Part shown: in pieces, positions 1 through 64,000 of the stretch
Layout: each line of letters starts with the position of its first letter
Numbering within the stretch: the first letter of the stretch is position 1
From: Sulfurovaceae bacterium
GTDB lineage: Bacteria; Campylobacterota; Campylobacteria; Campylobacterales; Sulfurovaceae
Assembly: GCA_028715055.1 (NCBI GenBank)
Contig: JAQTLE010000003.1
Span: 124,001-188,000 of the forward strand
Reading direction: 5' to 3'
DNA: 64,000 nt
Made by a program: the position numbers and the translations under genes
The notes under the pieces: generated by a model
Databases searched by the model: none
The model's input: the letters and a program-made list of their open reading frames with translations, nothing else
Told to the model about the DNA's origin: nothing

Positions 1-1077
1 GTTAGAGCAATAGAAGATGGACTAAAAAAAGCCGGTATAAATATAAATTTGACCTCAAAAGCGATATCACTTAGAGAATTTACGCTTTCTTGTGAAATAA
101 TACAAAGTCATATTAAATGGATATATTTAGTAGCGTTGCCGCAATTATCAATTTTAAATCGTATAAAACCGCTTGATAGTTATCTTGCAAAAGCTTCTTG
201 GTCAAGCAATACAGTGGTAAAAGCAATGTCTATATTTTCAGGACAATGGCCTCATAATAGTTATGCGATACCAGGAGGAGTGAGTTGCGATCCAACGTAT
301 GAAGAGATCATACATGCAGAAACATTGCTAGATGAAACCATTAGATTTATGGAACAAGAATTTTTAGGCATTAATATAGAGGCTTACATGAAAAATCAAG
401 AGTTATCGGAATCAAAAGGTGATATTGCGACAATTTGGAATCTGATCAATAAACAAAATATACAGTCAAAGGGTAAAAGCCATAATAGATTTATAGCATT
501 TGGCGAACACGAAATATTTAAAGCCGGAGAATATAGCCAAAATAGAACGAATGAAATAGATACATCACTCGTAAAAGAACATGAGCAGCCAAATTCCAAA
601 GCAAAATCTGTAACTTACAATTCATTGTGTTATGAAGTAGGCCCATTGGCTAGAGCAATGCTCGCGAAAAATAATCGCATAATGTCACTATATAATATTC
701 ATAAAGATAGCAATTTAATTAGAATATACGCCAGGATTGATGAGATGATAAATTTGTTATTATATGCAAAAAAATTACTTGCAAATTTACACCCAAAAGA
801 ACTTTCATGCACATTGTCTAAATTTCCAAAAGGATTTTCGACAAAAGGAATAGGAGCCGTAGAGGCTGCTAGAGGCTCGCTTATTCATGAAACCGTTATA
901 AGAGACGGTAAAATAGAAAACTATACAATCATAACTCCCACCCAATGGAATCTTTCGCCTGGAACATCAAAAGAATCCGGCATTGCAATAGAAGCGATGA
1001 AGGGAAGCTCTAGCGCAGAAGAGGCATCTTTCGTGTTTCGCATATTCGACATATGCTCTGCATGTACAACTCACTAA
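1..1077 (+). CDS. [NiFe] hydrogenase large subunit, C-terminal part (group 2/HupV-like), cut by window edge
   Basis: The reading frame is open from base 1, so the start codon and the N-terminal RxCGxC motif lie outside the window. 358 codons are visible. The medial motif EVGPLARAM and the block GAVEAARGSLIHE, with the active-site Arg, are typical of hydrogenase large subunits; the AARG form is the one I associate with group 2 (HupL/HupV/HoxC) enzymes rather than the APRG of group 1. The C-terminal ligand motif reads DICSACTTH and the protein stops directly after the His, so there is no C-terminal peptide for a maturation protease to remove, as in H2-sensing HoxC/HupV proteins. No signal peptide can be judged. 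It lies 176 bp upstream of hydA on the same strand. A cytoplasmic uptake or sensory hydrogenase is likely; which of the two is not decidable here. Confidence 0.85.
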   Translation, partial: VRAIEDGLKKAGININLTSKAISLREFTLSCEIIQSHIKWIYLVALPQLSILNRIKPLDSYLAKASWSSNTVVKAMSIFSGQWPHNSYAIPGGVSCDPTYEEIIHAETLLDETIRFMEQEFLGINIEAYMKNQELSESKGDIATIWNLINKQNIQSKGKSHNRFIAFGEHEIFKAGEYSQNRTNEIDTSLVKEHEQPNSKAKSVTYNSLCYEVGPLARAMLAKNNRIMSLYNIHKDSNLIRIYARIDEMINLLLYAKKLLANLHPKELSCTLSKFPKGFSTKGIGAVEAARGSLIHETVIRDGKIENYTIITPTQWNLSPGTSKESGIAIEAMKGSSSAEEASFVFRIFDICSACTTH

Positions 1078-1209
1078 ATAATTTATATTAAATTATAAAA
1101 ACAACAATCATCAATCAGATAATTTATAACTCTTATTAAAATTAATAATCTATAAAAAATATTTTTTAAATTTATACGTAATTTTATATTTAATTAAGTT
1201 AATCTCACT

Positions 1210-1231
1210 TACAATATGAATGATTATTCAT
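1210..1231 (+). promoter_or_regulatory. Possible hydA promoter -10 and dyad operator
   Basis: A TACAAT hexamer (1210-1215) is directly followed by the inverted repeat ATGAAT-GATT-ATTCAT (1216-1231). A dyad at this place would overlap the transcription start and lies 22 bp before the hydA ATG, which is preceded by a strong AAAGGAG ribosome binding site. No good -35 box is visible. A metal or H2 regulator site is inference only. Confidence 0.4.
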
Positions 1232-1253
1232 TTAATAAAAAAAGGAGTGTGAC

Positions 1254-2495
1254 ATGGGCAAAGATACTATGGAGTCAGTAAAAAAACTTTTTACTACGCA
1301 AAGTTCCAAAGTAGACACAAATCGTGGGGAAGCATATTATGCCGATCTATACAATAGTTGCAGAAAAAGACTGGATGAATTAAAAGCATTGCCGCCTATT
1401 AATAATAAGCTAGATCTACAAGCTGCATTATTTGACGAAGGAATCGATAGACGCGATTTTCTCAAATGGGCTTCAGCAACAACAGCTATGCTAATGCTGC
1501 CTGCATCGTTTACGCCTCTTGTGGCTGATGCAGTACAAGTAATGAACCGTATCCCGGTAATTTGGATAGAGCTTTCAGATTGTGCAGGAAACTCTGAAGC
1601 ATTACTTCGCAGCGACGGACCAAAAATAGATGAAATCGTGCTAGATATTATCTCTTTGGAGTTCCATGAAACACTCCAAGCCGCTGCTGGGCATCAGGCT
1701 GAAAAACAATTAGAAGATGCTATAGCAACATTTAAAGGCAAATATATTTTATTCGTAGAAGGTGCAGTTCCGCTTGGAATGGATGGACAATACGGCACTA
1801 TAGGTGCAAAAGCTGAAACTTTCAAAGATCATTTGATTCGTTTATCTAGTGACGCTGCTGCGGTAATTGCTGTTGGATCTTGTGCTACTTTTGGAGGTAT
1901 CCCAGCTGCAGCTCCAAATCCTACCGGTGCGGTTGGTGTTATGAATGTAGTTTCAGGCAAACCTATAATAAATATTCCGGCATGTCCGGCAAATCCGGCA
2001 AATATGGTTGGTGTAGTATTGCACTATGTTTTGACAGGCAAACTTCCAGAGCTTGATTCATTGTTAAGACCAAAATTTGCTTTTGGATATCGTATTCACG
2101 ATAACTGTGAAAGAAGAGCACATTTTGATGCAGGAGAATATGTTGAAGAATGGGGCGATAGTGGAGCCAAAAACAATTTTTGTCTATACAAAATGGGATG
2201 CAAAGGCCCTATGACATTTAATAATTGTTCTCTGATTCGCTATAACGAAGCTGTTAACTGGCCCGTGGGAGTCGGGCGTGGCTGTATCGGATGCAGTGAG
2301 CCAGACTTTTGGGACAAATATGCATATGAAAGACCTATGGCAAATGCCAACATTAAAGCTCCAAGCGGTGGCGTAGAAAAAACTGCCGATGAATTTGGGC
2401 TAGTACTTCTTACAGCAACAGGTATTGGCATAGGAATCCACGCGGTTGCGAGTGCAATTGCAGGCAAAAAAAACAGTGAAAAGGATGCAGAATGA
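1254..2495 (+). CDS. hydA: Membrane-bound uptake [NiFe] hydrogenase small subunit
   Basis: This is the electron-transfer subunit of the periplasm-facing uptake hydrogenase; it carries three Fe-S clusters. A twin-arginine signal (D-R-R-D-F-L-K, Arg66/Arg67, then a hydrophobic stretch to about residue 92) sits behind a 60-residue N-terminal extension. Distal cluster ligands H282, C285, C310 and C316 and medial cluster ligands C325, C344 and C347 are present. Proximal cluster ligands C110, C210 and C244 are present, but the second Cys of the usual CTGC motif is Asn113 (sequence DCAGNSE). A hydrophobic segment near residues 383-403 is the expected C-terminal membrane anchor. It overlaps hydB by 4 bp. 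The start is supported by AAAGGAG upstream. The Tat signal carries HydA, and with it folded HydB, across the membrane. Confidence 0.95.
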   Translation: MGKDTMESVKKLFTTQSSKVDTNRGEAYYADLYNSCRKRLDELKALPPINNKLDLQAALFDEGIDRRDFLKWASATTAMLMLPASFTPLVADAVQVMNRIPVIWIELSDCAGNSEALLRSDGPKIDEIVLDIISLEFHETLQAAAGHQAEKQLEDAIATFKGKYILFVEGAVPLGMDGQYGTIGAKAETFKDHLIRLSSDAAAVIAVGSCATFGGIPAAAPNPTGAVGVMNVVSGKPIINIPACPANPANMVGVVLHYVLTGKLPELDSLLRPKFAFGYRIHDNCERRAHFDAGEYVEEWGDSGAKNNFCLYKMGCKGPMTFNNCSLIRYNEAVNWPVGVGRGCIGCSEPDFWDKYAYERPMANANIKAPSGGVEKTADEFGLVLLTATGIGIGIHAVASAIAGKKNSEKDAE

Positions 2496-4252
2496 GCAAA
2501 AAACATATTATAGTTGACCCAATTACGCGTATTGAAGGGCATTTGCGTATAGAGGCTGTAATTGATGAAAATAATACCATAGTAGATGCCTATAGCTCTT
2601 CTACTATGTTCAGAGGGATTGAGACAATTTTAAAAGGCAGGGACCCTAGAGATTGCGGTTTGATGACTATGCGCATATGCGGTGTTTGCACAGGAACTCA
2701 TTATCAAAGAAGTATCGAGGCTGTCGAAGATGCATTCGATATAACTATTCCTAAAAATGCAAGGTTGGTAAGAAATCTAATTCAAGGGGCATTGTATGTG
2801 CATGACCACACAGTTCACTTTTATCATTTACATGCTTTAGATTTTGTTGACATAGTTTCTGCTACTACTGCAAATCCGGAACTTGCAGTAAAAGAAGCTG
2901 AAAAATGGGCCAGTGTCGCAGGTGTGACTCCATTTATAGCAGATGCTGCAAATTTCAAAGCGGTTCAAGATCGTGTCATTAAATTTGTCAAAGAAGGAAG
3001 ACTTGGAATTTTTGGTAATGGATATTGGGGTAATCCGCATTATAAATTGACTCCAGAGCAAAATTTGATTGGCGTGGCGCACTATCTTAAAGCTCTTGAT
3101 ATACAAAGAGACATGGCAAAAATGCATGCCATTTTTGGAGGAAAAAATCCTCATCCGCAATCTATTGTTGTCGGCGGTGTCACTTGTGTGCAAGATATTC
3201 AAAATCCTGCACGTATCGGTTTATATAAACAGCTTCTCGAAGAGGGCAGAGATTTTGTTAAACGAGCTTATTTGCCGGATGTTTATATGGCTGGAACCAT
3301 GTATGCTGCTGAAGCAACAGATGCTAAAGCTACATACAAAGGCGTAGGCGGAACGGGCGGCGGATTGCTTAGCTATATGAGCTATGGTGATTTTAGGTTA
3401 GATGATACTGGTTTTTACAAATCAAAACTTTTATTCCCTTCGGGCATAGTGCTTGATGGAGATATTTCAAAAGCGCTTGAGCTGGATCAAAGCAAAATAG
3501 CAGAAGATGTAACTCATGCTTGGTATGAAGGCACAAAACCATTACATCCATATGATGGTGAGACAATACCAAAATATACAGGCTTCAAAAAAGGGGCAGA
3601 TGGATATGCATATCTAAAAACAGAAGAGAAATATTCATGGGTCAAATCTCCTACATATGATGGTAAAAAAGTCGAAGTTGGGCCATTGGCCAGAATGGTT
3701 GTTGGATATGTTAAAGGCGATGAAAGAATCAAAAAATATGTCGATAATTTCCTCAAACGAGGCAACCTGCCTATTACAGTATTGTTCTCAACCGTTGGTA
3801 GAACCGCTGCTCGTGCTATCGAGACAGAATTGATGGCCGATGTGTTAATGGAATGGATTGATGAACTGGGCAAAAATGCGCTTGGTGGCGATCTATCTAC
3901 TTGGACAAAATTTGACTTTGATAAAGTAAGCGTAAATGCTAAAGGCATGGGTATTGCAGAAGCACCAAGAGGAGCATTGGGTCACTGGGTCAGCATAGAA
4001 AACGGCAAGGTAAAAAATTATCAAGCTGTAGTGCCTTCCACTTGGAATGCCGGTCCTAGAGATGCCAAAGGGCAACTTGGCGCATATGAAGCTAGTTTGA
4101 TCGGCACTAAGGTTGCTAATCCGGACCAACCGCTAGAACTATTAAGAACTATACATAGTTTTGACCCGTGTCTTGCATGTGCAGTACACGTTGTGGATAC
4201 AAAAGGCAAGGAACTAAGTTCTTATAAGATAGATCCAACCTGTGTGTTTTAA
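2492..4252 (+). CDS. hydB: Membrane-bound uptake [NiFe] hydrogenase large subunit
   Basis: This is the catalytic subunit that binds the Ni-Fe(CN)2CO centre and oxidises H2. The N-terminal ligand motif RICGVCTGTHY places Cys63 and Cys66; the C-terminal motif DPCLACAVH places Cys560, Cys563 and His566. The conserved VEVGPLARM and EAPRGALGHW blocks lie between them. Twenty residues follow His566 and should be cut off by the protease HydD after nickel insertion. At 586 residues it has the normal family length. It has no signal peptide of its own and is exported as a hitchhiker with HydA. The 4-bp overlap with hydA and 9-bp gap to hydC show one operon. Confidence 0.97.
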   Translation: MSKKHIIVDPITRIEGHLRIEAVIDENNTIVDAYSSSTMFRGIETILKGRDPRDCGLMTMRICGVCTGTHYQRSIEAVEDAFDITIPKNARLVRNLIQGALYVHDHTVHFYHLHALDFVDIVSATTANPELAVKEAEKWASVAGVTPFIADAANFKAVQDRVIKFVKEGRLGIFGNGYWGNPHYKLTPEQNLIGVAHYLKALDIQRDMAKMHAIFGGKNPHPQSIVVGGVTCVQDIQNPARIGLYKQLLEEGRDFVKRAYLPDVYMAGTMYAAEATDAKATYKGVGGTGGGLLSYMSYGDFRLDDTGFYKSKLLFPSGIVLDGDISKALELDQSKIAEDVTHAWYEGTKPLHPYDGETIPKYTGFKKGADGYAYLKTEEKYSWVKSPTYDGKKVEVGPLARMVVGYVKGDERIKKYVDNFLKRGNLPITVLFSTVGRTAARAIETELMADVLMEWIDELGKNALGGDLSTWTKFDFDKVSVNAKGMGIAEAPRGALGHWVSIENGKVKNYQAVVPSTWNAGPRDAKGQLGAYEASLIGTKVANPDQPLELLRTIHSFDPCLACAVHVVDTKGKELSSYKIDPTCVF

Positions 4253-4261
4253 GAGAGGTTT

Positions 4262-4972
4262 GTGATGAAACAAGAATGCTATAAAAAAGTGGAGAGAATG
4301 ACCGCGTCAATGCGGATCATTCACTGGGCGAATGCTATATTTATGATAGTAGCTATAGTGACTGGGTTATATATAGGTGAACCATATTATCAAACACTTA
4401 TAGCAGGACCGGCTGTACATAAATATGTTATGGCTTGGAATAGATTGGGACATTTTATTGCGGCCGTTATATTTGATGTTACATCTATTATAGTCGTTTA
4501 TCTTTATTTCTTTTCACGGTTTGAAAAATCGTACAAAAAGCTTATACCAAGCGCTGATAATCTACATGAGTTTGCAGAGGTATTTTTAAATTTAATTACA
4601 TTGAATCGTAAAAAATCGTTTGATTCATCTCATAGTGACAGTTTCAATACAGTGTATTTTACTATTTTTCATTTATTGCTTATTTTCATGCTTTTTACCG
4701 GCTTACAACTTTATGTACATGGATTGGAGTCCGGTTTAAGCAGTATAGGTTCATGGTGGCCATGGATGTTGCATTTTGCGACCGATTGGACTATACCAGC
4801 TACCGGAGGTAATCTTATGACTGTAAGAATAGCACATCATGTTACTATGTGGCTCATTATTGCTTGGATAGTGTTTCATATCTATTATCAAATTTGGCGT
4901 ACTATTTTTTGGCAAGAGGGTGATTTGGCTATTGTCGTCGGCGGCAGCAAATTTGCAAAAGAACAAAAGTAG
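4262..4972 (+). CDS. hydC: Hydrogenase cytochrome b subunit
   Basis: Di-haem cytochrome b that anchors HydAB in the cytoplasmic membrane and passes electrons to the quinone pool. Four or more membrane segments are visible. Candidate axial His residues lie in RIIHWAN near the N-terminus, in NRLGHFIAA, and in the pair ARIAHHVTMW / IVFHIYYQIW near the C-terminus. The 236-residue length fits the HydC/HupC family. It follows hydB by 9 bp, and its TAG stop overlaps the GTG start of hydD. Confidence 0.95.
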   Translation: MMKQECYKKVERMTASMRIIHWANAIFMIVAIVTGLYIGEPYYQTLIAGPAVHKYVMAWNRLGHFIAAVIFDVTSIIVVYLYFFSRFEKSYKKLIPSADNLHEFAEVFLNLITLNRKKSFDSSHSDSFNTVYFTIFHLLLIFMLFTGLQLYVHGLESGLSSIGSWWPWMLHFATDWTIPATGGNLMTVRIAHHVTMWLIIAWIVFHIYYQIWRTIFWQEGDLAIVVGGSKFAKEQK

Positions 4973-5541
4973 TGACTTTGGAAAATATAAATGAAAATCA
5001 AGTAGCACTTATAGGCGTTGGCAATATTATGTTTAAAGATGAAGGCGTAGGTCATTATCTTATAAAAATCATAGAAGAAAACTATGAATCAAATCCTAGA
5101 TTGGTACTGGTTGACGGCGGAATTTTGGGTTTTACTTTGATGACATATTTCCAAGAATATCCAAAAGTGATATTGGTCAGCACAAGCTCTCGCAAAGAGC
5201 CTGCCGGCTCAATATTTATAAGTGATGCTTCTAACACTATTAATCAAGGCATATGCCGCTCTACTGCAAATGAGGCAGAAATAAATATGATGCTTGAAAT
5301 TTGCTCTTTTGCCGACAAAATGGCCGATATCACAATGATAAGTATAGTGCCCGAGGACATCATAAGTGTAGAAAACGGACTAAGTCAAACTATGTTTTTG
5401 GCACTTCCAGAGTTACTAGAAACTACACTCGAACATCTCAGTAGTTGTGGAATTGAACTAAAGCGAAAAAGCGGTGAACCGCTGCATATATCGTCAGTTA
5501 TAGAAAAGTGCGCTAACCCTGCGCAAGAACGCCCGCAATAG
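4972..5541 (+). CDS. hydD: Hydrogenase maturation endopeptidase
   Basis: Nickel-dependent peptidase of the HupD/HyaD family, expected to remove the 20-residue tail of HydB. The N-terminal GVGNIMFKDEGVGHY matches the family GxGNxLxxDEGxG motif with the Glu/Asp that senses nickel. GTG start, with the G shared with the hydC stop codon, which indicates translational coupling. At 189 residues it is slightly longer than typical because of a charged C-terminal tail. It is encoded immediately after its presumed substrate, unlike the second, convergent protease at 18411-18938. Confidence 0.92.
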   Translation: MTLENINENQVALIGVGNIMFKDEGVGHYLIKIIEENYESNPRLVLVDGGILGFTLMTYFQEYPKVILVSTSSRKEPAGSIFISDASNTINQGICRSTANEAEINMMLEICSFADKMADITMISIVPEDIISVENGLSQTMFLALPELLETTLEHLSSCGIELKRKSGEPLHISSVIEKCANPAQERPQ

Positions 5542-5567
5542 GGTATAATATTTTAGAAAATTAATGT

Positions 5568-7511
5568 ATGGTGGTACAAATGTATTATATTGTTGTATTG
5601 CCTTTCGCGAGCCAAAAGAGATACATCTCTACTCTTATAAGCTCTATTGCTAAACAAGAAAACATAGAATGCGAAGTTGTTCAAGAAAAAGACCAGATAC
5701 TTATAGTATTTGATGCGTCTTATGAACTAATTGATAGATTTTTATTAACTCTAGAACAAAATTTGCCAGCATCAATATATTTAGGCAAAAGCAGTTATTA
5801 TACAAGTCAAACAAAGATTAAAAGTAAAGACGGATATTTAGATTATAAAATACCTGTCAATATAGCGCCTTGTACATATTGTCAAAAAGAAATGTTTGAT
5901 GTTTCTAGCAGATATTATTATTATCCTTTTACAAGTTGCAATCATTGTGGTACGCAAACGCCATTTATGAGCGGGTATCCATTTGTAAGAGCTAATAGTT
6001 TTATGAAATTTATGGTGCCTTGCAAAGAATGTCAAAATGAACAGAAGATAAACGTCAGACGAAATGATTATGTATTGTCTTCATGTGTTGAATGTGGAAT
6101 CCCTCTTAAGATGAAAGATGCCAAAAATGAAAGAATAGCCAATGATAAAGGCACTTATCGCAAGCTTTTTGAAATAAGCGCTAAAGCACTTAGTAACCGA
6201 AAAGAGATACTTGCTAAAACACCAAACGGTTATCGTCTCTTTATGCATGCATTACAAGTAGCATCTATTGAAAATCCTATAGTAATGATAGCTAATGCAA
6301 ATGCTATAGATACACACTTTATGCTCATACAAGAAGAATTTTATGCTCTTTTGTCTATAGAAAGACCGCTTATTAGACTTGCTACCAAAAGTGATGAGGC
6401 CAAAAGTCAATTCGGCTCTAGTGCTTGGGTGAAATATCCAGATGAAGGCATTAGTATGCTTTTAGCAAAAGAAGTTATGTCTCTTGGCATTGATTATTTG
6501 GTTTATGCTGATGTTGATAGTGACAAAAAAGCCGAGTTTGTAATAGATTTTGATATTCCTGTCTTGCCGCAAATAGATAGTACGCTATTTATCAATCAAG
6601 ATACTAAAAAAATAATATCCGGTGAGAGATTGACATTCCCCGCTATTGATATGCTTGGAGACGACAGAATCATAATCGCTCATAATCTAGCTAGCGTTAT
6701 AGTGGATGGGGTTAGAATTATTGACTCCATAGAAAGATTTGAAGTGGCAGATACTACTAAAATTTTTCAGTTAGAAGATGAAGATTTTGACAGTAAACAT
6801 TCAAATGTCAATTACTTTACACAATGGAAAGCGAGTTCATTGTCTGTTTTAGCAGAAAATGATAAACTATCTTCTAAAGCGGTGGGTGTATATTTTGACG
6901 AAAAAGGTCTTCAATTTTTGTATTACAATGCCAAGGAAGTTATAAATGCTATACCCTCTAGAGAGTTTAGCCATGAAGGAATGTTTGATAGAATAGCAAA
7001 TTTGCGTGATGGTTCTGATAGATTGGTATCAAACTATACACTTCGCTTTCCTGAGAGAATTGCAGAGATAGAAAATGCAAATAACAAATTAGATGCATTT
7101 GCAATTTTAGCTATATTAATGGGATTAAAAAATAAAAGTTTGGACGGTGTAGCTGCCCAAGCACTTAGTTTTCTAGGCAAAGGTGGCATACAAATAGATA
7201 CTCATATAAAAGATAATCGATTTGATTATGATGCATTGTTGGCAAGTATTATGAGCTATCAGTTGGCCGACGTTGAGTCTAGCTTGCTGTGCTATAGTTT
7301 GTATGAATCTTTCGGAGATTATATAGGCGAAATTATTAAACAGCTTACAGAAAAAACCAAGACCAGTGTAGTTTTTATTTGCGGTGAAGCAATAGCCAAT
7401 CAAATATTATTTGGGAGAATAAAAAGAAATCTTGCACAAAAAGAAATAATTAGTAATATAAACTATCCTATGGGCAGGGAGAATGCACTTCATGGGGCAT
7501 TGTACCTATAA
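5568..7511 (+). CDS. hydE: Hydrogenase-associated HypF-like protein HydE
   Basis: The position (hydABCD-E) matches hydE of Wolinella and Helicobacter, where the gene is required for hydrogenase activity. Two four-cysteine fingers are visible: C102/C105/C124/C127 and C152/C155/C173/C176. The first has the block CxxCQKEMFD...YYYPFTSCNHCG, a clear relative of the HypF zinc finger (compare CDDCQKELFD...NCTNCG in the neighbouring hypF). The last 45 residues (VVFICGEAIANQIL...GRENALHGAL) resemble the Kae1-like C-terminal end of HypF (ALSGGVFQNGVLL...GGIALG). The acylphosphatase motif and the HxxH metal site of HypF are not visible. I infer a degenerate HypF paralogue that may act as scaffold or specificity factor; its activity is unknown. 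The 3' end overlaps hypF by 29 bp. Confidence 0.85.
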   Translation: MVVQMYYIVVLPFASQKRYISTLISSIAKQENIECEVVQEKDQILIVFDASYELIDRFLLTLEQNLPASIYLGKSSYYTSQTKIKSKDGYLDYKIPVNIAPCTYCQKEMFDVSSRYYYYPFTSCNHCGTQTPFMSGYPFVRANSFMKFMVPCKECQNEQKINVRRNDYVLSSCVECGIPLKMKDAKNERIANDKGTYRKLFEISAKALSNRKEILAKTPNGYRLFMHALQVASIENPIVMIANANAIDTHFMLIQEEFYALLSIERPLIRLATKSDEAKSQFGSSAWVKYPDEGISMLLAKEVMSLGIDYLVYADVDSDKKAEFVIDFDIPVLPQIDSTLFINQDTKKIISGERLTFPAIDMLGDDRIIIAHNLASVIVDGVRIIDSIERFEVADTTKIFQLEDEDFDSKHSNVNYFTQWKASSLSVLAENDKLSSKAVGVYFDEKGLQFLYYNAKEVINAIPSREFSHEGMFDRIANLRDGSDRLVSNYTLRFPERIAEIENANNKLDAFAILAILMGLKNKSLDGVAAQALSFLGKGGIQIDTHIKDNRFDYDALLASIMSYQLADVESSLLCYSLYESFGDYIGEIIKQLTEKTKTSVVFICGEAIANQILFGRIKRNLAQKEIISNINYPMGRENALHGALYL

Positions 7512-9708
7512 AATCAATATTCATGGCGTAGTGCAGGGTGTCGGCTTTCGCCCTTTTGTTTATTCTGTCGCAACAAAGCTTGGATTAAAAGGAACCGTGA
7601 GCAACGGCACAAGCGGTGTTGAAATATATATAAATGCTACACAATTAGAATTTACAGAATTTATACGAATTGTTACTGGCAATCTGCCTCCTTTAGCCAA
7701 AATTGACAATATTGACTACAAAGAAATTGACAGTTTAATTTTTGATGATTTTGACATTATTCAAAGTACTGATAACGGAGAAAAAAGCGTAAAAATTCCA
7801 CCAGATATGTTTGTGTGCGATGATTGCCAAAAAGAACTTTTTGATCCTAATAATCGACGATATAAATACGGATTTATAAATTGTACAAATTGCGGAGTGA
7901 GATATTCTATAATAAAAAATCTTCCATATGACAGACATAACACTTCTATGAGTGAATTTAAGATGTGCGAAAAGTGTGAAGCTGAGTACAAAGATCCTCT
8001 AAATCGTAGATATCATGCTCAACCTATCGGCTGTTTTGATTGCGGCCCAAAGCTTTCTTTTTATATTGGTGAAAAAAAAATCGAACTTTCACAAAATGAG
8101 TGTTTAGAATATACTGCAAATGAAATACTGGAAGGCAAAATAGTAGCTATAAAAGGGGTTGGCGGATACCATTTGGTATGTGATGCAACTAACGAACATG
8201 CCGTACAAGAACTTAGGAAAAGAAAACACAGACCTTCAAAACCTTTCGCTGTAATGGCACATGACATAACCATGGCACGCTCCTTAGCTTGTGTATCTGA
8301 AATAGAAGAAAAATATCTAATCTCTAGCCAAAGACCGATTGTGCTGCTTAAATCAAAATCAAGCATAATCGCTCCATCGGTCGCTCCAAACTTATCCCAA
8401 ATAGGTATATTTTTACCTTATACCCCGGTGCATTTGTTGCTATTGGATATTCTTAAACGACCTATAGTGGCTACAAGCGCTAATTTAAGCGATGAGCCGC
8501 TTTGTATTAATTTAGAGTCATTAAGAAAACTTAATAACGTTTATGATGCCGTACTTGACCATAATAGGGAGATCGTAAATGGATGTGATGACAGCGTAAT
8601 AAAAATTGTGGCAAATCACACGCTTGTATTGCGCCGTGCCAGAGGATACGCACCAGCCCATATCAAGCTTCCTTTTAATTTGAGTCAACAGGTTCTTGGA
8701 CTTGGCGCAAATCAAAAAAGCACGATAGCCATAGGATTTGACAAAGATGTTATATTGTCCCCTCATATAGGAGATTTGGATAGCATCGAATCTGTCAAAT
8801 ATTTTGCCTCCAATATAAATACCCTAAGAAGAGTTTATGATTTTGATCCAAAAATTGTAATACATGATATGCATCCATCATATGAATCAACCAAATATGC
8901 CAAAGAAAATTTTAAAAACACTAGGGCGGTTCAACATCATTATGCTCATATATTATCTGTTATGGCACAAAAGAAAATAACCACAAAAGTATTGGGGGTT
9001 GCATTTGACGGCACTGGATACGGAGATGACGGCACGCTTTGGGGAGGAGAGTTTTTGGTATGTGATTATAAAGGATTTGAGAGGGTTGCTTCACTTCAAA
9101 ACTTTACATTATTAGGCGGCGAAAAAGCAATAAGAGAGCCAAGAAGGGTTGCGCTTGCACTATTATTTGACATATATGGCAAAGATGCTATGAGTTTTGA
9201 TCTCCCTACAATGAAATCTTTTACACCTTCAGAGCTCGGGATACTTTACACAGCTTGGACAAAAAAGATAAATTCGCCATTGACATCATCTATGGGCAGA
9301 CTTTTTGATGCTGTAGCTTCTTTGTGTAACATATCGCAAGTGGTTAGTTTTGAAGGAGAGAGTGGCATGCTTCTTGAGGAACTTTTTGATCCAAAAATTA
9401 CAGATCCTTATTCGTTTGAGCTTCAAGACGGGAAAATAGTATTTATGCCGATGATTAAAGAAATTTTATTAGAACAAGATTCAAGAGTCGTAGTTTCTAG
9501 ATTTTTCCATACTATAGTAAATATAATAGAGCATATTGTCAAACTTTATCCGTTGCCATTGGCGCTAAGCGGCGGAGTTTTTCAAAATGGAGTACTTTTA
9601 AAACTGCTATATGAGAAATTTCCTGATTTATTGTTCGGAGAAGATATCCCACCAAATGACGGCGGGATAGCATTAGGCCAAGTCGCTACTATGATGGAAA
9701 CCCATTAG
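7483..9708 (+). CDS. hypF: Carbamoyltransferase HypF, [NiFe] hydrogenase cyanide-ligand synthesis
   Basis: Converts carbamoyl phosphate to carbamoyl-AMP and transfers the carbamoyl group to the C-terminal Cys of HypE, the precursor of the CN ligands. Domains in order: acylphosphatase with GVVQGVGFRPFVY (residues about 10-95), paired CxxC-x18-CxxC zinc fingers (about 105-190), a YrdC-like domain (about 205-385) and a Kae1-like domain with the metal-binding HHYAH and C-terminal SGGVFQNG. The 741-residue length is normal. The start lies inside the end of hydE; an alternative ATG four codons into the frame is equally plausible. The 3' end overlaps the convergent gene at 9673-10335 by 36 bp. Confidence 0.96.
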   Translation: MHFMGHCTYKINIHGVVQGVGFRPFVYSVATKLGLKGTVSNGTSGVEIYINATQLEFTEFIRIVTGNLPPLAKIDNIDYKEIDSLIFDDFDIIQSTDNGEKSVKIPPDMFVCDDCQKELFDPNNRRYKYGFINCTNCGVRYSIIKNLPYDRHNTSMSEFKMCEKCEAEYKDPLNRRYHAQPIGCFDCGPKLSFYIGEKKIELSQNECLEYTANEILEGKIVAIKGVGGYHLVCDATNEHAVQELRKRKHRPSKPFAVMAHDITMARSLACVSEIEEKYLISSQRPIVLLKSKSSIIAPSVAPNLSQIGIFLPYTPVHLLLLDILKRPIVATSANLSDEPLCINLESLRKLNNVYDAVLDHNREIVNGCDDSVIKIVANHTLVLRRARGYAPAHIKLPFNLSQQVLGLGANQKSTIAIGFDKDVILSPHIGDLDSIESVKYFASNINTLRRVYDFDPKIVIHDMHPSYESTKYAKENFKNTRAVQHHYAHILSVMAQKKITTKVLGVAFDGTGYGDDGTLWGGEFLVCDYKGFERVASLQNFTLLGGEKAIREPRRVALALLFDIYGKDAMSFDLPTMKSFTPSELGILYTAWTKKINSPLTSSMGRLFDAVASLCNISQVVSFEGESGMLLEELFDPKITDPYSFELQDGKIVFMPMIKEILLEQDSRVVVSRFFHTIVNIIEHIVKLYPLPLALSGGVFQNGVLLKLLYEKFPDLLFGEDIPPNDGGIALGQVATMMETH

Positions 9709-10335
9709 TTCATTTAGGATTCTTAGTTGTTCATCTTTTGTGTAGTTAAATAAAAATTCTGCCTCTTTAAGATAATAATAAAACTCATTATGCGACACAC
9801 CTCTGAATTTAGATATAAAAGTTTCAAAAAAATCCCAAAAAGCCGTAATACTATTGACAGATTTTTGTAGCTTTGCAACTTTGTGATAACGTAAAAATTT
9901 GCCTACAAGAGTCTCGTCCATGACATTAGTATATCTCATAGGAGAGGGCATCATAATATTATAGATTTTCTCTTCAAAACAAAGTGTAAGAAAATTTTCT
10001 ATTTTAGATACAGTATCATGATTACCTCTAATGCTTTTTGGTAGATAAAAATATTCATCGAATTCGCTTACCAAGTGCAAGTGTTGATTATAAACTCCAT
10101 CAGCATATGCTGCGATCGAACGGCGCAACTTGAGATAATAACTTCTTGCAGTTACGTAGTGTACATTGCATAGCCTCGAAGCTTGCGTGATAGGTATTTC
10201 TTGACAAAAACATTCTAATAGCCTTTTTTCGCGTTTTAATTTGGCAGGACTAAATTTGCGCTTACATCGGCTACACTTGTGCAAACCATCAGCGAGCAAA
10301 TATATGTGGTGATGTTGACAATATATGCATTTCAT
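9673..10335 (-). CDS. Zinc-ribbon, transposase-like (IS1595-type N-terminus) protein
   Basis: A 220-residue protein beginning with a zinc ribbon (C3, C6, C21, C24) and followed by a helix-turn-helix-like stretch (PITQASRLCNVHYVTARSYYLKLRRSI). This arrangement is that of the DNA-binding end of IS1595/ISXO2-type transposases. A DDE catalytic domain and terminal inverted repeats are not visible, so it is not an intact insertion sequence. It may be a domesticated DNA-binding protein or a remnant. It is convergent with hypF and overlaps its last 36 bp, which suggests long residence. A regulator of the neighbouring hydrogenase or nickel genes is possible but unsupported by direct evidence. Confidence 0.6.
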   Translation of the reverse strand: MKCIYCQHHHIYLLADGLHKCSRCKRKFSPAKLKREKRLLECFCQEIPITQASRLCNVHYVTARSYYLKLRRSIAAYADGVYNQHLHLVSEFDEYFYLPKSIRGNHDTVSKIENFLTLCFEEKIYNIMMPSPMRYTNVMDETLVGKFLRYHKVAKLQKSVNSITAFWDFFETFISKFRGVSHNEFYYYLKEAEFLFNYTKDEQLRILNELMGFHHSSDLA

Positions 10336-10355
10336 TCTATTAGTATATATATTTA

Positions 10356-10395
10356 GTCCTTAAAATAGAGAAGAATCATTCTATTTAATATTGCT
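10356..10395 (+). repeat. 40-nt intergenic element, copy A
   Basis: GTCCTTAAAATA, 17 variable bases, then TTAATATTGCT. The same two blocks with the same 17-base spacing recur at 11673-11712 upstream of nikM; about 32 of 40 positions agree by eye. Copy A contains AATAGA...TCTATT half-sites. It lies between the transposase-like gene and the porin, both of which start away from it. Confidence 0.65.
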
Positions 10396-10480
10396 ATTCG
10401 TTTCTATTAACTACAATTAGCGCTAAAAAATAAATTTTTTTAAATAACATACAAGATAGAATTTGATATATTTCTTTTTT

Positions 10481-10507
10481 TATTAATGATAATCTTTATC
10501 ATTAATA
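10481..10507 (+). promoter_or_regulatory. Perfect 12-bp dyad operator before the porin gene (Fur or NikR type)
   Basis: TATTAATGATAA and its exact reverse complement TTATCATTAATA are separated by TCT. The core TGATAAT-C-TTTATCA matches the 7-1-7 Fur box pattern; the outer TATTAAT/ATTAATA arms also recall NikR half-sites of Helicobacter. The site ends 24 bp before the porin ATG, where a bound repressor would block transcription. Confidence 0.7.
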
Positions 10508-10530
10508 AAAATATAAGATAAAAGGTTAAA

Positions 10531-11658
10531 ATGAATAAAAAGATAGCCACAGCTATTTCGTTTATAGTTATAAATACTATATTTGTATATGCAAACGATA
10601 TAGGCAATTTTTCCGGAACAATTCGCTTGGGATATCAATATGATAATATAAGCTTGGATGGTGTAGACGAGTTTGCCTTAAAAGGAATGCTGCATTACGA
10701 AACAATGCCTTTTGATAATTTATTTTTTGGCGCAACTGTCGAAACTATACAAGGCAATGGGAAAAGCGATAAAATAGACTGTTTCTTGGTGCCGTTTTTT
10801 GACAATGATAACAAAAATTATACAATATTATCAGAACTGTATCTAAAAGGCACTTTTGAAAAAAATGAAATTACTCTCGGCAGACAAACTATAGATACGC
10901 CATTTGCCGATAGTGATGATATAGGGATGATGCCCAATCGCTTTGAAGCAGCAATGCTTGTAAATAAAGACTTTCCAAATACAATATTGACTGCCGGAAA
11001 TATAAATAGTATGGCAGGAGTTGATGCAAATCGACATAATAAATTTACAAAAATTAACGATAATGACGGCGTATATTTTCTTGGTATTAATTATGATGGC
11101 ATAGATAATCTAGCATTACAAGGATGGTACTATTATGGCAATGATTTTGCAAAAATAGGATTTTTGGAAGCTGTATATTCGAGCAAATCGGATGTGATTG
11201 ATTACAGTGCCGGAGTGCAATATGCTAATCAAAATTATGATAATAATAGTAATAATATATATGGCGCGATGATAGCTATTAACAATGAAAAAATGGGTTT
11301 AGGCGTGACGATGGGATATAATAAAACCAATGGAATTGAAGCAACTAATTTTTTGGCGGGCGGGCCATTTTTTACAAGTATAGAACATACTACAATCACA
11401 AATGCCGGAGATAATGGCAAAACATATAAAGCCGGCATAAAATGGCGCGCAGATGCAATCGGAATAGACGGACTTGAATTGTGTGTCGAGCATCTATGGA
11501 TAGATAGATCAGAGTTGACAAATGCACGTAATTTAGGGTTTATTATAAAATATGCTTATAGCGATGCAGTATCACTACGGGCTTTTTATAATGTCATCAA
11601 AGACAAACAAGAAGACGATTGTAATAACATAAGAATTTTTATGGATTATAAATTTTAA
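10531..11658 (+). CDS. Outer-membrane porin-like beta-barrel protein
   Basis: A 375-residue protein with an N-terminal signal peptide (about residues 1-21, ending VYA), many alternating-hydrophobicity strands, and a C-terminal aromatic residue (MDYKF) as required for outer-membrane barrel assembly. The block KNEITLGRQTIDTPFADSDD resembles the OprD-like/Campylobacterota porin family in which a selectivity loop follows the first strands. A Fur/NikR-like dyad directly upstream and the nikMNQO genes downstream suggest a metal-regulated channel, perhaps for nickel. The substrate is inferred from context only. Confidence 0.7.
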   Translation: MNKKIATAISFIVINTIFVYANDIGNFSGTIRLGYQYDNISLDGVDEFALKGMLHYETMPFDNLFFGATVETIQGNGKSDKIDCFLVPFFDNDNKNYTILSELYLKGTFEKNEITLGRQTIDTPFADSDDIGMMPNRFEAAMLVNKDFPNTILTAGNINSMAGVDANRHNKFTKINDNDGVYFLGINYDGIDNLALQGWYYYGNDFAKIGFLEAVYSSKSDVIDYSAGVQYANQNYDNNSNNIYGAMIAINNEKMGLGVTMGYNKTNGIEATNFLAGGPFFTSIEHTTITNAGDNGKTYKAGIKWRADAIGIDGLELCVEHLWIDRSELTNARNLGFIIKYAYSDAVSLRAFYNVIKDKQEDDCNNIRIFMDYKF

Positions 11659-11672
11659 TTTTTCTAAAATGG

Positions 11673-11712
11673 GTCCTTAAAATATACAAGATTGTATATT
11701 TTTAATATTGCT
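11673..11712 (+). repeat. 40-nt intergenic element, copy B, with dyad upstream of nikM
   Basis: Second copy of the GTCCTTAAAATA-N17-TTAATATTGCT element. In this copy the centre forms a perfect 11-bp dyad with a GA centre (11679-11702; core AATATACAAGATTGTATATT). It lies about 75 bp before the nikM start, in promoter or operator position. Confidence 0.6.
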
Positions 11713-11785
11713 TTTGGTGTAAATCGTTTACTATAGTTAAGGGTAAAATATTTTACGCTTTATATAGCAAAACGAAGGATTGGAT

Positions 11786-12445
11786 ATGCATATTCCAGAT
11801 GGGTTTATTTCGCCTTCTACATCGATAGTCATGTTGGCTATAAGTGTACCACTTTGGTGGTATGGTTTCAAAAAAGCCAAACAAAATATAGATAACGATG
11901 ACAGTGCCGTGACATTTCTATCTTCTATGACGGCATTTGCATTTATGGTAATGATGATCAATGTTCCTATACCAGGAGGGACTAGCGGACATGCAGTTGG
12001 CATGGGAGCATTGGCTATATTGCTTGGACCTTGGGTGGCATTTTTTTGCATAAGCATCGCATTATTTTTTCAAGCGGTAATTTTTGGCGACGGCGGCATA
12101 TTGGCGTTGGGGGCTAATTCGTTTGCTATGGGGTTTATTGGTGCTTTTGGGTCTTATTATTTTTATGAAATGTTCAAAAATAAGCTGCCAAATTCGATAA
12201 ATCTATTTATTGCCGGATATGCCGGAATGGTATTGGCAAGTGTTGTTATAGCCGTACTTCTTGGCATACAGCCTATGCTATTTAATGAAGGTGGAAAAGC
12301 TATTTATTTTCCTTTCGATCTAAGCGTAACCATACCTGCTATTGTAGGTTCTCATATATTGGTATTTGGGGCAATAGAAGGGTTGGCAACAATCGGTGTT
12401 GTTCGTTTCTTGTCGCAAATCAAGGAGAAGATCCATGCAAACTAA
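11786..12445 (+). CDS. nikM: Nickel ECF-type transporter substrate-binding component
   Basis: Integral membrane S-component of a CbiM/NikM nickel or cobalt importer. The family requires the N-terminal sequence Met-His, because the processed N-terminus and His2 coordinate the metal; the start is therefore placed at ATG 11786 (MHIPDGF), 7 bp after AAGGA, and not at the upstream TTG. Further motifs: PIPGGTSGHAVGMGALAILLGPW and about six membrane segments. It lies inside a hydrogenase cluster and is followed by nikN, nikQ and nikO, so nickel is the likely substrate; a cobalt role (CbiM) cannot be excluded. Confidence 0.92.
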   Translation: MHIPDGFISPSTSIVMLAISVPLWWYGFKKAKQNIDNDDSAVTFLSSMTAFAFMVMMINVPIPGGTSGHAVGMGALAILLGPWVAFFCISIALFFQAVIFGDGGILALGANSFAMGFIGAFGSYYFYEMFKNKLPNSINLFIAGYAGMVLASVVIAVLLGIQPMLFNEGGKAIYFPFDLSVTIPAIVGSHILVFGAIEGLATIGVVRFLSQIKEKIHAN

Positions 12446-12722
12446 AACATTGATATTATTTTTATTGATTATGATTGCTTTAGTACCACTTGGACTTATT
12501 AGCGAATATCCGGCGTGGGGAGAGTGGGGGATTGAAGAGTTTCAGACCATGATAGGATATATCCCGCATGGTATGCAAAACGCAAGCACAAATGCACCTA
12601 TTCCTGATTATGAATTTCACGGTCTTTCGCCCTTATGGAGCACTTTGATCAGTGCTTCTATCGGCGTTGCATTAAGTTTTTTATTTTTTACTGCTATCAA
12701 AAAAACAAGAAATAAAAATTAA
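12435..12722 (+). CDS. nikN: Nickel transporter small membrane component
   Basis: A 95-residue protein with an N-terminal membrane segment, an extracytoplasmic loop and a C-terminal membrane segment (SPLWSTLISASIGVALSFLFF). This is the layout of the NikN/CbiN component that assists metal loading of NikM/CbiM. ATG 12435 is chosen because it follows AAGGAG and overlaps the nikM end by 11 bp; the frame also extends upstream. The extracytoplasmic part contains the PDYEFHGL block. Confidence 0.82.
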   Translation: MQTKTLILFLLIMIALVPLGLISEYPAWGEWGIEEFQTMIGYIPHGMQNASTNAPIPDYEFHGLSPLWSTLISASIGVALSFLFFTAIKKTRNKN

Positions 12723-13300
12723 TGAAGTCACGTATGACGGTATTTGACAAGAGCAAATTATTATCTTTGATGCTTTTGTCATTGTTGATATTATGCGGTA
12801 TGCTTACAAATAATTTTTTAATAAGCCTATTTGCCATAAGTGCTTTTATTATTTCAGCCAATCGCTTCGTTGTATTAAAATTTGCTTTTTTGGCGGTGCT
12901 CTTGTTTTCAGGCGTGACAGCTTTGGCAAACGGTATTATGATGTATTATCTAGTTGGGCAAACTGATTTTTCTCATTTGACTACATTTGTTTGGCGTTCA
13001 TTTGCATTAAGTTATATTGCTTTGGCTTTTATCAATCGATTTGGAGTCATTGGTGTTTTTGGTATCAATTCGGATGCAAGATTGTTTCTAGTGCTTTTTT
13101 TATCAAAAAAAGAACTTTTTACGCGTATGCTAGAAGAGAGTTATGAAAGTGCAAAAAGTAAAGGGCTAAACACGAGAGATATTGCAGGCACGCTCAAGCT
13201 TATCTCATCTTTATCGGCTACTCTTTTTGTAAAAGCTATATATCTTTCCAAAGAGAATAGTTATGCACTAAAATCGCGAGGCTATCATGATCTCATGTAA
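12722..13300 (+). CDS. nikQ: Nickel ECF transporter transmembrane T-component
   Basis: Transmembrane coupling protein of the EcfT/CbiQ family. Five membrane segments occupy residues about 12-110, followed by the cytoplasmic coupling helices with the two Ala-Arg-Gly-type signatures, here ESAKSKGLN and YALKSRGYH. At 192 residues it is shorter than the usual 225-260. It starts on the last base of nikN's stop codon and overlaps nikO by 14 bp. Confidence 0.85.
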   Translation: MKSRMTVFDKSKLLSLMLLSLLILCGMLTNNFLISLFAISAFIISANRFVVLKFAFLAVLLFSGVTALANGIMMYYLVGQTDFSHLTTFVWRSFALSYIALAFINRFGVIGVFGINSDARLFLVLFLSKKELFTRMLEESYESAKSKGLNTRDIAGTLKLISSLSATLFVKAIYLSKENSYALKSRGYHDLM

Positions 13301-14036
13301 AAATATCACATTTAAAAGAGGCGAAAATACCATATTGGATGATATTTCGTTTGATATTAAAATAGGAGAAAAGGTAGTTTTGCTAGGGGTTAATGGAAGC
13401 GGAAAAAGCACACTTCTTAAATTGTTAAACGGCCTTATATTTCCGCAAAGCGGTGATTATTTGTTTGAACACAGAAGTATTAACAAAGCGCTTCTAAAGA
13501 ACAAGGAGCATTTTCGTGATTTTCGTAAAAAGTGTTCATTGTTATTTCAAAATGTAGATGCAATGCTTTTTTGTGAAAATGTTAAAAAAGAGCTCATGTT
13601 TTCTTTGGAATTATTAGATATTCCGGTAGATGAAAAGCTATTGGAGAAAATAATTAACGTTTTGGATATTGGCAATAAACTAGATTCATTTCCATTTCTA
13701 CTCAGCGGCGGAGAAAAACAACGCGTTGCGCTTGCTTCGGTTTTGCTGGTAAATCCATCTTTGCTTTTGCTCGATGAGCCTACCAGCTCACTAGACAGTT
13801 CAGTAAGCGGTAATTTTGTTGATTATATTCATGATATACAAAATACAGTTATAACATCTATACACTCTTTGTCTTTAGCCGAAGAGCTCGGCACAAGGGC
13901 CATAGTTCTTAAAAACGGCAAAATAATATACGATGGACCGACTATAGAATTTACACAAAACCATGAATTGCTTCACAAGGCAGGATTTTTACATTCTCAT
14001 CACACACGCAAAGGGAGTACTTGGCATAGTCATTAA
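13287..14036 (+). CDS. nikO: Nickel transporter ATP-binding protein
   Basis: ABC ATPase energising NikMNQ. Walker A is GVNGSGKST, the Q-loop lies in SLLFQNVDAMLF, the signature is LSGGEKQRVALA, and Walker B is LLLLDEPTSSLD, followed by the switch His in TSIHS. The C-terminus is rich in His (HSHHTRKG...HSH), which could bind metal. The ATG lies within the nikQ 3' end, indicating translational coupling. Confidence 0.93.
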   Translation: MISCKNITFKRGENTILDDISFDIKIGEKVVLLGVNGSGKSTLLKLLNGLIFPQSGDYLFEHRSINKALLKNKEHFRDFRKKCSLLFQNVDAMLFCENVKKELMFSLELLDIPVDEKLLEKIINVLDIGNKLDSFPFLLSGGEKQRVALASVLLVNPSLLLLDEPTSSLDSSVSGNFVDYIHDIQNTVITSIHSLSLAEELGTRAIVLKNGKIIYDGPTIEFTQNHELLHKAGFLHSHHTRKGSTWHSH

Positions 14037-14111
14037 AGAAGCTATTAAAAATGGACTTATTAGAGAAATCTGTTTGGAATTTGATTAAATTTATAATAAA
14101 AAGGAGAAATT

Positions 14112-14912
14112 ATGTGTACAGATTGCGGATGCAGCATTAGAGGCAAAGAAGAAGAACATCATCATGATCACCATCATGACCATCACCACTATGATGATCA
14201 CTGTTCTAAAGATCATCAAAAAACCCATAGTCACATTCATGATAACCCGCATCTAAATGATCCAAAAACCATTACGGTCATTCAAAAGATATTGGATAAA
14301 AATGATCATGAAGCGATACACAATCGTTCTCATCTTGATAGCCATGGTGTGCTTGGGATTAATCTTATGAGTAGTCCGGGAAGCGGAAAAACCACCCTGT
14401 TGGAACACTTAAAGGATGTATGTGATTTTAACTATTGCGTAATTGAGGGTGATTTAGAGACCAACAAAGATGCAGATAGATTAAAAGCAAAAAACATTCA
14501 AGCTATTCAGATACAAACAGGCTCGGCTTGTCATTTGGATGCTTTTATGGTGCACAATGGATTGCACGATCTGCCGCTTGATGATATAGATGTATGTTTC
14601 GTAGAAAATGTAGGCAATTTGGTATGTCCTGCCAGCTATGATGTGGGAACTCATTTAAATGTCGTATTGGTTTCAATACCAGAAGGCGAAGATAAAATTG
14701 CCAAATATCCGGTTATGTTTAGGAAAGCGGATCTGATCATATTTACTAAAGTAGATCTATTGCCTTATTTTGATTATGACATAGAAAAAGAAAAAGCAGT
14801 GGCAAGATCTCTAAAACCAAATGTAGATATTCTGGAGATAAGCATAAAAGATGAAGAGTCACTAAGGACTTTTGCTCAGTGGATAGATTTTAAAAGAAAG
14901 ATGAGAGGATAA
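14112..14912 (+). CDS. hypB: Hydrogenase nickel-insertion GTPase HypB
   Basis: GTPase that delivers nickel to the hydrogenase large subunit together with HypA. The N-terminus has the high-affinity metal motif CTDCGC, followed by a His/Asp-rich stretch (residues about 14-50) that can store nickel. The G-domain follows, with P-loop SSPGSGKTT, the metal-binding SACHLDA switch region, and FTKVDLLPY as the NKxD-type element. A strong AAGGAGA precedes the ATG. It heads the hypBCDEA run, 75 bp after nikO. Confidence 0.97.
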   Translation: MCTDCGCSIRGKEEEHHHDHHHDHHHYDDHCSKDHQKTHSHIHDNPHLNDPKTITVIQKILDKNDHEAIHNRSHLDSHGVLGINLMSSPGSGKTTLLEHLKDVCDFNYCVIEGDLETNKDADRLKAKNIQAIQIQTGSACHLDAFMVHNGLHDLPLDDIDVCFVENVGNLVCPASYDVGTHLNVVLVSIPEGEDKIAKYPVMFRKADLIIFTKVDLLPYFDYDIEKEKAVARSLKPNVDILEISIKDEESLRTFAQWIDFKRKMRG

Positions 14913-14916
14913 AAGA

Positions 14917-15204
14917 ATGTGTCTATCAATTCCTAGTAAAGTAGTAAGTATCGACGAAGATAAGCAAATGTGTACAGTCGACACCATGGGAGTATCTAGA
15001 GATGCCAGTTTGGCTATGATGGCAGAAGGTGATGTGAAAATAGGTGATTTTGTGCTTATACACATAGGTTTTGTAATGAATAAAATAAGCGCAGAAGAAG
15101 CCGAAGCATCATTAGAGACATATAGAGAGATCATTGCAATGATGGATGAAGAAGAGCTTAGAAGAACAATAGAGGAGGACGATAGCTGTGTCGATAGAAC
15201 TTAA
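14917..15204 (+). CDS. hypC: Hydrogenase maturation chaperone HypC
   Basis: Small chaperone that, with HypD, carries the Fe(CN)2CO group to the large subunit. The N-terminus is the invariant MCLSIP; removal of Met exposes the essential Cys2. At 95 residues it is slightly longer than the usual 75-90 because of an acidic tail. It starts 4 bp after hypB and overlaps hypD by 17 bp. Confidence 0.96.
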   Translation: MCLSIPSKVVSIDEDKQMCTVDTMGVSRDASLAMMAEGDVKIGDFVLIHIGFVMNKISAEEAEASLETYREIIAMMDEEELRRTIEEDDSCVDRT

Positions 15205-16324
15205 AAATCTCTATGATGATTTTCGTGATGCCAAAACAATAAAAGCGTATGCCAAGCAAATAGCCAAAGATGCCAAAGAGTTAAATCGTTCCATTGGTAT
15301 AATGGAAGTTTGCGGAGGTCATACTCATACTATTATGAAATACGGATTGCCACAGCTTATGCCTGCAAATATTCACTTTATTCACGGACCCGGATGCCCT
15401 GTATGCATCATGCCAAAAGAAAAAATCGATCATGCATATACTCTTGCTATGCAACAAGATATTATACTGGTTACTTTGGGAGATATGATAAAAGTTCCGG
15501 GAAGTCACGGTAGCTTGCAAGACGCTAGAGCAAAGGGAGCTGATGTGAGATTTGTTTATTCTCCCATTGATGTGCTAAAGATAGCTAAAGAAAATCCTGA
15601 CAAAAAAGTTATCTTTTTTGCTATAGGATTTGAGACTACTACGCCAATGACTGCTGCTTTGTTGGAGAGTGTCATCAAAAATAATATCAAAAATGTTTTA
15701 TTTTATATCAATCATGTTACGGTTCCTGAGGTGATGACAACTTTAATGGTAGATGGCGAGAATCGCCCGGTAGAAAACAAAATAGATGCCTTTTTGGGGC
15801 CTAGTCATGTGAGCGTTATAACAGGAAGCGAGATATATGAGCCGTTCGCGTCTATATATAAAAAACCTGTTGTGGTTTCTGGGTTTGAGCCTGTTGATGT
15901 AATGCAAAGTATACATATGATCTTAAAACAACTTTTGGAAGGTAGAAGCGAGGTAGAGGTTCAATATGCAAGAGCCGTTGAAAAAGGAGGTAATAAAAGA
16001 GCCCAAGAGCTTATAAATAAATATTTCGAAAAAGCGCCTCTATTTTCATGGAGAGGATTAGGCAAGGTACCAAAAAGTTCTTGGCAGCTTAAAGATGAAT
16101 TTGCATCATACGACGCAGAAAAAATCTACACTTCCATATTGCCTACCCAAGAGTGTCAAGATCATAAACTTTGTCGTTGCGGCGATATACTAAAAGGACT
16201 TGCTACGCCTACTGATTGCACCGTATTTGGCAAATTGTGTAAACCAAACAATCCTGTAGGAAGCTGCATGGTTAGTAGTGAAGGCGCATGTTCTGCATAT
16301 TATAGATACGGGAATATTAAATGA
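15188..16324 (+). CDS. hypD: Hydrogenase maturation Fe-S protein HypD
   Basis: Scaffold on which the Fe(CN)2CO moiety is assembled. The catalytic Cys42 is in MEVCGGHTHT, and the essential Cys70 and Cys73 are in GPGCPVCIMP. A C-terminal four-Cys set in CRCGDILKG...PTDCTVFGKLC...GACSAYYRYG holds the [4Fe-4S] cluster. GTG start inside hypC, 378 residues, and a 4-bp overlap with hypE. Confidence 0.97.
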   Translation: MSIELKNLYDDFRDAKTIKAYAKQIAKDAKELNRSIGIMEVCGGHTHTIMKYGLPQLMPANIHFIHGPGCPVCIMPKEKIDHAYTLAMQQDIILVTLGDMIKVPGSHGSLQDARAKGADVRFVYSPIDVLKIAKENPDKKVIFFAIGFETTTPMTAALLESVIKNNIKNVLFYINHVTVPEVMTTLMVDGENRPVENKIDAFLGPSHVSVITGSEIYEPFASIYKKPVVVSGFEPVDVMQSIHMILKQLLEGRSEVEVQYARAVEKGGNKRAQELINKYFEKAPLFSWRGLGKVPKSSWQLKDEFASYDAEKIYTSILPTQECQDHKLCRCGDILKGLATPTDCTVFGKLCKPNNPVGSCMVSSEGACSAYYRYGNIK

Positions 16325-17316
16325 AAATCAATACAATTAACCTAGCACACGGAAATGGCGGAAGCGAAAGCAAAGAGTTGGTAGAAACTTTTTTTTACAG
16401 TGCTTTTGGTAATTCCATATTAAACAAGAGCGAAGATGCCGCTCTGATAGAAAATGGTAAATTAGCATTTACGACAGATAGTTTTACAGTAAATCCTTTG
16501 AGTTTTGCCGGAGGCAATATAGGCAAATTGGCAATTTGCGGTACATGTAATGATCTAGCAGTTATGGGAGCAAAACCAAAATATATTTCTATAGCTTTTA
16601 TGATAGAAGAAGGCTTTAGTTTCGATGAGCTTAGACAGATCATAAAAAGTATGCGTGATGAGCTTGAAAAAAATGATGCTATCGTAGTTTGCGGCGACAC
16701 AAAAGTTGTACCAAAAGGAAACGTTGATAAACTTTTTATAAATACAACCGGCATAGGAGAGATCTATTATAGCGGAATAAGTGCTAGTAATCTAAAAGAA
16801 GGCATGTCAATTTTAATTAGCCGTGATATTGGTGCTCATGGAGCTGTGATCTTTGCAGCAAGAGAGGGCATGGAGTTATCAAGTGAACTTAAAAGCGATT
16901 GTGCATCTTTGTATCCACAAGTCAAATCTATAGTTGATGCAGGCGTAAAAATAGTTGCATTGCGTGATGCCACCAGAGGAGGTGTTGCTGCTGTACTTAA
17001 TGAATGGGCAAGTTCATCCGGGATAACCATAGAGATCGATGAAGCCTCTATTCCGGTATGTGACGAAGTGTATGGGATATGTGAACTTCTTGGTTTTGAA
17101 GCAACTGCCCTTGCCAATGAGGGAACTTTTGTCTTGGCGGTACCATCAGAAGATGCCCAAAAAGCATTAGATATACTTCGTAAAACTCATGAAAGTTCTG
17201 CCATAATCGGTTCAGTGAATGGTACCTATAAAGGCAAAGTGATATTGAAAAGTAGCTGGGGAACGCAAAGATTTTTAGATTTGCCGACAGGCGAACTTTT
17301 GCCGCGCATTTGTTAA
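16321..17316 (+). CDS. hypE: Hydrogenase maturation protein HypE
   Basis: ATP-dependent dehydratase of the PurM/SelD fold that turns the HypF-supplied thiocarbamate on its C-terminal Cys into a thiocyanate. The chain ends in ELLPRIC, with Cys331 as the required terminal residue. The N-terminal LAHGNGG and the DDLAVMGAKP-like stretch (CNDLAVMGAKPKYIS) are family hallmarks. It overlaps hypD by 4 bp. Confidence 0.97.
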   Translation: MKINTINLAHGNGGSESKELVETFFYSAFGNSILNKSEDAALIENGKLAFTTDSFTVNPLSFAGGNIGKLAICGTCNDLAVMGAKPKYISIAFMIEEGFSFDELRQIIKSMRDELEKNDAIVVCGDTKVVPKGNVDKLFINTTGIGEIYYSGISASNLKEGMSILISRDIGAHGAVIFAAREGMELSSELKSDCASLYPQVKSIVDAGVKIVALRDATRGGVAAVLNEWASSSGITIEIDEASIPVCDEVYGICELLGFEATALANEGTFVLAVPSEDAQKALDILRKTHESSAIIGSVNGTYKGKVILKSSWGTQRFLDLPTGELLPRIC

Positions 17317-17325
17317 GGAGATTAG

Positions 17326-17661
17326 ATGCATGAATATAGCATAGTTCAAGCACTTTTGACTCAATGTGAAGAAATAGCTGCAAAAAATGAAGCAAGCATA
17401 GTAAATTCGATTGAGATAAAAATAGGCGTCATGAGCGGAGTAGAATCACATTTGTTAAAGGTTGCGTTTGATACATTTAAAGAAGGAACAATATGTGGCA
17501 AATCAGAACTTATTATACATGAACAACCGCTTAGAATAGTATGTAATGAATGCGGTAATGAAACCCAAATACCTATTTATAAATGTACAAAATGCGAAAG
17601 TTTGAATGTCAAAGTAACAGACGGCGAAGATATGTATCTAATGAGATTGGAAATGGAGTAA
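17326..17661 (+). CDS. hypA: Hydrogenase nickel-insertion protein HypA
   Basis: Nickel metallochaperone that works with HypB. The N-terminal MHEYSIV contains His2 and Glu3, the Ni site that depends on the free N-terminus, so this start is certain. The zinc domain is formed by VCNECG and YKCTKCES. At 111 residues it has the normal length. It follows hypE by 9 bp with a good AAGGAG site. Confidence 0.97.
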   Translation: MHEYSIVQALLTQCEEIAAKNEASIVNSIEIKIGVMSGVESHLLKVAFDTFKEGTICGKSELIIHEQPLRIVCNECGNETQIPIYKCTKCESLNVKVTDGEDMYLMRLEME

Positions 17662-17664
17662 AAT

Positions 17665-18408
17665 ATGGATGAACATTGGGAAATATATATGAAAACAATA
17701 GATGGTGCCATAGCTTCCGTGCAATCTAATGTAGGTATAGCCACAGAACTTGAAGATGCAAAAGCTATATATCCCACTGTCGGATTTGTAAAAGCGATGT
17801 TAAAAACACCAAAAGAAAACGGGCTGCTCTCCGATGAGGAACAACCGGAAATATCTTATCTTGAAGATAAACTAGAGTCATCTCTTATTAAATTTCGTAT
17901 CGGCAAATATGTAGGCCGCATCATATCACAAGGAAGCGTGACTTTTATTTTTTATCTACAATTTACTTATAATTGGGAAGATTTTTTGAGCTTTGCATTG
18001 GAAGAATTTCAAGGATACGATATTGTCCAAGGTTTTCAAGAAGATAATGAATGGAATTACTATCATCATTTATTATATCCTTCGGTTTACGAATGGCAAA
18101 TTATACATAATCATAAAGTATGCGATTCACTTCAAGCAAACGGAGACGATCTAAAAATTTCGCGAATGATAGAACATAATTTTTATTTGCCCGATAAAGC
18201 TAAATCCGATATATTAAAAGATGAGCTTAGAAAAGACGGATTTATATTGCAAGAAGAATCAAAGGATTTGGAAAACAAAATAATGTTTTACCGTAAAGAT
18301 ATACCATTTTATTATGATATTGATGAATTAACTCTGGGTTTGATAAAACTAGGAGAAAAACACGGAGCCATTTATGATGGATGGGAAACCAGCATTGTTA
18401 AATCATAA
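17665..18408 (+). CDS. DUF695 plus RraB-like domain protein in the hyp operon
   Basis: A 247-residue soluble protein. Residues about 1-140 (HWEIYMKTIDGAIASVQ...NEWNYYHHLLYPSVYEWQII) resemble DUF695. Residues about 165-243 (EHNFYLPDKAKSDILKDEL...GFILQEE...) resemble the RraB fold, named for the E. coli inhibitor of RNase E. It begins 3 bp after hypA and so is in the hyp operon. The domain assignment is from recognition of sequence pattern, not a search. A role in hydrogenase maturation or RNA turnover is unknown. Confidence 0.6.
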   Translation: MDEHWEIYMKTIDGAIASVQSNVGIATELEDAKAIYPTVGFVKAMLKTPKENGLLSDEEQPEISYLEDKLESSLIKFRIGKYVGRIISQGSVTFIFYLQFTYNWEDFLSFALEEFQGYDIVQGFQEDNEWNYYHHLLYPSVYEWQIIHNHKVCDSLQANGDDLKISRMIEHNFYLPDKAKSDILKDELRKDGFILQEESKDLENKIMFYRKDIPFYYDIDELTLGLIKLGEKHGAIYDGWETSIVKS

Positions 18409-18410
18409 GG

Positions 18411-18938
18411 TTACGACGGATATTTTATTTTTTGGACAATCTGGGCTAGAGTGACCTGATCTGTTGACGGTTTGGCTTCATACCCTAATATTGCTAAATG
18501 ATGTAAAATAGTATTAATATATCTGTCGAAATTAGATAGCAAAACGGAACTAAGAGCGATATCAAATTCTATTTGGCTGGGAATTATGCCTATTACCGAA
18601 GCTTTTGGTACAGGTTTGCCTTGAAGTTCGAGCATATCAAAACATTGCAATATACCTATTTCATGGGCTCCACCACTGTTTAATCCATAACCGTTAAGCT
18701 CATCGGCCGGTATCACATAAATGCTTCCTGCTTCGTCATCTATTTCTATTGCATCAAGGATCAACATATGTTCGCATTGGCTGAGCAGATTGAGCAATCC
18801 CATTCCCTCAACCCCGCCGTTTACAAAATTAATAGTTGAATTAAAGTTATAATTTTGTTCCAAAAATATAACAGCGTATATACCTATACCATCATCTGAT
18901 TCCAAAACATTTCCTACTCCAACAATGGTAAGATCCAT
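18411..18938 (-). CDS. Second hydrogenase maturation protease-like protein
   Basis: A 175-residue HupD/HyaD-family protein. The N-terminus LTIVGVGNVLESDDGIGIYAV carries the GxGNxLxxDDGxG motif with acidic metal ligands; a second family feature is VNGGVEGMGLLNLL, and the internal His in GGAHEIG may be the third nickel ligand. It is transcribed convergently with the hyp operon; the two stop codons are 2 bp apart. Its substrate is not obvious, because the large subunit at the window start lacks a cleavable tail and HydB already has HydD. Confidence 0.85.
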   Translation of the reverse strand: MDLTIVGVGNVLESDDGIGIYAVIFLEQNYNFNSTINFVNGGVEGMGLLNLLSQCEHMLILDAIEIDDEAGSIYVIPADELNGYGLNSGGAHEIGILQCFDMLELQGKPVPKASVIGIIPSQIEFDIALSSVLLSNFDRYINTILHHLAILGYEAKPSTDQVTLAQIVQKIKYPS

Positions 18939-19089
18939 AAAAACCCTTTTATTAAATAGATAAAAAGTATATCTAAATTATAAAAATAATATCTGTTAAA
19001 ACGTTCTAAAAATGCCGTTGCTTTAATGAAATAGTTATAAAACAAAACTATTGTATAATATTGACAAACATAAGGAATGAGGAATTGTA

Positions 19090-20487
19090 ATGGACTATAT
19101 GGCTAAAATGTTTCGCAAAAAAGAGTATCATACCTCTGAAAGCAAATTCGAGAAAAAACTTGGTGCTTTAGCGCTAGTAATGTTGGGTGTCGGGGGTACT
19201 ATAGGTGCCGGTATTTTTGTTATTACTGGGAAAGCTGCTGCTACAATGGCAGGGCCTGCAATCGTACTTTCGTTTATCTTTGCTGCTATTGCAGTCGGTA
19301 TTTCAGCTCTTGTTTATGCGGAACTTGGTTCGAGCATTCCCGTTTCCGGTGGTGCTTATAGCTATACATATACTGCATTGGGCGAATTTATGGCATGGTT
19401 GGTTGGATGGAATCTTATTTTGGAATACGGACTTATCGTACCCGCAGTTTCTACCGGATGGTCAGGATACTTTCGCGGATTCATGGAAAATGCATTTGGC
19501 ATACATATCCCTCTAGCATTATCTGGACCATTTGATCCAAGCAATGGCACCTATATGGACTTGTTTGCTTTTTTGATGTCTGGAGCCATCTTTACACTTT
19601 TAACATTTGGCATCAAAAAAACTTCAACTACAAATACATTTATTGTCGCTATTAAATTAGCGGTTTTAATACTTTTCGTAGTTGTTGGTCTTAAGCATAT
19701 CAATTTTGCCAATCTTTCAAATTTTACACCATTTGGATGGCAAGGGGTTTTGGGTGCCAGTTCGCTTATAGTTTTTGCATATCTTGGATTTGACGCACTC
19801 TCTACTGTTGCAGAAGAGACCAAAGATGTACAAAAAAATCTTCCTATAGGGCTAATTGTTTCGTTATTTATCAGCACAATGCTCTATATTGTAGTGAGTT
19901 TTGTGTTAACGGCTATAATTCCTTATAATAAACTGGATGTACCTGATGCATTAGCATTTGCAATGTACCAATTAAACGAACCGGTAGTTGGATTAACTAT
20001 AGCATTAGGAGCAGTAATTACCATCACTTCAGTTCTTATCGTTATGGGAATAGGGCTTACTAGAGTAGTGTATGCTCTTTCAAGAGACGGATTGCTTCCA
20101 AAGAGTCTAGCTGCTCTTCATCCAAAAACAAATACCCCTTATAAAATTACTATAATAACCGGTATTATCGCCACATTTGTTGCTGGATTTATATCTCTTG
20201 GTGTATTGGCAGAGCTTATCAATATAGGTACGCTTTTTGCTTATTTTATGATAGGTGTTACTGTTGTAATATTGAGAAAAAATAGAGACCCTCGTCTAAA
20301 AGTAGGATTTAAAACTCCTTTTGCTTGGTTTTTGTTGCCATTGAATCTTATTTTATTGGCAGTTATTATGTATGGCCTTTCTTTTGAAACATGGATGAGA
20401 TTTATTGCTTGGAGTATAATAGGTGCATTAATATATTTTTTCTACGGCATAAAACATAGTACTTTAAATGCTCCTGAGGAAAACTGA
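19090..20487 (+). CDS. APC-family amino acid permease
   Basis: A 465-residue, 12-segment secondary transporter. The diagnostic first-helix motif GVGGTIGAGIFVITG and the EAETKDVQKN-like loop (AEETKDVQKNLPIGL) place it in the APC superfamily, nearest the cationic amino acid transporter/YfnA group. The substrate is not readable from sequence. ATG 19090 follows AGGAATGAGGA. It ends 1 bp before the MFS gene that probably shares its transcript. Confidence 0.88.
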   Translation: MDYMAKMFRKKEYHTSESKFEKKLGALALVMLGVGGTIGAGIFVITGKAAATMAGPAIVLSFIFAAIAVGISALVYAELGSSIPVSGGAYSYTYTALGEFMAWLVGWNLILEYGLIVPAVSTGWSGYFRGFMENAFGIHIPLALSGPFDPSNGTYMDLFAFLMSGAIFTLLTFGIKKTSTTNTFIVAIKLAVLILFVVVGLKHINFANLSNFTPFGWQGVLGASSLIVFAYLGFDALSTVAEETKDVQKNLPIGLIVSLFISTMLYIVVSFVLTAIIPYNKLDVPDALAFAMYQLNEPVVGLTIALGAVITITSVLIVMGIGLTRVVYALSRDGLLPKSLAALHPKTNTPYKITIITGIIATFVAGFISLGVLAELINIGTLFAYFMIGVTVVILRKNRDPRLKVGFKTPFAWFLLPLNLILLAVIMYGLSFETWMRFIAWSIIGALIYFFYGIKHSTLNAPEEN

Positions 20488-20488
20488 T

Positions 20489-21709
20489 ATGTTGTCTACA
20501 ATTCGTCAAGTTCTTGTACTCCCGGTCATAGTTATAGCCATGGGTTATTTTGTTGATATATATGATCTTATACTTTTTGGTGTTGTAAGAGTAAAAAGCT
20601 TAGCCGAACTCGGTCTTGATCAAAATAGTATAATGGAATGGGGTTCTATAATTTTAAATGCTCAAATGTTTGGGATGCTGCTTGGCGGAATCATTTGGGG
20701 CATCATGGGTGATAAAAGAGGAAGAATGTCCGTACTTTTTGCATCTATTATAATGTATTCTATCGCAAATACATTAAATGCTTTTGTTACAAACGTAGAG
20801 CAATATGCGTTTCTTAGATTTATTGCAGGCATTGGGTTAGCAGGCGAACTTGGAGCAGGTGTTACGTTGGTAGCTGAGATATTACCGAAAGAATTTAGAG
20901 GTTATGGAGTAATGGCAATTGCAGCTTTTGGTGTTCTAGGAGTTGTGGCGGCAAACATTGTAGCATCAACATTTGACTGGAGAAACGCATATATTTTTGG
21001 AGGAGCGCTTGGTCTTTTATTGTTGATTCTGAGATTTAAGGTCAGAGAATCGGATATGTTCATGCATCATGTAAGCGATGACATTAAAAAAGGTGATTTT
21101 TTTTGGCTATTTAAAAGAAAGGATCTTTTTATAAAATATATAAAAGCCATAATCATAGGTATACCTCTTTGGTATGTTGTTGGGATTTTGGTAATGTTTT
21201 CTCCCGAATTTGCAAAAGAGCTTTCAATCGTTGGAGAAGTAAAAGCCGGTATGGCACTAATGTATTGTTATATCGGTCTAAGTGTAGGTGATCTTGCAAG
21301 TGCAATGTTGTCTCAAAAACTTCAAAGCAGAAAAAAAGCATACACTATATTTTTAGGGATTTCAGCATTGACTGTATTTTATTATTACAGTTTGCAAGGC
21401 GCAAGTGCAAATGAGTTTTATTTTGCAATGTTTTTGCTTGGTACCTTTTGCGGTTATTGGGCATTATTTATCACTATGGCAGCAGAACAATTCGGAACAA
21501 ATATTCGAGCAACAGTAGCGACTACAGTACCGAATTTTGTAAGAGGATCGGTCGTACCTGTAACATCTAGCTTTATGCTCCTTAAAGACAGTATGGGAGT
21601 ATTGGGTGCAGGAGCAGTGGTAGGAATTGTGGTATTTGCATTAGGATTTGTGATGCTATATATGACTCACGAAACTTTTCATGCTGATCTGGATTACATA
21701 GAGGCATAA
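20489..21709 (+). CDS. MFS transporter
   Basis: A 406-residue major facilitator with 12 predicted segments. The loop 2-3 motif GxxxDKRGRMSV appears as GIMGDKRGRMSVLF, and the fourth to fifth segment block RFIAGIGLAGELGAGVTLVAEILPKEFRG resembles the metabolite:H+ symporter branch. ATG 20489 is preferred over the upstream ATG at 20468 because GAGGA lies 9 bp before it and it sits just after the permease stop. The substrate is unknown. Confidence 0.83.
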   Translation: MLSTIRQVLVLPVIVIAMGYFVDIYDLILFGVVRVKSLAELGLDQNSIMEWGSIILNAQMFGMLLGGIIWGIMGDKRGRMSVLFASIIMYSIANTLNAFVTNVEQYAFLRFIAGIGLAGELGAGVTLVAEILPKEFRGYGVMAIAAFGVLGVVAANIVASTFDWRNAYIFGGALGLLLLILRFKVRESDMFMHHVSDDIKKGDFFWLFKRKDLFIKYIKAIIIGIPLWYVVGILVMFSPEFAKELSIVGEVKAGMALMYCYIGLSVGDLASAMLSQKLQSRKKAYTIFLGISALTVFYYYSLQGASANEFYFAMFLLGTFCGYWALFITMAAEQFGTNIRATVATTVPNFVRGSVVPVTSSFMLLKDSMGVLGAGAVVGIVVFALGFVMLYMTHETFHADLDYIEA

Positions 21710-21726
21710 GAAAGATATCAGGTCGA

Positions 21727-21783
21727 AGGGTAGAGCAATAATAAATATTGTTACCCTAATGACATTGAAAGTCAAGTTTTTTT
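21727..21783 (+). terminator. Likely transcription terminator after the MFS gene
   Basis: Two adjacent hairpins: AGGGTA...TACCCT (21727-21757, with an inner GCAATA/TATTGT stem) and TGAC-ATTGAAA-GTCA (21760-21774) followed by AGTTTTTTT. Confidence 0.6.
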
Positions 21784-21882
21784 GCAGTAGTTCTAAAAAA
21801 GCTTGAGCGATTCTAGGGCAGTGACGCTTTTATTTGTTTACCTTAAAGCAATTTTTGCTATACTTTCAATTCTAATTTTAGT

Positions 21883-21958
21883 GATCGCGTAGCTCAGTTG
21901 GTAGAGCACTACCTTGACATGGTAGGGGTCGTTGGTTCGAGTCCAATCGGGATCACCA
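21883..21958 (+). tRNA. tRNA-Val (GAC)
   Basis: 76-nt cloverleaf with D-arm GCTCAGTTGGTAGAGC, anticodon loop CTTGACATG (anticodon GAC), T-loop GGTTCGAGTCC and encoded CCA. The acceptor stem GATCGCG/CGGGATC has one G-G mismatch at the fifth pair. An extended -10 (TGCTATACT, 21857-21864) lies upstream. Confidence 0.93.
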
Positions 21959-22043
21959 TTCTCAATAATTTCCCATTTAATCCACTTATTACTACTTTTC
22001 GATATAATAATGCCATTTTCAAGACATTTACAAGGTTTTTCAA

Positions 22044-23858
22044 ATGAACAAAACAGTTATTGGTTATATAGACGCCAATGGAACATTGCTAGACACTCAG
22101 AGTATCATTTCTGGAGCGGGGCTAAAAGAAATATATTATGATAATTCTCCAGAAGCATTAGAGATCATTCGTCACTCTACGGCACATCTTATGGCTCAGG
22201 CAATATTGGAGCTTTATGGAAATGCACAATTTTTCGTAGGGCCGGTCGTAGATGAAGGTTTTTATTATGACTTTAGAGTAGATAAAAAAATCGGGGAAGA
22301 AGACCTCAAAACCATAGAGCAAAAGATGAAAGAGATCATCAAGAAAAAAGCTCCTATCGAGAAATATATGATCAGCAAAAGTGAAGCGATGAGTAAATTT
22401 GCCCGCGATGATCTAAAGCTAGCCGTTTTGTCTCGTATCACAGACGATGAAGTTTCTATCTATAAACAAGGTGATTTTGAAGATCTATGCCGAGGGCCCC
22501 ATGTGCCTACTACAGGATTCTTGCACAATTTCAAACTCACAAGAGTAGCAGGGGCTTATCTGGGTGGAGATGAAAAAGCAGAGATGTTGACAAGAATTTA
22601 CGGAATAGCATTTGCTGACAAAGAATCTCTCAAGGCACACCTTGATATGATCGAAGAAGCTAAAAAAAGAGATCACCGCAAACTTGGCAGTGAGCTTGAA
22701 CTCTTTATGTTCAATGAAGAAGCCGGCGGCGGTTTGCCGTTTTGGTTGCCAAAAGGTGCAAGACTAAGAGCAAAACTAGAAGCCATTTTACATAAAGCAC
22801 ATCGCCAAAGAGGTTATGAGCCGGTACGCGGACCCGAAATTCTTAAAGCTGATATGTGGAGAATATCCGGACATTATGCCTGTTACGGTGAAAATATGTA
22901 CCTGACTGAAATCGATGAGCAAGAATATGGCATCAAGCCTATGAACTGTATAGGTCATATACAGATATTTAAACAATCCGGTAAGAGCTATCGAGATTTG
23001 CCACTCAAATATTATGAATATGGAGTAGTGCATCGCCATGAAAAATCAGGTGTACTTCATGGACTGCTTCGTGTACGAGAATTTACACAAGATGATGCAC
23101 ATATATTTTGTACACCAGAACAGATCAAGCCTGTCGTTCTTGAAGTTGTAGAATTTGTAGACAGTGTTATGAAAAAATTCGGTTTTGAATATACCATGGA
23201 GATATCTACCAAACCGGAAAAAGCCATAGGCGATGATGCAGTTTGGGAGATAGCCACTACAGCACTACGTGAAGCACTTGATGAAAATAATCTTCCTTAC
23301 GGTATAGATGAGGGCGGCGGTGCATTTTATGGCCCTAAGATAGACGTTAAGATCACTGATGCACTTGGCAGAAAATGGCAGTGTGGCACCATTCAAGTAG
23401 ACTTTAACTTGCCAGAGAGATTCGGCGTAGAATATGTAGCAGAAGACAATACACGCAAACAACCGGTCATGATTCACCGTGCGATTTTAGGATCATTTGA
23501 GAGATTCATAGCTATTCTTACAGAACATTTTGCCGGAGAGTTCCCATTGTTTATAGCTCCAACTCAAGTGATTTTCGTACCGATAGCAGAGACTCACGCC
23601 CCATATGCAAAAAGCTTACAAAAAGCTATGATGAACATAGATATAGATAGCGAGATATATGATAAAAATGATAGTTTAAACAAAAGAATAAGAAACGCTG
23701 AAAAGCAAAGAGTGCCGTACGTAGTTATCATAGGAGATGAAGAGGTAGCAAACAAAAGCGTTGCCATTCGCGATAGAAGAGCAAAAACTCAATATAATCT
23801 AACTCAAGAGGAATTTATGATACAATTAAGCAAACAACTTCAAGAAGGAAAGATTTGA
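22044..23858 (+). CDS. thrS: Threonyl-tRNA synthetase
   Basis: Charges tRNA-Thr. The N-terminal TGS domain is short (about 40 residues), giving 604 residues against about 640 in E. coli. The editing domain has [10 protein letters not shown] (HxxxH). The class II core has the motif 2 region [28 protein letters not shown], the zinc ligand in MNCIGH, and the C-terminal anticodon domain. It is followed directly by infC, the usual bacterial pairing; its stop codon overlaps the infC TTG start. Confidence 0.97.
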
Positions 23859-24400
23859 GCAAGCAGTTTAATACAAAAACTAAAGGCAAGAAAGACGAAA
23901 CTCTCATTAATGATGAGATAATTGCAAAAGAGTTAAGAGTCATTGGGGATGATGGTGAACAATTCGGTATTATCGCCAGAGATGCCGCACTCAAGATAGC
24001 AGAAACTAAAGGCTTGGATTTGGTGCTTATTTCACCAGATGCCAATCCGCCTGTAGCTAAAGTAATGGATTACGGCAAGCATCGTTATGAAGTAGAAAAA
24101 CGCAAAAAAGAAGCCAAGAAAAATCAAAAAATCATTGAGATCAAAGAGATTAAATTTTCTTGTAAAATCGCAGAAAATGATGTCAATTATAAAGTCAAGC
24201 ATGCTAGAGAATTCTTAGAAAAAGGCAAGCATGTCAAGCTAAGAGTATTTCTTAGAGGCCGTGAAATGGCAAACCCGGAATGGGGTGCTGATGTACTTAA
24301 AAAAGTATGGCCTATGCTTGAAGATGTAGCAACAATAGAAAAAGATATTCAACAAGAGGGAAGATATATGAGTATGTATGTCGTCCCAAATAAAAAGTAA
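23855..24400 (+). CDS. infC: Translation initiation factor IF-3 with TTG start
   Basis: Binds the 30S subunit and checks initiator tRNA and start codon. A conserved N-terminal domain ([21 protein letters not shown]), a Lys-rich linker (about 80-95) and the C-terminal domain ([24 protein letters not shown]) are present. The only start that preserves the N-domain is TTG 23855, which overlaps the thrS stop as TTGA and has AAGGAAA before it. A non-ATG start is common for infC and serves autoregulation in E. coli (AUU); the same logic is inferred here. Confidence 0.96.
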
Positions 24401-24456
24401 AACCGCAATAATTAATTTCTTCGTTTCTTGTAAAAATTACATTTAATATCACTATA

Positions 24457-24481
24457 CGCTCCTACGCAAATTATAGGAGCG
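24457..24481 (+). terminator. Rho-independent terminator of thrS-infC
   Basis: Perfect 8-bp stem CGCTCCTA/TAGGAGCG with a 9-nt loop, followed by a T-rich stretch. It shows that rpmI-rplT, normally cotranscribed with infC, is uncoupled here. Confidence 0.75.
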
Positions 24482-24516
24482 AGCTTTACTTTCTTTCTTA
24501 CAAATAATAAGCATAA

Positions 24517-24545
24517 TTGTCAGGAGTGCGCAAATATGATATAAT
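24517..24545 (+). promoter_or_regulatory. Sigma-70 promoter upstream of the ABC exporter
   Basis: TTGTCA (24517-24522), a 17-bp spacer and TATAAT (24540-24545). It would give a leader of about 205 nt before the ABC gene. Otherwise the gap 24401-24755 holds only the infC terminator and a GTAGCC-containing motif near 24587; I see no gene in it. Confidence 0.65.
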
Positions 24546-24755
24546 TTTAATCATTCGACAGATAAGATGTTAGAGAAAATTGTATGCAAAAGTAGCCTAG
24601 TCTTATTCATCGGGCCAGCTAAATCCATGATCAAATAAATGCTTAGGATTTTTCTAGTTATTGGGTTTTTAATTCAATAGCAGATTTCAATGGTAGAATA
24701 TTGGTAAATGGTATTTGTTAATTATGTGAACCACTAATTATGAAAAAGGATAAAT

Positions 24756-26360
24756 ATGGCATTTCCTATTATCTTTATGCGTGATCTCACTCTCATCCAT
24801 GGTGATATAACCGCTGTCGACCGACTCAATCTTGATATAGAAGCGAGTGAAATTTTCGGTCTAATAGGGCAAAATGGTGCTGGCAAGACTTCTACAATTA
24901 AAATGCTTACAACGCTTCTTCCACCAAGTGCAGGTTCTGCTACGGTAGCAGGCTATGATATTGTAGATAATGCCTCTAGTGTCAGAAAAGTCATTGGTTA
25001 TGTTCCTCAATCAGTATCGGCAGATAGTGAGTTGACTGGGTATGAAAATTTGCTCGTTTTTGCAAAGCTTTTTGACATTCCGTATGCACAACAACATGAA
25101 CGAATTGAAGAAGCTCTTGTTTTCATGGATCTTACAGATGTAGCAGATAAGTTAGTGCGTACTTATTCAGGAGGCATGATTCGCAGGCTTGAGATCGCGC
25201 AAGCGATGCTTCATCACCCAAAAGTCCTTTTTTTAGATGAGCCCACAGTTGGTCTTGATCCTCTCGCGCGACATAAAGTTTGGGATCGTATTGGTCGGCT
25301 CAATGCCGAATATGGCAGCACAATTGTTATTACTACTCATTACATGGACGAGGTTGAAGCACTGTGTGATAGAGTAGCGATCTTGTACAACGGTCGTTTG
25401 CAAGCCATCGATACACCAAATGCTCTAAAGGCTAGGATCGGTCCAAGTGCGACGCTTGATGATGTATTTACTTACTATACAAGCGGCTTACATGAACAGA
25501 AGGGTGATTATGATCTGGCAACCAGAACCTCCGAGCCGCTAGCAGTCTTACATAAGGATGAAGCTCTCCATTCTCCATTTAAGATGCTCGTGGATTTCCT
25601 ACGTAAGACGTTTGCAATCGCGCAGATGGATATCCGTAAACTTAGGCATGATCCGACAGAACTTGCTACACGCGCCGTGCAGCCAATTCTGTGGTTGGTT
25701 ATCTTCGGACAGGTAATCAGCCGTGGTCATGTCGTGCAGACCGGCAATTTGCCCTATATAGATTTTCTACTTCCAGGTATTCTTGCCCAAAGTATCCTTT
25801 TTATAGCAATCTTCAACGGTATCTCAATTATATGGGAACGTGACTTGGGAATCGTTCACAAGTTTCTAGCAAGCCCTACGCCACGTGCAGCACTAGTGTT
25901 GGGCAAGGCATTTGGAGGGGGGATTCGTGCTATGACTCAGGCAATCATGGTTATTGCCCTAGGAATATTTCTCGGCGTGAATATACATTGGGATGTTGTT
26001 TCATTATTCGGGGTTGTGATGCTAATTCTCCTTGGCGCTAGTGTTTTCTCGACTTTCTCGCTCATTATCGCCTGTCTTGTTAAAACACGAGAACGTTTTA
26101 TGGGAATTGGTCAGGTGCTTACAATGCCTTTATTTTTTGCCAGCAATGCCATATATCCCATATCTATGATGCCGCATTGGCTTCAGGTTACTTCACGTTT
26201 AAATCCGCTTACCTATCAGGTTGATGGTCTGCGAAAATTACTTCTTTTTGGAGCTCAGCCTCAGATGGTTGAGCTTTGGACTGATTTTGGAGTTCTTTTT
26301 GTGGTTCTTGTTGTATTAGTAATAATAAGTGCTCGTATTTATCCAAATATTGTACGATAG
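24756..26360 (+). CDS. Fused ABC exporter: ATPase plus ABC-2 permease
   Basis: A 534-residue fusion. Residues about 1-250 are a DrrA-like ATPase: Walker A GQNGAGKTS, signature YSGGMIRRLEIAQAM, Walker B VLFLDEPTVGLDP, switch region TTHYMDE. Residues about 280-534 are an ABC-2 permease with six membrane segments, and contain the family block LPGILAQSILF...GISIIWERDLG. Such proteins export drugs, lipids or polysaccharides; the substrate is unknown. Codon use is visibly richer in GC (CGC, GGT, CTC, GCC) than that of the flanking translation genes. It sits between infC and rpmI, an uncommon place, suggesting transfer. Confidence 0.88.
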   Translation: MAFPIIFMRDLTLIHGDITAVDRLNLDIEASEIFGLIGQNGAGKTSTIKMLTTLLPPSAGSATVAGYDIVDNASSVRKVIGYVPQSVSADSELTGYENLLVFAKLFDIPYAQQHERIEEALVFMDLTDVADKLVRTYSGGMIRRLEIAQAMLHHPKVLFLDEPTVGLDPLARHKVWDRIGRLNAEYGSTIVITTHYMDEVEALCDRVAILYNGRLQAIDTPNALKARIGPSATLDDVFTYYTSGLHEQKGDYDLATRTSEPLAVLHKDEALHSPFKMLVDFLRKTFAIAQMDIRKLRHDPTELATRAVQPILWLVIFGQVISRGHVVQTGNLPYIDFLLPGILAQSILFIAIFNGISIIWERDLGIVHKFLASPTPRAALVLGKAFGGGIRAMTQAIMVIALGIFLGVNIHWDVVSLFGVVMLILLGASVFSTFSLIIACLVKTRERFMGIGQVLTMPLFFASNAIYPISMMPHWLQVTSRLNPLTYQVDGLRKLLLFGAQPQMVELWTDFGVLFVVLVVLVIISARIYPNIVR

Positions 26361-26435
26361 GAAGGTTGTCTTGAAACATAAATATCTTAACATTTGATCT
26401 TATAAAATTTTTATCTAATTTTTAATCTTCTATGC

Positions 26436-26441
26436 TATAAT
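26436..26441 (+). promoter_or_regulatory. rpmI-rplT promoter -10
   Basis: TATAAT preceded by TGC (extended -10) 42 bp before the rpmI ATG. No clear -35 is visible. Confidence 0.5.
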
Positions 26442-26483
26442 AGCGTCCCATTTTCTATGAGAAAAATTTTAAAAGGAAGACAT

Positions 26484-26675
26484 ATGCCTAAAATGAAAAG
26501 TGTCAAAGGTGCTGTCAAACGCTTTAAGATCAAAAAAAGTGGTGCTATTAAACGTGGAACAGCGTTTAGAAGCCACATTTTGACTAAAGTTGATGGCAAA
26601 CATCACAGACAAATGAATAGCCCTAAGTATGTTAATGCTAGTGACGCTAAAAAAATCAAAGAGATGATCGCGTAA
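26484..26675 (+). CDS. rpmI: 50S ribosomal protein L35
   Basis: A 63-residue basic protein with the L35 pattern PKMKSVKGAVKRFKIKKSGAIKRG. ATG 26484 is chosen because it gives the standard N-terminus and has AAAAGGAAGA upstream; the frame runs 9 codons further upstream without function. It is followed by rplT. Confidence 0.96.
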   Translation: MPKMKSVKGAVKRFKIKKSGAIKRGTAFRSHILTKVDGKHHRQMNSPKYVNASDAKKIKEMIA

Positions 26676-26713
26676 TTACGCTAATATCTAGCTCGCGAGA
26701 AATCGCCAAATGT

Positions 26714-26758
26714 CCCCCATCACATATGGGGCAAGTTCAAGCAAAATTGATAGCTTGA
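26714..26758 (+). promoter_or_regulatory. Two tandem hairpins between rpmI and rplT
   Basis: CCCCAT/ATGGGG (26715-26731) and TCAAGC/GCTTGA (26737-26758). They lie in the 112-nt leader of rplT, where L20 autoregulates in other bacteria by binding structured mRNA. A regulatory role here is inference. Confidence 0.45.
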
Positions 26759-26787
26759 CACCTCAAAACACAAGGTAAAGGAACACC

Positions 26788-27144
26788 ATGAGAGTTAAAA
26801 CAGGCGTAGTAAGACGCAGAAGACATAAAAAACTATTAAAACAAGCTAGAGGCTTTTATAGCGCTAGAAGAAAACATTTTAGAAAAGCAAAAGAACAGCT
26901 TGAAAGATCATTAGTCTATGCATATCGTGACAGAAGACGTAAAAAAAGAGACTTTAGAAGACTTTGGATCGTACGTATCAATGCAGCAGCAAGATTAAAT
27001 GACATGAGCTATTCAAGATTTATGCATGGCTTAAAACTTGCTAACATAGAGCTTGATAGAAAAATCCTAGCTGATATGGCTATGAATGCCCCTGAAAGCT
27101 TTGCAGCAGTTGCAAAATCTTCAAAAGAAGCTCTTGCTAAATAA
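26788..27144 (+). CDS. rplT: 50S ribosomal protein L20
   Basis: A 118-residue 23S rRNA-binding protein needed for early 50S assembly. Family sequence is visible throughout ([43 protein letters not shown]). AAAGGAACACC precedes the ATG. Confidence 0.97.
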
Positions 27145-27160
27145 CTTCCAATAAAACTAA

Positions 27161-27186
27161 AAAGGTGGTAATTTACCACCTTTTTT
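27161..27186 (+). terminator. Rho-independent terminator after rplT
   Basis: 10-bp stem AAAGGTGGTA/TACCACCTTT with a 3-nt loop, ending in six T. Confidence 0.9.
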
Positions 27187-27283
27187 CTCCTATTTTAATT
27201 CACATATCTTATAACTTTGTTAACAATTCATTAATTTTAATCAGCTAGAATTCTAAACTATAAATCGAAAACGGGGGATTCGA

Positions 27284-27961
27284 ATGAAAAAAACTATATT
27301 ATTTACTGCATCATTGATGCTCACATCTACTATTTTTGCGAATGCAGAAAATTATAAAATAAAAAAAGGCGATACTCTTACAGCTATCGCACACAAGTAT
27401 CATATTGATACAGCCAAGCTTAGACACACAAACAATATCTCGCTTGGGGAAAAGCTTGAAATAGGCAGAAAAATTACTATTCCAGAAAGTCGCTATAGTA
27501 GACGACAAGGTTTTGGTAATAATATAACTTTCAATACAACACATAGCATTATAAAAGAAAAAGATAATTTTCTCTCAGATGCTCTTGAAACAGCTTCACT
27601 TCCATTTAATGCACAAAAAATGTTGGGTCATAGATATGTATGGGGTGCAACTGGGCCAAAAACGTTTGATTGTTCCGGTTTTACCTCATTTCTTTATAGA
27701 ACAAAAGGTATAGAGTTGCCTAGAAGAGCGGTTGAGCAATTCCATAAAGGTATTGCTATAGCTAGAGCAGAACTTCAAAAAGGGGATTTGATCTTTTTTG
27801 ATACTTCTAGAAATGAAAGAGAAGGTGTCAACCATGTAGGAATGTACATAGGAGACAATAAATTTATACATGCAAGTTCTGCAAAACACATGGTTGTTAT
27901 TACAAGTCTTGAACATCCATTTTACAGCGCGAGATTTATGGGAGCTAGACGTTACGTCTAA
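27284..27961 (+). CDS. LysM plus NlpC/P60 cell-wall endopeptidase
   Basis: Exported peptidoglycan hydrolase. Signal peptide (about 1-21), one LysM domain binding peptidoglycan glycan (residues about 23-66, YKIKKGDTLTAIAHKYHID), and a C-terminal NlpC/P60 domain with catalytic Cys in FDCSGFTSFLYR, His in NHVGMYIG and a third polar position in FIHASS. At 225 residues it has the usual size. It is convergent with ilvD and ends 9 bp before that gene's stop. Confidence 0.92.
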   Translation: MKKTILFTASLMLTSTIFANAENYKIKKGDTLTAIAHKYHIDTAKLRHTNNISLGEKLEIGRKITIPESRYSRRQGFGNNITFNTTHSIIKEKDNFLSDALETASLPFNAQKMLGHRYVWGATGPKTFDCSGFTSFLYRTKGIELPRRAVEQFHKGIAIARAELQKGDLIFFDTSRNEREGVNHVGMYIGDNKFIHASSAKHMVVITSLEHPFYSARFMGARRYV

Positions 27962-27970
27962 GCATCGCCA

Positions 27971-29659
27971 TTACTCTGCTTCGAGTACGGCTCCATTGCT
28001 AGCATTTGTTACTAATGCGCGATATTGTTTTAGCCATCTGCTTGTTAACGGTTTTACGATAGGTTTGAAAAGATCTCTTCTTTTTGCTATTTCTTCAAAT
28101 GTAAGATTTGCTTCTAGTATATAGTTGTCAACATCTATAAATATTTCATCACCATCTTCAATAATTCCAATAAGTCCGCCCTCAGCCGCTTCTGGAGATA
28201 CGTGTCCTATGCTCATACCTCTTGTAGCTCCACTAAATCTTCCGTCTGTGATCAATGCAACATCAGCTCCAAGCCCCATGCCCATAATAAGGCTAGTAGG
28301 CGCTAGCATCTCTTGCATTCCAGGTCCGCCTTTTGGACCCTCATATCTGATAACAACTACATTTCCGGCTTTTACTTTTCCGCCAACAATTCCCTTTATT
28401 GCCTCTTCTTGAGAATTAAAGCAAACGGCGGTTCCTGTAAGTGTGCGACCTCCCGTAATGCCAGCAGTTTTTATAACAGCACCTTCTTCTGCCAAGTTAC
28501 CATATAGTATAGCCAATCCGCCAACTTGGCTATAAGGATTATTTACAGTATGAATGATATTTGTATCTTTGATTTCACTACCCGCGATGCGTTCTTTTAT
28601 ACTTTCGCCAGAAATTGTCAAATTGTCAAGCAATATATCATCGCCACGCTTATTCATCTCGTGCATTACGGCACTCACTCCACCGGCTTTGTCAATGTCT
28701 TGCATATGAACAGTTGAAAGCGATGGGGCAATTTTTGCAATATGTGAAACTTTTTTAGATATGGCATTTATATTTTCCAATTTAAAATCGACATTAGCTT
28801 CTTTAGCAATTGCAAGCATATGAAGTACGGTATTGCTGCTTCCACCCATCGCCATATCCACTGCAAATGCATTGTGAACAGCTTTTTCATTGATTATATT
28901 TTGTATTTTGTATTTTTCTTGATCTTTTTCATTCATTAGAGCAATTTCACAAATACGTCTAGCAGCTTTTCTATATAATTCTTCACGTTCTTTTGTAAGT
29001 GCTAGAATAGTGCCATTTCCTGGAAGTGCAATACCCATAGCTTCCATAAGTGTATTCATGGAATTTGCTGTAAACATACCGCTACAGCTTCCACCGCTCG
29101 GGCAAGCATTGCATTCTATATCATAAAGTTCGTTAGCATCTATCTCGCCGGCTTCATATTTTCCGACAGCTTCAAAAGCAGTCGTAAGATCAATTGGCGT
29201 GCCGTCTTTTTTGTATCCTTTTGCCATTGGCCCACCGCTTACAAATATAGTCGGCACGTTTACTCTCAAAGCCCCCATAATCATACCTGGGACTATTTTG
29301 TCACAGTTTGGTATAGCTATCATCGCATCTAACATATGCGCATTCATAACTGTTTCGATTGAATTTGTAATTATCTCGCGGCTTGGCAATGAATAAAGCA
29401 TACCATCGTGTCCCATAGCAATACCGTCGTCAACACCTATGGTGTTAAACTCAAAAGCCACGCACCCGGCTTTTCTTATCTCGTCTTTTACAATATCGCT
29501 TACTTTGTCCAAAAAGAAATGCCCGGGAATTATTTCTATAAATGAGTTTGCAACACCGATAAATGGTTTATTGAAATCTTCTTCTTTTAGTCCTGTAGCG
29601 CGCAACAAACTTCTGTGCGGTGCACGTTTGGCGCCTATTTTAATTTCATTACTTCTCAC
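27971..29659 (-). CDS. ilvD: Dihydroxy-acid dehydratase
   Basis: Fe-S enzyme of the isoleucine/valine pathway, also supplying pantothenate precursors. Cluster ligands are visible in [10 protein letters not shown] and in [20 protein letters not shown] second conserved block is the GGRTLTG...[16 protein letters not shown] region. At 562 residues it has family length. The gene stands alone on the minus strand. Confidence 0.97.
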
Positions 29660-29761
29660 TATATGTCCTCAATTTTTATTTTGATTATATCATTTTTAGA
29701 CTCAAGAATCGGACTTTATCCTACTAAAGCGAAAAATTTATAATATTTTTTGTTTTTACTC

Positions 29762-29790
29762 TTTACATTCATATATTTTTTGGCTATAAT
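29762..29790 (+). promoter_or_regulatory. Promoter of the tRNA cluster
   Basis: TTTACA (29762-29767), 17-bp spacer, TATAAT (29785-29790) preceded by TGGC; 22 bp before tRNA-Gly. Confidence 0.75.
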
Positions 29791-29812
29791 TCTATCCCAT
29801 TTATGGCGTGAT

Positions 29813-29887
29813 GCGGGCGTAGCTCAGGGGTAGAGCATAACCTTGCCAAGGTTAGGGTCGAGGGTTCGAATCCCTTCGCCCGCTCCA
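29813..29887 (+). tRNA. tRNA-Gly (GCC)
   Basis: 75 nt; acceptor GCGGGCG/CGCCCGC, anticodon loop CTTGCCAAG, T-loop GGTTCGAATCC, CCA encoded. First of four tRNA genes in one run. Confidence 0.97.
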
Positions 29888-29937
29888 TAAAATGAAGATC
29901 AATATTGATAAAATCTATAAATATGGATGTTGTCATT

Positions 29938-30024
29938 GCCCGGATGGTGGAATGGTAGACACAGGGGACTTAAAATCCCCCGGCTATTGCAGCCGTGCTG
30001 GTTCAAGTCCAGTTCCGGGCACCA
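29938..30024 (+). tRNA. tRNA-Leu (TAA)
   Basis: 87 nt with a long variable arm (CGGCTATTGCAGCCG); acceptor GCCCGGA/TTCCGGGC region, anticodon loop CTTAAAA, CCA encoded. Confidence 0.96.
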
Positions 30025-30034
30025 CTGAATATGT

Positions 30035-30108
30035 GGTGCCATCGCCAAGCGGTAAGGCCGCAGCCTGCAAAGCTGCTATCCCCGGTTCAAATCCGGGTGG
30101 CACCTCCA
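30035..30108 (+). tRNA. tRNA-Cys (GCA)
   Basis: 74 nt; acceptor GGTGCCA/TGGCACC, anticodon loop CTGCAAA, T-loop GGTTCAAATCC, CCA encoded. Confidence 0.96.
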
Positions 30109-30122
30109 TATTTTAATCACAT

Positions 30123-30210
30123 CGGGAGATGGTAGAGCGGTTGAATACACCGGTCTTGAAAACCGGCGAGGGTAACACCTCCGGGGGTTCGAATCCCCCT
30201 CTCCCGGCCA
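30123..30210 (+). tRNA. tRNA-Ser (TGA)
   Basis: 88 nt with a long variable arm (GAGGGTAACACCTC); acceptor CGGGAGA/TCTCCCG, anticodon loop CTTGAAA, CCA encoded. Confidence 0.96.
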
Positions 30211-30332
30211 CTACTTTAAATATTCATTTTTCTAAATCAAGTCCTATAACTTTAAAAAATTATAACTAATTTTTAATACTACAATTTTTATATTATATTT
30301 TTAGAATCTTTATTATTCATTTGTTACAATTA

Positions 30333-31598
30333 TTATGAAAATTGAAGGTAAATCAACGCAATAGCGGCAAATGTCATAAGCAGCAATGTTATAAATCCGA
30401 GTATGTTTGATATTTTTCCGTTAGTGTATTTGCCCATAACTTCTTTATTGTTACAAATATGCAATATTACTGCAATAAGTACAGGTGCCGTTAGCCCATA
30501 AAGAATTGCAGAATAGATCAATGCCTTAATTGGACTGATGCCTATATAGTTTAATGATAATCCTAAAATTAACGATATCGCTATTATGGTATAAAATGAT
30601 TTTGCTTCGTTAAATTTATCATCAAGGCCTTGTTTCCATCCGAATGTTTCACAAAAAATATATGATAGTGAGCCGCTCAAAACCGGAATTGCTAAAAGTC
30701 CGGTGGCAATTATCCCAACTGCAAAAAGTAAATATGCTCCTTCTCCTGCAAGTGGCCGTAGTGCTTGAGCTGCTTGTTCAACGGTATCAATTTGATGAAT
30801 GCCGCCTCTGAACAATACAGTGCCGGTTGTAAGAATGATGAACCACATTGTGACATTTGAAAGAAACATTCCAAAGTCGACATCTTGCTGCATTTCATGT
30901 ATGATTTTTTTGTTTACCATCAAATGTTTTTTCTTATGCTTCATGTCTTCAGCTTCCATTGTTGCCTGCCAAAAGAATAGGTAAGGAGAAATGGTTGTTC
31001 CAAGTATTGCCACCAAAATACTGATAAAATCTTTGTCAAATTTTATAGATGGAATAAATGTGGCCTTAAAAATTTCTATCAGATCTTGTTTGTATAGGAA
31101 TGGAACTATGAAATATACTATTAAAACGATACATAGATATTTTAAAATAGATGCTATTTTTTTATATGGCAGATAGATTATCAGAGCCAAAATAAGAAGA
31201 GTAAAAAAAACACTAAAGTATATAGCGTCGATAGAAGGAAATAATAAATTGCCAACAGCACCCATTCCCGCGATATCTGCTCCTATATTCATCACAATGG
31301 CTGGAAAACTAAAAAGCAGTGTTAGGTACAAAATAGGCTTTGAATAATATTGTTTCAATGTTCCCGTTAAGCCTTGCGATGTAACCATGCCTATTCTAGC
31401 ACTCATTTCTTGGATCGAGGCCATAAGCGGAAAAGTAATAAGCGCGGCCCAAAGTGTGGCAAGCCCATATTGTGCACCGGCTTGAGAATAGGTTGCTATG
31501 CCTGATGGGTCATCATCGCTAGCGCCAGTGATCAGTCCAGGTCCAAGTTTTTTCCAAAAGCGTAATAGTTTGTTAGAAAATTTTTTATGTACCATCAA
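30333..31598 (-). CDS. Nramp-like divalent metal transporter with altered TM1 motif
   Basis: A 421-residue membrane protein with about 11 segments. The N-terminal block LGPGLITGASDDDPSGIATYSQAG has the position of the Nramp TM1 metal-binding motif, but the classical DPGN reads DPSG; a classical MPH motif in TM6 is also not visible. This is a recognisable divergent branch annotated as Nramp/MntH-like. Mn2+, Fe2+ or Mg2+ transport is plausible but the substrate cannot be assigned. A perfect 11-bp dyad lies 87 bp upstream of the start. Confidence 0.82.
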   Translation of the reverse strand: MMVHKKFSNKLLRFWKKLGPGLITGASDDDPSGIATYSQAGAQYGLATLWAALITFPLMASIQEMSARIGMVTSQGLTGTLKQYYSKPILYLTLLFSFPAIVMNIGADIAGMGAVGNLLFPSIDAIYFSVFFTLLILALIIYLPYKKIASILKYLCIVLIVYFIVPFLYKQDLIEIFKATFIPSIKFDKDFISILVAILGTTISPYLFFWQATMEAEDMKHKKKHLMVNKKIIHEMQQDVDFGMFLSNVTMWFIILTTGTVLFRGGIHQIDTVEQAAQALRPLAGEGAYLLFAVGIIATGLLAIPVLSGSLSYIFCETFGWKQGLDDKFNEAKSFYTIIAISLILGLSLNYIGISPIKALIYSAILYGLTAPVLIAVILHICNNKEVMGKYTNGKISNILGFITLLLMTFAAIALIYLQFS

Positions 31599-31684
31599 AT
31601 ATCCAGTAAAAGAATTTTTAAATTTCGGCTACTGTGCATCTTGGATTTTGACACACAACTTCTAGAGCTTTTTATATAGGTTGT

Positions 31685-31709
31685 GATTTTGGTCCATTGG
31701 ACCAAAATC
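31685..31709. promoter_or_regulatory. Perfect 11-bp dyad upstream of the Nramp-like gene
   Basis: GATTTTGGTCC, ATT, GGACCAAAATC. It lies 87 bp upstream of the minus-strand start at 31598, in operator or leader-hairpin position, with no T-run to make it a terminator. The rest of the gap 31599-32002 holds the promoter and leader of the first OMP gene. Confidence 0.6.
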
Positions 31710-31820
31710 CTAATGTCCATTTTATCACAAAAACTTCTATTTTGTTGTTTTACAGTGCATGATATGGTATTAATAAGAAAAATCATATTTCTCATTAATC
31801 AAATTTTTTTCTTGTTTATA

Positions 31821-31849
31821 TTGACTTTTAATAGTTAATGGAATATAGT
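31821..31849 (+). promoter_or_regulatory. Promoter of OMP gene 1
   Basis: TTGACT, 17-bp spacer, TATAGT. Near-consensus sigma-70, 154 bp before the OMP start. Confidence 0.8.
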
Positions 31850-31890
31850 AGAAGCATAATAAAATAACATGAGGAGGAATTATAAAAGAA

Positions 31891-31956
31891 ATGGTTTCAA
31901 AATTTGTTGGTTTGTTAATAGATGCATTTGCTTTTGCAGATGTGGTAAAAGGATAA
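31891..31956 (+). CDS. Conserved 21-codon leader frame, copy 1
   Basis: ATG-to-TAA frame encoding 21 residues (begins MVSKFVGLLIDAF, ends VVKG), 13 bp after AGGAGG and 46 bp before OMP gene 1. Three codons upstream in frame, ATA-AAA-GAA sits where ATG-AAA-AAG stands in the OMP genes, so the whole reads like a signal peptide whose start codon was lost. Copies occur at 33973 and 34996. It may be a translated leader peptide or a relic. Confidence 0.4.
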   Translation: MVSKFVGLLIDAFAFADVVKG

Positions 31957-32002
31957 ACGTCCATTTCCATTGCGGAAACTATAATAATGAAAAGGAAAAA
32001 TT

Positions 32003-32722
32003 ATGAAAAAGTTCACATTATCAGTAGTTACAGTATTATCAATGAGCGCATTCGCAATAGCAGGCGGAGATATAGAGCCAGTTGAGCCAGAAGTTGTAGT
32101 CCCTGCACCTGCACCGATAGTAGAAGATGATAGCGGTGTTTATCTGGGGGTTGCTTATAGTGCAGCAAGGTATAAAGGTGATTTTTATGCTGATTTTTAT
32201 GATTCTATGGATTATTACCAAGTATTTGGAAAGTATGATGTAGATTTTAATGCCATAATGGCGCAAGCCGGATACAAATTCAATAAATATCTCGCATTAG
32301 AAGGTAGGTATTGGCATTCACTAGGAAGTCCTGAAGCCTCTGTTTCTGCGGATTATTATGTAAATTATGCTAATCCAGTAAATATTTCTGGCAGGGGTGG
32401 TGATCATAAAATGAAAGCATGGGGTATTTATGTCAAGCCTATGTACCCCGTAACTGATAAATTTGATATCTATGCATTGTTGGGTTACGGAAATGTTAAA
32501 ATAAGTGAAGATTATTATGGTGAATTACTCGATGAAAATGATTTCCAATGGGGTATAGGTGCTTTATATAAATTTACTGAAAATCTTTCATTGTTTGTCG
32601 ACTATGTACGTTTGTTAGACAAAAACGGTTCATTCATATATCATGACATATCCGGAGATTACAATGCAGACTTAGATAGTACCCTTTATACAATCAATGT
32701 CGGTTTAACATATAAATTTTAA
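32003..32722 (+). CDS. Outer-membrane beta-barrel protein, tandem paralogue 1
   Basis: A 239-residue protein. Signal peptide (cleavage near AIAGG, residue about 20), then a short acidic Pro-rich segment (IEPVEPEVVVPAPAP) and a small barrel ending in VGLTYKF, the aromatic C-terminus of outer-membrane proteins. Blocks shared with copies 2 and 4: AQAGYKFNKYLALEGRYW, KPMYPVTDKFDIYALLGYGNV, LDENDFQWGIGA. The barrel loops between them differ strongly. Size suggests eight strands. Function unknown; a surface adhesin or membrane-integrity protein is possible. Confidence 0.83.
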   Translation: MKKFTLSVVTVLSMSAFAIAGGDIEPVEPEVVVPAPAPIVEDDSGVYLGVAYSAARYKGDFYADFYDSMDYYQVFGKYDVDFNAIMAQAGYKFNKYLALEGRYWHSLGSPEASVSADYYVNYANPVNISGRGGDHKMKAWGIYVKPMYPVTDKFDIYALLGYGNVKISEDYYGELLDENDFQWGIGALYKFTENLSLFVDYVRLLDKNGSFIYHDISGDYNADLDSTLYTINVGLTYKF

Positions 32723-32733
32723 TCCTACCTTAT

Positions 32734-32763
32734 CTGCCAAGGCGCGTATGCATGGCTTGGCAG
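32734..32763 (+). terminator. Hairpin after OMP gene 1
   Basis: CTGCCAAG/CTTGGCAG stem, 14-nt loop, followed by TAAATTCCTTCTTTTT. Likely terminator. Confidence 0.65.
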
Positions 32764-32953
32764 GTAAATTCCTTCTTTTTAAACAACCATAATAGCTTGC
32801 ATTTATTAAATTTTAAAAGCTTCTAAAAATCATTTAAACTCCATTTTTATTATTATTCTTGTTTTGTCACTTTATTCATCACAATGACTATTTCTATGAA
32901 GAAATAAAAAAAATGATACTTTTCATTAATTTTTAATTTTTTAATCATTTATA

Positions 32954-32983
32954 TTGACATTCAAGTATTAATAGTGCTATAGT
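32954..32983 (+). promoter_or_regulatory. Promoter of OMP gene 2
   Basis: TTGACA, 18-bp spacer, TATAGT, only 32 bp before the ATG; unlike the other three copies, no leader frame separates promoter and gene. Confidence 0.8.
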
Positions 32984-33015
32984 AGAAGTGTAATAAAACA
33001 CTAAAAGGAGAAGTT

Positions 33016-33789
33016 ATGAAAAAATTTAGCGGATCAGTAGTTGTTGGATTGTTATTAATGAGCGGACTTGCAGTAGCAGGTGGAGATATAGCTCCGGTTG
33101 AGCCGGAAGTTGTAGTTCCTGCGCCGGTAGTTATGGAAGATGAAAGCGGTTTTTATCTAGGGGTTGCGTATAGCAGAGCGGATTGGACGCGAGATTTTAA
33201 TGGGTATAACCAAAGATATATTGATATAGGTACTGTTGCTCCGGATATTGTCAAAGGAAACCTTGTTGAATGGTCTGGAAAAGGAGATGTAGACTATAAT
33301 GCTATTATGGCACAGGCCGGATATAAATTCAATAAATATATAGCTTTAGAAGGCAGATATTGGTGGTCTCTTGGCAATAGTGACAGGTCTGTTAAAGGAA
33401 GCTATACTGTAAATGGTGGAACTCCAACGTCTTTCGATTTTAATGTTGATTATGGTGAAAAGTTGAGAGCTTGGGGGATATACGCCAAGCCTATGTACCC
33501 GGTTACTGATAAATTGGATATTTATGCATTGTTAGGTGGCGGTAATGTCACATTGAAAAATGATTACTTCGACCGGCTTGATGAAAATGATTTCCAATGG
33601 GGTCTTGGTGCTTCATATAAGATCACTGACAATGTCTCCATATTCCTTGACTATGTAAATCTTCTTAACAAAGATGGCGGCATAGCGTGGGATACTAGTA
33701 ATAATGGGACTGAAGTAGGTTCAATGGGCGAACATAATTGGAACGATAAAGTTTATACTGTTAACGTTGGTTTAACATATAAATTTTAA
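33016..33789 (+). CDS. Outer-membrane beta-barrel protein, tandem paralogue 2
   Basis: A 257-residue member of the same family. Its signal peptide (MKKFSGSVVVGLLLMSGLAVAGG) differs from the other three copies and resembles the leader frames found upstream of them. Mature part: IAPVEPEVVVPAP, AQAGYKFNKYIALEGRYWWSLGN, KPMYPVTDKLDIYALLGGGNV, LDENDFQWGLGASYKITDN and C-terminal VGLTYKF. AAAGGAGAAG precedes the ATG. Confidence 0.83.
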   Translation: MKKFSGSVVVGLLLMSGLAVAGGDIAPVEPEVVVPAPVVMEDESGFYLGVAYSRADWTRDFNGYNQRYIDIGTVAPDIVKGNLVEWSGKGDVDYNAIMAQAGYKFNKYIALEGRYWWSLGNSDRSVKGSYTVNGGTPTSFDFNVDYGEKLRAWGIYAKPMYPVTDKLDIYALLGGGNVTLKNDYFDRLDENDFQWGLGASYKITDNVSIFLDYVNLLNKDGGIAWDTSNNGTEVGSMGEHNWNDKVYTVNVGLTYKF

Positions 33790-33795
33790 TCTTCT

Positions 33796-33827
33796 TGCTT
33801 GACGACCAATTAATTGATTGTCAAGCA
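33796..33827 (+). terminator. Hairpin after OMP gene 2
   Basis: TGCTTGAC/GTCAAGCA stem with an inner CAATTAATTG palindrome; the same sequence recurs after OMP gene 3. Confidence 0.65.
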
Positions 33828-33902
33828 TATTTCTCTCTGTTTAAATTTCTTTTTAAAATAAAATGATGCTTTTTATTAATTTTCGATTTTTTATCATTTA
33901 TA

Positions 33903-33931
33903 TTGACTTCTAATAGTAAATGGAGTATAGT
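33903..33931 (+). promoter_or_regulatory. Promoter of OMP gene 3
   Basis: TTGACT, 17-bp spacer, TATAGT. Confidence 0.8.
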
Positions 33932-33972
33932 TGGGACATAATAAAACAATATAAGGAGGAATTATAAAAGAA

Positions 33973-34038
33973 ATGGTTTCGAAATTTGTTGGCTTGTTAA
34001 TAGGTGCATTTGTTTTAGCAAATGGGGTAAAAGGATAA
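33973..34038 (+). CDS. Conserved 21-codon leader frame, copy 2
   Basis: Same length and frame as at 31891, with residues MVSKFVGLLIGAF and ending GVKG. Differences from the other copies are substitutions only, without frameshift or premature stop. In-frame ATA-AAA-GAA precedes the ATG. It ends 47 bp before OMP gene 3. Confidence 0.4.
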   Translation: MVSKFVGLLIGAFVLANGVKG

Positions 34039-34085
34039 ATATCCATTTCCATTACGGAAACTATAATAATGAAAAAGGAAAAATT

Positions 34086-34811
34086 ATGAAAAAGTTCACA
34101 TTATCAGTAGTTACAGTATTATCAATGAGTGCATTCGCAGTAGCGGGTGGAGATATAGAGCCGGTTGAGCCGGAAGTTGTAGTCCCTGCGCCTGCACCTG
34201 AACCGGTGGTAGTAGATGATAGTGGCTTATATCTGGGAGTTGCTTATAGTAGTGTTACTACTAAAGTAAATTTTGACTGGGCGACGGTTACTGGCATACC
34301 ACTTGGCGACGGACAAGCAAAAGTTAGTAACGAATCTGCATTCATGGGACAAGCCGGATATCAATTTAATAAGTATTTTGCACTAGAAGGAAGGTATTGG
34401 TACGGCTCTAATTTAAAGGCATCATATAGTTATGACGATTTTAATGGCTCTCCTGGGTCTGGTGAATCAAATATAGATTTAAATGCTTATGGTATCTTTG
34501 CTAAACCAATGTTCCCGGTAACTGAGCAATTTAGTATTTACGGATTGGCAGGGTATGGTAATACTCAATTAAAAACAGATAATGCCGATGTTAAAACATT
34601 TTTGGGTACGGACAAAGTGTTAGATAAAAATGGTTTCCAATGGGGCGGAGGTGTAAGTTATGCAATAACAGACAATCTTTCGATATTTGCAGATTATGTA
34701 AATCTTGCTCATAGCGTAGACAAGAGTTATGATTTGGGAGGTGTTGTTGTTATTAATACTTCATTTAAAGATGTTTACACTATCAACGGCGGTCTAACAT
34801 ATAGATTTTAA
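34086..34811 (+). CDS. Outer-membrane beta-barrel protein, tandem paralogue 3
   Basis: A 241-residue protein, the most divergent barrel of the four. Shared blocks read GQAGYQFNKYFALEGRYWYGS, KPMFPVTEQFSIYGLAGYGNT, LDKNGFQWGGGVSYAITDNLSIFADYVNLA and C-terminal GGLTYRF. The first about 110 bases of the gene are identical to copy 4 by eye, while the rest is diverged, which suggests recent conversion of the signal-peptide region. Confidence 0.83.
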   Translation: MKKFTLSVVTVLSMSAFAVAGGDIEPVEPEVVVPAPAPEPVVVDDSGLYLGVAYSSVTTKVNFDWATVTGIPLGDGQAKVSNESAFMGQAGYQFNKYFALEGRYWYGSNLKASYSYDDFNGSPGSGESNIDLNAYGIFAKPMFPVTEQFSIYGLAGYGNTQLKTDNADVKTFLGTDKVLDKNGFQWGGGVSYAITDNLSIFADYVNLAHSVDKSYDLGGVVVINTSFKDVYTINGGLTYRF

Positions 34812-34817
34812 TCTTCT

Positions 34818-34849
34818 TGCTTGACGACCAATTAATTGATTGTCAAGCA
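34818..34849 (+). terminator. Hairpin after OMP gene 3
   Basis: TGCTTGAC/GTCAAGCA stem, identical to the hairpin after OMP gene 2. Confidence 0.65.
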
Positions 34850-34925
34850 TATTTCTCTCTGTTTAAATCTCTTTTTAAAATGAAATGATACTTTTTATTA
34901 ATTTCCTATTTTTTAATCATTTATA

Positions 34926-34954
34926 TTGACTTTTAATAGTAAATGTAGTATAGT
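34926..34954 (+). promoter_or_regulatory. Promoter of OMP gene 4
   Basis: TTGACT, 17-bp spacer, TATAGT. Confidence 0.8.
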
Positions 34955-34995
34955 TGAAGTGTAATGAAACAATATAAGGAGGAATTATAAAAGAA

Positions 34996-35061
34996 ATGGT
35001 TTCGAAATTTGTTGGTTTGTTAATAGATGCATTTGCTTTAGCAGATGGAATAAAAGGATAA
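34996..35061 (+). CDS. Conserved 21-codon leader frame, copy 3
   Basis: Residues MVSKFVGLLIDAF, ending GIKG, again with AGGAGG and in-frame ATA-AAA-GAA before the ATG. It ends 46 bp before OMP gene 4. Confidence 0.4.
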   Translation: MVSKFVGLLIDAFALADGIKG

Positions 35062-35107
35062 ACATCCATTTCCATTACGGAAACTATAATAATGAAAAGG
35101 AAAAATT

Positions 35108-35836
35108 ATGAAAAAGTTCACATTATCAGTAGTTACAGTATTATCAATGAGTGCATTCGCAGTAGCGGGTGGAGATATAGAGCCGGTTGAGCCGGAAGTT
35201 GTAGTCCCTGCGCCTGCGCCGGTAATGGTTGAAGATGAAAGTGGTTTTTATCTAGGTGTCGCTTATAGCAGAGAAAAAACGAAAGAGGATTATGATGATA
35301 CCCTTGATACTGGTACCGACCTGGAGAGAACAGTCGGGACGGGAAAGGTGGATTATAACGGTATCATGGCTCAAGCCGGATACAAGTTCAATAAATACAT
35401 CGCATTAGAAGGCAGATATTGGTGGTCTTTAGGAAATAATGATTGGGACTGGTCAGAGAGCTATTATCTCAATGGTTCCCCGCACGGTAGCGCTTCAGGC
35501 AGCATTTCCGATGATGAAAAGTTAAAAGCTTGGGGTGTTTATGTCAAGCCTATGTACCCGGTAACCGATCAATTTGATATATATGCATTATTAGGTGGTG
35601 GCAATGTAAGATTGAGTGATAATGGCGGTAAATGGTTGGATGAAAATGATTTCCAATGGGGTCTTGGTGCTTCATATGAAATCACAGAGAACATCTCAAT
35701 ATTTGCTGACTATGTACGTTTGCTAGACAAAGACGGTTCAAGTACAACTATAGATCTAGAGCGGGAGAGTACTCTAACGTCCACTTGGGATGATACTGTA
35801 TATACTATCAATGTCGGTTTGACATATAAATTTTAA
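35108..35836 (+). CDS. Outer-membrane beta-barrel protein, tandem paralogue 4
   Basis: A 242-residue protein with the same layout: signal peptide ending AVAGG, Pro/Glu segment, AQAGYKFNKYIALEGRYWWSLGN, KPMYPVTDQFDIYALLGGGNV, LDENDFQWGLGASYEITENISIFADYVRLLDKDGS and VGLTYKF. It is closest to copy 2 in the barrel but to copy 3 in the signal peptide and leader, so the array looks mosaic. Confidence 0.83.
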   Translation: MKKFTLSVVTVLSMSAFAVAGGDIEPVEPEVVVPAPAPVMVEDESGFYLGVAYSREKTKEDYDDTLDTGTDLERTVGTGKVDYNGIMAQAGYKFNKYIALEGRYWWSLGNNDWDWSESYYLNGSPHGSASGSISDDEKLKAWGVYVKPMYPVTDQFDIYALLGGGNVRLSDNGGKWLDENDFQWGLGASYEITENISIFADYVRLLDKDGSSTTIDLERESTLTSTWDDTVYTINVGLTYKF

Positions 35837-35843
35837 TCTTCTC

Positions 35844-35873
35844 ATCCACCAAGCCATTAATGGCTTGGTGGAT
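35844..35873 (+). terminator. Terminator of the OMP array
   Basis: Perfect 14-bp stem (ATCCACCAAGCCAT with its complement) followed by AAATTTCTTCTTT. Confidence 0.8.
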
Positions 35874-35986
35874 AAATTTCTTCTTTGATAATTTAACCCC
35901 CAAGTAAATAATAGCAATTTCATGGATTGCTTTGTGACTTTTAATTATACGAGGATATGTTATCGTCATACAGAACCCGAAACTCA

Positions 35987-36044
35987 GTCATCCTGAACTT
36001 GTTTCAGGATCTAAAAAGAGATGCTGAACTAAATTCAGCATGAC
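35987..36044. repeat. Palindromic dispersed-repeat-like element
   Basis: Left arm GTCATCCTGAACTTG...CAGGATCT (35987-36012) and right arm AGATGCTGAAC...CAGCATGAC (36019-36044) form an imperfect 26-bp inverted repeat with a short centre. The sequence type is that of small palindromic intergenic repeats found in many bacterial genomes. Degenerate fragments of the form TCACTTTGTTTATCGCAATGAC follow at 36067-36088 and resemble bases near 32874-32895. The gap 35874-36205 holds nothing else I can name. Confidence 0.6.
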
Positions 36045-36205
36045 AGGTTGTTGTGAATTGTTTTTTCACTTTGTTTATCGCAATGACTATCACTGCATAT
36101 ATTTAGTTTATCATATTTGTAATAAACGAATAACACTCCAACAGCCCTTGTCTAAACTTATGCTAAAATCTTGATAATAAAAACAATTATAATCAGGATA
36201 TTTAT

Positions 36206-37330
36206 TTGGCCGGAATTTTGGGATATTTAGCTGCACTTACTGATGATATAAGTTCACTCGCAGGTCAAACAATGGCTAGTAGCAGCAAGGCAGTTGCAAG
36301 TTCTTTGGATAATACATCCGTTATGCTTGATGATATAGCCACATATACCAAAATAGCAAGTGCTAAATCTTCCGGTGTTGTAGTAGATGATCTTGCTGCA
36401 ATTGCAAATCTTACAAATGAAACCACAACTAGTATTTTGCAACAAGAGATAAAAAAGGCTCATTCTATAGAAGAACTAAAGTCTAATATTAAATCACTTG
36501 AACCAAAAACAAAACAAGTTGTATCAGAAGAATTGGAAAAGTTGCGTGAGTCCATAGGTGCTGAGGCCAAGAGAAAAGCAGCAGCTAGAGAACTGCCTAT
36601 AGTATGGAAAATAGCCAAAGGAAGTATGCTTAACAAGGTTATTATTATACCCTTGATACTTATAATCAGTGCTATTGCGCCATGGCTCATGAAGCCAATT
36701 TTGATATTTGGTGGATTATATTTGAGCTATGAAGGGGTAGATAGTGTTTTGGAGAAATTCTTTGATCATCACGAAGCTCATGGTCAAAAAGAGACCATCG
36801 AAGAATTAAGTACGGAACATTTTGAGACACGCAAAGTCAAAAGTGCTATTAAAACAGATTTTATATTGTCATTGGAGATCATGGTATTAGCCCTTTCTCT
36901 TTTGAGTCATATTGAAATAATTACCAAATTAATCATTCTTGTTGCAGTAGGATTTATTACCACATTGGCAGTATATGGCATAGTGGCTTTTATTATCAAG
37001 CTAGATGATATAGGATTTTTCTTGCAAGCACGAACAAGCGGGTTGGCAAACAAAATCGGTGATAGCCTTGTATACACAGTTCCTCATCTTATTAAAAGTA
37101 TTTCGATTATCGGCACAGTTGCCATGCTGGCTGTCGGCGGCGGTATAATCGCCCATCAAACCGGACTGTTTTACACCATCGAAGAGATGTTGCATCATTA
37201 TTTTATTAGTTTGTATTGGCTTGCAATATTTATTCTAGAGACGGTTTTTGGTGCAATTATCGGATATATCACAGTTAAATTTATAAAAATTGCTGTTATT
37301 TTTAAACAAAAGATAAAAAACTTTTTTTAA
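36206..37330 (+). CDS. DUF808 membrane protein
   Basis: A 374-residue protein. The N-terminal MAGILGYLAALTDDISSL...MLDDIATYTKIASAKSSGVVVDDLA and later PIVWKIAKGSMLNKVIIIPLILIISAIAPWL are typical of DUF808 (YedI-like) inner-membrane proteins. Several membrane segments occupy the C-terminal two thirds. An extra helical stretch (residues about 65-130) makes it longer than the usual 290-320. TTG start, 7 bp after AGGA. Function unknown. It is convergent with dapF. Confidence 0.82.
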   Translation: MAGILGYLAALTDDISSLAGQTMASSSKAVASSLDNTSVMLDDIATYTKIASAKSSGVVVDDLAAIANLTNETTTSILQQEIKKAHSIEELKSNIKSLEPKTKQVVSEELEKLRESIGAEAKRKAAARELPIVWKIAKGSMLNKVIIIPLILIISAIAPWLMKPILIFGGLYLSYEGVDSVLEKFFDHHEAHGQKETIEELSTEHFETRKVKSAIKTDFILSLEIMVLALSLLSHIEIITKLIILVAVGFITTLAVYGIVAFIIKLDDIGFFLQARTSGLANKIGDSLVYTVPHLIKSISIIGTVAMLAVGGGIIAHQTGLFYTIEEMLHHYFISLYWLAIFILETVFGAIIGYITVKFIKIAVIFKQKIKNFF

Positions 37331-37334
37331 CTTT

Positions 37335-38081
37335 TTATATAAAAACTTCTGCGACAAACACTTTAGTTACTCTGCCTCCAAAACTGTATATTCCATCATT
37401 ATAGTTTATATAGATCTCTTCTCCGCTTTTTGGAAACACCTGTATTTGTGATGATAAATCACCTTGCATATGCGCCCTTACAAAACAAGCTACCATTCCT
37501 GTGCCGCAAGCAAGCGTTTCATCTTCCACCCCCCGCTCATATGTTCTGACAAATAATTTGTCATCTTTTATGGTAGCGATGTTTACATTGGCATTGTATT
37601 TTTCTCTAAGCTCTCTTGCTTGCGTCAGATCAAACGAAGTAATATCATCTCTAAAGGTCACCAAGTGAGGCACCCCGGTATCTATAAGCCACCATGTTTC
37701 ATTATGTTCAATTATTTGCTTATCTATGATCTTTGGAGGTACCATATCCGATACTACATAATCACCGTTTATTGTTGCATGTATTACGCCTGCGCCAGTG
37801 AGAAATATAGATTCATTTCCTATTGATATTCCCTTTTCATGCGCATAGTGTGCCACAGCTCTTGACGCATTGCCGCACATCGATGCTATACTGCCGTCAC
37901 TATTATAAAATTCCCATTCAAAATCATATTTTTCGTGAGGGATCAGTACCACCATGCCGTCAGCTCCTACACCGCTATGTCTATGACAAAGTTTGATGGC
38001 CAGATCCGATCGGTCTTGTTTTTCTTCTGCATGAAATATTATAAAATCATTTCCGCTTGCGTTGTATTTTGTTACAGTCAT
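37335..38081 (-). CDS. dapF: Diaminopimelate epimerase
   Basis: Makes meso-diaminopimelate for lysine and peptidoglycan. The two catalytic Cys are in SMCGNASRAVAHYA and ETLACGTGMVACF; the N-terminal KYNASGNDFIIF is conserved. At 248 residues it has family length. Its start overlaps the coaE stop by 1 bp; speE-like, coaE and dapF form one minus-strand operon. Confidence 0.97.
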   Translation of the reverse strand: MTVTKYNASGNDFIIFHAEEKQDRSDLAIKLCHRHSGVGADGMVVLIPHEKYDFEWEFYNSDGSIASMCGNASRAVAHYAHEKGISIGNESIFLTGAGVIHATINGDYVVSDMVPPKIIDKQIIEHNETWWLIDTGVPHLVTFRDDITSFDLTQARELREKYNANVNIATIKDDKLFVRTYERGVEDETLACGTGMVACFVRAHMQGDLSSQIQVFPKSGEEIYINYNDGIYSFGGRVTKVFVAEVFI

Positions 38082-38680
38082 TATTTGTCCTTGTAGTCAT
38101 GCAAAATAATATAGCGAACTCTTTCGCATTCTTTTTGTAAATGTTTTAAATCTTTGCTATTGTCTATTACATATGTAGCAAGACGTTTTTTTTCTTCTAT
38201 GTCCATTTGTGATTCTATGCGCTGTAAAGCCTCATATTCACTCAAAGCATTTCGTTTCATTAAGCGTTTTATTTGCTCGGTTTTTGGAGCATAGACGACC
38301 AATGATCTATCGATTTTGTACCTTTTGTTCTCAAAAAAAAGGGGAATATCTATAAAATATGGAAATCCACGTTTTTCTTCCTGGCTAGCAAGTGCTATGA
38401 TTTTATCATAAATTATAGGGTGGAGCAAAGCTTCAAGCTCGCTTCTCATTTTGGCATTTGCAAATACTATTTTGCCAACCTCTTTTCTGTCTATCTTCTC
38501 ATCTTTTACTATATGCGATCCAAACATAGATATTATAGCATCGCGCTGTTCATCAATAGTTTGATGGGCTATCTTGTCTGCGTCTATACATCTAAAGCCA
38601 TACAATGACATAAAAGAAATGGTTGAGCTTTTTCCTACGGCGATCCCACCGGTCAAGGCAATGGCATGATCAAGTTTCAT
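38081..38680 (-). CDS. coaE: Dephospho-CoA kinase
   Basis: Final step of coenzyme A synthesis. The P-loop ALTGGIAVGKSST, the conserved DADKIAHQ and the FIDIPLFFE block are visible; 199 residues. It overlaps both operon neighbours by 1 bp. Confidence 0.96.
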   Translation of the reverse strand: MKLDHAIALTGGIAVGKSSTISFMSLYGFRCIDADKIAHQTIDEQRDAIISMFGSHIVKDEKIDRKEVGKIVFANAKMRSELEALLHPIIYDKIIALASQEEKRGFPYFIDIPLFFENKRYKIDRSLVVYAPKTEQIKRLMKRNALSEYEALQRIESQMDIEEKKRLATYVIDNSKDLKHLQKECERVRYIILHDYKDK

Positions 38681-39258
38681 TAAGATTTAATAAGACCCAG
38701 ATATTGTTTGCGTATATATGTCGGCATCACAAATGACGCAATGGCAATGTCTGAATTATAATAAAGAAAACCATCTGTTAGATCTGCTCTTTGAAGATTT
38801 ATATCAGCTGTCGGATGATAAAAGTTACTTGCTAAATATGCGTATGAATAGTTGTCATCTTTGTCTATAAAACCGTATGGCATAACTATACGGAAATCTT
38901 CACCGAGTGCTTTTAATTCAGAAGTTGCTGCTGCGTTATCTTGTGTTAATGAGCTAGCCTTAATAGACATGACGCCTTTAGAGGTTAAAGCTCTTTTGGC
39001 AATGCCGCAAAATAATGGATCGGATAACATATTTTTGTCATCAACAATAATAACATCCAGACTGTTTTCTCCGATATCTGTTAGTTTGGCTATGGCTTCG
39101 TTGGACGAGAATTGCTCTGTGTGGATTTCTTTGTATTTTGCAATTTCGTCTGCAAGTTCTTTTTTATCACTGATTATAACTATATTTATTGGGTTCGCAT
39201 GTGTACATACAGGTATGTGTATGAGCATTTCATATAATGAATTATTTTTTTGTTGCAC
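38680..39258 (-). CDS. Spermidine synthase-related protein, short
   Basis: A 192-residue protein. The C-terminal half (RIVMPYGFI...YLASNFYHPTADINLQRADLTDGFLYYN) matches the end of epsilonproteobacterial spermidine synthases (SpeE, about 260 residues). The N-terminal part and the glycine-rich SAM site are shortened or unrecognisable, although the DxIIVDDKN stretch corresponds to the core of the fold. It may be a divergent or inactive paralogue, or a SpeE with altered substrate. It is first in the operon with coaE and dapF. Confidence 0.6.
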   Translation of the reverse strand: MQQKNNSLYEMLIHIPVCTHANPINIVIISDKKELADEIAKYKEIHTEQFSSNEAIAKLTDIGENSLDVIIVDDKNMLSDPLFCGIAKRALTSKGVMSIKASSLTQDNAAATSELKALGEDFRIVMPYGFIDKDDNYSYAYLASNFYHPTADINLQRADLTDGFLYYNSDIAIASFVMPTYIRKQYLGLIKS

Positions 39259-39475
39259 TATAGATCCTTTGGTTTAGAAATCTGATTTTATCAAAAAAGT
39301 GTCAAAAAAAGTTTAATTTTTTAAAATATAAAAGTTTACAGTATCATTATGAGACAAATATATGACAGAAAATTATAGAAAAGTTGATTGATTTTGTAAT
39401 TATGTCTTTAAAATTCGGCTTTGGCGATATTTTAGAGCTGTTATGATATTATTTTAAAAAATAAGGTTTTTTTCA

Positions 39476-40078
39476 ATGTTTGTATTGCGTAGCATCCTTT
39501 TTTTTATATCTACGCTCATTTTGGTCATTATTTGTTATTATTATATAGATAGACCGGTGGCAGAATATTTTTATGCGCTAAGATCCACTGAAATAGTAAT
39601 GTTTTTTAAAAAGATTACCAATTTTGGAAAAAGTGAATGGTTTCTAGTTCCTTCTATTTTATTGTATTTTTATTTTAACAAAACAGAACAATTTCGTAAG
39701 GCGCATATGGCGCTTTATTTTTTCATGACAAATGTAGTAGCCGGAATTGGAGTATGGTTTTTAAAGGTTCCGTTTGGTCGAATGAGACCAGGACTTTATT
39801 TAGAACAAAATCTTTATGGTTTTAGATGGTTCGAGATAGATCCTTATTCCTTATCTTTTCCTTCAGGGCACACGATCACGGTAATGTCTAGTGCAGTAGC
39901 TTTAAGTTTATTGTTTCCGCGTTGGAAATATTTGTTTTTGCCTTTGGGTATAATCGTGTCGTTTAGCAGAGTAGTAGTTGCAGCTCATTATGTAAGCGAT
40001 GTTATTTTTGCTTTGTTTTTAGGCACGATGACGGCTATTGTACTGTATCGATATTATATTAGCAAAGGGTTATTATGA
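39476..40078 (+). CDS. PAP2-family membrane phosphatase
   Basis: A 200-residue protein with about six membrane segments. The three lipid phosphatase motifs are complete: KVPFGRMRP, SFPSGHT and SRVVVAAHYVSD. Likely acts on undecaprenyl pyrophosphate or on lipid A/phospholipid phosphates at the periplasmic face. It overlaps the GT39 gene by 4 bp and opens a four-gene glycolipid cluster. Confidence 0.9.
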   Translation: MFVLRSILFFISTLILVIICYYYIDRPVAEYFYALRSTEIVMFFKKITNFGKSEWFLVPSILLYFYFNKTEQFRKAHMALYFFMTNVVAGIGVWFLKVPFGRMRPGLYLEQNLYGFRWFEIDPYSLSFPSGHTITVMSSAVALSLLFPRWKYLFLPLGIIVSFSRVVVAAHYVSDVIFALFLGTMTAIVLYRYYISKGLL

Positions 40079-41607
40079 ACACGAGACAGTATTCAATATC
40101 TTTATTGCTTTTTTTTATCTTGATCGCTTTTTTTATACCGTTGTCTCTTGCTCCGTTATTTGACTTGGATGAAGGGGCTTTTAGTGAGGCTACTAGGGAG
40201 ATGATAGTAGGCAAAGATTATATTACTACTTATCTCAATGGTGAATTAAGATTTGACAAACCGATATTGATCTATTGGTTTCAACTTATTAGTGTCAAAT
40301 TATTCGGACTAAATGAATTTGCATTGCGCCTCCCATCAGCAATTGCAGGAACTTTATGGGCCGGGGCTATTTATTTCTTTACTAAACGATTTTTTGACAT
40401 AAGAACAGCTTTTTTTGCAACACTTTTTATGATCGTTTCTATTCAGATCAATATGATAGCAAAAGCAGCGATCGCAGATGCGTTATTGAATTTATTTATA
40501 GCTTTGAGTATGTTTTGTGTTTACTTGTTCTATGATCAACGAGGTAAAAAATATATATACTTTACTTTTTTATTTATGGCATTAGGTATGCTGACAAAAG
40601 GGCCGGTTGCAGTAATGATACCGTTTATAATAAGTTTTTTGTTTTTTGCATTTAAGAACGAGCTTAGACTATGGTTGAAAACTGTATTCAATCCAGTCGG
40701 ATTATTGATTTTTTTAGCAGTAGCATCGCCTTGGTACATTGCTGAATATATTGCTCAAGGACAATTGTTTATTGACGGATTTTTCTTTAAACATAATATA
40801 AGCCGTTTTAGTTCTCCAATGGAATCACATAGCGGAAATATTTTTTATTTCGTACCTGTTTTAATTGTCGGATTAATGCCTTTTACTTATTTTGCTATCA
40901 AAGCATTGACAAATGTCAAAAATTATTTCAAAAGTGATTTAGAGTTTTATCTGCTTATCTGGTTTCTTTTTGTTTTTTTGTTTTTTTCATTTTCCGGGAC
41001 AAAATTGCCGCATTATGTAATTTATGGCTATACACCGCTGTTTATTTTGGCCGGCTTGCAGTTTAAGAATAATTTTTCGAAAGCCTGGTTGGCATATCCG
41101 TTGCTGGTACTTCTTACTATCTTGCTTTTTTTACCGGAAATCGCTACTTTTTTCAAGGCAAATATTCATGATGCTTTGGCATCGGTTTTGATAGAAAATG
41201 CACTTGATAGTTTTGATGTTTTATATAGAGTGCTTATTGTAGGTACGATAGTTTTTATTGTATTGCTTTTGTTTTTAAAAGTAAAAAAAGATACATTTAT
41301 CATAGGTATAGCTTTGTCAATGGTCATAAGTGTCAACTATATAGTCATTCCTGCTTATGGAAAATTAATGCAGCAGCCTATCAAGGAAGCGGCAATTTTG
41401 GCAAAAGATCGTGGATATAAAGATATAATTATGTACAAAGTAAATACTCCGACTTTTAATGTATATTATGAGAATTTGGTATCAAGAGACAAACCGCATC
41501 GTAATGATATTGTGTTTACAAAAGTTTCGAAATTAAAAGATTTCAAAAGTTATGAGGTTTTATACCAAAAAAATGGGTTTTGCTTAATAAGGGTAAAAGA
41601 TGAGTAA
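40075..41607 (+). CDS. Membrane glycosyltransferase, family 39 (ArnT-like)
   Basis: A 510-residue protein with about 11-12 membrane segments. The first periplasmic loop has the catalytic-type DLDEGAFSEATREM and RFDKPILIYWFQ signatures of ArnT/PMT enzymes, which transfer a sugar from a lipid-phosphate carrier. The C-terminal 60 residues are soluble. It overlaps the GT2 gene by 8 bp; a GT2 that loads the carrier and a GT39 that uses it form a common pair. Confidence 0.88.
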   Translation: MNTRQYSISLLLFFILIAFFIPLSLAPLFDLDEGAFSEATREMIVGKDYITTYLNGELRFDKPILIYWFQLISVKLFGLNEFALRLPSAIAGTLWAGAIYFFTKRFFDIRTAFFATLFMIVSIQINMIAKAAIADALLNLFIALSMFCVYLFYDQRGKKYIYFTFLFMALGMLTKGPVAVMIPFIISFLFFAFKNELRLWLKTVFNPVGLLIFLAVASPWYIAEYIAQGQLFIDGFFFKHNISRFSSPMESHSGNIFYFVPVLIVGLMPFTYFAIKALTNVKNYFKSDLEFYLLIWFLFVFLFFSFSGTKLPHYVIYGYTPLFILAGLQFKNNFSKAWLAYPLLVLLTILLFLPEIATFFKANIHDALASVLIENALDSFDVLYRVLIVGTIVFIVLLLFLKVKKDTFIIGIALSMVISVNYIVIPAYGKLMQQPIKEAAILAKDRGYKDIIMYKVNTPTFNVYYENLVSRDKPHRNDIVFTKVSKLKDFKSYEVLYQKNGFCLIRVKDE

Positions 41608-42541
41608 TACAAAAAAACTTTCATTGATAGTTCCGATGATGAATGAAGAGGCAAATGTTGCCCCATTGTTTCAAGCTGTGCGTTCGGCTTTGAAGGATAT
41701 TGACTATGAGTTTATTTTGGTCGACGACGGTTCAACTGACAATACCGTCAATGAGATGAAACGTCTTAGCGATGAGCGGGTAAAAATCATTGTTTTCAAT
41801 CGCAATTTTGGACAGACAACTGCGATGTCTGCTGGAATTGACGCAGCAACGGGTGAGCTTATAGCAACAATTGACGGAGATTTACAAAACGATCCCAGCG
41901 ATATCCCTATAATGATGGCTAAACTTGAAAATGAAGGTTGGGATGTAGTTGCGGGACGAAGAGCCAATCGTCAAGACGGCATGTTTTTCCGTAAAATTCC
42001 AAGTAAAATAGCCAATTATATCATTCGTCGATCAACGGGAGTTTATCTCAATGACTATGGCTGTACGTTAAAAGTTTTTAAAAAAGATGTTGCAAAAAAT
42101 CTAGGGCTTTATGGAGAACTCCACAGGTTTATTCCTATTTTAGCAAAAATGTATGGTGCCAAGATGGTTGAAATGGATGTCAAACACCATGCGCGTATTC
42201 ATGGCGTTTCCAAATATGGATTGGGCCGGACATTCAAAGTGATGAGCGATTTGTTATTGATGCTTTTTATGCAAAAGTATCAGACCAAACCGATGCATCT
42301 TTTTGGAGGGCTTGGTATTGCTTCTTTGGGATTGGGCGTAATTATCAATTTTTACTTACTCATATTAAAACTATGCGGCGAAAATATAGGAAATCGTCCA
42401 TTATTAACCTTGGGTATAGTTTTGTTGATAGCAGGTATTCAATTGATTACAACCGGATTTATAGCAGAGTTGATCATGAGAACTTATTTTGAATCACAAA
42501 ATAAAACCCCATACACGATCAGAGAGATTTTTCTTGGATAA
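41600..42541 (+). CDS. Glycosyltransferase family 2, polyprenyl-phosphate sugar transferase type
   Basis: A 313-residue protein of the dolichyl-phosphate mannose synthase/ArnC type. Nucleotide-sugar motifs are in LIVPMMNEEANV, VDDGSTDNT, and IDGDLQNDPSDIP; the acceptor region has RRANRQDG and VKHHARIHGVSKYG. Two C-terminal membrane segments follow. It probably makes the lipid-linked sugar donor for the GT39 upstream. Confidence 0.92.
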   Translation: MSNTKKLSLIVPMMNEEANVAPLFQAVRSALKDIDYEFILVDDGSTDNTVNEMKRLSDERVKIIVFNRNFGQTTAMSAGIDAATGELIATIDGDLQNDPSDIPIMMAKLENEGWDVVAGRRANRQDGMFFRKIPSKIANYIIRRSTGVYLNDYGCTLKVFKKDVAKNLGLYGELHRFIPILAKMYGAKMVEMDVKHHARIHGVSKYGLGRTFKVMSDLLLMLFMQKYQTKPMHLFGGLGIASLGLGVIINFYLLILKLCGENIGNRPLLTLGIVLLIAGIQLITTGFIAELIMRTYFESQNKTPYTIREIFLG

Positions 42542-43391
42542 AAAAAGTAAAAATGTCATCAAAACCATACTCAAAGTAGGCTTTACTTTTTTGGCACTTT
42601 TTTTTGTCTTTTCCAAAGTTAATATTGATAAAGTTTTAATTGGTTTTAGCCATTCTGATAGTAAATTTTTGATCCTAGCATTTATTTTCTTCAATCTTTC
42701 TAAGATTTTGAGTTCGATACGGCTTAATATATATTTTTGCCATATAGGCCTAAAGATAACACAATTATATGCCCTGAGACTTTATTATATCGGGATGTTT
42801 TATAATCTATTTTTACCTACAGGCATAGGCGGGGATGGATATAAGATATATCTTCTTAATCGATTCGATCCTAATATCGGCATAAAAAAATTTATCACGG
42901 CTACACTTTTAGACAGAATCAGCGGTTTAGTTCCTTTGATTTTTTTTGCCGGATTATTGTTTTTAATAAGTGTTTATCATAATCTATTTTTTTGGCTTGA
43001 TATAATCGTTGCAGTCGGTGTAATCGTCGCTTTCCCGGCTTTATATTTATTGATTTTTATTGCATTTAGATATTATCTTTCAGTTTTTTGGGAAACTACC
43101 TTTATGGGCGGATCGGTACAACTTTTACAACTTGTATCGGCATTTTTTATTGTTTATGCGATCGGTGCAGAAAATAATTTAATTGTTTTTTTGACTATTT
43201 TTTTATTATCATCAGTGATTGCAGTATTGCCGTTGAGCATTGGCGGAATTGGCATGCGAGAGATAACATTTATATATGGTCTAGGTTTTTTATCTTTGCC
43301 GGCTGATACCGGTGTAGTTTTTTCATTGTTATTTTTTTGTATTACCGCGCTTTCTTCATTTATAGGTATTTTATTAAAAAGCGAACCATAG
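42534..43391 (+). CDS. Lysylphosphatidylglycerol synthase TM-type flippase family protein
   Basis: A 285-residue integral membrane protein with about eight segments. Motifs: FYNLFLPTGIGGDGYKIY and LPLSIGGIGMRE(I)TF are those of the UPF0104/LPG_synthase_TM family. The start is placed at TTG 42534, overlapping the GT2 stop; an ATG 15 codons upstream, inside the GT2 gene, is possible. It probably translocates a lipid or lipid-linked sugar in the same pathway. Confidence 0.8.
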   Translation: MDKKSKNVIKTILKVGFTFLALFFVFSKVNIDKVLIGFSHSDSKFLILAFIFFNLSKILSSIRLNIYFCHIGLKITQLYALRLYYIGMFYNLFLPTGIGGDGYKIYLLNRFDPNIGIKKFITATLLDRISGLVPLIFFAGLLFLISVYHNLFFWLDIIVAVGVIVAFPALYLLIFIAFRYYLSVFWETTFMGGSVQLLQLVSAFFIVYAIGAENNLIVFLTIFLLSSVIAVLPLSIGGIGMREITFIYGLGFLSLPADTGVVFSLLFFCITALSSFIGILLKSEP

Positions 43392-43428
43392 TTTTTCGTG
43401 TCGGTACATCCTGCATACTTGATTATGT

Positions 43429-43434
43429 TATAAT
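43429..43434 (+). promoter_or_regulatory. Promoter -10 of the nitroreductase gene
   Basis: TATAAT 20 bp before the ATG at 43455, just before the strong AAAGGAGGT ribosome binding site; this would leave a very short leader. Confidence 0.4.
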
Positions 43435-43454
43435 TATTGAAAAGGAGGTATGTC

Positions 43455-44075
43455 ATGCAAGATATAAGCCAATTATTAGAAGTATTGCATTTTCGTCATG
43501 CATGTAAATTGTTTGATAATGATAAAAAAATCTCTAAAGAAAATCTAAATTTTATTTTAGAGTCTGCTAGGCTAGCTCCGTCATCATTTGGCATGGAGCA
43601 TTGGCGTTTTATTGTTATCAAAAACCAAGAACTTAAAAAAATTTTGAAACCGTTTTGTTGGGATCAAGCCCAAATTACAACTTGTGATGCTCTCATTGCA
43701 ATCGTTGCCAAACACAAGCTTGTTTCTACACCATCATATTATGAGGCTATGTTTGCCAGAAAAGGAATAGATGCAGATGCTACGCAGGCATATATAAAAA
43801 AGTATGCAAATTATATCCATGTTTTGCCATCTATTAAAGCATGGAGTGAAAAGCAATGTTATATTGCAGCATCGAATATCATGAATTATTCCGCAATGAT
43901 AGGAATTGACAGTTGTCCGATAGAGGGCTTTGAGAGAGAAAACGTAGAAAAAGTTTTGGGCATTGACGATTCTAAAGAAAGTATGCCTCTCTTTGTTGCA
44001 TTAGGATACAGAACTAATCTCCAAACGCCAAAGCATCGTTTACCATTAGACGAAATTGTTGAGATTGTAGAGTAA
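43455..44075 (+). CDS. Nitroreductase-family NAD(P)H oxidoreductase
   Basis: A 206-residue FMN protein. FMN-binding elements FRHACKLFD and ILESARLAPSSFGMEHWRF are at the N-terminus; GIDSCPIEGFE and VALGYR are at the C-terminus. ATG 43455 is chosen for its ideal AAAGGAGGT site. The substrate (nitroaromatics, quinones or other) is unknown. Confidence 0.9.
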   Translation: MQDISQLLEVLHFRHACKLFDNDKKISKENLNFILESARLAPSSFGMEHWRFIVIKNQELKKILKPFCWDQAQITTCDALIAIVAKHKLVSTPSYYEAMFARKGIDADATQAYIKKYANYIHVLPSIKAWSEKQCYIAASNIMNYSAMIGIDSCPIEGFERENVEKVLGIDDSKESMPLFVALGYRTNLQTPKHRLPLDEIVEIVE

Positions 44076-44093
44076 TTTTCTTTTATTGCGATC

Positions 44094-44131
44094 AAGAATT
44101 AAATAGCTGATTAGTCAGCTATTTAATTCTT
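44094..44131. terminator. Bidirectional terminator overlapping the end of the L,D-transpeptidase gene
   Basis: Perfect 17-bp stem (AAGAATTAAATAGCTGA and its complement) with a TTAG loop between two convergent genes. The right arm includes the last codons and stop of the minus-strand gene. Confidence 0.88.
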
Positions 44132-45772
44132 TTGCATGACATCATAATCGTATATGTCGTCCCTAAATTGTAAAGTTCCATTATAATCTACCCATGAAGT
44201 CAGATACACGATGTCAACAGGTATGCTTTGTTTTAGGCCTATACTTGTTTCTGTTTTGCCTTTTAGTATCTCATTGGCACGTTCCAAATTTACACCGCTA
44301 TCAATTGAAGCAATAATTTTGAGTAATTCCATAGGCTCGGACAAGCGTATGCAGCCATGGCTAAATGCTCTCACGTCTTCATTGAACAGTTTCTTGGTTG
44401 GTGTATCATGCATATATACTGCAAAATTATTTGGAAATAAAAATTTAATTTTTCCCAAGGCATTTCCGTCTCCTGGCGGTTGGGCAAATCTAAAAGGGAC
44501 CGTTTTGCTAAATTGGTATTGACTCCAATCAATGGTCGTCGGATCAATTTTTGGTTCATTTCTATCCCATCCGACTGTAACATCTATGTGTTCTTTTGTC
44601 AGGGCATGCGGATTTTTTAAAAGTTTCGGAATATATTCTTTTTGTATGATGCTCTGAGGAACATTCCAATACGGATTTAATATTATAATTGATAAACGGT
44701 TACTAAAAATAGGAGTGCGATGTTTTTTGTCACCCACAATAACTTTCATCTCTTTTCTTAATTTATTGTTTTCTATAAACGAAAATTTAAAATCAGGGAT
44801 ATTTATTATTATGTTTCTTTGTTCTAAACGGTGATTTAGCCATTTGATACGATCCATGTTGAGTCTGATTTTGGATATTCTTTGGTCTACGTTTTCTCCA
44901 AGAGCCTTGCTAGTTTTTTTATCGATAATGCCATTTGGGCTTATGCCATTGTTTTTTTGAAATTTCATTATAGCTTTTTGTAGACATGCATCATATGTTT
45001 GTGATGTTTTTGAAATATTGCAATTACCAAGCTCGCCTGTCAAACGCAATCTTTCTCTGATATCCGGAATTGCCGAATTGCTTTGACCTATTTTGATAGA
45101 ACCTTTAACGGCCGGTATTTTTGCCCATCCGCCGTTTTGCCTTATTTCCATGTATTTAATAAGTTCATTATACATAAGATCATAATTAAATCCTTTTGGT
45201 GCCGCTCTATTTAGGGTATCAGCCAAACTCCCGTTTACGATAGCATCTTCCATAATATTTAATGAATTAAATGGACTCCCGTATGTGATCCAACCACCAT
45301 TGATCTCTTCTTCATTTTTCGGATTTACCAATTTGCCTTTGAATGCACTCCAGTTGATATTACCGTTAAGCAAGTAGTCGACATATTCTTTATAAAGCTC
45401 GGCTATTTCAAATTCTAGTGTTATTTTTTGTGACATACTCAAATCCGTATATCCGCTTTTATTTTTTGCATATATTGCTAATGCATCTTGGCGAATTTTG
45501 GAATCTTGTTCAAGACTTTTGTCTGCGTCGATTTGTTTCAATAATTCAATGGAAAAATTTGAAAGGTTATCTTCGTGTGTCCAGACCGGCACAAAATATA
45601 ATCTTGAATAAAATGATTTCAAAAAACTATTTGAAGGCTGTTTCTGAAGAGACGCTGAAATAATAGTTGAGGCTTCTTCATGAAATTCAGCCGATTGAGC
45701 AAATGAAAAAATCAAAGCATAAATAATTATGATACTTTTGATAAATCCAAGGCGGTTTGTTTTTAGTATCAA
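44123..45772 (-). CDS. L,D-transpeptidase (YcbB/LdtD-like)
   Basis: A 549-residue periplasmic enzyme that makes 3-3 peptidoglycan crosslinks. Domains: signal peptide/anchor (about 7-28), an N-terminal scaffold domain, a peptidoglycan-binding domain (about 225-295, with YDACLQKAIMKFQKNNGISPNGIIDKKT), and the YkuD catalytic domain with HDTPTKKLF...RAFSHGCIRLSEP, where Cys is the nucleophile. Standing alone on the minus strand. Confidence 0.93.
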   Translation of the reverse strand: MILKTNRLGFIKSIIIIYALIFSFAQSAEFHEEASTIISASLQKQPSNSFLKSFYSRLYFVPVWTHEDNLSNFSIELLKQIDADKSLEQDSKIRQDALAIYAKNKSGYTDLSMSQKITLEFEIAELYKEYVDYLLNGNINWSAFKGKLVNPKNEEEINGGWITYGSPFNSLNIMEDAIVNGSLADTLNRAAPKGFNYDLMYNELIKYMEIRQNGGWAKIPAVKGSIKIGQSNSAIPDIRERLRLTGELGNCNISKTSQTYDACLQKAIMKFQKNNGISPNGIIDKKTSKALGENVDQRISKIRLNMDRIKWLNHRLEQRNIIINIPDFKFSFIENNKLRKEMKVIVGDKKHRTPIFSNRLSIIILNPYWNVPQSIIQKEYIPKLLKNPHALTKEHIDVTVGWDRNEPKIDPTTIDWSQYQFSKTVPFRFAQPPGDGNALGKIKFLFPNNFAVYMHDTPTKKLFNEDVRAFSHGCIRLSEPMELLKIIASIDSGVNLERANEILKGKTETSIGLKQSIPVDIVYLTSWVDYNGTLQFRDDIYDYDVMQKN

Positions 45773-45845
45773 AAGATACTCCTTTTAAAAAAATATCGAA
45801 ATTATATCAGATATCCGTGCAAGAAATACTTGTGATTAGTATTAT

Positions 45846-46070
45846 TTATATTAAGTTTACTTCTATTTTTTTTGCTTCTTCATCTCTTATGGCAATAAAA
45901 GTTTGACCTGCGAAAATACCGAAAGTCTGTTTTGCCAGTGAGTGCGTTTTTAACTCTATCTCTTCACCCTTTAGCAGTCCAAAAGATGTCAATCTATCTT
46001 TTAGAGCTTTTGCTGCATGGATGCCTACAATGACGGCTCTTTGACCTTTTTGTAATTTATCTAGCGTCAT
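45846..46070 (-). CDS. feoA: Ferrous iron transport protein A
   Basis: A 74-residue SH3-like accessory protein of ferrous iron uptake (TLDKLQKGQRAVIVGI...RLTSFGLLKGEEIEL). The start at 46070 overlaps the feoB stop as ATGA. The order feoB-feoA is the reverse of the common arrangement. Confidence 0.85.
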   Translation of the reverse strand: MTLDKLQKGQRAVIVGIHAAKALKDRLTSFGLLKGEEIELKTHSLAKQTFGIFAGQTFIAIRDEEAKKIEVNLI

Positions 46071-48205
46071 ACGCTCTTCCCTATGATCAAAAGTGCAATA
46101 TGGTATGCTATAAAGCTGAGTAGCCATGCCGTTGTAGTAGTAAATACAAAAAGATATATTAGATATTTCCATCCGCCGGCTTCTCTGACAAATACCATGG
46201 AAGCCGCCAAGCATGGTAGATAGATCATCACAAAAACTATAAATGATACAGCAGACGCAAGTGGGATATTTTTTCTGATCTGCTTTATCAGTCCTTTGTT
46301 TTTTGCATCAACTTTATCGCCAAGTGAATATAGAACACCCAGAGTCGATACAACCACTTCTTTTGCGGCTAAACCCGTACTAAGCGCGATGCTCATTTTC
46401 CAGTCAAATCCCAATGGCGCAAATACAGGAGCTATGCTAGTACCTACGATACCAAGATAGCTATCTTTTAATATCTCTTGCTCATGGGTGTTTTCCATTA
46501 ATGCTTTGGTTTTTTGGTCAGTCTGTTGTTTTAGTTGCATTTCAAATAGTTGCTCTTTGGGTTCATTTTTAGGATAATTACTCGCAAACCAAATAAGTAT
46601 AGATGCTAATAGTATAAAGGTACCTGCTTTTTTAATATAACTTTTAGCTTGAAAGTACACTGTGTGCCAAATAAGTTTAAATGACGGCATACGATATTTA
46701 GGCATCTCCATTACAAATGGTTCATCGTTGCCTTTAAAAACAAATATTTTGAGGATCTTTGCCGCCAAAAGCCCAAACATCGCTCCAGCCAAGTAAATGA
46801 CAAAAAGCATATTGCCTGCATCTTCTTTTGCAAAAAATGCGCCTACAAAAAGCACATATATAGGTAATCTTGCGCCGCAACTCATAAATCCTATAATAAA
46901 AAGTGTAATAAGCCTATCTTTTTCATTTTTTAGTGTTCTAGCTGCCATATATGCGGGCACGGAACATCCAAAACCGGTGACAAGCGGTATGAAGCTTTTG
47001 CCGTGAAGGCCGAACTTGTGAAAAAACCCATCAAGTAAAAAAGCTACTCTACTCATATATCCGGTAGTTTCAAGTAATGCGATACCCAAAAAGAGTATCA
47101 AAATATTTGGTAAAAACATGATAACCGAACCTACACCGGATATGATACCGTCTCCTAATAAAGAGCCCAGTTCTCCATTTCCAAGTATGGATTTTGCCAA
47201 ATTGCTAAGCGCGACAAATATAGTATTGATCGCATCTGTGGGTAAAGCACCAAGCGTAAAAGTCAATTGAAAAAGCATCCACATAAAAAATATAAATATT
47301 GGTAAACCAAGATAAGGACTTATTAGAAGATTGTCAATTTTTTGGGTAGTGCTTTTTGCTTTCATGCCTTCAATTGACATTGCTTCCATTTTTGCACCTT
47401 TGGCAAAAGAGAAATGCTCATCTGCAAAAATTTGTTCTAGGTCTTTTGTTTCATAATGTATATATATGTGATCAAGACCCTCTCTTAATATCGGCAAAAG
47501 TTCTATCCATATAGGTTCTTGATTTATTGCATGATATACTGAACTATCTTCTTGAAGTAGTTTAATCGCTAGCCAGCGATAGGACGGTGCAAAGTGAGGC
47601 AAGTGATAGTTTTTGGCATTGAAAAATTCTATTACATTGTGTATCTCTTCTTCTATTGCATCGCTGTAAATAACTTTGCCATCACTATATGGCTTGCCGT
47701 ACATATCTACAATAGTTTTTTTTAGCTCATCAATACCGGTTTTATTGGTAGTGCTTGTTTTGATACAAGTCACTCCCAATACAGCGCTGAGTTGTTTTTC
47801 ATCTATGCGAATGCCTTCTTTGTCGGCTTCATCGATCATATTTAGAGCCACTATTACTTTTTTGCCCATTTCTAACAGTTGAGCCGTAAAGACCAAGTTT
47901 CTTTGCAAGTTGGTAGCATCAACGACATTGACTATGATATCATAGTCATCACTTTTCAAAAAGCTTTTAGTTACTTTTTCTTCAATAGTATATTCGTTTA
48001 GTGAATATGCCCCGGGAAGGTCTATGATATGTACTTCGTAATCTTGGCATGATATATTATCGCATATATTAAAGATGACTTCGGTTTTGTCAACTGTAAC
48101 TCCCGAAAAGTTTCCAACCTTCAGCCTAGCATCAGAGATAGCGTTGATTAGCGAACTTTTACCAACATTTGGTTGCCCGGCCAATGCCACCACGATCTTT
48201 TTCAT
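46067..48205 (-). CDS. feoB: Ferrous iron transport protein B
   Basis: A 712-residue Fe2+ transporter. The N-terminal G-domain has GQPNVGKSS, the G3 DLPGAYSLNEYT and the G4 NMID; the membrane part has two Gate motifs, of which GFGCSVPAYMAART and GFMSCGARLPIYVL are visible. Two Fur-box-like sites lie upstream. Together with feoA it supplies iron, also for the [NiFe] and Fe-S centres. Confidence 0.96.
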   Translation of the reverse strand: MKKIVVALAGQPNVGKSSLINAISDARLKVGNFSGVTVDKTEVIFNICDNISCQDYEVHIIDLPGAYSLNEYTIEEKVTKSFLKSDDYDIIVNVVDATNLQRNLVFTAQLLEMGKKVIVALNMIDEADKEGIRIDEKQLSAVLGVTCIKTSTTNKTGIDELKKTIVDMYGKPYSDGKVIYSDAIEEEIHNVIEFFNAKNYHLPHFAPSYRWLAIKLLQEDSSVYHAINQEPIWIELLPILREGLDHIYIHYETKDLEQIFADEHFSFAKGAKMEAMSIEGMKAKSTTQKIDNLLISPYLGLPIFIFFMWMLFQLTFTLGALPTDAINTIFVALSNLAKSILGNGELGSLLGDGIISGVGSVIMFLPNILILFLGIALLETTGYMSRVAFLLDGFFHKFGLHGKSFIPLVTGFGCSVPAYMAARTLKNEKDRLITLFIIGFMSCGARLPIYVLFVGAFFAKEDAGNMLFVIYLAGAMFGLLAAKILKIFVFKGNDEPFVMEMPKYRMPSFKLIWHTVYFQAKSYIKKAGTFILLASILIWFASNYPKNEPKEQLFEMQLKQQTDQKTKALMENTHEQEILKDSYLGIVGTSIAPVFAPLGFDWKMSIALSTGLAAKEVVVSTLGVLYSLGDKVDAKNKGLIKQIRKNIPLASAVSFIVFVMIYLPCLAASMVFVREAGGWKYLIYLFVFTTTTAWLLSFIAYHIALLIIGKSV

Positions 48206-48230
48206 ATAATTTGTCCTTCAATTACTATTT

Positions 48231-48245
48231 TGATAATAGTTATCG
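48231..48245 (-). promoter_or_regulatory. Fur-box-like site proximal to feoB
   Basis: TGATAAT-A-GTTATCG fits the 7-1-7 Fur pattern with one mismatch; 26 bp before the feoB start. Confidence 0.6.
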
Positions 48246-48281
48246 AAGAATATCAGCTTACATCTTAATCCGTTCTTAAAT

Positions 48282-48296
48282 TGATAATCATTATTG
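48282..48296 (-). promoter_or_regulatory. Fur-box-like site distal to feoB
   Basis: TGATAAT-C-ATTATTG, 7-1-7 Fur pattern; 77 bp before the feoB start and 12 bp past the end of the neighbouring HTH gene. Confidence 0.6.
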
Positions 48297-48307
48297 AAAT
48301 ATTAGTA

Positions 48308-48943
48308 CTAATCTTCAAGTGCTTCTTTTATCATTTCTTTGGAGCTGTTGTGTGAATTGATCTTGATTTTATCGTCTACAATGGTTACTCTGGTATCACC
48401 GCCGGTATATAGCATATTCAAGTACTTTTTGACTTTGCCGCTGTGTTTTTTGTCAACATCGTATTTTTTGAGGAATTTTTTTACACTTATCCATTTTGGT
48501 TCTGCAAGGTCTCGACTCATTACCATAGCGGATTTTTTTTGATGCTCCAATTGATAAGAATATATTTTTTTCATTTCCCCAAATGCTTCTTTTAGGAGTT
48601 CTATCTCGCTCCTAAATACATATGAGAGTTCTTTATTGCTCTCTTTTAAGTCATGTATGCGATTTTTGAGAGTTTCTATAGTTTCATTTTTGGCGTTTAT
48701 GATAGTTTGGAATTCATTTGAAATAGTTCGCGATTGCCCAGAAGATGATGACTTTGATGTTGATGACTGTTGAGTAGAAACGGTGTTTTTAATTTTTTGT
48801 TTATTATCATCATCAATGACAATAAACAACTGGTCATTGACCTCTTTGGAGGCAAGTGAGCCTCTTTTGACCTTGGCATATATAGCCTGTCTAGAGATAC
48901 CTGTTTCTTTAGCATAATCTGCCGGTTTGACTAGTCTTGACAT
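48308..48943 (-). CDS. HTH and coiled-coil protein, unknown family
   Basis: A 211-residue protein. Residues 1-45 (LVKPADYAKETGISRQAIYAKVKRGSL) look like a MerR/excisionase-type helix-turn-helix with a following beta strand (FIVIDDD). A Ser/Gln-rich linker, a coiled coil (about 75-130) and a conserved C-terminal region (EPKWISVKKFLKKYDVD) follow. The start is placed at the second ATG, 8 bp after AGGAGG. Probably a DNA-binding regulator or chromosome-associated factor; target unknown. Confidence 0.65.
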   Translation of the reverse strand: MSRLVKPADYAKETGISRQAIYAKVKRGSLASKEVNDQLFIVIDDDNKQKIKNTVSTQQSSTSKSSSSGQSRTISNEFQTIINAKNETIETLKNRIHDLKESNKELSYVFRSEIELLKEAFGEMKKIYSYQLEHQKKSAMVMSRDLAEPKWISVKKFLKKYDVDKKHSGKVKKYLNMLYTGGDTRVTIVDDKIKINSHNSSKEMIKEALED

Positions 48944-48964
48944 TGTCATACCCTCCTGAAATAT

Positions 48965-49312
48965 TTACTTTTTGGTTTCTTTTGCATGCTCAACACAATA
49001 TCTTGCTTGTGGTTCGGCGCGCAATCGCTCGAGAGAAATCATTTCACCGTTTTTTTCGCATATACCATATGTTTCATTTTTGATCTTTGATAATGCATGG
49101 ATAACTTCACTCAATTCGTGTTGTTGTTGCATTAGAAGTGCGGAATGATGCATGCTATCGCTTTCCAAAGAGGCCATATCTTCCATGTCGTCAATCTCGT
49201 CTTCGCTTGAGATCAATTCCATTTCATCTTTTATATGATCGATACTTGACTCTAGTTCTGCTTTCATAGCTTGTAAACGTTTTTCAAATTCTTGATAATC
49301 TATAGTTTCCAT
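48965..49312 (-). CDS. DksA/TraR-like regulator with incomplete Cys set
   Basis: A 115-residue protein. A two-helix coiled coil with an acidic tip (EDEIDDMEDMASLES) precedes a zinc-finger-like end: YGICEKNGEMISLERLRAEPQARYCVEH. In DksA the motif is CxxCG...CxxC; here the second and fourth ligands are Asn and His. The acidic tip region fits action through the RNA polymerase secondary channel. Metal binding may be lost or changed. It is 21 bp upstream of the HTH gene, likely in one operon. Confidence 0.78.
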   Translation of the reverse strand: METIDYQEFEKRLQAMKAELESSIDHIKDEMELISSEDEIDDMEDMASLESDSMHHSALLMQQQHELSEVIHALSKIKNETYGICEKNGEMISLERLRAEPQARYCVEHAKETKK

Positions 49313-49325
49313 AATATCTCCTTTT

Positions 49326-49571
49326 TCATTCTGGTGATTCTTCTTTTACTTCTTTCCATTTACTCAGATCAGCCGGAAAGTTTTCGATCTCATTTTCGTA
49401 TTCATCCCATTCGATATAACCTGTATCAAAATTTGCAACATCTTGTGCTGCAAATTCAGCACTTTCATAATCACCAAGCAATTCTTCATCTATCCAAAGT
49501 TCATACATTTTGTGCTGTACTTCTCTTATCTCAAATGTTCCGATATCTGTATTATAGGTATAAATATGCAT
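49326..49571 (-). CDS. Small acidic hypothetical protein
   Basis: An 81-residue soluble protein rich in Glu, Asp and Tyr (TYNTDIGTFEIREVQHKMYELWIDEELLGDY). ATG 49571 is chosen because AGGAGATGTA lies directly before it; the frame extends 18 codons further upstream. It lies 13 bp upstream of the DksA-like gene, so it may share that operon. I do not recognise the family. Confidence 0.6.
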   Translation of the reverse strand: MHIYTYNTDIGTFEIREVQHKMYELWIDEELLGDYESAEFAAQDVANFDTGYIEWDEYENEIENFPADLSKWKEVKEESPE

Positions 49572-49679
49572 ATTACATCTCCTATTGTGAATACTTTCCA
49601 TTATGATACCATAATCTGTCATCATAATATAATTTTCTAATCAATTTTTATGTTTGATTTTTATCAAAAATTGACAATA

Positions 49680-50540
49680 TTAACAAGAGATTTTATGATT
49701 TTTATCATTGAACAATTTAAATTTTTTAGGACTATGTTCAAAGATATCAGTCGCTAATTTTAAAGCTTTTTTTGCAAGCCTTCGGTGTTCTTTGATTATA
49801 TGTAATAGTAATATTTCAGAGCTTTTTAGATTTTTATTATTGTGCAGGTAATCTTCAAAAAATGTCAGATCATGGTATCTGCCTAGCATTGATGTCAATT
49901 TGTCAAGCTTTTGTTCACGTTTTTTTAGATGCTTGATATGATCTGTCAATAACTGGATCTGATACATATGATACTTAGCATATCTGCGAAACATATGGAT
50001 ATCTTTTACATCATGTGTCACAAGGGCTAGATTTAAATAATAATATGCTTTTTCATATGTTTTGTGGAATCCCATGTGCCAATCTTTTTTTGGATCGCTT
50101 GCTTTTTTCAAAATATCAAAATTATCCAATGCCATCAAGATAGATTGTTTGCAGATTTCAAGTTTTTGATCTATGTCTGGGCCGGCAATAGTTTTATTTT
50201 CTATATTTTTCTGCAAGGAAGTTTGTATATCTTTGTAATCATCCAAAGACAGTTTACATTTTTTAACTACCCATACAAAGGTATCATGCATAACTTTTAT
50301 TTCGCGATCTTCTGAGAGAGTTTTGGAAAGGTCTTTGTAAAATTGTTTTTGGATCTTGAATAATTCTTTGTTTTCTAGCGAAGGTTTGACAAGATAAAGC
50401 AATGATCTTAATTTTTTTGACATTACTCTAATCGAATGAATTTTTTTATCTTTTGAAATAGAAGGTTCATCAATTTCTTTAGATACGACACTGAGCGTAT
50501 TTTTCATAAATTCTAATGGATCAAATATGATCGGCTTCAT
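49680..50540 (-). CDS. CHAD domain protein
   Basis: A 286-residue alpha-helical protein. The CHAD hallmarks are conserved basic and His residues: KKIHSIRVMSKKLRSLLYLVKP and HMFRRYAKYHMYQIQLL, then LGRYHDLTFFEDYL. CHAD domains bind polyphosphate and often accompany it. ATG 50540 is chosen for the GGAGGT site; the frame runs 14 codons further upstream. Confidence 0.85.
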   Translation of the reverse strand: MKPIIFDPLEFMKNTLSVVSKEIDEPSISKDKKIHSIRVMSKKLRSLLYLVKPSLENKELFKIQKQFYKDLSKTLSEDREIKVMHDTFVWVVKKCKLSLDDYKDIQTSLQKNIENKTIAGPDIDQKLEICKQSILMALDNFDILKKASDPKKDWHMGFHKTYEKAYYYLNLALVTHDVKDIHMFRRYAKYHMYQIQLLTDHIKHLKKREQKLDKLTSMLGRYHDLTFFEDYLHNNKNLKSSEILLLHIIKEHRRLAKKALKLATDIFEHSPKKFKLFNDKNHKISC

Positions 50541-50627
50541 TTGGTAGGACCTCCATTTGAAAGCATTTTTAAATGATACCATAAATTATATTGAAATAAT
50601 CAATACACTTATATAATTTGATATAAT

Positions 50628-50843
50628 TTATTTTTTGTGTCTATCGGTTGTACTGTTATGTTGAGATTTTTCTTTTAAGTTGCAAAGATCTTGGTATGCC
50701 CGTTTGAGTATTTTGTTTTCTGACATGAGAGAGATGATTTTTTGCTCTTTTTCGCTTTGAATGATCGTTTCGTCATATTGTAGCGCCTTGATCTGAGCAT
50801 CTATAGCAGCCAGTGCAGTCTCAAGATGGCTTAGAGAAACCAT
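50628..50843 (-). CDS. Small coiled-coil hypothetical protein
   Basis: A 71-residue protein with heptad-like helices (LETALAAIDAQIKALQ...SEKEQKIISLMSENKILKRAYQDL) and a polar tail. AAGGAATTGC precedes the ATG. It lies upstream of the CHAD gene on the same strand. No family recognised. Confidence 0.5.
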   Translation of the reverse strand: MVSLSHLETALAAIDAQIKALQYDETIIQSEKEQKIISLMSENKILKRAYQDLCNLKEKSQHNSTTDRHKK

Positions 50844-50940
50844 GCAATTCCTTTTTTTTAATTATATCTCTGTTTTTCAAAAAAAATGAAATTAATCAAA
50901 TAGATTAGGTCTTAGAAATAGATAAATATGTTTTTTGGCA

Positions 50941-50963
50941 CAATAAAGTAGCCTGTCCCTATT
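50941..50963. repeat. Left inverted repeat flanking the nuclease-helicase gene
   Basis: CAATAAAGTAGCCTGTCCC followed by TATT; about 19 of 21 aligned positions match the reverse complement of 53098-53119. It begins 13 bp beyond the stop codon of the gene. Confidence 0.55.
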
Positions 50964-50975
50964 ATTCGATTATTC

Positions 50976-52949
50976 CTATTTATCTAGCTCTTCAATTCCA
51001 ATATACTTCAAATATTGATATGTACCATCATAATATTTTTGATTACGTGTGTGATCTATTCCATCACCATCAGGAATATAGATCACCATACCCTGTCGCG
51101 CTCTTGTAAGTAGTACTCTATACGAATTTTTTAAATAATTTTTATCTGTTTCACTATTAATATTTTGGAATTTTGTCCCTTTAAAAGATTGATAATTCCA
51201 TTTATTGTCATCAAAATAAAAATTTTCACCCCAAACCATACATGCCCAATCAATTTCTAATCCTTGTATGTCAAATTCTGTTGCAACATCTTCAAGAAAA
51301 TATGAAGATCTAACATCATCTTTATCATTCAGAAACCAATATTCTACTGTTATTTCATTTTTGACATCAATCCCATAAGGTCTTAGCCTTCGAGCTCCAG
51401 AAGAAGCAACAAGACCATATCGCTCCGATCCTCTTGATTGTTCCATAATCCATTGTTTTGCACGATCAAAATCTCTGGTAATAAAAAGCGGGTAATCATT
51501 TTTGATTTCAAAATATAGTTTTTTTGCATCATCAATATCCAACTCCAATAAAGCATGTATAAAATCAGACAATTTCTCTGATCTAAATGAACGTACCGAA
51601 ACAGACAAGTGCAAATCGTTTTTTTCAATTCCATTGTCATGAAGCCATGTTTTAATATTATCATTCGATATATAGTTTGTATTTTCGGTAATCAAAGATG
51701 AATAATAAATTTCCCAGTCACTAAAATGATTTTTAAAAGCTTCTATCCACTCTTGCAATCCTGCCTCGCCTGTATTGATTTCTTGACCTCCGCCAATTAA
51801 ACAAATGACTGTACACCAATCTTGATGTCTATTCATAACGTCAATCAAAAACTCTGGCTCAGACATATCAAAATCATCTTTACCTTTTTTTCTTTTCATA
51901 AATGAACTTGCCTGTTCTTTTGTCCAAGCCCTTTGTGCCTCGTCAAACACAACGACTTTTTCAACAGGAGCTTTTTCAGACATTAAATTGTCATCCCTAA
52001 AGTGGTGGATATTTTGAATAAATGCACACGCTTTAATCGACGCTTCTTTTTTTGTTAATGGCTCATTTTTTTGTTTTGACATCAATACTTCATCTCTAAT
52101 TAATGCTTCTCTTAACACACTCACCAATGGTCCATTTCCAGAAAGGAAAACAGCATGTTCGTCTTCATCGGTTTTCATTCTTTCATTAGCTATATTTAAT
52201 CCTGCAAGTGTTTTACCAGCACCAGGGACACCCGTTACAAAACAAATAAATTTTTTATTGCTAAGCTTTGAAGATTCAATAATTTCATTAATACAGTCTG
52301 TTGTTTTACTGAGGTTGATTGTTCCAGAGTCTGAACGAGAAATTTCCTGTACATTATGCCCTCGATAAAGTGCTTGAGCTGCTTCAATGATAGTAGGTGT
52401 TGGTTTATAAATGCTTGATGCCCAATTATTTGGTTCAATAATTCCATTAGAAGAAGAATCTAAACATAAAGAAATAATTTCGTTCAAATTACTTTCATTT
52501 GCAAACAATGGAGCAAATAAATTATCTTGATAACACACTAATTTATTTTCTTTAGCAGGTGCACGTGTTGATATTAATATCGGTATTAATTTCGCTCTAT
52601 GACTACCTTCATGAAAATTTTTAAGATCTAACGCATAATCCATAACTTGCTCAATTGCATATTTTGAATAACTATTATCACCTACTTTAAATTCAAGCAC
52701 AAAAATTAAATCATTAATAATTAAAACGTTATCAACTCTTTTCCCCATTCTTGGGATTGAAAACTCAAAAAATACATGCCCATTTTCAAAGGTTTTTAAT
52801 TGATCTTGCAAGATTATAATTTGTTTGAGCCATGCATTTTTTTGTAGTTCTTCGAGGGCATGGGAATGTTTTTGTGTTAATTGACCTAAAATTGTATTAC
52901 TGTCATTTTGTATAAAATCACTTATAGTATTTGAATAATAGGCTCTCAT
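50976..52949 (-). CDS. PD-(D/E)XK nuclease-like plus SF1 helicase (DUF2075-type) protein
   Basis: A 657-residue protein. Residues about 55-180 have the order of a PD-(D/E)XK nuclease: Asp73 in KRVDNVLIIND and Glu86-x-Lys88 in VLEFKVG. From about residue 230 a superfamily 1 ATPase follows: Walker A GVPGAGKT, Walker B VVVFDEAQRAW, the glutamine motif ICLIGGGQEINTGEAG, and motif VI NSYRVLLTRARQGMVIY. The combination is found in DUF2075 proteins, several of which occur in defence islands. It is solitary, bracketed by inverted repeats, and near a tRNA-Ser gene. Anti-phage or DNA-processing activity is inference. Confidence 0.8.
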   Translation of the reverse strand: MRAYYSNTISDFIQNDSNTILGQLTQKHSHALEELQKNAWLKQIIILQDQLKTFENGHVFFEFSIPRMGKRVDNVLIINDLIFVLEFKVGDNSYSKYAIEQVMDYALDLKNFHEGSHRAKLIPILISTRAPAKENKLVCYQDNLFAPLFANESNLNEIISLCLDSSSNGIIEPNNWASSIYKPTPTIIEAAQALYRGHNVQEISRSDSGTINLSKTTDCINEIIESSKLSNKKFICFVTGVPGAGKTLAGLNIANERMKTDEDEHAVFLSGNGPLVSVLREALIRDEVLMSKQKNEPLTKKEASIKACAFIQNIHHFRDDNLMSEKAPVEKVVVFDEAQRAWTKEQASSFMKRKKGKDDFDMSEPEFLIDVMNRHQDWCTVICLIGGGQEINTGEAGLQEWIEAFKNHFSDWEIYYSSLITENTNYISNDNIKTWLHDNGIEKNDLHLSVSVRSFRSEKLSDFIHALLELDIDDAKKLYFEIKNDYPLFITRDFDRAKQWIMEQSRGSERYGLVASSGARRLRPYGIDVKNEITVEYWFLNDKDDVRSSYFLEDVATEFDIQGLEIDWACMVWGENFYFDDNKWNYQSFKGTKFQNINSETDKNYLKNSYRVLLTRARQGMVIYIPDGDGIDHTRNQKYYDGTYQYLKYIGIEELDK

Positions 52950-53097
52950 ATTGATTATTTATGCTCGTTTTGAATTCTACGTAGATTTATCATAAATTTC
53001 CTTCTATTAGTTGGAATATTGTATCGAATTTTTATAAGTTAATAAATGATTTGGTGATAAAAATCGTGTGATTGTATTATATAAAATATAAAGAATA

Positions 53098-53119
53098 AAT
53101 CGGGATAGGCTACTTTTTG
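53098..53119. repeat. Right inverted repeat flanking the nuclease-helicase gene
   Basis: AATCGGGATAGGCTACTTTTTG, the imperfect complement of 50941-50963, 149 bp upstream of the gene start. The remaining gap 52950-53284 is AT-rich and I see no gene in it. Confidence 0.55.
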
Positions 53120-53284
53120 GTAGACTTCTTTGATTAGAAATATTGTATAAAAATTTTGTTAGCGAATGATATGATTATAAAAATGTAATTGTATTTATAG
53201 TGGTGTAGGTAAAAATAGGCACAATTTGGGCACAGTAGCCATTTTTGATTTAACAGTTGCCTTGTACAGGGGCTAGTTAGGTAG

Positions 53285-53370
53285 TGGCGGACAGAGGGGG
53301 ATTCGAACCCCCGGTACTTTCGTACGGCCGCGTTCCAGGCGACTAGATTAAACCACTCTCCCATCTGTCC
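53285..53370 (-). tRNA. tRNA-Ser (GGA)
   Basis: 86 nt on the minus strand: acceptor GGACAGA/TCTGTCC, anticodon loop CTGGAAC, long variable arm with GTACGAAAGTAC, T-loop GGTTCGAATCC, CCA encoded. No duplicated 3' end is seen beyond the nearby nuclease-helicase gene. Confidence 0.95.
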
Positions 53371-53437
53371 ATTTATTACTCGGTGGAGTAATTAAGAATT
53401 GGAATTATATCTTAATATTTTTAAAGGAACTCTTTGC

Positions 53438-53443
53438 TATACT
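53438..53443 (+). promoter_or_regulatory. Promoter -10 of the SRP RNA
   Basis: TATACT preceded by TTTGC (extended -10), about 55 bp before the predicted mature RNA. Confidence 0.5.
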
Positions 53444-53497
53444 TCTATCTCTTTAGGCTACAAATAGGCGTTGAGAGCAGTGCAGCTGCTTTGAACG

Positions 53498-53600
53498 CCT
53501 CTTTCTAGACCTGTGCAATGACACTAAGGGAAACCGAGTCAGGATGGGAACATAGCAGCTCATCTCTTTTTGTTGTGTGCCGCAGGTATCTGGGGAGAGG
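53498..53600 (+). ncRNA. ffs: Signal recognition particle 4.5S RNA
   Basis: The apical hairpin GTCAGG-ATG-GGAA-CAT-AGCAGC has the GGAA tetraloop and the two conserved internal-loop strands that bind Ffh. The 3' strand GTGTGCCGCAGGTATCTGG resembles E. coli 4.5S RNA. The closing helix pairs CCTCT, TTCT, AGA and CCTG at the 5' end with CAGG, TCT, GGGG and AGAGG at the 3' end, allowing G-U pairs and a two-base bulge. The ends are taken from this pairing. A separate hairpin (AGGCGTT...AACGCCT, 53466-53500) in the 5' flank overlaps the first bases and competes with this helix. Confidence 0.85.
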
Positions 53601-53602
53601 TA

Positions 53603-54673
53603 CTAAACCTCACTATCTTCTGTTATACTCCACTCATAAAACGGCATTGCCTCAAAACTAATATTTTCTATACTAAATTCATATTGATTGGCAACCGTTA
53701 TCATCATGACCTTTTTTATCCCGTTTCGTTTATATATCGAAAATTTTTTTTGGCTTTTTGCCCACATGCCTTCTTCACTATCAAACGGTGCGGGGATGAT
53801 AAGCGTAAGATCTGCCGTGACATATCCATGGATGCCAAGTGTTTCAAATCTTTCTTTGTGTTTTATGAGCGTCATAGCGATCGCAGAATCAAACTGCATC
53901 ATAAATGTATGTTTGAATGTCATATATTTTGCTACCGCAGTATCATATATAATGAGCTTTTTGCCGCCCTTTTTGGATATATCATCTACAAAGTATATGA
54001 GTCCTTCATCTTGGAAAGATTTCAGGGTCAAATAGAGCCAATCTTTTGAGATCTTAAATTTCTCTTTAGCAAATGTATATATCTGGTTTACGCTTAGATG
54101 TTCGGTATGATGTTCTGCAAGTATCGAGAGAAGTTTGAATTCTTGTATATCAAATCTGCTTTGCATAAATTGCTTGAGTATGTTTTGATGGGATTTGTAA
54201 GCTTTTGTCATTATAGGCAATGTACCGGATTTGAGAAAATGGGTAAATGCATTGGTTTGTACGATTTGATTCTCAGAAGCCAAAAATTCTTCATAATCCA
54301 ACGGCAATAGTTCAATGTTGTCAAAATCATCGATACTGCATGGTTCTCTTGATATTATAATAGTTTGATCGACTCTTGGCAATTTAAGATCGTGTTTATA
54401 AAAATGATCCACGATAAGCAGTTTGATACTATTTTGGATTATGTACTGTTGCAATTCCAATAAGGGGTTGAAAAGGAGATTTGGATCATCCATATCGATA
54501 TAGAGTACGCTTTTTTTTTCAAATTGACTTATAAAATCAAACACTAAAGCTGTCTTGCCCGTACCTCTAGCACCGCATAAGTTGATATTTCCTGTCATAG
54601 GCAGTATGCATTTACGCGGTATAAAATAATCATTTGTGGGTGTATTGTTTTGTAAATATTCTAATAATTCCAT
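53603..54673 (-). CDS. AAA-type ATPase (archaeal-like/DUF4143-type P-loop protein)
   Basis: A 356-residue protein. Walker A is [17 protein letters not shown] and Walker B-like residues are in [10 protein letters not shown]; a winged-helix-like region ([35 protein letters not shown]) and a C-terminal domain follow. It resembles the AAA_14/DUF4143 group of ATPases, whose function is mostly unknown. Its 3' end lies 3 bp from the SRP RNA on the opposite strand. Not connected by strand to the ribosomal operon. Confidence 0.7.
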
Positions 54674-54736
54674 GCAATCCTTCCTTGTGATAAGGAAATG
54701 TTTTTTAGAATTGTATCATTTTTTGCTTGTAAAGTC

Positions 54737-54765
54737 TTGAGGTTTTCAGATATTTTGGATATAAT
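54737..54765 (+). promoter_or_regulatory. Promoter of the S10 ribosomal protein operon
   Basis: TTGAGG (54737-54742), 17-bp spacer, TATAAT (54760-54765). A small GTCGG/CCGAC hairpin (54782-54797) sits in the 50-nt leader. Confidence 0.7.
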
Positions 54766-54820
54766 CTCCGTTCCAAATTATGTCGGTGTACGCCGACGAG
54801 TTCTTTATAAGGGTAAACAA

Positions 54821-55132
54821 ATGGAAAGAATAAGACTTAAACTTAAAGCTTATGACCATCGTGTACTTGATAGATCAGTAGCATCTATCATAGACGCTGT
54901 CAAGCGAACTGGTGCGGAGATTAGAGGGCCGATTCCTATGCCAACTAACCTAAAACGCTATACTGTATTGAGATCACCTCACGTTAACAAAGACAGTCGT
55001 GAACAATTCGAAATCAGAATTCACGCAAGAATGATTGATATCGTTTCTGCTACAGGAGATACTATAGATTCACTTATGAAACTAGACCTAGCTCCTGAGA
55101 TTGAAGTAGAAATAAGATCAATGGACAAATAA
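54821..55132 (+). CDS. rpsJ: 30S ribosomal protein S10
   Basis: First gene of the S10 operon; S10 also acts as NusE in antitermination. ATG 54821 gives the standard [18 protein letters not shown]-terminus; the frame is open 41 codons upstream only by chance. 103 residues, with the family block [31 protein letters not shown]. Confidence 0.97.
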
Positions 55133-55142
55133 GGAGCAAGGA

Positions 55143-55724
55143 ATGGAATTTATCGTAGAAAAAATCGGTATGAGCCGAACAATTAATGCAGAAAGTATTC
55201 CAGTCACTCTTCTTAAAGTGATTGATACAAAAGTATGTGAAGTAAGAGAAGACGGTAAAGCGTTAGTAGCTTACAACAGCAGCAAAAAACTAAACAAAAG
55301 CATAGAAGGCCAACAAGCTAAATTCGGCATCACAAAAGAGTTCAATAAGTTTATGACTATTGAAGTAGCAAGTGGCGTAGAAGCCGGTGCTTTAGATGTA
55401 ACGCCTTTAGGAGAAGCTAATGTAGTTAAAACTACTTTAACAACTAAAGGTAAAGGTTTCCAAGGTGTTATCAAAAGACACGGATTCGCAGGAGGTCCAG
55501 GTGGTCATGGTTCTAGATTTCATAGAGCACCAGGATCAATCGGTAACTGTGAATGGCCGGGTCGTGTTAAGCCGGGTCAAAAAATGCCAGGTCAACACGG
55601 TAACACTCAAACAACAGTGAAAAACGATGTAATATCTTTTGATGCCGAAAATGGTATCTTAGTTCTCAAAGGTTCAATTCCTGGACACAACGGGGCTAGA
55701 GGATTAGTAAGGATTGTAAAATGA
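55143..55724 (+). CDS. rplC: 50S ribosomal protein L3
   Basis: 193 residues. The loop that reaches toward the peptidyl transferase centre is visible ([30 protein letters not shown]). It starts 10 bp after rpsJ, and its TGA stop overlaps the rplD start. Confidence 0.97.
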
Positions 55725-56314
55725 GTAACCCAGTATTAATTAAAAGCGATGCTCTTCCACAAGCATTTTTAGAAGTGCATCCGCACAATTTGTATCTTTA
55801 CTGCAAGTCTTATGCAGCGTCAGTAAGATCAAATACAGCTAAAGCAAAAACACGCGCAGAAGTTAGCGGCGGCGGTAAAAAACCATTTGCACAAAAAGGC
55901 GGCGGTCGTGCTAGACAAGGTTCAATCAGAGCACCACACTATAAAGGCGGCGGTGTAGCATTCGGACCGACTAACAATCGTAACTATGACCTTAAAGTCA
56001 ATAAAAAACAAAAGAAATTGGCTCTTTATCATGCTATCGCAGAAAAAGCAGCTAACGACAGATTGTTTGTAACAGATTCAGTTTTGATAGAATCTGCTAA
56101 AACTAAAGATGCGGTTGCTATGATCAATGCTCTTGGACAAAGAGATGTTCTTGTGGTAAAAGAAATGATCGATGATAAAACATTCTTGGCTTTCAGAAAT
56201 GTGCCAAATGCTTATCTTATTGAAAGCAACGAGCTAAATGCTTATCTTGCGGCAGCATACAGTGCAATCGTAATAGAAAAAGCAGTATTTGAAAAATTAA
56301 CAAAAGAGAGTTAA
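55721..56314 (+). CDS. rplD: 50S ribosomal protein L4
   Basis: 197 residues. The extended exit-tunnel loop is present ([33 protein letters not shown]). In other bacteria L4 autoregulates this operon; whether it does so here is not visible. Confidence 0.97.
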
Positions 56315-56315
56315 G

Positions 56316-56597
56316 ATGGCAGATATTACAGATATTAAAACAATTATGTATACAGAGAAGAGCTTGGCTCTTCAAGAGACTGGCGTGATTGTAGTACAAA
56401 CAACTCCAAAAATGACTAAAAACGGACTTAGAGAAGTATTTAGAGAATTTTTTGGTATCAGCCCACTTCGTATAAACTCAATGAGAGTAAACGGTAAAGT
56501 TAAACGTTTTAAAGGTATCCAAGGTAAAAGAAATGATGTAAAGAAATTTTACGTCAAGCTACCAGAAGATGCAAAAATTGAAAGTTTAGCGGTATAA
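56316..56597 (+). CDS. rplW: 50S ribosomal protein L23
   Basis: 93 residues; located at the tunnel exit, where trigger factor and SRP dock. The conserved [10 protein letters not shown] and [25 protein letters not shown] are visible. It follows rplD by 1 bp. Confidence 0.96.
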
Positions 56598-56606
56598 GGA
56601 TAGAAC

Positions 56607-57434
56607 ATGGCAATAAAAACATATAAACCATACACTCCAAGTCGTCGTTATATTACTAACCTTGATAACAGTGATATTACAGCGAAAGCAAGCGTAAGAA
56701 GTTTGCTAGTAAAACTTCCGGCAACTGCAGGAAGAAACAATAACGGCCGCATCACTTCTAGACATAAAGAAGCAGGTGCTAAAAAACTTTACCGTATCAT
56801 AGATTTCAAAAGAAATAAATTTGGTATCGAAGGTACAGTAGCTACAATCGAGTACGATCCGAATAGAAACTGCAGAATCTGCCTAGTAAAATATGTAGAC
56901 GGTGACAGAAGATATATCTTGCAACCAAAAGGCCTTAATGTAGGTGATAAAATCATCTCTGCGCACGGTGATATAGATATCAAAGCCGGAAATGCAATGA
57001 AATTGGCAAATATCCCAGTTGGTACTTTGGTTCATAATATTGAATTAAATCCTGGTCACGGCGGTCAAATGGCTAGAAGTGCCGGTGGTTATGCTCAAAT
57101 TATGGGTAGAGACGGTAAATATGTATCTCTTAGACTTCCTTCTAGCGAAATGAGATATGTTCTTGGCGAATGTTTAGCAACTATCGGCGCTGTCGGTAAT
57201 GAAGATTTTGCCAATATCGTAATCGGTAAAGCTGGTAGAAATCGTCATCTTGGTGTTAGACCACAAACTAGAGGATCTGCCATGAACCCAGTGGATCACC
57301 CACATGGTGGTGGTGAAGGTAAAACAGGTTCTTCAGGACATCCGGTTTCTCCATGGGGTACGCCAGCTAAAGGTTATAAAACTCGTAAGAAAAAAGCTAG
57401 TGATAAACTTATTATCGCTAAGAGAAAGAAATAA
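56607..57434 (+). CDS. rplB: 50S ribosomal protein L2
   Basis: 275 residues. The C-terminal peptidyl-transferase-adjacent segment [16 protein letters not shown], with the conserved His, is intact, followed by the basic tail KGYKTRKKK. Confidence 0.98.
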
Positions 57435-57445
57435 GGGGTTAGGAT

Positions 57446-57724
57446 ATGGCAAGATCAACTAAAAAAGGCCCATTTATCGATGAGCATCTAAAAAAGAAAG
57501 TTTTAAAAGCTAAAGAAGAAGGTTCAAATAAACCCATCAAAACTTGGTCAAGAAGATCTGTGATTTTCCCAGAATTCATTGGATTGACTATCAATGTACA
57601 TAACGGCAGACAATTTATACCTGTGTTTGTAACAGAGAACCATGTTGGTTATAAATTGGGCGAATTTGCACCAACTAGAACATTCAAGGGCCACAAAGGT
57701 ACCGTTCAGAAGAAAGTAGGATGA
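57446..57724 (+). CDS. rpsS: 30S ribosomal protein S19
   Basis: 92 residues; standard N-terminus [14 protein letters not shown] and C-terminal [13 protein letters not shown]. Its stop codon overlaps the rplV start region (ATGATGA). Confidence 0.97.
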
Positions 57725-58212
57725 TGAAAATGAGTAAAGCATTAGTAAAATACGTACGCGTTTCTCCAACCAAGGCGAGACTTATTGCACATGAAGTGCA
57801 AGGTATGAATGCTGAACTAGCACTTGCTAGCTTGGAATTTATGCCAAACAAAGCAGCAGGCATCATCTCAAAAGCGATTGCTTCAGCAGTTGCGAACGGT
57901 AGCTATGAGCCACAAGAAGTAGAAATTACAAGCTGTAGAGTAGATAAAGCTGCAGTTATCAAAAGATGGAGACCAAGAGCTAGAGGAACTGCTTCTAGAA
58001 TTTTAAAACCAACTGCACATATATTAGTAGAAGTTGCTCCAAAAGTTGAAGCAGTTGCAGCACCAGTTAAAAAAGCTGAGCCAAAAGCAGAACCAAAAAC
58101 TGCTACAAAAAAAGCTCCAGCAAAAAAAGTAGCTTCTGAAGAAGCGGCTGAGCCAAAAGCAAAAACTAAAAAAGCTGAGCCAAAAGCTAAAGCTGATGGA
58201 AAGGATGCATAA
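57721..58212 (+). CDS. rplV: 50S ribosomal protein L22 with Ala/Lys-rich tail
   Basis: The L22 domain occupies residues 1 to about 112 ([22 protein letters not shown]; tunnel hairpin [24 protein letters not shown]). A low-complexity tail of about 50 residues made of Ala, Lys, Pro and Glu follows ([16 protein letters not shown] and repeats), giving 163 instead of about 110 residues. The start could be the first ATG (57721) or the third Met (57730). Confidence 0.95.
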
Positions 58213-58214
58213 AT

Positions 58215-58928
58215 ATGGGACAAAAAGTAAATCCAATAGGTCTTAGACTTGGTATCAATCGTAACTGGGAATCAAGATGGTTTCCGGCAAAAAGCAGAGC
58301 TGTTACATTTATTGCAGAAGATTATAAAATCAGAAAATATCTTAAAAAAGAGCTTTTCTATGCGGGTGTAAGCAATATCATTATTGAAAGAACTGCGAAA
58401 AAAGTTCGTATCACAATAGTAACGGCACGTCCTGGTATCATCATCGGTAAGAAAGGTGGAGATATCGAAAAATTAAAAGAAACACTTGTCAAAATGGTCG
58501 GCAAAGATGTGGCTCTTAATATCAAAGAAGAAAAAAGACCACAAGCATCTGCTCAACTTGCTGCTGAAAGCATTGCTACTCAACTTGAGCGTCGTGTTGC
58601 TTTTAGAAGAGCTATGAAAAAAGTTATTCAAGGGGCATTAAAATCTGGCGCAAAAGGGATCAAAATCTCTGTTTCAGGCAGACTTGGCGGTGCTGAGATA
58701 GCTAGAACTGAGTGGTATCTTGAAGGTCGTGTGCCTTTGCATACACTAAGAGCTAAAATCGATTATGGTTTTGCAGAAGCTCACACAACTTATGGAATCA
58801 TAGGTATCAAAGTGTGGATATTCAAAGGTGAAGTACTTCAAAAAGGTATCCAACCAGAACCACAAGAAGAGAAAAGAGAAGGCAGAAAGCCATCAAGAAG
58901 AAGAGGTGATAATCATGTTGATGCCTAA
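58215..58928 (+). CDS. rpsC: 30S ribosomal protein S3
   Basis: 237 residues at the mRNA entry site. The type II KH domain has the GKKG loop in [17 protein letters not shown], and the C-terminal domain contains [31 protein letters not shown] basic, Arg-rich tail overlaps the rplP start by 14 bp. Confidence 0.97.
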
Positions 58929-59340
58929 ACGTACAAAATATAGAAAAGTTATGAAAGGCCGAAATAGAGGTAAAGCTTTTAGCGGTAACCGTATCGAATT
59001 CGGCGAATTTGCTATCAAAGCAATCGAAGCTGGCAGAATTGATTCAAGACAAATTGAAGCAGGTCGTATCTCAATGACTAGAAAAGTTGCCAGACAAGGT
59101 AAAAGTTGGATCAGAGTATTTCCAGCAAAACCTTTGACCAAAAAACCATTGGAAACAAGAATGGGTAAAGGTAAAGGTAGCGTTGAGAAATGGGTTATGA
59201 ACATAGAGCCGGGTCGTATAATTTTTGAGCTAGCCGGCGTAAGTGAAGAATTGGCAAGAGAAGCTTTGGCTTTGGCTTGTTACAAATTCCCATTTAAAAC
59301 AAAAATCATCTCTTTAAAGGACAGCAATGAAGTATATTGA
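58915..59340 (+). CDS. rplP: 50S ribosomal protein L16
   Basis: 141 residues. ATG 58915 gives the canonical [19 protein letters not shown] start, with AGAGGTGAT before it; the frame is open further upstream inside rpsC. It overlaps rpmC by 14 bp. Confidence 0.96.
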
Positions 59341-59518
59341 TTTAAAAGATAAAGCTGAAGCAGAACTTTTAGAGATGCTGAAAGCTAAAAAACTTGAGTT
59401 GTTCACATTGGGTGCAAAGCTTAAAACGATGCAACTTACAAACACAAGTGAATTAAGAATTGCGAAAAAAGATATCGCTAAAATCCAAACAGCCCTAAGC
59501 GCTGTTAGATCAAAGTAA
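59327..59518 (+). CDS. rpmC: 50S ribosomal protein L29
   Basis: 63-residue two-helix protein at the exit tunnel ([23 protein letters not shown]...). Starts inside the end of rplP with a good AAAGGA site. Confidence 0.94.
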
Positions 59519-59528
59519 AGGATCAAAC

Positions 59529-59777
59529 ATGCCAAAAAGAGAAATCACAGGAACTGTCATCAAAAAAGCAGGTGACAAAACAGCAACTGTTTTGGTAGAG
59601 AGAAAGGTGTTACATCCTAGATATCACAAAACAGTAAAAAGATTTAAAAAATATCTTGTACATGACGAAGCAAACACTGTCAATGTAGGAGATATGGTAA
59701 GTGCTATCGAGTGCAGACCATTATCAAAAACTAAAAGCTTTAGATTGCTCACTATTGTAAAAAGAGGAGAAATCTAA
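59529..59777 (+). CDS. rpsQ: 30S ribosomal protein S17
   Basis: 82 residues; OB-fold protein with [32 protein letters not shown]. Its stop overlaps the rplN start by 1 bp. Confidence 0.97.
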
Positions 59778-60145
59778 TGATACAAAGTTTTACAAGATTA
59801 ACAGTTGCTGATAATAGCGGCGCAAAAGAGATTATGTGTATCAAAGTTTTAGGCGGATCTAAAAGAAGATATGCAAGTGTTGGTGATGTTATCATCGCAT
59901 CTGTAAAAAAAGCACTTCCAAACGGAAAAATTAAAAAAGGTAAAGTTGTAAAAGCTGTAGTAGTTCGTACAAAAAAAGAAGTTCATAGAGAAAATGGTAC
60001 TCTAATTCGCTTTGATGACAACGCTGCAGTAATTATTGACGATAAAAGAGAGCCGATAGGAACTCGTATCTTCGGACCAGTAAGTCGTGAAACTAGATAT
60101 GCAGGTTTTATGAAGATCGTATCATTGGCACCGGAGGTATGGTAA
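59777..60145 (+). CDS. rplN: 50S ribosomal protein L14
   Basis: 122 residues; [25 protein letters not shown] and the C-terminal [11 protein letters not shown](T)R block are diagnostic. Its stop codon overlaps the rplX ATG by one base. Confidence 0.97.
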
Positions 60146-60375
60146 TGAAAAAATTTAAAATAAAAAAAGGTGATAAAGTAACTATTATTGCCGGTGATGA
60201 TAAAGGTAAAGTTGGAGAAGTTCTTCAAGTCCTTACAAAAAAAGATGCCGTTATCGTAGCAGGATGCAAAACAGCTAAAAAAGCAGTTAAGCCAACTGAA
60301 GAGAATAAAAATGGTGGTTTTGCATCTAAAGAAATGCCGATCCATATCTCTAATGTTAAAAAAGTAGAGGAATAA
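60145..60375 (+). CDS. rplX: 50S ribosomal protein L24
   Basis: 76 residues with a KOW motif ([24 protein letters not shown]). ATG 60145 is preferred to ATG 60139, because GGAGG ends 7 bp before it and only 1 bp before the other. Confidence 0.95.
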
Positions 60376-60379
60376 TCCA

Positions 60380-60925
60380 ATGAGTAGAATGAAGCAAAAG
60401 TACAATGACATCGTACCTGCATTGCGCGAAGCATGCGGTATTGCTAATCCGATGCAGACTCCTAAGCTTGAAAAGATTGTTATCAGTGTTGGTGCCGGTG
60501 AAGAAGGTAAGGACACAAAATTGATCCAAAATATGGCTGATACTATCAGTCTAATTGCAGGTCAAAAAGCAATCATTACAAATGCTAAAAAATCTGTCGC
60601 TGGATTTAAAGCTAGAGAAGGTGCTCCAAGTGGTATAAAAGTCACTTTGAGAGGTGCAAATATGTACAACTTCCTTGATAAACTTATCTCAATAGCACTT
60701 CCAAGAGTTAAAGACTTTAGAGGGGTTCCAAGACGTGGTTTTGATGGTAGAGGAAACTATAATTTCGGTTTGCAAGAACAATTGATGTTCCCAGAAGTTG
60801 TGTATGATAAAATCATAAAAACACACGGTATGAATATCACGGTTATTACAACTACAGATGATGACAAACAAGCATTCATGCTTTTAGAGAAGCTTGGTAT
60901 GCCATTTGCGAAAGGAAGAAACTAA
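60380..60925 (+). CDS. rplE: 50S ribosomal protein L5
   Basis: 181 residues; binds 5S r[39 protein letters not shown] and FNFGLQEQ-like [15 protein letters not shown] are visible. It ends on the rpsN start. Confidence 0.97.
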
Positions 60926-61110
60926 TGGCTAAAAAATCAATGATCAATAAACAACAAAGAAAAGCTAAGTTTTCGACCCAAGCTTATACACGTTGTACAA
61001 TTTGTGGTAGACCTCACTCAGTATATCAAGACTTTGGTATTTGCCGTGTGTGTTTAAGAAAAATGGCCAATGAAGGCCTCATCCCAGGCATGCGAAAAGC
61101 TAGCTGGTAA
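60925..61110 (+). CDS. rpsN: 30S ribosomal protein S14, zinc type
   Basis: 61-residue form with a complete zinc site (Cys24, Cys27, Cys40, Cys43), the zinc-dependent type rather than the longer Cys-free form. Confidence 0.97.
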
Positions 61111-61124
61111 TTAAGGAGTAAAAG

Positions 61125-61520
61125 ATGATGACAGATATAATTGCAGACTCTCTTACTCGAATAAGAAATGCTGCACAAAGAAGATTGGATGTAACTACAC
61201 TTTTACATGCAAACTCAGTTGAAGCAATTGTTTCTATTCTTGTAAACAAGGGCTACCTTGAGAGTTATAAAGTAAAAGAAGATGGTAATAAAAAAACTAT
61301 CAAAGTAGTAATCAAATATGATGAAAACGGTAGAAGCATGATCAATGAGATCAAAAGAATCTCTAGCCCGGGTCGTCGTATTCATAAAGGTAAAGATGAG
61401 ATCAAAACCTTTAAAAATGGTTATGGTACGCTAGTAATTTCAACTAGCCAAGGTGTACTTCCAAATGATGAAGCTTTCAAGCTTGGCATCGGCGGCGAAG
61501 TAATGTGTAGTGTGTGGTAA
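61125..61520 (+). CDS. rpsH: 30S ribosomal protein S8
   Basis: 131 residues; [19 protein letters not shown] at the N-terminus and the C-terminal GGEVMCSVW match the family. S8 is the spc-operon repressor in E. coli; no target site was identified here. Confidence 0.97.
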
Positions 61521-61529
61521 GGAGATAGT

Positions 61530-62072
61530 ATGTCAAGAGTAGGAAAACAACCTGTAACAATTGAAAATGGTATCGATGTATCAATAGATGGCACTGAAAT
61601 TGTAGCTAAAAAAGGCAATATCGAAAAAAGACTTGAAACACACGGTCGTGTTGAAGTTAAAATCGAAGACGGCAAAGTACAATTTGTAAAAAAAGGCGAC
61701 GATAGACAAAGTGCTGCTTTTTGGGGTACTTACAGAGCTTTATTTAATAACATTATTATCGGTCTTGATAAAGGATTTACAAAATCACTTGAAATCAACG
61801 GTGTTGGTTACAGAGCTTCAATAGCAGGCGAAGTTCTAACATTGCAACTTGGTTTCTCGCATGACGTTATATATAATGTTCCAGCGGGTATCGAGATCAA
61901 AGTAGAAAAAAATATCATTACAATAAATGGTAGTGATAAACAAGCTGTTGGACAAGTAGCAGCTGAAATCAGAGATTTTAGACCGCCAGAGCCGTATAAA
62001 GGTAAAGGTGTAAAATACACAGATGAAGTGATCATCAGAAAAGCTGGTAAATCATCCGGCAAGAAAAAGTAA
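61530..62072 (+). CDS. rplF: 50S ribosomal protein L6
   Basis: 180 residues; two L6 repeats, [16 protein letters not shown] at the start and [25 protein letters not shown] at the end. Confidence 0.97.
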
Positions 62073-62082
62073 GGGGTTCTAG

Positions 62083-62439
62083 ATGTTGAAAAGTATTCAA
62101 AAAAGAAAAAATAGACTCTTAGCCCAAAGAAAAGCAAGAGTTAGAGGTAAAATTTCTGGTATAGAAGCTATGCCAAGACTAACTGTTTTTAAGTCTAACA
62201 AACATTTTTATGCTCAAGCTATCAACGATACGCTTGGACATACTGTAGCTGCAGCTGACGGTAGAAAAATGGGGCTTAAAGCCAACAAAGAAGATGTCAA
62301 ACAAATCGCTGCTGCAATGGCAGATGCATTAAAAAATGCAGGTATCGAAGCAGTAAAATTTGACAGAAATGGCTATCTCTATCACGGCGTAATTGCATCT
62401 TTTGCTGATGCTCTTAGAGACGCTGGTATTAAGTTGTAA
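62083..62439 (+). CDS. rplR: 50S ribosomal protein L18
   Basis: 118 residues; 5S rRNA-binding protein with RPRLTVFKSN-like MPRLTVFKSNKHFYAQ and FDRNGYLYHGVIASFADALRDAGI. Confidence 0.97.
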   Translation: MLKSIQKRKNRLLAQRKARVRGKISGIEAMPRLTVFKSNKHFYAQAINDTLGHTVAAADGRKMGLKANKEDVKQIAAAMADALKNAGIEAVKFDRNGYLYHGVIASFADALRDAGIKL

Positions 62440-62448
62440 GGATAAAAG

Positions 62449-62892
62449 ATGGAAGCAATAAACAGAGAAAATTTTGAAGAAGCCATTGTAAATATCGGTC
62501 GTGTTACAAAAGTTGTTAAGGGTGGTAGAAGATTTAGATTTACTGCTCTTGTAGTTGTAGGCGATAAAAACGGTACAGTAGGTTATGGTTTTGGTAAAGC
62601 AAAAGAAGTTCCAGATGCTATCAAAAAAGCAGTAGATGATGCCTTTAAAAATCTTGTTAAGATTAATATCAAAGGTTCTACTATAGCTCATGATATTGAA
62701 CATAAATTCAACGCAAGTCGTATATTACTAAGACCTGCTAGCGAAGGTACCGGTGTTATTGCCGGTGGTGCTGCACGTCCGGTTATCGAGCTTGCCGGTA
62801 TCAAAGATATCCTTACTAAATCAATTGGTTCTAACAACCCAAATAACCTTGTGAGAGCAACTATCCAAGCTCTTTCAAGAATCAAATCATAA
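62449..62892 (+). CDS. rpsE: 30S ribosomal protein S5
   Basis: 147 residues; decoding fidelity protein. [22 protein letters not shown], the N-terminal double-stranded RNA-binding fold and [19 protein letters not shown] are visible. No rpmD follows; rplO comes directly. Confidence 0.97.
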
Positions 62893-62901
62893 GGAGAGAC
62901 G

Positions 62902-63300
62902 ATGTCGTTGCATAATTTACAACCAGCAGTTGGCTCAACTAGAGACAACAAACGAATCGGTCGCGGTCAAGGTTCAGGAACAGGTAAAACTTCTGGAAAA
63001 GGTCATAAAGGTCAAAAAGCCAGAAAAGGTTACAACGAAAAAAGAGGTTTCGAAGGTGGTCAACAACCACTTTACAAAAGACTTCCTAAAGTTGGTTTTA
63101 CTTCAAGAGTAGAGAAGCCATATGTAATTAATGTAGAAAAAGTAACTACAATTGCAGAACTTGCAGAAATTACAATGGAAAGTATCAAGGGTGTGTATAG
63201 ATTGCAAAAGCATGTCACTAAAGTTAAACTTATCGGCGCTAGCGCTAAAACCCTTGCTTCTAAAATAAAAGATGAAGCTGTAACTACAAGCGGAAAATAA
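62902..63300 (+). CDS. rplO: 50S ribosomal protein L15
   Basis: 132 residues; glycine- and lysine-rich N-terminal extension ([24 protein letters not shown]) and a globular C-terminal part. It ends 1 bp before secY. Confidence 0.96.
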
Positions 63301-63301
63301 T

Positions 63302-64000
63302 ATGGAAAATCCTTTAGTCAAGAAAATTTTGATTACTTTAGGATTTCTGTTGGTCTACAGGGTGTTGGCATATATTCCAACACCAGGTGTCGATTTCGCA
63401 GTTATCAAAGAGTTCTTTGATACAAACACTAACAATGCCCTAGGTCTTGCTAATATGTTTAGTGGTAATGCAATCAAAAGACTTAGTATAATCTCATTGG
63501 GTATAATGCCTTATATCACAGCTTCAATCGTAATGGAACTACTCGCTGCAACATTTCCTGCACTCGGTCAAATGAAAAAAGAACGAGACGGTATGCAAAA
63601 ATATATGCAGATTATTCGATATTTCACTATATTTATTACAGTTGTTCAAGCGATCGGTGTATCGATGGGATTACAAAGTATGACAGGACGTCATGGAGAA
63701 AGCGCAATTATTATTGATCATACGACTTTTACCGTTATAGCAGTATTTTCTATGTTAACAGGAACTATGCTTTTAATGTGGATCGGCGAGCAGATCACAC
63801 AAAAAGGTATCGGCAACGGTATTTCATTGATTATTTTTGCAGGTATAGTATCTGGTATCCCATCAGCGATTTCAAATACAGTAAAAGCAGTAAATGCCGG
63901 CGAAATGAACTTCTTGGCAGTATTGGTGATATTGGCTATCATGTTTATTACAATTATTGCTATTATATATGTGGAATTAGGAGAAAGACGTGTTCCGATC
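63302..64000 (+). CDS. secY: Preprotein translocase subunit SecY, N-terminal part, cut by window edge
   Basis: ATG 63302 opens a frame that is still open at the last base (233 codons). It encodes ENPLVKKILITLGFLLVYRVLAYIPTPGVD, the standard SecY start, then LSIISLGIMPYITASIVMELL, GQMKKERDGMQKYMQ and IGEQITQKGIGNGISLIIFAGI. SecY forms the protein-conducting channel. Position after rplO is the normal spc-operon order. Confidence 0.97.
   Translation, partial: MENPLVKKILITLGFLLVYRVLAYIPTPGVDFAVIKEFFDTNTNNALGLANMFSGNAIKRLSIISLGIMPYITASIVMELLAATFPALGQMKKERDGMQKYMQIIRYFTIFITVVQAIGVSMGLQSMTGRHGESAIIIDHTTFTVIAVFSMLTGTMLLMWIGEQITQKGIGNGISLIIFAGIVSGIPSAISNTVKAVNAGEMNFLAVLVILAIMFITIIAIIYVELGERRVPI

Follow-up and report, generated by a model that had tools for sequence, protein, structure and literature searches.

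A nuclease is joined with an SF1 or SF2 motor in Nhi, AbpAB and Hachiman, and the residues D, ExK and QxxxY form the pattern of RecB-like PD-(D/E)XK nucleases. PADLOC lists a nuclease-helicase of this kind as PDC-S41, a candidate single-gene defence family that as a defence system is itself a prediction. RAYT and the term "passenger gene" occur together in surveys of Bacillus genomes. Transposases whose terminal repeats follow the consensus GGGGWSAS are called TIRYTs, and these repeats form dimers and clusters (PMC3733652, PMC6006769). Di Nocera and colleagues suggested that alternative repeat dimers come from different processing of circular repeat-carrying intermediates (PMC3733652). Here we describe a single PDC-S41 gene enclosed by worn repeats that resemble the TIRYT type. 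The protein and repeat families have both been described already; what is new is a single-gene unit bounded by repeats, with an echo in a related genus.

The window, by which we mean the whole stretch of 64,000 nucleotides that was analysed, carries the gene at 50976..52949 on the minus strand. It encodes a protein of 657 amino acids which, by its homologues and profile matches, is a PDC-S41 / SLFN-g3 (DUF2075) nuclease-helicase. In a profile search the PADLOC model PDC-S41 matched residues 1-656 of 657 (E 5.4e-298), and the Pfam SLFN-g3 helicase family (PF09848, formerly DUF2075) matched residues 235-627 (E 7.9e-84) with 282.4 bits, above the curated cut-off of 24. This SF1-type helicase domain (51069..52247, minus strand) contains GAGKT at residues 243-247 and DEAQ at 336-339. 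The N-terminal part is without a significant Pfam match. There we found D73, E86xK88 and Q101xxxY105 (residues 73-105; 52635..52733, minus strand), with the aspartate and glutamate at the positions given in an earlier note on this DNA. D73, E86, K88, Q101 and Y105 are invariant in five homologues of 65-87% identity, and the motif residues are also kept in a homologue of 28% identity. This suggests that the N-terminal part is a RecB-like PD-(D/E)XK nuclease. The earlier note is supported in that one gene combines a PD-(D/E)XK motif with an SF1 helicase domain. The domain layout by itself is not novel because PADLOC already lists it: the window protein matches the family over its full length with the same order of nuclease motif and helicase domain, and nothing notable differs in the protein. 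The repeat frame belongs to the window unit and not to the family.

Like Nhi, AbpAB and Hachiman, the window protein joins a nuclease with an SF1 motor; it gave no match to the PADLOC Nhi model at 1e-3, and only a distant homologue matched that model weakly. NCBIfam has no model for the window protein, and among solved structures none was close (best E 0.29). A literature search for "DUF2075" returned nothing on phage defence, judged by title, and neither a single-protein nor an alignment scan of viral contigs found a relative of the protein. The gene product is probably an antiviral enzyme with DNA-cutting and DNA-unwinding activities. Directly upstream of the gene lies a short leader ORF (INLRRIQNEHK, window 52950-53000), preceded by a leader and promoter-like region at 53001..53083 on the minus strand (TATATAATACAATCACA). 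Both are conserved in a second genome of the genus (G005), where the stop codon of the leader ORF and the gene's start codon overlap.

The gene is far from universal among relatives. Three of 59 near-relative genomes match it, one marginally and its own genome included, and at class level copies of about 61% identity or more were found in 6 of 397 genomes, again including its own, with one copy broken. Farther away, plasmids of Persicobacter carry a copy of 66% identity and records from Exiguobacterium and Niallia contain relatives of 28%. The earlier note had placed similar DUF2075 proteins in defence islands, and the neighbours of the homologues agree with this. The Exiguobacterium homologue adjoins McrBC. 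The homologue in G388 (L193:2995-5100) has an AbiJ-like neighbour and is followed by an attC-like sequence, recognised by eye, which suggests an integron cassette inside a defence cluster. In G260 a Fic gene lies two genes away, with what reads as an integrase-like gene between them. The distribution of the gene is patchy, horizontal and defence-associated. Next to the window gene itself no known defence gene was recognised and no attC-like site was noticed by eye. An anti-phage role of the window protein would follow from its family and from the neighbourhood of its homologues.

The gene is enclosed, as the earlier note had claimed, by imperfect inverted repeats. The left arm (50940..50963, plus strand; ACAATAAAGTAGCCTGTCCCTATT; AAAGTAGCCTGTCCC) has its CCC end toward the gene, and the right arm lies at 53098..53121 on the minus strand (AATCGGGATAGGCTACTTTTTGGT; GGGATAGGCTACTTT, opposite strand AAAGTAGCCTATCCC). 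Each arm is 24 nt long; they are complementary at 20 of 24 positions (83%), lie 2134 nt apart and rank first of all inverted pairs found in the surrounding 4.3 kb. A tRNA-Ser(GGA) gene (53285..53370, minus strand) is also present as described, its 3' end facing the unit. Between the arms there is neither a transposase, as the note had said, nor an integrase gene, and Pfam Y1_Tnp has no match in the whole 1.76-Mb genome. Between the right arm and the tRNA we found a degraded second copy of the leader (53125..53199, minus strand), whose alignment score of 36.5 exceeds the highest value, 31.5, obtained from 500 shuffles. A 71-aa ORF (50628..50843, minus strand) separates the left arm from the CHAD gene; it is lineage-specific at that spot, and its relatives sit elsewhere in G005 and G006.

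From the window alone the repeats cannot be called meaningful, since the 12-mer core of the repeat was matched twice with up to 2 mismatches when shuffling predicts 1.2, and the whole genome holds just two good core copies, the arms, plus two chance-like ones. It is the related genomes that make the match significant, because the motif recurs there and because degraded arms flank an 87% identical homologue elsewhere. Among 59 genomes a 13-mer of the repeat gave 16 matches, compared with 2 for a reversed control pattern, and 14 of the 16 share one A-rich/T-rich setting, A preceding the motif and mostly T following it. We also considered whether the right arm is half of a degraded hairpin dimer. 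The 38-mer chosen there folds with z -4.2, a longer stretch gives z -0.9, and 16% of nearby 38-mers fold just as well, so this idea was dropped; neither the left arm nor the G005 arms showed a hairpin.

In a scan of public genomes the 15-mer turned up in many phyla. By our own arithmetic about 480 matches are expected by chance in 257 Gb on both strands; since single matches may be chance, they were set aside and only dimers and pairs framing transposases were used. Fifty neighbouring 15-mer pairs are short divergent dimers with the consensus AAGGGGACAGGCTACTTTTT-loop-AAAAAGTAGCCTGTCCCCTT, and the model dimer folds into a perfect 20-bp hairpin. Genes for Y1 or REP-associated transposases are framed by the repeat in L081, L170, L248, L251, L254 and L255. 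The arms thus belong to a repeat family (AAGGGGACAGGCTACTTTTT) that in other genomes is associated with HUH/tyrosine (Y1) transposases of the RAYT/TIRYT type. The repeat core GGGACAGG resembles the TIRYT consensus (PMC3733652, PMC6006769, PMC2817692): the left arm AGGGACAG fits GGGGWSAS at 7 of 8 positions, the right arm CGGGATAG at 6 of 8 and the family consensus GGGGACAG in full. A literature search for the 12-mer found nothing. In G236 the 15-mer occurs 37 times (contigs C3, C7, C9, C15, C17 and C23), and most of these copies form divergent dimers with a spacing of 27-30 bp.

The orientation of the arms sets the window unit apart from the TIRYT and RAYT elements. Around the transposases the GGG ends are outermost, whereas at the window gene and its counterpart in G005 they are innermost; moreover the unit contains no transposase, and its genome has the repeat in only two degraded copies. 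With this orientation the unit is no transposon of the repeat family carrying exchanged cargo; it resembles the stretch between two repeats. Processing of circular intermediates, if it occurs as proposed for repeat dimers, would allow such inter-repeat segments. In the sampled family no close cognate transposase was found, the best reaching about 45% identity. The 260-aa Y1 transposases present in genomes of the genus and family (L045-L064) are flanked by a repeat of another kind, GGGGTCAGGT, with GGGG outermost, and are therefore no obvious partner.

Of the gene with its arms only two copies are known. The second, in G005 of the same genus, is 87% identical and lies on a different contig from the CHAD homologue of that genome, downstream of a tRNA-Ser(GCT) gene and not of GGA, separated from it by a Fic gene. 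The BLAST match between G005 and the window that spans the gene covers only 50973-53083; on either side, DNA similarity ends no more than about 20 bp from the arm. Just outside this match G005 has an arm in degraded form at each end, AGTAGTCTGTTCC and, read from the other strand, AGTAGTCTGCACC. When the G005 flanks were shuffled an arm-like match arose on the left in 0.065% and on the right in 0.245% of cases, and both together never in 20,000 trials. Both arms read GTAGTCT in G005 and GTAGCCT in the window; the arms appear to have changed together, a weak indication that concerns a single position. In two species of the genus, gene and arms are thus present at places that are not orthologous to each other, and they appear to have travelled together. 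More distant homologues are without such arms.

We also compared gene-free loci in other species of the genus. In G006 the tRNA-Ser(GGA) region matches the window as far as about 53216, and the similarity resumes from about 50624 into CHAD, the gene being absent; G007 has another small gene at the same tRNA-Ser(GGA) spot. Species without the gene, as sought by the earlier note, are thus present. No target-site duplication was found at the window or at the gene-free loci compared, and the piece missing from G006 extends beyond the two arms, taking in the 71-aa ORF and the degraded second leader copy. In both respects the unit differs from a classical transposon or MITE.

We consider these observations best explained by a one-gene defence-type unit bounded by worn repeats of the RAYT/TIRYT family, for which movement in trans and an anti-phage function are both proposed; we give this reading a probability of about 0.5. 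Most likely, the gene and its repeats were moved as a unit in trans by a Y1 transposase and are now a relic. The transposase, since lost here or present only in the donor, would have cut at both repeats, after which the segment would have inserted near tRNA genes. The protein may move along DNA by its SF1 motor while the RecB-like nuclease cuts, which, going by family and neighbourhood, would protect the cell from phage. The earlier note's one-gene cassette moved in trans is partly supported by the repeats at the gene boundaries, the gene-free species, the second location and the transposase-linked repeat family. Breaks in similarity between species at repeat edges in a related genus, described below, also speak for our reading. 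What weakens it is that there is no Y1 gene here and no close cognate, that the arms face inward, that just two copies with arms are known, that no target duplication was found, that distant homologues are armless and that the G006 gap exceeds the unit.

Recombination with breakpoints at the repeats is the main rival. Here the repeats would be scars or bystanders of ordinary horizontal transfer, with no transposase acting on the pair. The inward-facing arms speak for this, as does the concentration of repeats at variable spots in a related genus described below, and homologues occur in other contexts (beside an attC-like site, on plasmids, with an integrase-like gene nearby). We nevertheless hold this account, though a serious one, to be somewhat doubtful, since at each of the two sites both arms go with the gene and mark the end of similarity.

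The position of both copies 3' of a tRNA-Ser gene, and the other small gene beside tRNA-Ser(GGA) in G007, would also be expected if a site-specific integrase had inserted the unit into tRNA-Ser 3' ends and the repeats were incidental. However, apart from a second tRNA-Ser gene the window has no duplicated tRNA end, the arms enclose no integrase as a tRNA-targeted integrative element would, the isoacceptors differ (GGA and GCT), and in G005 the Fic gene separates the unit from the tRNA; this makes such insertion quite improbable. That the arm pair is a chance match seems scarcely credible. It would suit the near-expected count in the window alone, but not the way in which the motif recurs in relatives within one and the same sequence setting, 16 times against 2 for the reversed control, nor the arms kept beside the sister copy. 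The repeat is present in other genomes, near and far, where the earlier note had proposed to look for it, and the gene is not conserved in relatives, so that neither of the outcomes set by that note as refuting has occurred.

Returning to a unit moved in trans, if the repeats do move the gene, then RAYT-type transposases, commonly regarded as producing short non-coding repeats, would also carry small defence and toxin-antitoxin genes. This would give a simple account of one-gene defence units found without a transposase, and the repeat would serve as a sequence handle for finding more of them. A bolder idea, which we regard as rather unlikely, is that RAYT/TIRYT repeats in these bacteria are recombination sites for single-gene units, so that defence, toxin-antitoxin and other genes of unknown function are swapped between REPIN-like hairpins in integron-like arrays by an HUH single-strand transposase, the window gene being a stranded unit. 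Integron cassettes are likewise single genes exchanged at recombination repeats; the repeat of the window unit is a different one and the enzyme presumably differs too.

In a related genus, the contents of a spot next to a conserved chemoreceptor-like gene vary: small genes found there differ between species, with the same REPIN-like hairpins between them (L249, L250, L252, L253, L259, L260 and L261, from G282, G269, G223, G297, G409, G245 and G054, respectively). These clusters were picked for having several repeats and illustrate the pattern, not its frequency. The genes at this spot encode DUF4238, DUF6602, SEC-C, HepT/nucleotidyltransferase and DUF4160 proteins, and the DUF6602 gene also matches nuclease models. 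Similarity between species often begins or ends at the hairpin edges. The repeat-bounded single-gene unit, together with this echo, is worth a systematic count.

Two further features lie near the unit in the window. A small bacterial SRP RNA is found beside the tRNA-Ser gene (53502-53599, plus strand), and an AAA_14-type ATPase gene (53603-54673, minus strand) weakly matches the PADLOC candidate PDC-S01. In the related genus, the HepT/nucleotidyltransferase pair of G297 (L253:1993-2975) splits one hairpin element, about 31 bp of whose middle is present on both sides.
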